Source of the DNA: a virus
Direction: 5' to 3' (one strand)
Length of the DNA: 20,428 bases
IMG/VR virus record: IMGVR_UViG_3300035698_017859
Location: 1 to 20,428 of that record
Shown here: positions 1-20,428 of the stretch, piece by piece
Position numbering within the stretch: the first letter of the stretch is position 1
How the letters are laid out: every line of letters begins with the position of its first letter
Made by a program: the position numbers and the translations under genes
Notes under the pieces: model-generated
Told to the model about the DNA's origin: nothing
What the model saw: only the letters and a program-made list of their open reading frames with translations
Database searches by the model: none

Positions 1-10
1 ATTTATAAAT

Positions 11-2005
11 TTATTCATTTTTCTCCACATTTTTTGTTTTACGCTTCTTGATTATCATCTCATTAACAGCATTCATGTCATGTTTTATATATCCAGTATT
101 CACTTCAGTACTCTCTTCAGTCTTAATTTTAGTCTCTTCAAAATCGAAAGGTAGTAAGTCGTCACTTCCATTACTTTCAACATCAGGAGCATCATCAATT
201 ATTTTAGGATTTTCAATATTATTTTCTTCAATATTATTTTCTTCAATTATTTTAGGATTTTCAATATTATTTTCTTCAATATTATTTTCTTCAATTATTT
301 TAGGGGTTTCAATATTATTTTCTTCAATATCACTAGCTACAGGTTCAGGTTCATTCTTAACCAAACCATACATACCAGCTAATGATGAATCGTTGTTTTC
401 TACAGGTACTGCAATTTTCTCTTCAATAGGTTTTTCAATAGGTTTTTCAATAGGTTTTTCAATAGGTTTTTCAATATTTTTCTCTTTTTTCATTCTACAC
501 ATCACATCGCCCAATAAGGAATTATCCTCCACAATTTGAGCATCTTCAATATTACTTACTTTAGCATGTAAGCTACCCGCTTTTTCATTAAATTCATTAA
601 AATCTTCATCTCTATATTTTTTATGTTCGGAATAGAGTCCGTTATTTTTATACTTACTATCTTCGATTCTAATTTCCATAGTATCGTTATTATAGATAGC
701 ATCTTTAAATGTTTGTCCGTCTTGAGCAAATCTAGCTTTAATAATTCTAAAATTAGCTAAATGAGCTTCTTTCTGATCTGGTGTTTTAGCTACACTCATA
801 AAGAAGTGAGCTTTCTGTACTCTTTTAATATTACCACCACTTTGGTGTGCTTCAACTAATTCTGCATCGAAACCAGAACGATTAGATTGGATTGCCGACC
901 AACATGGTATTTCCAAATCTGTAGCTAATCTCTCAAAACTTTTAACAATAACTAATTCAGCTTCATTTCTATCTTTAGTTTTTTTATGTGATTCTAAACA
1001 ATCCAAATAATCTAATGTTAATAAATCGAATTTTATACCATGTTTTTTCTGATATGAAAGCATCCAATTCTTAACGTCAACCATAGTAGTGTCTTCCTCA
1101 GTAAAACGCTTAATGATTAATTTACCTCTACCTTTTTCCTTATAGTCTCTAATTTTTTCATTAACCTTTAATCTTGCTTCATCCAATTTATCATCCATTT
1201 CACTTAATGGAATACCTGTCCAAATAGCGTAGTGTTTACGTTTAACCTGATCCTTAGTATCTTCAAAAATAATTTGAGCAACATTATAATCTAATGCATG
1301 TGCAGTATTGGCAATTTTAGTTAAAAGAGTTGTTTTACCAACACCTGAAGGAGCTAAAATAATACCTATTTCTGATTTACCTAATCCTCCACCAGTAACT
1401 GCATCAATTACTTGGACACCTGTTGGAATAGTTTTCCTAAATTCTTTGGTTAGGGCGCTGTTTACATTTTCAACAACCTCTTCACAATCATCATCATCAA
1501 TTCCGATTTCAGTTATTCTTCTAAAACTATCTTCAATTTCACCAACAACTTGTTTTTGTTTGATTTCACCTCTTTGTGTTTTATGTAGGATAAATTCACC
1601 TAATTTTCTATATTCTTGTTGTTTTATAAAAAGAAGCGTTGCAGCTTGAATAACATCACCATCATGTAATAATTCCTTATTAATGATCATTTGGTTATAG
1701 TTGTTGATGTTCTCTAAGACAGCAAATAATGTTTGTTCCTCAATAGGATTATTAGGCGTTTTGAATTGATTAATCGCCTGTTTAATGCTATTGTTCTGTA
1801 AATTAGGTACTTTGTCATATTCTTTTCGATATTCTAAACAAATAATGAATAATTTCTTTAGAATTGGATCGTCAAAATATGTAATTTCAAGCATATTCAA
1901 AGCCTTTTCAGCAAATTCTGGTTCAACCAGTATTTGCCAAAAAAGATTTTGCTGAAAATCATGACCTAAATACGAAGTTAACGTATTTTCGTTATTTTCA
2001 GACAT
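11..2005 (-). CDS. 41: gp41/DnaB-family replicative DNA helicase with a long repetitive acidic C-terminal tail
   Basis: This 664-aa protein should be the hexameric replicative helicase that unwinds DNA ahead of the phage polymerase and works with the primase. Residues about 1-165 form a helical N-terminal region. The RecA-like motor follows: PTGVQVIDAVTGGGL (194-208), Walker A APSGVGKTT (218-226), a probable catalytic Glu in IIFEDT (E248), Walker B LLTLDYLD (328-335), and a Q-x-N-R stretch (SAIQSNRSG, 370-378) like motif 3 of DnaB/gp41. T4 gp41 is about 475 aa. The extra length here is a low-complexity tail (about 508-664) with five IEKP-type units (511-529), then nearly three 16-residue units IIEENNIEENNIENPK (about 560-605), then SDDLLPFDF. 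It is the last gene visible in its cluster and starts 5 nt after the preceding stop, so it is probably co-transcribed and perhaps translationally coupled. No Shine-Dalgarno is seen. The helicase call is firm; the tail's role is unknown. Confidence 0.9.
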   Translation of the reverse strand: MSENNENTLTSYLGHDFQQNLFWQILVEPEFAEKALNMLEITYFDDPILKKLFIICLEYRKEYDKVPNLQNNSIKQAINQFKTPNNPIEEQTLFAVLENINNYNQMIINKELLHDGDVIQAATLLFIKQQEYRKLGEFILHKTQRGEIKQKQVVGEIEDSFRRITEIGIDDDDCEEVVENVNSALTKEFRKTIPTGVQVIDAVTGGGLGKSEIGIILAPSGVGKTTLLTKIANTAHALDYNVAQIIFEDTKDQVKRKHYAIWTGIPLSEMDDKLDEARLKVNEKIRDYKEKGRGKLIIKRFTEEDTTMVDVKNWMLSYQKKHGIKFDLLTLDYLDCLESHKKTKDRNEAELVIVKSFERLATDLEIPCWSAIQSNRSGFDAELVEAHQSGGNIKRVQKAHFFMSVAKTPDQKEAHLANFRIIKARFAQDGQTFKDAIYNNDTMEIRIEDSKYKNNGLYSEHKKYRDEDFNEFNEKAGSLHAKVSNIEDAQIVEDNSLLGDVMCRMKKEKNIEKPIEKPIEKPIEKPIEEKIAVPVENNDSSLAGMYGLVKNEPEPVASDIEENNIETPKIIEENNIEENNIENPKIIEENNIEENNIENPKIIDDAPDVESNGSDDLLPFDFEETKIKTEESTEVNTGYIKHDMNAVNEMIIKKRKTKNVEKNE
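196..335. repeat. 48-bp in-frame tandem repeat (about 2.8 copies) in the helicase tail
   Basis: Units begin at 196, 244 and 292. The first two are essentially identical and the third degenerates near 330. Each encodes 16 residues rich in Glu, Asn and Ile (IIEENNIEENNIENPK). Because 48 is a multiple of 3, gain or loss of a unit keeps the frame. The purity of the first copies suggests recent slippage or recombination. Confidence 0.9.
424..480. repeat. 12-bp in-frame tandem repeat (about 5 copies) encoding IEKP units
   Basis: Starts are spaced exactly 12 bp apart at 424, 436, 448, 460 and 472 (unit caataggttttt). On the minus strand this encodes four IEKP units followed by IEE/IEK variants (helicase residues about 511-529). 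It forms a regularly charged linker between the motor domain and the acidic repeats. Confidence 0.9.
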
Positions 2006-2010
2006 TTTAT

Positions 2011-2613
2011 TTAGTTAAAATGTATTTCCGATAAAATTCTTCTTCTTGCTTGTGGTGATAAGTCTCTTATTTGTGAAATGTTAAAACCTCTTCTATTGAT
2101 TAAGTCATAGTCATCCCAAATGTTAGTAACATCCTTTTCTCTAACACTATATTCAATCATATTAACGACAGTATTAATTTCTTCAATAATATCCATCGAC
2201 CATCTAGAGATAGGATTAAAATCATCTACAAAAAATTCTCTCTCAACGATTGGATTATCATTAATATATAAACCCATCTTACATCCCACACCCTTAATTG
2301 TTTTCTTATCAACATGATGAGTTATCGATCTAGGCTTATATCTCATATCTTTCCTAAACTCTTTAGGGAACAAATCTATAAGGTCTGATTGATATTTATA
2401 ACAATCAATAACGCCTAGTGGTTTTGTATTATATACTGTTTTAGATAAAACATCTTGTAATCTGTATATAATTTCAGGCAATATGCCTCTAACATCTATA
2501 AAACTTCTCGTCAAAGGACTATAAGAATCTGCGTTAAAAACTTTTTCAGCTAAAACAACATCACCTTGTCTTAATACGAACTTAAACTCATTTCTGTAAT
2601 TACTTTCTTCCAT
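2011..2613 (-). CDS. Unknown 200-aa protein built from two copies of one domain, in the replication operon
   Basis: I do not recognise a named family. The protein contains an internal duplication: residues about 10-57 align with 111-158. Both copies share a strand-turn-strand start (FKFVLRQGDVVLAEKVF / CKMGLYINDNPIVEREF), then an aromatic/Asp-x-x-x-P-x-x-R segment (DSYSPLTRSFID / DDFNPISRWSMD), then a hydrophobic helix (ILPEIIYRLQDVLS / IIEEINTVVNMIEYSV). The linker and C-terminus are basic (FRKDMRYKPR 86-95; QARRRILSE 188-196), compatible with nucleic-acid or protein contact. No membrane segment or signal peptide is seen. It lies 48 nt after the RNase H gene and 5 nt before the helicase gene. 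That position makes a helicase accessory or loader role possible, but this is inference from context. No Shine-Dalgarno is visible. Confidence 0.8.
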   Translation of the reverse strand: MEESNYRNEFKFVLRQGDVVLAEKVFNADSYSPLTRSFIDVRGILPEIIYRLQDVLSKTVYNTKPLGVIDCYKYQSDLIDLFPKEFRKDMRYKPRSITHHVDKKTIKGVGCKMGLYINDNPIVEREFFVDDFNPISRWSMDIIEEINTVVNMIEYSVREKDVTNIWDDYDLINRRGFNISQIRDLSPQARRRILSEIHFN

Positions 2614-2661
2614 TGTATTTTATATTATGTTAATTATAAACAAAAATAATTTATTTTTTTA

Positions 2662-3711
2662 TCAATTCCTATTGTTTTGCTTATATGTTTTTAATAAATC
2701 CTTCTCATGCATTATAACACTATAAAAAGGTTCAACATATTGTACGAAACTAGCGCCATAAACTGATAGAAAATCATCTTCATTCATCATTCTTAATAAC
2801 TCCCTACTACCTCTATCTGTGGGGTCTAAGGGTAATTCTAATGCAACTAATGCATCAATTGCTTCTTGATTCAATAAAGGCTCACTTAAATTAACTAATT
2901 TATAATTTAATCTCAATCTTTTAACACCATTTACTAAATTAGTTAATGACTTTAATGGTTTTTTCTTCTCTTCTAACCTAGCTTTATTGATTTCGTCTGC
3001 CCTTTTACACACCTCACGAACCATCATTTTCTTATATTTTAACTCTGGTATGTGCTTTAATAGTGTTTTTTCCTTTAACCCTTCAATACCTTCAACATTA
3101 TCAGAGGTATCACCTTCAATTATTTTCATGGTTAACGCATTAGCGAAGAAATGATCAAAATACATCATATAATTCGCTTTCGTTACTGGTTGAGGTAAAT
3201 TGGGGAAGATAATAGTTATGTTTAAATATAATAATTGTGCAAAATCCCTATCATTTGAATATAGAAATATTTCCTCTATATCACAATGATCAATACTATA
3301 TTGTGCGATTATATCATCTCCCTCAATCTTTTCAACCTCTATTTGTCTGAAGAATAGTTCTTCAGCATATTCTTTAATTCTAATTCTTTGCCTTAAAATA
3401 GATTCTTCTTTCTTCTCTTCTTGATCAATTTCTGCTTGGGTTAGTTGAATTTTCTTATGCCATTCCTTAGTCTTTCTATTAGCTTTATAAGCCATATCAA
3501 TCCTATAACGGAATATACCTCCATTCTCACCATCCCATACTAAGACAACCTTATTAATCTTATGTTCCTTTATCATCTTCCTAACAACAGTCATGAATTG
3601 ATATAAACCGCCAATCTGACCATCAAAGGCTACGGTGCTAACATTTTTAGCACCGCAAATTGAACGCCTTAATAAGTAAGAAGAATCTACTAAAAGTGTT
3701 CTCGTTTTCAT
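2662..3711 (-). CDS. rnh: T4 RNase H-like 5'-3' exonuclease / flap endonuclease (FEN family)
   Basis: This 349-aa protein should remove RNA primers and 5' flaps from lagging-strand fragments, as T4 RNase H does. The acidic metal-binding residues of the FEN/PIN fold are visible in order: D9 (LLVDSSYLLRR), D60 (VLVWDGENGG), E130/D132/D133 (IEGDDIIAQY), D154/D156 (YSNDRDFAQLL) and D201/D204 (EGDTSDNVEGIEGLKEKTLLK, the last also being the helix-three-turn-helix DNA-binding element). A charged stretch of about residues 80-115 probably corresponds to the arch/bridge over the active site. It is somewhat longer than T4 RNase H (305 aa), mainly at the C-terminus. The ATG lies 3 nt after the uvsX stop and has the only strong Shine-Dalgarno seen in the window (AAGGAGG, 8 nt upstream), which fixes the start. 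Confidence 0.92.
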   Translation of the reverse strand: MKTRTLLVDSSYLLRRSICGAKNVSTVAFDGQIGGLYQFMTVVRKMIKEHKINKVVLVWDGENGGIFRYRIDMAYKANRKTKEWHKKIQLTQAEIDQEEKKEESILRQRIRIKEYAEELFFRQIEVEKIEGDDIIAQYSIDHCDIEEIFLYSNDRDFAQLLYLNITIIFPNLPQPVTKANYMMYFDHFFANALTMKIIEGDTSDNVEGIEGLKEKTLLKHIPELKYKKMMVREVCKRADEINKARLEEKKKPLKSLTNLVNGVKRLRLNYKLVNLSEPLLNQEAIDALVALELPLDPTDRGSRELLRMMNEDDFLSVYGASFVQYVEPFYSVIMHEKDLLKTYKQNNRN

Positions 3712-3714
3712 TTA

Positions 3715-4872
3715 TTAATCCTCCTTGAGTTCATCCGAATCTGAAGAATCTACTGTTTGAATAAGACTAGGTATTGTAATCGGATTACCTTCAGCATCCA
3801 TATCTCTGGATTTGATCGTTATTCCATCAGCAGTTAAATTATCGTCATCAAACATTCTACGGAAAGTTAAAATATTTTCTTTCTTATACTCTTCAAGTCT
3901 ATCTGGATATACAAACCCTGTCGATGTCGATACGATCTTACCTTCCATTGATATACCACCTAATTCACCGTCAATATGATTCTTAGCAACATTAACCTTA
4001 TTCTCAAAACCATAGTTAAGTTCACGTTTCTTGCTTGTTGCTGTAATTCTTTTAGTTCCGTGAGTCATAATACCACCAAAATGATAAATCAATCTTGCTC
4101 CGAAGAACCATGTTTCACCACCCTTATGTTTAATAACCTTATTCATTGAATCATACCATATCTTCTGTACGGCAATTACCGTATTCGTATATGGATTATC
4201 GACTCTCCTACTTGAAGGTATTGTGCTATTAAGTAATGACATAAACGCCTTTTCGTATGCACCAGCATTCCACATATTATTATCTGTGGTATTTTTTTCT
4301 AGTGCATTAATGGTTTTAATACAATTTAATGTACCTATCGAATCAATGATGAAACACATATCCATTGGTATATTACCTGCATCTTGTTGATCTAAATGAT
4401 AATACATACATTTCGCCAAATCCTCAATAGAAGCTTCTTTCCTTTCCTTATCTTGGAGTTTTCCATAACGTTCAAGCAAATCAGTATTATGTATTAAAAT
4501 ATAATTACCACCCCAATCAAATCCCATTTCAGTTAATCTTAAATTACCTTCATCGATATTATTTTCAGTATCGATGATAATTGGTAATAGACCCATTTTC
4601 TGAGCATTAACGATGGCTTTCATAATCGCAGTTGATTTACCTGTATTACTATAACCACGACATAGGTTTACGTATCCTTTAGCAAATCCGGGTAATCCAG
4701 TTGCTTCTTGTAATGCATCATCACAAGGTATCCATTGCAAAGGTTTTGAAGCAACTGCTTCAGTACCAGTTTTCTTTTTAAAATCGTTTAACGAAAATTT
4801 CTTTTTCGGTGTTGGTGCTGGTTTACGTGCTTTATCATTATTAGGCACATTACTATCTGTTTTTTTTACCAT
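3715..4872 (-). CDS. uvsX: UvsX-type RecA-like recombinase
   Basis: This 385-aa ATPase should coat single-stranded DNA and carry out strand exchange for recombination-dependent replication and repair, working with gp32. Visible motifs: a basic N-terminal tail (1-35), Walker A GYSNTGKST (73-81), DTEN with the probable catalytic Glu (E103), Walker B CFIIDSIG (173-180), and an L2-like segment around VAQKIWYD with a Gly-Gly pair (KGGETWFFGA). The C-terminus is acidic (DSSDSDELKED), as in RecA/UvsX, where such tails moderate DNA binding. T4 UvsX is of similar length (about 390 aa). The gene starts 21 nt after the 107-aa gene and is followed within 3 nt by the RNase H gene, so they are probably one operon. 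The leader lacks a Shine-Dalgarno. The UvsX assignment rests on fold motifs plus the gp32/gp41/RNase H neighbours. Confidence 0.9.
   Translation of the reverse strand: MVKKTDSNVPNNDKARKPAPTPKKKFSLNDFKKKTGTEAVASKPLQWIPCDDALQEATGLPGFAKGYVNLCRGYSNTGKSTAIMKAIVNAQKMGLLPIIIDTENNIDEGNLRLTEMGFDWGGNYILIHNTDLLERYGKLQDKERKEASIEDLAKCMYYHLDQQDAGNIPMDMCFIIDSIGTLNCIKTINALEKNTTDNNMWNAGAYEKAFMSLLNSTIPSSRRVDNPYTNTVIAVQKIWYDSMNKVIKHKGGETWFFGARLIYHFGGIMTHGTKRITATSKKRELNYGFENKVNVAKNHIDGELGGISMEGKIVSTSTGFVYPDRLEEYKKENILTFRRMFDDDNLTADGITIKSRDMDAEGNPITIPSLIQTVDSSDSDELKED
3720..3726 (-). promoter_or_regulatory. Strong Shine-Dalgarno for the RNase H gene, inside the end of uvsX
   Basis: On the minus strand the sequence reads AAGGAGG, 8 nt before the ATG at 3711. 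It overlaps the last uvsX codons (Lys-Glu-Asp). Other genes here start behind A/T-rich leaders with no comparable site. Confidence 0.75.
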
Positions 4873-4893
4873 ATTATATATTATTAGTTTCTC

Positions 4894-5217
4894 TTAAATA
4901 TTCGGGAATATAACCCATTTACTATTTTTTGCCTTTCTAATCATTTCATTCAATTCCCTTACTATAACCTCATCTAATTCCTTTTCAGTAATATTAGGAT
5001 TATAATACGTATCTATGTTTGTAATATCACGAACATATGTTAATCGTGTATTAAGATACTCACTATATGAGCGTCCCTTTCTATGGAAAATCCAATAAAT
5101 AAAAGTGCCTATTCTATTAAAAAAACCTTTATTCATCTCCCTTATCATTGGAAGCGATCTAACTCTTGGCTCTACAATGAGTTCTTCCAACTCAATATTA
5201 CATTCTTTCTCTTCCAT
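4894..5217 (-). CDS. Hypothetical 107-aa protein between gp32 and uvsX
   Basis: I do not recognise a family. The protein starts with an acidic stretch (MEEKECNIELEELIVE). A central basic/aromatic segment (about residues 30-52, FFNRIGTFIYWIFHRKGRSY) could be an amphipathic or DNA-contacting helix. The C-terminal part looks helical and charged (EKELDEVIVRELNEMIRKAK). The hydrophobic part of FIYWIF is too short for a convincing membrane span. It is the first gene after the gp32 terminator and lies 21 nt before uvsX. Its size and position would suit a recombination mediator (T4 UvsY is 137 aa) or a small accessory factor, but no motif proves this. I could not find a promoter in the 45 nt upstream. 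Confidence 0.7.
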   Translation of the reverse strand: MEEKECNIELEELIVEPRVRSLPMIREMNKGFFNRIGTFIYWIFHRKGRSYSEYLNTRLTYVRDITNIDTYYNPNITEKELDEVIVRELNEMIRKAKNSKWVIFPNI

Positions 5218-5262
5218 AATTTTATAAATATAGTGAAAATAAATTATATTTCATAGTTAAAT

Positions 5263-5296
5263 AAAAAAAATGCCCATCTTATTCGGATGGGCATTT
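5263..5296 (-). terminator. Rho-independent terminator after gp32
   Basis: Read on the minus strand, AAATGCCCATC (5286-5296) pairs perfectly with GATGGGCATTT (5268-5278) across a 7-nt loop. The stem is followed by a run of T, the complement of the A tract at about 5263-5270. It lies 17 nt beyond the gp32 stop codon. Confidence 0.92.
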
Positions 5297-5313
5297 CATT
5301 ATCCGTTCTAATT

Positions 5314-6582
5314 TTAGAAAGGCAAATCATCGAAATCGTCAGATTCCTCTGATTCCTCATTAGTAGTATCAGGAATGTTTGCAGCAGGAGGTTCATTTGC
5401 TGGCTCTGGTTTGACTTCCGTCTTAACAGGTGGAGCAACAGGAATTTCCTTACTCATATCACTAGCATCATCAGTATATGTACCAACAAGCTTAGATGTC
5501 ATCTTACCTACACTAAGATCAGAGGCTTGTTCAAAATTCTCTTGTCGATCTTCAAGATCACGACTACGATTATTTGCAGCTTCCTCTAATTCTGGGTGAT
5601 TCGGAAATACCCATTTTTTATTATCGGAATCAGTATCGTCCCAAAACGGTGAATTACCTTCAACCAATAAGTCTAAATACCTTAATGGTGTGATTAGAGG
5701 TGCTTGTTTAGGTTTGAATACATCTCTCCATGTCATCTCATCAGCAACCCATTGGTTTGCGATTAACGAATCTTGATGTAAGGGTGATTTACCTTTATAA
5801 GTGATAGCTGAAATAGTCTTATAAACTCTACCATTAAACTCACTATCAGTCATGGTAATACTCAAATCAGTACCAACATAAGGGTCAGAAAAGTCTGCAC
5901 TTTGGTTTGTCATATAATCTTCTAGAATTGGAAGTAGCTTGTCTAAAGTACCTTGATTCTTAAAATTATGTTTAAATCTCCAAAACTTAACTCCATCTTT
6001 CTCTAATCCCTTATCAATACCTTTAACAATATAAAATTTCTTAGCTGCCCATTTAATGGCTTCTTTGTAAATTTTATCATTCTTATCATTAATCTTTAAT
6101 TCAGAAGCAGTCATATTATCTTTTTTCTTGCCTCGAAGAGATTGATCTTGCTTTTTCAATTCCGCTTTGTATTTCTCACATAAAGGACACGGAGCAGGTA
6201 TCATTACAGGATTACTTCCCTGATCTACCATAGGTTCTCCATTACCATCCATTCTCTGGACTTTAGGGTCGTTATGCGCAGGGCAATAAACTATTGATCC
6301 ATACTTTTGCTTACGTTTTTTTTTTCCGTTCTCCTCTGTTATAAATCCGGGCATGTTAGTTGCTACTGCCTGAAAAAATGCTTCTTCAATGTGCTTACGA
6401 CCTTTCTTTGGTGGAAGGATTCTGAATGTTTCTTTGGCTTGACGAGGAACGAAATATTTCGCTAAGATTTCTTCTTTAGTCTTCCTCGTGTTAGTTTGTG
6501 TTTGCTTTTTCTGATAATCAGAAAACATGCTTTTTAAATCTTGTAAATCGCCAGTTGCGTTTACGTTTTTTTCTTCACTCAT
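5314..6582 (-). CDS. 32: gp32-like single-stranded DNA-binding protein with zinc site and bacterial SSB-like C-terminal tip
   Basis: This 422-aa protein should bind single-stranded DNA cooperatively at the fork and organise polymerase, recombinase and helicase loading. Residues 1-40 are a charged N-terminal arm of the kind gp32 uses for cooperativity. The core has a zinc site: C100 and H103 (VYCPAH), then C132 and C135 (PCPLC). This is a variant spacing of the T4 gp32 His/Cys3 ligands. Aromatic/basic stretches such as KFYIVKGIDKGLEKDGVKFWRF (about 182-203) suit an OB fold. After about 370 comes a Pro/Glu-rich linker, and the protein ends in ESDDFDDLPF. T4 gp32 is 301 aa, so this one is long, mostly in the linker. 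It is flanked by a predicted promoter and terminators on both sides, implying a single-gene transcript. No Shine-Dalgarno is seen; the start is chosen because it gives the full N-terminal arm. Confidence 0.92.
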   Translation of the reverse strand: MSEEKNVNATGDLQDLKSMFSDYQKKQTQTNTRKTKEEILAKYFVPRQAKETFRILPPKKGRKHIEEAFFQAVATNMPGFITEENGKKKRKQKYGSIVYCPAHNDPKVQRMDGNGEPMVDQGSNPVMIPAPCPLCEKYKAELKKQDQSLRGKKKDNMTASELKINDKNDKIYKEAIKWAAKKFYIVKGIDKGLEKDGVKFWRFKHNFKNQGTLDKLLPILEDYMTNQSADFSDPYVGTDLSITMTDSEFNGRVYKTISAITYKGKSPLHQDSLIANQWVADEMTWRDVFKPKQAPLITPLRYLDLLVEGNSPFWDDTDSDNKKWVFPNHPELEEAANNRSRDLEDRQENFEQASDLSVGKMTSKLVGTYTDDASDMSKEIPVAPPVKTEVKPEPANEPPAANIPDTTNEESEESDDFDDLPF

Positions 6583-6626
6583 TTCAATTTATATTTACAG
6601 TTAAAAATTATTTCAATTATTAATTT
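6583..6626 (-). promoter_or_regulatory. A/U-rich gp32 leader, possible autogenous operator
   Basis: Between the predicted transcription start and the gp32 ATG the RNA would be almost entirely A/U with no obvious hairpin. T4 gp32 is known to repress its own mRNA by binding an unstructured A/U-rich leader, so the same could apply here. This is analogy only; no pseudoknot was identified. Confidence 0.3.
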
Positions 6627-6630
6627 CAGT

Positions 6631-6663
6631 ACAAATGTAGTTTACATTTCTAATAAATACAAG
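6631..6663 (-). promoter_or_regulatory. Bacteroidota-type promoter for gp32
   Basis: On the minus strand CTTG (6660-6663) is followed, 20 nt after the TTG, by TACATTTGT (6631-6639). This fits the Bacteroidota sigma-A consensus of TTG (-33) and TAnnTTTG (-7). Transcription would start near 6625, leaving a leader of about 43 nt. It sits just after the terminator of the upstream tail gene. Confidence 0.65.
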
Positions 6664-6670
6664 CGTTTTG

Positions 6671-6711
6671 AAAAAATAAAGCTCAAAATTGATTTATTTT
6701 GAGCTTTATTT
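6671..6711 (-). terminator. Rho-independent terminator ending the tail-protein gene cluster
   Basis: The arms 6674-6689 and 6696-6711 are perfectly complementary over 16 bp with a 6-nt loop. In the minus direction the stem runs into a T tract (complement of the A run at 6671-6676). It begins about 20 nt after the stop of the 944-aa gene. Confidence 0.9.
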
Positions 6712-6731
6712 AAATAATATTGATCTTTATC

Positions 6732-9566
6732 CTAAAAGACACATTCTTTTAATCTAATAGCAGCAATTGAAGCATAATCAATACTTGTAACAGCTCCTGC
6801 ACATACATCAACTATCACAGTACCATCAACATTAGGACAGAAATCTGTATAGGATGCAAGATTAGTTACATTACTATTACCATCTAATGGTTGTGTTGAA
6901 ACATATGGAGCACCAGCACAAATACCGCAAACAGTATAAATATTATTTTGAGTAACATAACCCTTACTACCTATTATATCCATATCGTAACATTTTGAAA
7001 CATCTAAATTATTAAATGTTAATTGACCAACACTAGTAGTTGAAAAATTATCTCTATTCGCTGAAGCTAAGAAAACACCATCACTATTTGAACCCTGAGT
7101 CCCAGCACATCCGAACGGTGCGGTTACACATATATTATATGTATATCCAGTACCGCCAACATTATCACAGAAAGTATTGGATGTAAGCCCTGTCGGTACT
7201 TCAACTCCTGTCGAATAATAAATATTATTATATGATGGTGTTGTATATCCACCTAAATCAGCACCAATATCAAGGTAAAAGGTATTATATGATGAAAATT
7301 CAATACTGTCAGATAATACTGGACTAATAGTCTCATCTACATTTTTTACTTTTAAGTAAATTGTTTTTATTCCCTCACCCGATGATAAGGTGAATGTCAT
7401 TGCAGATTGGGATGTAGCGGCACTCCAAGTTTCACCAGCAAATGAAGAACTTTCAGATACCATATAATAAGTAATTACGTCATTTGCAGTATAATATAAC
7501 GTTACATTAGTACTTGTGGTTAATTTTGTAGTTGCACTTGAATTTATATAAAAATCAAGTAATCTCATCTCTGTAATACTCGATTTTCTAAATGCTGAGT
7601 AAGCGCCTTGCCATTTACCGAAATCATTCCAATTGTAGAAACCTCTCATATCAAAATCACTACCAATTACCATTCCTTTATCAACTAATGATGATCTCGA
7701 TGAAATTCTATAATCCCTTTCAACTAAATCAGCTAGAGCATATTGTTGAGCAATACCATCAGTAATAAAAACATTAGAATCAGTGCCTTGATCGTTTAAA
7801 ACATTATTAGCCCATGATAGCATTGCAGAACCGCCCATACCACTAAAGTAGTTAGTCTTTTGAAGTATACTATTAACATTATACACTAACGCACCTTCCT
7901 TACCTAAACCTCTACTAAATTTTACAAGATTATTATTAACATGAACATTGAAATGTTGTATAACATTTTGGGCTTGTACAAATGATCCGCTAGTACTAAT
8001 TGTCGTATTATTATATATAAGATGTGGAGCATAATCTGGTGGGTTTACAGTAACACCAGTAATTACCTCAGAAGATAATATTAACATTGCTGGTTGTCCA
8101 ACACCTAACTCTGTAATTAAATTATTATATACACTAATGCCAGAAATTGTTCCAAACTGTATTCCCAAACCACCAGAATCAATCATAATATTATTATAAA
8201 TCTCACCATCTAATGTAGTTGACATGAATGTTGCCTGATCCTGTACTGGAAATGTTGCCCCACTTAAAAATTCATTATAACATACCTCACAAAAACCATT
8301 AGTATTATTTAACTGGAATGAATCCCATCCATTTCTATGGAATTTATTTCTATAGATTTTTGCATCTACAAATTCATGAGGAAAATAATAAGTTGGAGTA
8401 GGACCATATAAATATGTAATTTTAGGAGTATTACTAAAATAACCTATGTAATTACCTTCAGAACTCGTATCTCTAAACTTACAATGATGTTCAATCCAAT
8501 TATAAAATTGTGTCATGTTTCCTCTCCACGTAGATGGATCATCTGCATGTGGGTCTGTTTTATTAGACATACCAGCAAATGTCGCAAATGAACATTCAAC
8601 ACCAAATATTTGAACATCGGTAGATTTACCACCCATCTGAAAGTTTACTTGACAAGTATCGGCAGTTGATGATTTTGTCAGATGTAAGCCATATTCTAAA
8701 TTATTATAACCCATACCATCAAAAATAACGTGATGGAAATCCTCAAAATAGGTGGTATACCATGAATCTCCTTGAATTTCTAATGGCGTAGTACCGCTAA
8801 CCGTAATAATAATGGGTTGTTCACTAGTACCTGAAAGATGTTGAATCCTTAATCTAGTTGATACATCATCAGTATAACCAGTGCTTCTTGTTAGAACTAA
8901 TGTTGTACCGGGAGCTATTCCTGCTGAAAAATCAAATACTTGCCAACCATTATTTAATACAAGCGCAGTAGCAGCAGATAACGGTGGTAATGGGTGTGAA
9001 ACACTTATTAATTTCTTTTCAATCCTACCTATACTATTTCCTGAAGTAGTTACGTATAATTCCACATCAAAAATGCCTGTAGTATTGAATGTATGTGATA
9101 CTGATTGAGCACTATAACTCACATATGGCGTTGTTTCATTCTGTCTATATATATTAAATAGAAAGGTAGGTGTAGCACCTACAACAGTATTTAATGTTTC
9201 CGCAGAAAAATTAACAGTATCACCGCTTCTTATAACTTCTTTATCCACAACAATATCAGCATAAACATTTTCTAATACATATGTCGGATATATTCCCTTG
9301 CTAACAGTATCAGAACTTACAGCATTTGATGTTGTTAATGATTCTGGAGCATCTCTAATTACTGCTATTGTAACACTAGCACCAGAAGTTGATGCTGTTG
9401 TTGTAACACCTGATGTACCATCACTTACCGTCCATAAATCAGTATCTGATTCAATTGACGTATTTGTAAAAGTAACCACATCTCCAAGAAATGGAAAATA
9501 ATCACTTGAAATAAAACTAGCAATTGTTTTTCTTTGTTTAATTAAAATTTTATCATCGAATATCAT
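6732..9566 (-). CDS. Tail-fibre/spike protein: PKD-like domains, right-handed beta-helix, Ig-like domain and cysteine-rich C-terminal domain
   Basis: This 944-aa protein is probably an outer tail fibre or spike that touches the host surface. Two PKD/Ig-like segments lie at about 20-71 and 102-190, the second with SGDTVNFSA and FNTTGIFDVELYV. A right-handed beta-helix follows (about 205-650), with Asn-rich turn motifs (KIYRNKFHRNGWDSFQLNN, EIYNNIMIDSGGLGIQF) and an end motif DYRISSRSSLVDKG. An Ig-like domain (about 664-760, YYMVSESSSFAGETW and KTIYLKVKN) also occurs in the 899-aa neighbour. The last 184 residues start at YLDIGADLGGY and contain nine cysteines. They resemble a beta-sandwich domain I associate with Bacteroidota extracellular proteins, and could be the receptor-binding tip. 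No catalytic residues could be assigned. It lacks the N-terminal domain of its neighbours, lies 12 nt downstream of the 899-aa gene, and is the last gene before a terminator. Confidence 0.8.
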   Translation of the reverse strand: MIFDDKILIKQRKTIASFISSDYFPFLGDVVTFTNTSIESDTDLWTVSDGTSGVTTTASTSGASVTIAVIRDAPESLTTSNAVSSDTVSKGIYPTYVLENVYADIVVDKEVIRSGDTVNFSAETLNTVVGATPTFLFNIYRQNETTPYVSYSAQSVSHTFNTTGIFDVELYVTTSGNSIGRIEKKLISVSHPLPPLSAATALVLNNGWQVFDFSAGIAPGTTLVLTRSTGYTDDVSTRLRIQHLSGTSEQPIIITVSGTTPLEIQGDSWYTTYFEDFHHVIFDGMGYNNLEYGLHLTKSSTADTCQVNFQMGGKSTDVQIFGVECSFATFAGMSNKTDPHADDPSTWRGNMTQFYNWIEHHCKFRDTSSEGNYIGYFSNTPKITYLYGPTPTYYFPHEFVDAKIYRNKFHRNGWDSFQLNNTNGFCEVCYNEFLSGATFPVQDQATFMSTTLDGEIYNNIMIDSGGLGIQFGTISGISVYNNLITELGVGQPAMLILSSEVITGVTVNPPDYAPHLIYNNTTISTSGSFVQAQNVIQHFNVHVNNNLVKFSRGLGKEGALVYNVNSILQKTNYFSGMGGSAMLSWANNVLNDQGTDSNVFITDGIAQQYALADLVERDYRISSRSSLVDKGMVIGSDFDMRGFYNWNDFGKWQGAYSAFRKSSITEMRLLDFYINSSATTKLTTSTNVTLYYTANDVITYYMVSESSSFAGETWSAATSQSAMTFTLSSGEGIKTIYLKVKNVDETISPVLSDSIEFSSYNTFYLDIGADLGGYTTPSYNNIYYSTGVEVPTGLTSNTFCDNVGGTGYTYNICVTAPFGCAGTQGSNSDGVFLASANRDNFSTTSVGQLTFNNLDVSKCYDMDIIGSKGYVTQNNIYTVCGICAGAPYVSTQPLDGNSNVTNLASYTDFCPNVDGTVIVDVCAGAVTSIDYASIAAIRLKECVF

Positions 9567-9578
9567 CTTTTATATTTT

Positions 9579-12278
9579 TTAAATTTCTGTTATTTCAATA
9601 TCATATAATGCGTTAGAATCCCACCTACCGTCTGGTAGTAAATTTGATTCTAAACTAAATAAACCGCTTCTCCCTAAAATAGTAGTAAAAACACTAGTCT
9701 CATCAGCCTTTCTCATGATCATCTTATAAAATTGATCTCTATCGGGATTAGTGCTATCAATATATAATTCCTCGGTTGAATTAGTAATTAGTTGAGTATC
9801 TTGTGTTGACGTTCCTCCAGTTGAAAGATCGGTTATTTGAAACGTAATGCCTGTAGGTGACTCATCTATTGCAGTATAGTCGTACCCATAAGCTCCAACA
9901 TAATCTGTCGAACCCGTTGAATATGTAAAATCATATGTATTATGTGTAGTTCCTGTTAATCCAGTATATGATAAACATGTAGTAGAACCTAAAAGATTTA
10001 ATGAATAATCTCTTACTCCTAGATTAGTAAATATATACGAATATAGATCAATAACCTTTGAATGTAAATCCCATCCATTTGATTGCATTTCACTTAATGT
10101 ATCTATAAATCTAGCACTAACAGGACTTTCCGTATCATCAGCAATTCCCAAAAAGTCAGTATTTATTAAATCATTATCAAGAGTAACATCCATATAAATA
10201 TTATTATCAGAATTATATTCACCTACCCAATCACAATCCCAAATAAACCCACCTGTACTATTACCTGCATATGCACCGTAGTTTAATCTTATTATATTAT
10301 TATAAAAATTAATAGTTTGATTTTGATTCAAATAACCAAAGAATAGTGTTTCGTATTGTTTTCCATCACCTTGTGCTTCAATAGTATTTGAAAGAACATT
10401 AAGTTCTCCAATATCAGTAGTCATATCCAGAATAGTCCCCTTATTATAACTATATTCAGGACTATTAAAATTATTGTAAAAAACATTAGATATTAAATTT
10501 AAATAAATAGTTGGTATTGACGCTGCTATTACGATTGCTAAACTCCCAAAATTAAAGATTTTATTTCTTCGAATATCTATTCTTTGAGCATCTAATATCA
10601 TACAGCCTTCCCAACCATTACTACCATCAAAAGTATTGTCTTTAATTGTTAAAAGATTACAAGAAAGGGCATAAAGATGAGAAGGTTTACCAATTAGCAT
10701 TGTATAAATACCTGAGAAGCTATTATTAATAATAGTTGCGTTATCAATTCCATTCACATCAACAATACGTGTAGCGATATTAGTAAATGTACAGTTACTT
10801 ACGGTATAGTTAGTACAGAATGCCGCTTTTACCCCATAAATACCATAACGAGGGTCGCCTCCTGTGGTATAGTTAAGCCCATCAATTGTACAATTATCAA
10901 TGATAATATTATCTGACACATTTACTGTACTACCTACCACAACAATAGCACCTAACTCTTCAGGCATACTTCTTTGTGCCTTAGAACCTGCCTTAATGTA
11001 ATTACAATTCTTTACATGTATATTATCTGAATTTTGTATATAAAAACCTCCTAAATCATCACAGTCTAAAGTATATAATCCCTGTCCGTCAACGGTTAGT
11101 ACATATTCAGTACCCTTATTAAAGTCTTTAACTCTATATGTGAAATACTCCACAGTATTTGATTCCACTAATGTCGCATTAACATAAACCCTCACATCTT
11201 GAGTAAGTCCTGAAGGATAATCATGATCAACAGCTTCTAGAGCATCCCTAACAGTGCCATATTTTGTCACAACATCACTTCTAAAAACACCTTGAGTAAA
11301 CGTTACTGTATCTGACTGAACATCACTCTCACCAAAGACATTCTTTAATTTAAGATATACTGTTTTTGTAATATCAGAAATGAATGGGAAATTATAATTA
11401 ATTGTTCCACCGTCATATGCTTCCCACGTAGCGCCTATAAAATCTATACTATTAGATAACATATATTCTGTCGGCACGTTATCATAATCTAATACTATTG
11501 GTACATCAGGCATTGCTGAATCAGCACCTCCATTAATTATTATTGAGTTCAGTACTGGTGGTGCTGATATTGCATATGCAGTATCTAATAAATATGAAGT
11601 ACCTTCAACTAACGTAAATTCAGGTATAATACCAGTGGTTGGATTATAAGTAGGAAAAATATCAGCATTATTTAATGTTAAACCAGTTGGAGAATAACCC
11701 GCACTAGGCGTTATTTTAATAGTATAATTACCTCCATCTAATGTTGTATAAACAATACTATCAGTAGAAGTAATGTCAGATACAGTATTACCTGATGCAT
11801 CTAGAAATCTATATACATTACCTGCAAAATTATTTCCATCGTAGGTTGAATTCATACCAAATAATATACTTCCAGACCCCATTAATGTATCTAGTGCTTG
11901 TTTTACTGAATATTGATTATATGTTACAAAATCCGATCTTAATTGACCGCTAAAAGATAAACTTTCTAATAATGATACAACATCACTAGCACCCATTGCA
12001 ACTTTAAAGTGGGCATCTGTATTACCGCCCTTAAATGTATATCTTTGATATGTAAAGCCTGTTTGACCATTTATGAAATCAGGTATAGGAAAACTACCCG
12101 AAGGTTGTAACATTATAACCTCTTCGCCTTGTTTTCTAACGCCCATAACTATATCAGCTAAATATTCTTCTTTTGTCTTAACTATAACAGACGCACCACT
12201 CTGATAATAATTTGATTTATAATTATCTAATGTTGCAAGACTTGATAAAAATAGTTGATCATTTAATTCTATTGCCAT
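9579..12278 (-). CDS. Tail-fibre/spike protein: shared N-terminal domain, Ig-like domain and pectate-lyase-like beta-helix
   Basis: This 899-aa protein begins with a domain of about 130 residues (LNDQL, LDNYKSNYYQSGA, TKEEYLADI, GEEVIMLQPSGSFP, KGGNTDAHFK) also present in the 279-aa and 2129-aa neighbours. That domain is probably a common tail-attachment module. Residues 136-240 are beta-rich and unassigned. An Ig-like domain (about 242-328, EYMLSNSIDFIGATW, KTVYLKLKNVFGES) is shared with the 944-aa protein. From about 330 to 770 there is a right-handed beta-helix with turn-rich rungs (NIHVKNCNYI, NIIIDNCTIDGL, YTVSNCTFTNI, LLTIKDNTFDGS). After VGAYGYDYT the last 115 residues form a separate beta domain ending DGRWDSNALYDIEITEI. 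A polysaccharide-binding or depolymerase role is plausible for such helices, but no active site can be named. The start is supported by alignment with the paralogues. Confidence 0.8.
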   Translation of the reverse strand: MAIELNDQLFLSSLATLDNYKSNYYQSGASVIVKTKEEYLADIVMGVRKQGEEVIMLQPSGSFPIPDFINGQTGFTYQRYTFKGGNTDAHFKVAMGASDVVSLLESLSFSGQLRSDFVTYNQYSVKQALDTLMGSGSILFGMNSTYDGNNFAGNVYRFLDASGNTVSDITSTDSIVYTTLDGGNYTIKITPSAGYSPTGLTLNNADIFPTYNPTTGIIPEFTLVEGTSYLLDTAYAISAPPVLNSIIINGGADSAMPDVPIVLDYDNVPTEYMLSNSIDFIGATWEAYDGGTINYNFPFISDITKTVYLKLKNVFGESDVQSDTVTFTQGVFRSDVVTKYGTVRDALEAVDHDYPSGLTQDVRVYVNATLVESNTVEYFTYRVKDFNKGTEYVLTVDGQGLYTLDCDDLGGFYIQNSDNIHVKNCNYIKAGSKAQRSMPEELGAIVVVGSTVNVSDNIIIDNCTIDGLNYTTGGDPRYGIYGVKAAFCTNYTVSNCTFTNIATRIVDVNGIDNATIINNSFSGIYTMLIGKPSHLYALSCNLLTIKDNTFDGSNGWEGCMILDAQRIDIRRNKIFNFGSLAIVIAASIPTIYLNLISNVFYNNFNSPEYSYNKGTILDMTTDIGELNVLSNTIEAQGDGKQYETLFFGYLNQNQTINFYNNIIRLNYGAYAGNSTGGFIWDCDWVGEYNSDNNIYMDVTLDNDLINTDFLGIADDTESPVSARFIDTLSEMQSNGWDLHSKVIDLYSYIFTNLGVRDYSLNLLGSTTCLSYTGLTGTTHNTYDFTYSTGSTDYVGAYGYDYTAIDESPTGITFQITDLSTGGTSTQDTQLITNSTEELYIDSTNPDRDQFYKMIMRKADETSVFTTILGRSGLFSLESNLLPDGRWDSNALYDIEITEI
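12058..12110 (-). repeat. 53-bp perfect repeat, copy 1 (N-terminal domain of the 899-aa protein)
   Basis: This stretch is identical, base for base, to 12907-12959. It encodes the end of the PSGSFPIPDFINGQTGF segment. Identity at synonymous sites, within otherwise diverged paralogues, points to recent duplication or gene conversion. Confidence 0.9.
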
Positions 12279-12290
12279 TTTTTTATGTTT

Positions 12291-13130
12291 TTATGATGTT
12301 ATATATAATTTAAATATGATTGGAGAAGTCGTTGTATCCATAATATCTGTTTTTAATAATATAGTATTTGTTATTCCTCCTTGGTCGTATGTTCCAACAG
12401 AACTAAATAAACTGGTTATGTTTGAATTTATTCCATTTGTAATTGTTAAACTACTCACTTTCGCACTAGGTACTGTTATATAAAACCAGTTCTGATTATA
12501 ATTATCTAGTGTGATTAAACTACCTGCATCAAATTCAATTAAACTATCCTCTGCATATGTTAATGGAGTATATCCAGTAGTTGGAGTTGTACTTGCAGCA
12601 TCGCTAGTGTATCGATGACCTATAAAATAACTAGGTGCTGCGGTTGTCGTTGTTGTCGTAGCTAACGTTGTTGTTGTTGTCGTAGCTAATGTTGTTGTAG
12701 TCGTTGTAGATGCCGTAAGATGATAACTAAATAAGATATCAAGTGCTTCTTCTACTGAATACTCATTATATGTTATGTTATCTGACCTTAATTGACCACT
12801 AAACGGTAAGGTTTGCATTAACGATATAATGTCGTCACCATCTATTGCAAGTTTAAAATGAACATCACTATTACCACCTCTAAAAGTATATATCTCGTGA
12901 GTAAATCCTGTTTGACCATTTATGAAATCAGGTATAGGAAAACTACCCGAAGGTTGTAAGATTATAACCTCCTCACCCTGTTTTCTAATACTTAAACTAA
13001 TATCAGCTAAATATTCTTCTTTCGTCCTAACTATAACAGTTGCACCACTCTGATAAAAATTCGATTTGTAATTATCTAACGCACCTAAACTTTTTACAAG
13101 CAATTGATCATTTAATCTTATTGTTCCCAT
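12291..13130 (-). CDS. Short tail-fibre protein: shared N-terminal domain, poly-Thr linker and shared C-terminal domain
   Basis: This 279-aa protein joins both exchangeable ends of the locus with little between. Residues 1-135 are the N-terminal domain shared with the 899- and 2129-aa proteins (LNDQLL, LDNYKSNFYQSGA, TKEEYLADI, PSGSFPIPDFINGQTGF). Residues 138-166 are a threonine linker (LATTTTTT units ending in AAP). Residues 167-279 match the C-terminal domain of the 157-aa protein and of the truncated gene at the window edge (GHRYTSD; GYTPLTYAEDSLIE; YNQNWFYITVPSAKVSS; ITSLFSSVGTYDQGGI; ILLKTD). It is probably a minimal fibre or adaptor. No enzyme motif, signal peptide or membrane segment is seen. 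It lies 12 nt before the 899-aa gene and 27 nt after the 2129-aa gene, so it is probably co-transcribed with both. Confidence 0.8.
   Translation of the reverse strand: MGTIRLNDQLLVKSLGALDNYKSNFYQSGATVIVRTKEEYLADISLSIRKQGEEVIILQPSGSFPIPDFINGQTGFTHEIYTFRGGNSDVHFKLAIDGDDIISLMQTLPFSGQLRSDNITYNEYSVEEALDILFSYHLTASTTTTTTLATTTTTTLATTTTTTAAPSYFIGHRYTSDAASTTPTTGYTPLTYAEDSLIEFDAGSLITLDNYNQNWFYITVPSAKVSSLTITNGINSNITSLFSSVGTYDQGGITNTILLKTDIMDTTTSPIIFKLYITS
12633..12719 (-). repeat. Threonine-codon repeat encoding a poly-Thr linker
   Basis: The stretch is an imperfect trinucleotide array of Thr codons interrupted twice by Leu-Ala, giving LATTTTTT units and a final AAP. It separates the two domains of the 279-aa protein. 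Such arrays change length easily by slippage without breaking the frame. Confidence 0.85.
12907..12959 (-). repeat. 53-bp perfect repeat, copy 2 (N-terminal domain of the 279-aa protein)
   Basis: Identical to 12058-12110 and in the same orientation, 849 bp away. The surrounding sequence is similar but diverged. Recombination between the two copies would fuse the 279-aa N-terminus to the 899-aa body. Confidence 0.9.
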
Positions 13131-13157
13131 ATCTTTATTTCATTACCTAATTTAATC

Positions 13158-16100
13158 TTAAACTGCATCAATTATTGATATAGTATTGGAGTATCTAAGA
13201 CCTATACTATTTCTCGCAAATGCTCTAATAAAATACGTACCTCCTAAATCAGTTACCGTATCAGTAAATACTCCCTTATATGCACCAACCTTATAAATCA
13301 CACTAGCATTCTCAATAGTAGGAGTTGAATTTGTTGAAACTGCGAATCCTCTTTGATAAACATGAGAACCTTCTTCACTAGTAACCTCACATGTAACATC
13401 AACAGTACTTCCACCATCAACAAATGTTAATGTTGCCAAAACTGGAAGTCCTCTGGCTGTATCACATATAGGATAATCCCATTCCCTACCAAAACCAGTA
13501 TGTAAACGAGGTAGACTATATAAATTCCATTCTAATCCATCCTCAGTACCCTCCCTATTTACTGTCAAATTAGTGCCAAACTCGTTCACAGCAAAACCTT
13601 CTGCTTGTCCCAGTAAGGAATTACCGGGAATGGCGGTTTGTGATATTGAACGTAAATATGTTGCTGATTTATTTGAATAATCATATTCATGGTATGAATT
13701 AGTATTTCCACCTCCATCTACATAACTAATAACATATAATCTATTAGTGTATGAACAATATGCGAAACCACTAGATTTACCTTCCTGATAGTTATATTCG
13801 GTAGGGAGGTTATTCGGTATGTAATCCATAAACGAAGGTATCAACTGATGTTTAGCGTGACTTCCCCGTATTCTTGTATTGAATTTAGTAGTTCCTGAAA
13901 ATATGTCATCTAATTCTAAAAAGCTAGATAAGTCTTGTTGTTCACTTTGAAATATTATGCCTCGTAATATTGGATCATATAGGAACGCCTCATCTTTATT
14001 ACTGGATGCGTCAGCTAATACAATCCTATACTTACTGTCATTATCTGGATTAATGACAGTAGTGCCTCCACTAAGTGTTGCATCTAACTTTACTATCCAT
14101 ATCAAATGTCTAGTACTTTCATGCATAATCACAAAATAACCATTTCCTAAATATTGTATTTCTTCGTGATCACTCCAAGAAGTTGTAGGTTCAACTGGTG
14201 ATACTGCACCTATGTCATGCTCTATAGAATATTTATGTATTAACGATGGTGATGGTTGATTAACGTCATAAACCCCAATACGACCAGTATTAGCGGGAAC
14301 ATTCGGAGTACCGCATCTATCACCCATACTATAGTAATAACCGTTATCCCAATTATAACATGCACCTGAACCATATGTATAGCCATCGTCAACACCTCGT
14401 TCATTCTTCACATAGGTTATATTATCGAACGTTTTGGTTGACCTCCAAGCAGCTTTAGTAGTGTTGGTAGCATCCTCAGAATAATAACCAGCATCTTCAT
14501 TGATATATATTTTCACATAATAAGTAGTGTCGTCAACCAACCCTGTAATAGTATCATTATAAGTACCGTTGCCAGTACCTAACAATATATCAGTACTACT
14601 AGAAAAATCTGAATTTACTGAATATCTAATATATGCATTTGAAGCAATATCAATACCAGCAACAATAGTATCTACTTCAATACCACCAGTAACACTCGTT
14701 GTTATAATTGATGCACTTGGTGGTGGGGGTGCTGGTTGGGTTATAACATACCATGAATCAGTATTAACTTCAGGATGACCTAATATTGGTGATGGTGTTA
14801 GTGCTATAAAATCACTACCTGTAACACCCGCAGTATCTTCAGAAGTCCACCAGAACGTAGTTCCTGAAGCGTTCGCTGTTAAACTTCCTTCATCATTAGT
14901 GCTTGCATTAATAGTTCCCACTATTTGATCTAAAAAGGTTAAGTCATTATCTGCTTCAATATGAAACTCATTTAATGTTTTCGTATCGCCATCTACTGAA
15001 TATGCGTGAACATACATTCTCCTTAAATAAGTATTTACATACATTTCATTTATTGAGCTTATAGGTAGTGTACCATTCCAAGTACCTACTATCTGACTAG
15101 TAATATCAACAGCAACCCCTAATTCAACAACACCAATACTTTGTTCTGAAACTGGAATTCTATATACTTTATTAGTGGAAGTCCCACCATAAGCAACATA
15201 AAAATAACCAATACCACCACTAGGTTTATTTCCAAAATCAAAACATATTGATGCTACTGCTCTAGATGAATATGTTATAACGTCTTGATTTAAAACAAAA
15301 TCATCTGAAGTTAGTTCTGTTTTATTTGGATTTAAATATATTATTATAATATTTGAAGTATCTTCATTAATAATAGCAACCAATCCATTACCCATATAAG
15401 TCATTGAACCCAAATTCCCTACATCGCTAAGAGCACTATCAATACTCCAACTTCTAACTGAATTAAATGTTGTTTGATTAAGCTCTCGTATCCAATTTAT
15501 CCCACCTGAACCTTGTCTTAAATATAATAACCTATCACTATCATGATCATATGTTAAACCACGAGGATTAGTGTAGTCAGCCTCTCTAATACCTTTATCT
15601 GTTGAAAATCCAATGTATGGTAAGAAACTATTACTAGCATTATAATTATATCCAGTAGAGGATATTGTGGTCGTAGTTGTATTAGGTGAAGGAATACTGG
15701 TAAAATTATACCATTCTTGATTACTAACCCCTGAATGTGTAAACAATTCAATATGGTCTAATTTACTAAAATATGTTCCCAAAGAACCAGTAATTTGACC
15801 CATGAACCAAAATGTTGATCCTAAAGGCGTTGCAGTTATACTTGTTTGAGCCGCAGAACTATAATTAACATTAGTTGATGATGATATAATACTAAGGAAC
15901 GTTAGAGTGTTGTTCGTATTTATTTGATACTCCATTACCGATCTATTCCCTATCTCAAGACCATGTATGTAAAGTCTTCTTAGATATGTGTTAACATATA
16001 TGTCTGTAATTGAAATTACATCCATATCAGTTCCAAAATTACTTAAAACTGAACTTGTAATATCTTCCACCGTATTAGATAATGTTAAATCATCATTAAC

Positions 16101-19100
16101 AGCTACACGGAATAATTCACTAGTAGTACTACTACCACCGACACTAATATAAAAATATCCAATTCCACCACTAGGTGTATTCCCAAAATCAAACGCTAAT
16201 CCTCTAGAAACTCCGCCATATGGAGTATTAAGAACTTCATTTGAAAGAAAATCAGAACTTGTTATTGTAGAACTATTTAACTCAGCAATAACAATATTAT
16301 ACGTACCTTCTTCAATCATACCAACCACACCATCACCCATAAAAACAATTGATGCTGGATTCGTAATATTATTGAGAGTCCAAATAGCTGTTGTATTAAA
16401 TGAATTACTATCAAGTGCTAATATTCTTGGAGTTGTTGAATTATCTAAAAACAATAATCTATCATTAATATGATCATATGTTAAACCACGAGGATTTTCA
16501 TAGGATGACTGATATGTACCCTCATCGCTACTAAAACCAATCAAAGGTAAGAATGGAGTGTTAGCTTCATATGTTATCTCATCAGTTTTAAGACCCGTTC
16601 CATCAAATTCATACCAAGGATCGGTACACACATCATTATGTGTGAAAACCCCAACATGATCTAATTTGATTATATTAGCATATGTATGCGTAGTATCAAC
16701 ACCCATAAACCAGAATGCTGTTCCTTCTGGAGTTGCAATTATACTACTTTCCCTACTAGTACTGAAATTTACCATGTCATTATCAATAATACTTCCAACA
16801 TAAGTTAAAGTATTATCGCTATTTATTCGATACTCAATTATTGATCTATTACTAGTCTCTAAACAATGAACATATAATCTTCTTAAATAAGTATTTACAT
16901 AACACGATGTTAACGATACAATTGTATTACCATCATGAGTAGTTAACACAGATGCTGTTAAATCAACAGAATTACCTAAACTCACAACACCACTACCATT
17001 AACTAATAGTTCAATACGATGTAAATTACTTCCACTACCATGACCATGAAGTATATAAAAATATCCAATTCCACCACTAGGTTTATTTCCAAAATCAAAA
17101 GATAATGATCTTGTTATAGTAGCAGTACTACTTATCGAAGTATTTGCGTTTAATATAAAGTCACTAGCATCATAAGTTGATGAAGTACCTGAAATATTAA
17201 CTATTATAATGTTTGCTGGAGTTTCTCCATCTAAAATAGCTAACATATCATTGCCCATATATTCTATTGACTTAGCAGAAGCTATATCAGTAATGGTAAA
17301 GGAACGTTCTGAAGAAAATGATGTTTCATTTAGAACAACTATTTCAGTTGGAGTAGTATCTTTCAGCAATAATATTTTACTATTATCATGATCGTATGTT
17401 ATTGCTCGTGCGTCAGCATTTGTTGTCTGAGTTCCTGAATCGCTTGAAAAACCAATAGAAAATGCGAACGAATAATTAGTATCATATCCATCCAGAACAG
17501 TAGTACGATCATAATAATTTTCTGTTTTCACACCTGCAATAGTCCATACACCGTTATTATCATAACGCCACTTCTCTAATCTAAATGTAGATTCTGATCC
17601 ATTAAATTTATGAAGATTAAGCCATGACTGATTATCACCATAATATTGAAAATAAACAGCATTAATATTAGGAACATATTGATTATCTTGATAAGTATAT
17701 GCCCCGCTAAGACCTCCTCCAATATAATACGTATTGCTTTGTACTCCTAATGCATATCGACTAAATGCCATATGTTCCCAATCCTTATATATTGGATCGA
17801 TAGTACCATACCCATTCCAAGGCTGGAATATGTAATTCCAATGCACATGTCCTGATAAGGATGCGCATACTTTCATCGTATGCAGTAATGAAACCATTTC
17901 ATCTCTACCAGCAGTATACATATCAAGCGAATCTCCTTCATGTCCAAGTACAAGATCAGGTTCTTCTGTTGTTACGGCAAAATCTTCAAGATAATTACCG
18001 AAAGGAAAATAAGGTTCATGACCCACTAAAACAATTTGTCTTCCTTCTGAAGAAGAACCCGCCATTTCACGAACAAACTCAATCATGTGAGGCACTATCT
18101 GACCACTAGTGTTATTACCTGCTAATGGAGTATCGAGTAATCCGCTTCCCGCATACGCATTTAATACGATAATCCTTACTGTATCAAAATCTACGGCATA
18201 TGTAGTTTTACTAACTTCACTACTGCCATTATAATACCAACTAGCACTTGTCCCCGTTACAGGTACAGTTCTATGATATAATGGCGTGAAATTATTAAAA
18301 TAACCACTAATGTTTGCACTAACAAAAGATTGTGAAGTTTCGAAGAAAAAGTTTGATTCTGTTGTACGATGTAATTCAATCGATAAATAATTCCAACCAG
18401 TAACTAAATTATCGGCACTTATTATAGCAAGATTATTATTATATGACGTAGAGATTGCTTCAGTACTGCTTATAACAGTTGTAGGTAAATTTACCTTTAG
18501 CTTTTCTATACCGTTAATATTTAAAATAAATCCACCTAACATGTTATAGTCGAATCTAATATCACTAACTAAAGATGCATCATAAACCCAAAATTTCTTT
18601 CTTAAATATGTCGTTATGGGACAATTACCTGCACCATCTTCAACACTTAAATTATGTCTAGAACCATTAACATTCCACGATAAGCTAGTAGGTATATATC
18701 TCCAAGCACTATCATCATAATTATTATCGATCCAAACACCAGATGGTTCAGACGGTGATAATAACCATGCGTTTCTATCAGTAAATGATATTATATTACC
18801 ACCAGTCGTTCTATTGTTTATCCAATCAGTCACATCTAATTCATCTCTCATATTTTGTAAAACAGCACCAATAGTAACATCCTGTTCATAAGTCCCACTA
18901 GGACTAGGTGAATCAAACATATCATGATTACCGGGAGCTGCTAATAAACGAGCACCTTCAACACCAGCACTACTACCACCTAAAATATTTACCATATCAT
19001 TAAGTACGTCTATATAAAAACCCTCACCATCAGCAAAATCACCAGCACCTAAAATATGGCTAATCGTTTGATCTCTATGTAATTCGCCTATACCAGCTAA

Positions 19101-19547
19101 AGTACGTTCTGGAGATACATGTACATCATTAATTTGAACGAAATTATATGAATCAGTACCTAACGGTGCTTGTGTGGTTGTTGGTGTAGGTGATGTTGTC
19201 TGATTTAATGCCAGATTAAGAGCTTCTTCTATCGTATATTCAACATCATTATATGTTATACTATCCTTTATAAAATGAGCATCACTATTACCACCCTTAA
19301 ATCGGTACTTCTGATATGTAAATCCGCTAGGATTACCAAAAAACTCGCTTAGAGGATATGTGCCTGAAGGTGTTAAAAATATAATTTCTTCACCCGGTCT
19401 TCTATAAGTTAATGAAATCCTAATTAAATATTCTTCTTCTGTCTCGATTTTAATACTAGCTCCTTCTTTTCTATAATTACATTTATATGAATCTAAACTG
19501 CTCGGTGAAAGCAAAAAAATCTCATCTGATATGTTAGTTCTTCCCAT
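13158..19547 (-). CDS. Giant 2129-aa tail adhesin with metallophosphoesterase domain, jelly-roll insert, propeller-like repeats and FN3-like domains
   Basis: Residues 1-113 are the N-terminal domain shared with two downstream tail proteins, followed by a Pro/Thr linker (116-130). A calcineurin-like metallophosphoesterase occupies about 131-245 and 445-615 with every metal-ligand motif: D141-x-H143, G-D170-F-A-D173, G-N207-H208-D, H510 (VGHEP) and H567-x-H569 (SGHVHW). Between its halves (about 250-425) sits a jelly-roll-like insert (DDSAW, TTYLRKKFWV, LNINGIEKLKVNLP). Three tandem units follow (about 698-985, 1003-1285, 1310-1602), each with IGFSxDxG, YDHxxxxLLxL, FDFGNxPSGGIGYFY, YVNTYLRRxYxH and a final W-Y. 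Then come an FN3-like domain (about 1608-1700), a divergent fourth propeller-like region (about 1702-2025) and a terminal domain ending GGTYFIRAFARNSIG. It is probably a long fibre or adhesin that binds, and may dephosphorylate or cleave phosphodiesters in, host surface glycans. The activity is inferred. The start is supported by its paralogues. Confidence 0.85.
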   Translation of the reverse strand: MGRTNISDEIFLLSPSSLDSYKCNYRKEGASIKIETEEEYLIRISLTYRRPGEEIIFLTPSGTYPLSEFFGNPSGFTYQKYRFKGGNSDAHFIKDSITYNDVEYTIEEALNLALNQTTSPTPTTTQAPLGTDSYNFVQINDVHVSPERTLAGIGELHRDQTISHILGAGDFADGEGFYIDVLNDMVNILGGSSAGVEGARLLAAPGNHDMFDSPSPSGTYEQDVTIGAVLQNMRDELDVTDWINNRTTGGNIISFTDRNAWLLSPSEPSGVWIDNNYDDSAWRYIPTSLSWNVNGSRHNLSVEDGAGNCPITTYLRKKFWVYDASLVSDIRFDYNMLGGFILNINGIEKLKVNLPTTVISSTEAISTSYNNNLAIISADNLVTGWNYLSIELHRTTESNFFFETSQSFVSANISGYFNNFTPLYHRTVPVTGTSASWYYNGSSEVSKTTYAVDFDTVRIIVLNAYAGSGLLDTPLAGNNTSGQIVPHMIEFVREMAGSSSEGRQIVLVGHEPYFPFGNYLEDFAVTTEEPDLVLGHEGDSLDMYTAGRDEMVSLLHTMKVCASLSGHVHWNYIFQPWNGYGTIDPIYKDWEHMAFSRYALGVQSNTYYIGGGLSGAYTYQDNQYVPNINAVYFQYYGDNQSWLNLHKFNGSESTFRLEKWRYDNNGVWTIAGVKTENYYDRTTVLDGYDTNYSFAFSIGFSSDSGTQTTNADARAITYDHDNSKILLLKDTTPTEIVVLNETSFSSERSFTITDIASAKSIEYMGNDMLAILDGETPANIIIVNISGTSSTYDASDFILNANTSISSTATITRSLSFDFGNKPSGGIGYFYILHGHGSGSNLHRIELLVNGSGVVSLGNSVDLTASVLTTHDGNTIVSLTSCYVNTYLRRLYVHCLETSNRSIIEYRINSDNTLTYVGSIIDNDMVNFSTSRESSIIATPEGTAFWFMGVDTTHTYANIIKLDHVGVFTHNDVCTDPWYEFDGTGLKTDEITYEANTPFLPLIGFSSDEGTYQSSYENPRGLTYDHINDRLLFLDNSTTPRILALDSNSFNTTAIWTLNNITNPASIVFMGDGVVGMIEEGTYNIVIAELNSSTITSSDFLSNEVLNTPYGGVSRGLAFDFGNTPSGGIGYFYISVGGSSTTSELFRVAVNDDLTLSNTVEDITSSVLSNFGTDMDVISITDIYVNTYLRRLYIHGLEIGNRSVMEYQINTNNTLTFLSIISSSTNVNYSSAAQTSITATPLGSTFWFMGQITGSLGTYFSKLDHIELFTHSGVSNQEWYNFTSIPSPNTTTTTISSTGYNYNASNSFLPYIGFSTDKGIREADYTNPRGLTYDHDSDRLLYLRQGSGGINWIRELNQTTFNSVRSWSIDSALSDVGNLGSMTYMGNGLVAIINEDTSNIIIIYLNPNKTELTSDDFVLNQDVITYSSRAVASICFDFGNKPSGGIGYFYVAYGGTSTNKVYRIPVSEQSIGVVELGVAVDITSQIVGTWNGTLPISSINEMYVNTYLRRMYVHAYSVDGDTKTLNEFHIEADNDLTFLDQIVGTINASTNDEGSLTANASGTTFWWTSEDTAGVTGSDFIALTPSPILGHPEVNTDSWYVITQPAPPPPSASIITTSVTGGIEVDTIVAGIDIASNAYIRYSVNSDFSSSTDILLGTGNGTYNDTITGLVDDTTYYVKIYINEDAGYYSEDATNTTKAAWRSTKTFDNITYVKNERGVDDGYTYGSGACYNWDNGYYYSMGDRCGTPNVPANTGRIGVYDVNQPSPSLIHKYSIEHDIGAVSPVEPTTSWSDHEEIQYLGNGYFVIMHESTRHLIWIVKLDATLSGGTTVINPDNDSKYRIVLADASSNKDEAFLYDPILRGIIFQSEQQDLSSFLELDDIFSGTTKFNTRIRGSHAKHQLIPSFMDYIPNNLPTEYNYQEGKSSGFAYCSYTNRLYVISYVDGGGNTNSYHEYDYSNKSATYLRSISQTAIPGNSLLGQAEGFAVNEFGTNLTVNREGTEDGLEWNLYSLPRLHTGFGREWDYPICDTARGLPVLATLTFVDGGSTVDVTCEVTSEEGSHVYQRGFAVSTNSTPTIENASVIYKVGAYKGVFTDTVTDLGGTYFIRAFARNSIGLRYSNTISIIDAV
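14742..17456 (-). repeat. Three tandem ~300-residue coding repeats (propeller-like) in the giant adhesin
   Basis: The units span about 17456-16593, 16541-15693 and 15620-14742. Each keeps the same order of motifs over about 285 residues (RGLTYDH or equivalent, FDFGN-PSGGIGYFY, YVNTYLRR, FWFMG or equivalent). The DNA has diverged outside these motifs, so the duplications are older than the perfect repeats elsewhere in the locus. The second and third units are separated by a Thr-rich linker (1287-1298). Confidence 0.85.
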
Positions 19548-19605
19548 CTCTATATTTTATATTATACTTAGTTAATGTTATTGTAATGTGCTTGACTAAT
19601 ATTCT

Positions 19606-20079
19606 TTATGATATTGTTAACCAATATAAAAATGATGTATTACTTATTATCTGATCAGTCTTTCTTAATATACTATTTTCTACCCCACTAACATCATATG
19701 TTCCAACAACAGCAAATAAACTAGTTATATCAAAATTAGCTTCATTTTTAATTAATATACTACTTACTTTTGAACTAGGTATTGATATGAAAAACCAATT
19801 ATAATCATAAGTCGTTGGTGTTAAATAAATATCAGTATTGATTTCAATAAGCGTATCTTCTACATACGTTAATGTTGTATAACCTGAAGTAGGTGTATCA
19901 CCACTATAAACCTGATGACCTAAATAATTAGTAGGTGCTTGAGTAGTCGGTGTTGGTACAACACTACTTGCTGCTGCCGTTGATACTATTCGAGTAACAT
20001 TATTACTTTCTCTTTGTGATTCGGTCAAATCATTTTCACGAAATTTAACTTGTGGTGATCTAAATGTGAATTTTTTCAT
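19606..20079 (-). CDS. 157-aa tail-associated protein: sheath-like N-terminal peptide, Pro/Thr linker and shared C-terminal domain
   Basis: The N-terminus (MKKFTFRSPQVKFRENDLT) resembles the SPGV-x-x-x-E-x-D-L-T arm at the start of contractile-tail sheath proteins, but the rest is unrelated to sheath. A Ser/Ala/Pro/Thr linker (about 33-50, VPTPTTQAPT) leads to a beta-rich domain of about 105 residues (GYTTLTYVEDTLIE, YNWFFISIPSSKVSS, SLFAVVGTYDVSG, SILRKTD). The same domain ends the 279-aa protein and the truncated gene at the window edge. It has no catalytic motif and no signal peptide. A tail-surface decoration or fibre-tip protein is a reasonable guess from the architecture and neighbours. 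It lies 67 nt after the preceding gene and 58 nt before the giant adhesin gene. The start is the only ATG that includes the RSPQV peptide. Confidence 0.75.
   Translation of the reverse strand: MKKFTFRSPQVKFRENDLTESQRESNNVTRIVSTAAASSVVPTPTTQAPTNYLGHQVYSGDTPTSGYTTLTYVEDTLIEINTDIYLTPTTYDYNWFFISIPSSKVSSILIKNEANFDITSLFAVVGTYDVSGVENSILRKTDQIISNTSFLYWLTIS
19765..19884 (-). repeat. Perfect direct repeat of at least 120 bp, copy 1
   Basis: Identical to 20309-20428 at every base compared, at an offset of 544 bp and in the same orientation. It encodes the GYTTLTYVEDTLIE to SIPSSKV core of the shared C-terminal domain in the 157-aa protein. The second copy runs off the window, so the true length is unknown. 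Confidence 0.93.
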
Positions 20080-20146
20080 TTTATTTTAAACTTTATTTAT
20101 TTCTGTAATATTATTATTATAAATACTAACTTATTAACGTAATTCT

Positions 20147-20428
20147 CTATGATTCAATAAAAATATTGAACAGATATGACGAACTACTTGATATTTGATC
20201 CGTTTTTCTTAATATACTATTTGATATTCCTCCAGCATCATATGTTCCAACCACAGGAAATTCATCAGTAATGTTATTATTAAATTCATTTCTAATTACA
20301 ATAGCACCTACTTTTGAACTAGGTATTGATATGAAAAACCAATTATAATCATAAGTCGTTGGTGTTAAATAAATATCAGTATTGATTTCAATAAGCGTAT
20401 CTTCTACATACGTTAATGTTGTATAACC
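20147..20428 (-). CDS. Partial gene, C-terminal 93 residues: paralogue of the shared tail C-terminal domain
   Basis: An open frame enters from the right edge and ends in TAG at 20147-20149. Its 93 codons translate to a domain nearly identical, over the first 40 residues, to the 157-aa protein (GYTTLTYVEDTLIE, YDYNWFFISIPSSKV). It then diverges (AIVIRNEFNNNITDEF, VVGTYDAGGISNSILRKTD) and ends SSSSSYLFNIFIES. It is therefore at least a third copy of this domain in the locus. The N-terminal part is outside the window, so whether it also carries the sheath-like peptide cannot be told. The gap of 67 nt to the next gene contains no clear terminator or promoter. Confidence 0.85.
   Translation of the reverse strand, partial: GYTTLTYVEDTLIEINTDIYLTPTTYDYNWFFISIPSSKVGAIVIRNEFNNNITDEFPVVGTYDAGGISNSILRKTDQISSSSSYLFNIFIES
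20309..20428 (-). repeat. Perfect direct repeat of at least 120 bp, copy 2 (continues past the window edge)
   Basis: Matches 19765-19884 with no difference seen, including third codon positions. Sequence left of 20309 is similar in protein but clearly diverged in DNA. That sharp boundary is typical of gene conversion or a recent recombination junction. Confidence 0.93.

Follow-up and report, generated by a model that had tools for sequence, protein, structure and literature searches.

Bacterial single-stranded DNA-binding proteins (SSBs; PF00436) carry a disordered linker followed by an acidic peptide with a final Leu/Ile-Pro-Phe, by which repair and replication enzymes are recruited, and a Pro-Phe-ending tip is also found on the SSB of phage HK620, which infects E. 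coli. Binding of SSB-coated ssDNA by the phage recombinase Sak4, a RecA-like protein, depends on the six C-terminal residues of the HK620 protein, NDYPPF (PMC5928155); that paper compares this SSB with E. coli SSB and does not describe it as gp32-type. In the crystal of Deinococcus RecJ with the peptide EDDLPF, the terminal Phe lies in a deep hydrophobic pocket (PMC4846377), and fusion of an SSB tail to PriB, another OB-fold protein, gave a man-made chimera (PriB-SSBc) that raised the stimulation of PriA (PMC8509808). In T4, the C-domain of gp32 binds the phage proteins UvsX, UvsY and gp59 (PMC3016280) as well as Dda, the Dda-binding element being an internal helix (residues 248-270) and not the tip (PMC11551737), whilst the zinc ligands of T4 gp32 are His64, Cys77, Cys87 and Cys90 (PMC10732053). 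In T4-like phages, the replication hub is generally regarded as a phage-only assembly. Though the gp32 fold and the SSB-type motif are both known, their combination on one protein was not found in the open-access literature searched.

Identification of the gp32-type protein

The window, which is the whole stretch of viral DNA analysed (20,428 bases) and is taken here as a piece of a larger genome, contains an ORF at 5314-6582 (-) encoding a protein of 422 aa, with an N-terminal helix and a basic stretch, a gp32 core at about residues 35-311 and a disordered tail. Sequence searches with this protein returned no PHROGs family at 0.001, no Pfam family (the bacterial SSB domain PF00436 included), no match in the phage collection and no gp32 in the PDB, and a comparison of the clade family with the T4 gp32 sequence alone by hhalign gave 2%. 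This lack of a family was resolved by the fold search. The AlphaFold2 model, built with 56 aligned sequences, reached a pLDDT of 80.2 and a pTM of 0.71, with most of the core above 90 and the tail at low confidence (pLDDT <50 for residues 365-417). In the PDB, it matched the RB69 gp32 core (2a1k_A; Z 11.4, rmsd 4.0, 193 aligned) and T4 gp32 (1gpc; Z 11.3), with the next unrelated entry at Z 4.0, and Foldseek matched it to gp32 at an E-value of 1.2e-6. In addition, phrog_1192 (single-strand DNA binding protein) was matched by 8/16 core sequences of the family, with a best value of 6.3e-6, and the T4 gp32 sequence also matches phrog_1192, at 3.5e-16. Judged by its modelled fold, the window protein is a gp32-type SSB, so the original prediction of a T4-type gp32 holds for the fold, whilst the sequence searches with the window protein itself did not bear it out. 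The core fold, the order His/Cys...Cys-x2-Cys and an acidic disordered tail are common to the window protein and T4/RB69 gp32, but the identity over the aligned core in the PDB fold search is only about 12%, and T4 gp32 ends differently, in LDDLLNDL.

A gp32 zinc motif had also been predicted. Zinc-type cysteines are located at residues 100-136 (6175..6285, minus strand), where C100, C132 and C135 are invariant columns of the 56-row alignment, C100 standing in C-P-A-H (residues 100-103) and the other two in CPLC. The column at the place of T4 His64, positioned by motif order, holds His in at least 90% of the 56 rows, whereas the window protein has Gln71; the cysteine part of the predicted motif is present, and the window protein, with Gln in place of the relatives' His, does carry the His of C-P-A-H.

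The C-terminal tip and its conservation

The protein ends ...SEESDDFDDLPF; its stop codon lies at 5314-5316 and ESDDFDDLPF is encoded by 5317-5346, so the DDFDDLPF end that had been reported is indeed present at the C-terminus. The tip FDDLPF (residues 417-422) together with the stop codon occupies 5314..5334 (-) and is preceded by a linker predicted to be disordered (residues 367-416; 5335..5484, minus strand) and by a proximal tail element (residues 341-366; 5485..5562, minus strand). An intrinsic-terminator-like hairpin with a 12-pair stem and a T run directly follows the stop codon at 5267..5297 (-), and its folding z-score is -6.05.

The relatives were the best 80 per scan of 167, 286, 174, 306 and 167 confirmed. 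All of the clade scans used core-only alignments or patterns except one, which had the tip-overlapping peptide EESDDFDD among its six patterns, so, in all but that scan, the tip could not select itself. C-termini with identical last 150 residues were merged before counting, two sequences that had no stop codon (L363 and L443) were left out, and the window protein itself stands outside the resulting 111. A loss of Pro-Phe in close relatives, which had been named beforehand as counter-evidence, was looked for, and the LPF end was kept in 111/111 distinct relatives and DLPF in 108/111 (best 80 per viral-contig scan plus one genome-contig hit), with Phe always the final residue, where an SSB-Ct pocket would read it. 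The relatives' tips also carry Tyr or Phe at position -6 in 103/111 cases (best 80 per scan). One member of the clade (L150) comes from a Candidatus Izimaplasma MAG, where it lies on a 4.4-kb piece, perhaps a misbinned phage contig.

This constancy was observed in a divergent family, with pairwise BLAST identities down to 34% in the first 94 relatives. In the 56-row alignment, the mean frequency of the top residue is 0.76 for residues 49-340, 0.74 for the proximal element 341-366, 0.34 for the hypervariable linker 367-416 and 1.0 for residues 419-422. The codons of the tip vary synonymously, with six codons used for Leu and four for Pro in 94 sequences, and among the remaining ORFs of 100 aa or more from the relatives' loci and the window, 11/624 end in F and 0/624 in PF. 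Some clade tails (L177 and L159) are barely acidic upstream of an intact tip. By these comparisons, the end of the tip is beyond chance and under strong selection. An acidic peptide ending in Leu-Pro-Phe was found at the extreme C-terminus, on a disordered and variable linker, as in an SSB-Ct, and the predicted resemblance to the bacterial SSB tip was borne out by its invariance, its exactly C-terminal position, the disorder before it and its match to the ends of Bacteroidota SSBs. The tip is very probably a selected docking peptide of the SSB-Ct type on a gp32-type SSB, its binding being predicted.

The proximal element has a consensus of about NLDADxDxxFEQASDL...VTISNIT in the alignment of relatives. 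By analogy, it may be a second docking segment and possibly the counterpart of the Dda-binding helix 248-270 of T4 gp32.

Host phylum and the tips of bacterial-type SSBs

The host was deduced from the relatives' genes, the window alone having too few (10). Upstream of 547 genes in the relatives' loci, adenine makes up 0.61 of the letters at -14 to -11 versus 0.41 elsewhere, and Shine-Dalgarno motifs were counted 9 times versus 6 in a control stretch; for comparison, T4-like phages of gammaproteobacteria (six records) gave Shine-Dalgarno motifs in 5/14. Adenines at -14 to -11 without a Shine-Dalgarno sequence are the pattern of Flavobacterium johnsoniae, which has been called characteristic of Bacteroidetes (PMC6847099). 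Because the start signals match this pattern, the hosts of the clade are most likely Bacteroidota.

Two Flavobacteriaceae, F. psychrophilum and Psychroflexus torquis, have SSBs with a DLPF end, and the gammaproteobacterial SSBs listed with them end in DIPF (PMC3991886, Table 1). A plasmid search for Bacteroidota SSBs listed plasmids of enterobacteria and other gammaproteobacteria, which were kept out of this comparison. The bacterial-type SSBs of three Bacteroidota phages end in DDLPF, and when nine related viral contigs are added, LPF is found in 12/12 and DLPF in 11/12. Since the SSBs of Bacteroidota and their phages end in (D)LPF, the gp32 tip, as far as sequence can tell, carries the host-phylum form of the SSB motif. 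It is, nevertheless, not a plain copy of a bacterial tip, because Tyr/Phe at -6 was observed in 0/12 of these bacterial-type SSBs; E. coli SSB has none there either. The window protein thus resembles a bacterial SSB in its disordered linker, acidic peptide and final residues, but differs from it in the gp32 fold, the lack of a Pfam match and the aromatic residue at -6.

Other gp32-like proteins and the immuto clade

The Pro-Phe end was detected in 0/18 of the gp32-like SSBs sampled, T4 and one immuto record included, and, by these sequences, it is specific to the window clade among the gp32-like groups sampled. The gp32-like SSB of Rhizobium phage RHph_I34 (L230; 902-1936) ends in NDTPFD, one residue past what would be a terminal Pro-Phe.

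Flavobacterium phage immuto (Immutovirus) shares with the window clade the order SSB, recombinase, 5'-3' exonuclease and DnaB. Its recombinase is 33% identical to that of the window, and its SSB is weakly similar to a distant clade member (31% over 111 aa, E 2e-3) but shorter than the window protein (279 aa versus 422 aa). The SSBs of the immuto clade end in F-D-[DE]-L-F-[NKS](E) in 55/55 and in Pro-Phe in 0/55 (best 80 of the scan, L397-L476). This invariant immuto-type tip is apparently another uncharacterised docking motif. Because both clades have the aromatic-D-D-L core of the tip and only the window clade has the Pro-Phe end, the comparison suggests, we infer, that Pro-Phe evolved on a tip already present in the phage and was not captured with a bacterial tail.

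The replication cassette

Downstream of the gp32-type gene, the window encodes on the minus strand a RecA/UvsX-like recombinase at 3715..4872 (phrog_97, 5.3e-11), which is a candidate phage partner, a 5'-3' exonuclease of the flap/RNase H type at 2662..3711 (PF02739, 2.4e-21), a conserved cassette protein of 200 aa at 2011..2613 and a DnaB-like replicative helicase at 11..2005 (phrog_19, 3.5e-46; PF03796, 2.8e-15). The order gp32, recombinase, exonuclease and helicase is kept in the relatives, as it is in phage immuto.

The 200-aa protein, which lies between the exonuclease and the helicase, also stands beside the cassette in the relatives, with 33-51% identity in 47 of them. Its AlphaFold2 model, made to look for a known gp32 partner, is confident (pLDDT 91.5), but no match was obtained among PDB folds (best VIA Z 3.9; Foldseek best E 0.11). 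By eye, its two halves look alike.

The tail of the DnaB-like helicase contains SDDLLPFDF, which was absent from the relatives' helicase tails read; as this motif is internal and no similar one occurs in those tails, a tip on other phage proteins was rejected. The helicase ORFs of two relatives (L043 and L172) run into intein-like sequence (CLGLNTKVNIEG... and CLDINTLVEIEN...). A 107-aa ORF at 4894-5217 (-), between the gp32-type and recombinase genes, has no relative in the fetched loci.

Candidate partners of the tip

The phages of the clade carry their own replication and recombination genes. In 14 large relatives of 128-372 kb, records given without a statement of completeness, a T4-like polymerase of the B family, as in T4, was found in 13/14 and DNA polymerase A in 0/14. 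Domain searches for PF00436, RecO_C, the PriA 3'BD and the RecJ OB domain gave 0/14, so partners of the RecO, PriA or RecJ type would be those of the host. DnaG_N was observed in 7/14 and RNase HI in 2/14, RecQ-Zn gave one broken sub-threshold hit and UDG one hit below the cut-off, whilst gp59 was found in 0/14, in a search whose control likewise gave no match. With PF00436 in 0/14 of these records, replacement of the host SSB by a bacterial SSB of the phage's own was rejected within the limits of the sample. If a pocket of the classical type is used, it would belong either to a protein of the host or to a phage protein that has its own pocket.

The best explanation is that, in a lineage of large T4-like phages whose hosts are most likely Bacteroidota, a T4 gp32-type SSB has evolved or acquired on its disordered acidic tail an SSB-Ct-type docking peptide, [Y/F]-x-D-L-P-F-COOH. 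Each gp32 monomer on the phage ssDNA would display a tip whose final Phe, with its carboxylate, would occupy an SSB-Ct pocket in the way seen for EDDLPF bound to Deinococcus RecJ. Further contacts might come from the acidic residues upstream and from the phage-specific Tyr/Phe at -6, and DNA-processing enzymes would in this way be recruited to phage ssDNA. For this explanation as a whole, with host partners among the targets, we see an even chance. Whether the partners include host SSB-interacting proteins such as PriA, RecJ, RecO, RecQ and exonuclease I, perhaps alongside phage proteins, is about a balanced question; these host partners are favoured because the last four residues of the tip are those of Bacteroidota SSBs, and we think that they are the leading single option for its targets. 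The immuto clade speaks against them, as its gene order is the same, its host is a Flavobacterium in culture and its tips lack Pro-Phe, so docking to host pockets is not required for such phages. Likewise, the aromatic residue at -6, absent from the 12 bacterial-type SSBs, points to a partner outside the set of host SSB partners, or in addition to them, and HK620 offers by analogy a Pro-Phe tip of a phage SSB that binds a phage recombinase (PMC5928155).

The same evidence sustains the reading, plausible if somewhat doubtful, that the tip docks only phage-encoded partners which have evolved an SSB-Ct-like pocket, its likeness to the host tip being convergence or shared chemistry. The partner would then most likely be the RecA/UvsX-like recombinase downstream, or a helicase, primase or polymerase. 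Such a partner is consistent with the need of Sak4 for NDYPPF, with the aromatic residue in 103/111 clade tips versus 0/12 bacterial-type SSBs, with the aromatic-D-[DE]-L that the sister immuto clade keeps without Pro-Phe (55/55), with the conserved gene order and with the binding of UvsX, UvsY, gp59 and Dda by the C-domain of T4 gp32 (PMC3016280; PMC11551737). However, no phage family with a known SSB-Ct pocket is universal among the 14 large relatives, DnaG_N and RNase HI being found in 7/14 and 2/14 and RecQ-Zn and UDG not above the cut-off, and the tip matches the host-phylum form exactly in its last four residues.

A tip that speaks to both sides, with aromatic-D-D-L addressing a phage partner and D-L-P-F-COOH the SSB pockets of the host, would capture the host SSB interactome; this is conceivable but rather unlikely. 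If it were true, gp32 might be sensed, without a bacterial SSB fold, by host defence systems that read SSBs.

The tip might instead act mainly in cis, its acidic and aromatic C-terminus competing with ssDNA for the trough and tuning binding, with no partner in trans devoted to it. The C-domain of T4 gp32 has been proposed to bind at or near the ssDNA site (PMC5892887; PMC11551737), and removal of the acidic tail changes the DNA binding of T4 gp32, T7 gp2.5 and Enc34 SSB (PMC5686142). Charge alone would not, however, require an invariant L-P-F end, the tails of L177 and L159 keep the tip though they are barely acidic upstream, other gp32-like tails end differently and AlphaFold2 leaves the tail at low confidence, and we regard a mainly cis-acting tip as improbable. 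That the tip was inherited without function, or that the protein was mis-called, has no observation in its favour and is hardly credible against an invariant LPF with synonymous codon change behind a hypervariable linker and a baseline of 0/624.

If the docking tip on gp32 works as an SSB-Ct, the phage could draw the replication-restart and repair enzymes of the host to its own DNA or compete for them with the host SSB, and one ssDNA recruitment code would have emerged on two SSB folds unrelated to each other. Whilst the PriB-SSBc chimera was man-made, the tip on the phage gp32 is natural, and in HK620, where a Pro-Phe-ending tip likewise stands on a phage SSB, recruitment of a partner has been shown. 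The tip also matters for the way in which phage SSBs are recognised by the defence systems that they activate.

Other ORFs of the window

Three further long ORFs, which follow one another on the minus strand, at 9579-12278, 12291-13130 and 13158-19547, have a common N-terminal module of about 90-130 residues, with pairwise identities of 71%, 52% and 40%, followed by different C-terminal parts. To judge from this arrangement, the set looks like a series of fibre or surface proteins built on one shared anchor. The last of them, of 2129 aa (13158-19547), includes a stretch that has by eye the look of a calcineurin-like phosphoesterase (ND.H...GD...GNHD), which is unusual in a putative fibre protein.

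Follow-up and report, generated by a model that had tools for sequence, protein, structure and literature searches.

The window analysed here, the whole stretch of 20,428 nucleotides of a metagenomic viral record from IMG/VR, encodes a giant protein of 2129 aa which, judging from its sequence, carries a calcineurin-like metallophosphoesterase (MPE) with the full set of metal ligands and, nested within this enzyme domain, a jelly-roll module. A fairly likely reading, in our view, is that a large T4-like phage, probably infecting Bacteroidota, uses the protein as a tail adhesin (a tail fibre or tailspike) whose phosphoesterase acts on a phosphate-bearing surface glycan. The layout of the protein is as follows:

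13158..19547, minus strand: giant adhesin-like protein carrying the MPE, 2129 aa (frame open from ATG to stop; Pfam Metallophos and SdiA-regulated matches)
19218..19547, minus strand: N-terminal module, residues 1-110, putative virion anchor (common to two adjoining proteins)
19167..19214, minus strand: Thr/Pro-rich linker, residues 112-127 (from the sequence)
18798..19157, minus strand: N-terminal half of the MPE, residues 131-250, with DVH, GDFAD and GNHD (PF00149 profile positions 2-108)
18303..18797, minus strand: inserted jelly-roll module, residues ~251-415 (homology to a secreted Bacteroidota/PVC module; HMM match 253-411)
17532..18302, minus strand: C-terminal half of the MPE, residues ~416-672, with VGHEP, GHVH and the C-terminal strands (profile match at residues 440-570, 40.9 bits; L245 alignment through GLSGAY)
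16593..17480, minus strand: propeller-like repeat 1, SdiA-regulated type (PF06977 alone E=0.0011, below cut-off)
15693..16556, minus strand: propeller-like repeat 2 (PF06977 alone E=0.0034, below cut-off)
14742..15632, minus strand: propeller-like repeat 3 (PF06977 alone E=0.0075, below cut-off)
13458..14450, minus strand: propeller-like domain 4, divergent (PF06977 E=2e-4, 21.1 bits, at cut-off)

Over the whole protein, the SdiA-regulated family (PF06977) is matched by Pfam in four stretches with E=3.6e-15, and repeats 1-3 share 40-43% mutual identity; used as query against viral contigs, the propellers found no relatives. The bulk of the protein consists of non-catalytic beta-rich modules.

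The MPE motifs lie at residues 140-144 (NDVHV), 169-173 (GDFAD), 206-209 (GNHD), 508-512 (VGHEP) and 566-569 (GHVH), and all eight canonical metal-site and catalytic residues are kept (D141, H143, D170, N207, H208, H510, H567 and H569). The sequence-only reading had described this motif set as intact, which holds, the Pfam Metallophos family (PF00149) being matched by the whole protein with 31.9 bits and E=2.3e-7 (cut-off 21.5), and by the MPE domain alone, in two stretches, with 36.4 bits and E=9.3e-9. Moreover, the phage domain reaches 40.9 bits with a profile built from secreted cellular MPEs (A6), 1000 shuffles giving at most 5.0 bits; the AF2 single-sequence model of the domain is of low confidence (pLDDT 32). 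The same reading had drawn the MPE as one uninterrupted domain ending at residue 615, and both points had to be revised: the domain reaches about residue 672, and the jelly-roll of residues ~251-415 splits motif III (GNHD) from motif IV (GHEP). This insertion, the four propeller-like domains and the shared N-terminal module had escaped that reading.

With regard to family, the purple acid phosphatase signature, D-x-G plus GDxxY with its tyrosinate ligand, is absent, the phage MPE having D-V-H and GDFAD. It shows the DxH and dinuclear ligand set of the GpdQ/ASM-like phosphodiesterase group, and DxH and GDxxD are motifs which we take to be of phosphodiesterase type. Pfam finds Metallophos in the protein, with no GDPD domain and no PhoD (PF09423) match. 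The phage MPE may be read as an active phosphoesterase, one which probably prefers phosphodiesters. A different view is that the MPE has lost its catalytic role and that its fold, now a scaffold, makes up a receptor-binding surface with the jelly-roll and the propellers, as might be suggested by the preponderance of non-catalytic beta-rich modules in the protein and by VPS29, in which an MPE fold with weak metal binding has a scaffold role (PMC3101248). We regard this as unlikely, given that all eight canonical residues are retained despite high divergence, that the corresponding motifs are also found in the second viral case described below (L245), and that some cellular relatives do lack one of these residues (D-x-R at motif I of L199, L200 and L214).

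The closest cellular relatives of the phage MPE are secreted enzymes, Bacteroidota proteins among them, and match purple acid phosphatase (2.6e-13), the SMPDL3A phosphodiesterase (3.7e-6) and the GpdQ-type phosphohydrolase 2zo9 (1e-4). This bears on the idea of a cytoplasmic phage MPE, either of the SbcD/Mre11 type or an anti-defence nucleotidase, fused by accident to adhesin domains. Most phage MPEs are indeed of a cytoplasmic kind: the PGNHDMF loci found in IMG/VR, 33 in number, all occupy frames of 107-436 aa, most of them SbcD-like by eye, with no giant protein among them. Yet the phage MPE is neither a stand-alone nor an SbcC-linked SbcD-like protein, its sequence relatives are secreted PAP/GpdQ-like enzymes and not SbcD, and the nested jelly-roll is a module of secreted proteins, so that an accidental fusion appears very improbable.

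The MPEs that Bacteroidota and Acidobacteria secrete (L199, L200, L214 and L103) have C-halves which are 28-34% identical to that of the phage MPE and collinear with it through ETTYxFD...GHEP...GHxH. They differ in being non-tail proteins of 300-410 aa without insertion, with ~91 aa from GNH to GHEP against 302 in the phage MPE, and with D-x-R at motif I and GDxDP at motif II, the D-x-R of L199, L200 and L214 meaning that one canonical residue is missing. A search of GTDB genomes for V-G-H-E-P-x-F-P gave 119 stretches, in which the sole MPE by motif filter was L103.

The jelly-roll, of ~160 aa, lies between GNHD and the half of the phage MPE that bears GHEP and GHVH. The same module occurs in secreted proteins of Bacteroidota, Verrucomicrobiota and Planctomycetota, where it stands beside MPEs. 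Its best matches among solved structures are carbohydrate enzymes, all of them sub-threshold, as is its CBM-like match in Pfam. The gap from GNHD to the C-half comes to 221 and 212 aa in two phage proteins, as compared with at most 52 aa in ~75 cellular MPE ORFs, and none of these ~75 holds a nested jelly-roll. Secreted tandem proteins of Verrucomicrobiota, Planctomycetota and Bacteroidota (for example L202, L220 and L275) resemble the phage protein in having both modules in one chain, but there the jelly-roll is ahead of or behind the MPE, never within it. In the tree, the MPEs of most tandem proteins form a separate supported group (95/86), and simple capture of a tandem protein is for this reason not favoured. 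Four records considered as further phage cases (MT835914, MT839322, MT836780 and MT835951) were set aside, as they look like bacterial fragments with the modules separate.

The second phage protein with the nested order, L245, has 2459 aa (IMGVR_UViG_3300005613_000026) and also has propellers after the MPE; it aligns to the 2129-aa protein with 62.8 bits in BLASTP (E=1e-14, 28% identity), and its corresponding MPE motifs are all present. It was reached solely through the jelly-roll: MPE pattern searches for relatives in viral contigs, GTDB genomes and phage and plasmid records gave none. Both proteins are giant, lie among giant structural-looking proteins and have the jelly-roll at the same position of the MPE. 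However, L245 starts directly with its MPE, without an N-terminal anchor, its propellers are of the Reg_prop type whereas those of the 2129-aa protein are of the SdiA-regulated type, and its contig is a different one with its own replication genes; where tested, its structural-looking neighbours had no PHROG match. In the tree the two phage MPEs sit together, weakly supported (71/53) and on long branches, a pairing that neither demonstrates a single origin nor speaks against one.

The placement of the 2129-aa protein in the virion is suggested by its N-terminal module and by the neighbouring genes:

12291..13130, minus strand: 279-aa protein that shares the N-terminal module (sequence identity to residues 1-110)
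9579..12278, minus strand: 899-aa protein sharing this module and carrying a right-handed beta-helix (Pfam Beta_helix E=1.6e-6)
6732..9566, minus strand: 944-aa adhesin-like protein with PKD-like stretches, adjoining the gp32-like gene (PKD E=0.008, below cut-off)
5314..6582, minus strand: gp32-like single-strand-binding protein (name inferred from position)
3715..4872, minus strand: UvsX-like recombinase (phrog_97 E=5e-11)

Residues ~1-110 are 41-46% identical to the N-termini of the 279-aa and 899-aa products. As in beta-helix tailspikes and modular tail fibres, a shared N-terminal module is thus combined in one gene cluster with distal effector parts which are exchangeable. In related jumbo phages, adhesin-like proteins show a remote similarity to it at their N-termini (hhalign P=1.8e-4, probability 49%), and two jumbo-phage proteins with such a remotely similar N-terminus match PHROG families for tail fibre/decoration (1.3e-21) and tail sheath (8e-113). 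An hmmsearch gave nothing significant for this link, the module found no relatives as a query against viral contigs, and its AF2 model is of low confidence (pLDDT 49). From these data we infer that the sister proteins are tail proteins and that the 2129-aa protein would be located in the virion as a tail adhesin. The earlier proposal of a complete and catalytically plausible MPE within a tail-adhesin-like protein is in this way supported, the adhesin part of it by gene context.

The enzymes usually found on tailspikes and tail fibres are glycanases, lyases and deacetylases, not phosphoesterases, and the known targets of phage tail enzymes are sugar backbones, acyl groups or peptidoglycan. Nevertheless, tail phosphoesterases have precedents, on which the nested-jelly-roll MPE is a variant. 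Enterococcal phages possess tail-associated lysins which are phosphodiesterases acting on a phosphate-bearing surface polymer (PMC10194240); these are of the GDPD family and have Gram-positive teichoic-acid targets, while the 2129-aa protein is calcineurin-like. ORF22 of the Thermobifida phage P1312 (ALA06393.1, 1096 aa) combines a calcineurin-superfamily phosphoesterase with a carbohydrate-binding-type domain, adjoins the tail gene, and has a C-terminal part similar to a minor tail protein of a Streptomyces phage. It is PhoD-like (PF09423, 4e-14), has no PF00149 match and shows no nested jelly-roll, in all of which it is unlike the 2129-aa protein, and the P1312 host is Gram-positive, with polyglycerolphosphate in its wall. 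The statement of the sequence-only reading that tail phosphodiesterases are known mainly from teichoic-acid-binding phages, those of Gram-positive hosts, agrees with both the enterococcal GDPD lysins (PMC10194240) and the PhoD-type MPE of P1312.

For ORF22, its authors proposed secretion, as a free enzyme serving for example in phosphate scavenging or in hindering superinfection. Likewise, the 2129-aa protein might lie outside the virion and be freed from infected or lysed cells for such roles; this proposal for P1312 lends it some ground, as do the secreted cellular MPEs that are its closest relatives and the usually non-structural nature of SbcD-type and other phage MPEs. We nonetheless give it little weight, since the N-terminal module is common to beta-helix and other adhesin-like neighbours, the gene sits in a tight cluster with adhesin-like genes, and no typical signal peptide is seen by eye.

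With respect to the phage and its host, the gp32-like protein has no significant Pfam or PHROG match but is 50-61% identical to the product of the gene that precedes uvsX in the majority of the related viral contigs, and the UvsX-like recombinase is 61-72% identical to those of related viral contigs. A 321-kb relative encodes a CHU_C type IX secretion signal domain and Fib_succ_major domains; no tail MPE was found in it, its three MPE matches being an SbcD-like/SbcC fusion, a 225-aa frame and a 497-aa phage protein. These two domain types, together with the Bacteroidota secreted proteins among the closest cellular MPEs, favour the Gram-negative host assumed earlier, which is probably of the Bacteroidota type.

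Taking the protein as a tail adhesin, its mode of action could be pictured as follows. The N-terminal module would fix it to the virion, as it would the two sister proteins of the cluster, and the four propeller-like domains would likely be binding domains. A dinuclear-metal calcineurin-like active site would be assembled from two sequence halves parted by a carbohydrate-binding-type jelly-roll, which would hold the surface glycan beside the metal site, so that the MPE could cut its phosphate bond. In this manner, a capsule, LPS or S-layer glycan decorated with phosphate might have a phosphodiester cut, or a phosphate monoester removed, in the course of adsorption or release. Both the substrate and the role in infection are put forward here as suppositions. 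Since the nested arrangement recurs in one other phage and in no related bacterial enzyme examined, it may serve phages in cleaving phosphate bonds at the bacterial surface. It is conceivable, although we would not call it likely, that a phage-specific architecture, a glycan-binding jelly-roll nested in a phosphodiesterase with propellers behind, is a tail cartridge which has been passed on among large phages of distant relationship and which strips phosphate-linked decorations from the surface glycans of Gram-negative (Bacteroidota) hosts; in the literature searched, no tail enzyme of this activity is described for Gram-negative hosts.

The tail phosphodiesterases found reported are all from phages of Gram-positive hosts. 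The order GNHD, jelly-roll of ~160 aa, GHEP and GHxH provides a signature for finding more cases, and the MPE with its jelly-roll (residues 128-676) a ready domain for trials on bacterial surface polymers. If the proposed reading is true, phosphate-bearing surface glycans would be a receptor or barrier which is edited by phages of a probable Bacteroidota host.

The metallophosphoesterase (MPE), of the calcineurin-like type, is part of the following protein:

13158-19547, minus strand, giant protein of 2129 aa, frame open throughout

The five MPE motif blocks claimed in the sequence-only reading were all found in place by sequence inspection, and Pfam returned Metallophos at E=2.3e-7 for the whole 2129-aa protein and at E=9.3e-9 for the MPE domain alone, split into two stretches. 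The assignment is statistically backed beyond the motifs, since the domain scores 40.9 bits with a profile of cellular secreted MPEs (maximum for 1000 shuffled domains, 5.0) and a second viral protein aligns with it at E=1e-14. Residues D141, H143, D170, N207, H208, H510, H567 and H569 are present, which, on family knowledge, we take to be those of the metal site and of catalysis.

Although the motifs stood, an insertion had been overlooked, which sets the MPE halves ~200 aa wider apart than in relatives: the GNH to GHEP span is 302 aa in the window and ~91 aa in secreted MPEs of Bacteroidota and Acidobacteria. In BLASTP and HMM searches, residues ~251-415 match a module present in secreted proteins of Bacteroidota, Verrucomicrobiota and Planctomycetota; its cellular copies show ITTYFRKxF, DDGAVVYLNGxEV and NVLAVEVHQ. 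The module tested has no significant Pfam model. Its best matches, all sub-significant, were a sialate esterase (0.026), a GH2 beta-galactosidase (0.053) and a rhamnosidase (0.73) among solved structures, and a CBM-like family in Pfam (0.044); together with these sequence features, they point to a putative carbohydrate-binding jelly-roll. A jelly-roll ahead of the MPE is a common tandem layout in secreted proteins of the same three phyla (cellular loci L202, L220, L275, L276, L283 and others).

The scan of viral contigs with the jelly-roll alignment gave a sole relative, L245, whose IMG/VR contig is 87.6 kb long. Its 2459-aa protein presents, in order, TDIH, GDTTSYD, GNHD, the jelly-roll, SHEPAFP, GHVH and propeller repeats (Reg_prop, 3e-8). 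The nested domains are 28% identical, and their alignment brings DxH, GNHD, the jelly-roll signature, HEP and GHVH into register, so that the nested anatomy, as read from sequence, recurs. The L245 contig is very likely a phage, because it codes for a UvsX-like recombinase, a DnaB-like helicase and a primase. Structural-looking neighbours of the protein carry Fn3, InlB-repeat, LamG and Ig-like domains, and those tested had no PHROG match.

ORFs were compared for nesting from the best loci of searches in draws of 395 Bacteroidota, 289 Verrucomicrobiota, 294 Planctomycetota and 139 Acidobacteriota genomes, and in a further draw of 140 genomes from the order of a Flavobacteriales MAG. An MPE C-half was present in 78 ORFs (the window once, L245 twice), and 27 of these also had the jelly-roll. 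No cellular ORF among the 27 had it nested, its place being always before or after the MPE; nesting was thus confined, among the 78, to the two phage proteins. Between GNHx and the C-half the two phage proteins have 221 and 212 aa, the remaining ORFs 52 aa at most. In the C-half tree the two phage MPEs pair weakly (71/53) on long branches, and most tandem jelly-roll/MPE proteins form a separate group (95/86).

The N-terminal 110 aa of the giant protein are repeated in two genes directly downstream (41-46% identity), one of which codes for a beta-helix. A common N-terminus with differing distal parts is, in sequence terms, the pattern of tail adhesins with a common anchor. Related viral contigs conserve the gp32-like/uvsX/RNaseH-like/helicase order, and wherever that side is present a ~471-aa gene adjoins gp32 in place of the adhesin block. 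In the relatives, large proteins follow the helicase, with N-termini remotely alignable to those of the window (hhalign P=1.8e-4, probability 49%); two of them carry virion PHROG domains. A 321-kb relative encodes CHU_C and Fib_succ_major domains and therefore suggests, through relatives only, a Bacteroidota host.

In that relative, CHU_C (E=2.4e-8) lies in the phage protein encoded at L037:18690-19787, which is probably structural and also has TTTVEP linkers; CHU_C is a type IX secretion signal domain of Bacteroidota surface proteins. Inside the relative's giant structural cluster, L039:13671-14930 codes for a 420-aa protein of trypsin-like peptidase look (GGDSGSAL), and at L037:5940-9353 an SbcD-like MPE and an SbcC-like ATPase are fused in a single 1137-aa frame. 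Helicases of related viral contigs (L015:3159-6164, L016:12295-15300, L027:3033-6026; ~1000 aa) carry some 300 additional aa inserted behind residue 224, which are probably an intein or a homing element. The C-terminus of the window helicase (150-480) contains short repeats in frame (IEENNIEENNIENPKI, EKPIEKPI), a feature unusual for the DnaB type. Three tandem propeller-like units at 14742-17480, 40-43% identical among themselves, suggest internal duplication in the adhesin. Further, a ~253-nt module occurs three times in the window (12323-12575, 19632-19884 and 20176-20428; two copies 87% identical), encoding about 85 aa, the C-terminal part of short adhesin-like proteins. Since the contig, a 20-kb fragment, ends exactly with the third copy, the assembly may have broken within this repeat.

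Phage MPEs have been described mainly as SbcD-like or nucleotide enzymes (PMC7824862, PMC10054541, PMC6893835), with which our scan agrees, and tail phosphodiesterases as GDPD lysins of enterococcal phages, a family other than MPE (PMC10194240). ORF22 of the Thermobifida phage P1312, annotated as a phosphodiesterase (PMC4569894), combines a PhoD-type enzyme, a CBM-like stretch and a part resembling a Streptomyces minor tail protein, so the joining of an MPE-superfamily enzyme to a phage tail protein has precedent. What is new, within the literature and sequence collections searched, is the combination of a PF00149 enzyme and a jelly-roll nested in it, in a phage of a probable Gram-negative host.

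Cellular relatives of the MPE match structures of the purple acid phosphatase (PAP), SMPDL3A and GpdQ types. As the phage domain carries DxH and GDxxD but not the tyrosine of PAP, it is more likely a phosphodiesterase than an acid phosphatase, monoester activity being also possible. The virion location of the giant protein, its chemistry and its substrate we infer; in the mechanism we propose, the jelly-roll would keep a glycan next to the metal site, and the propellers would supply reach and binding.
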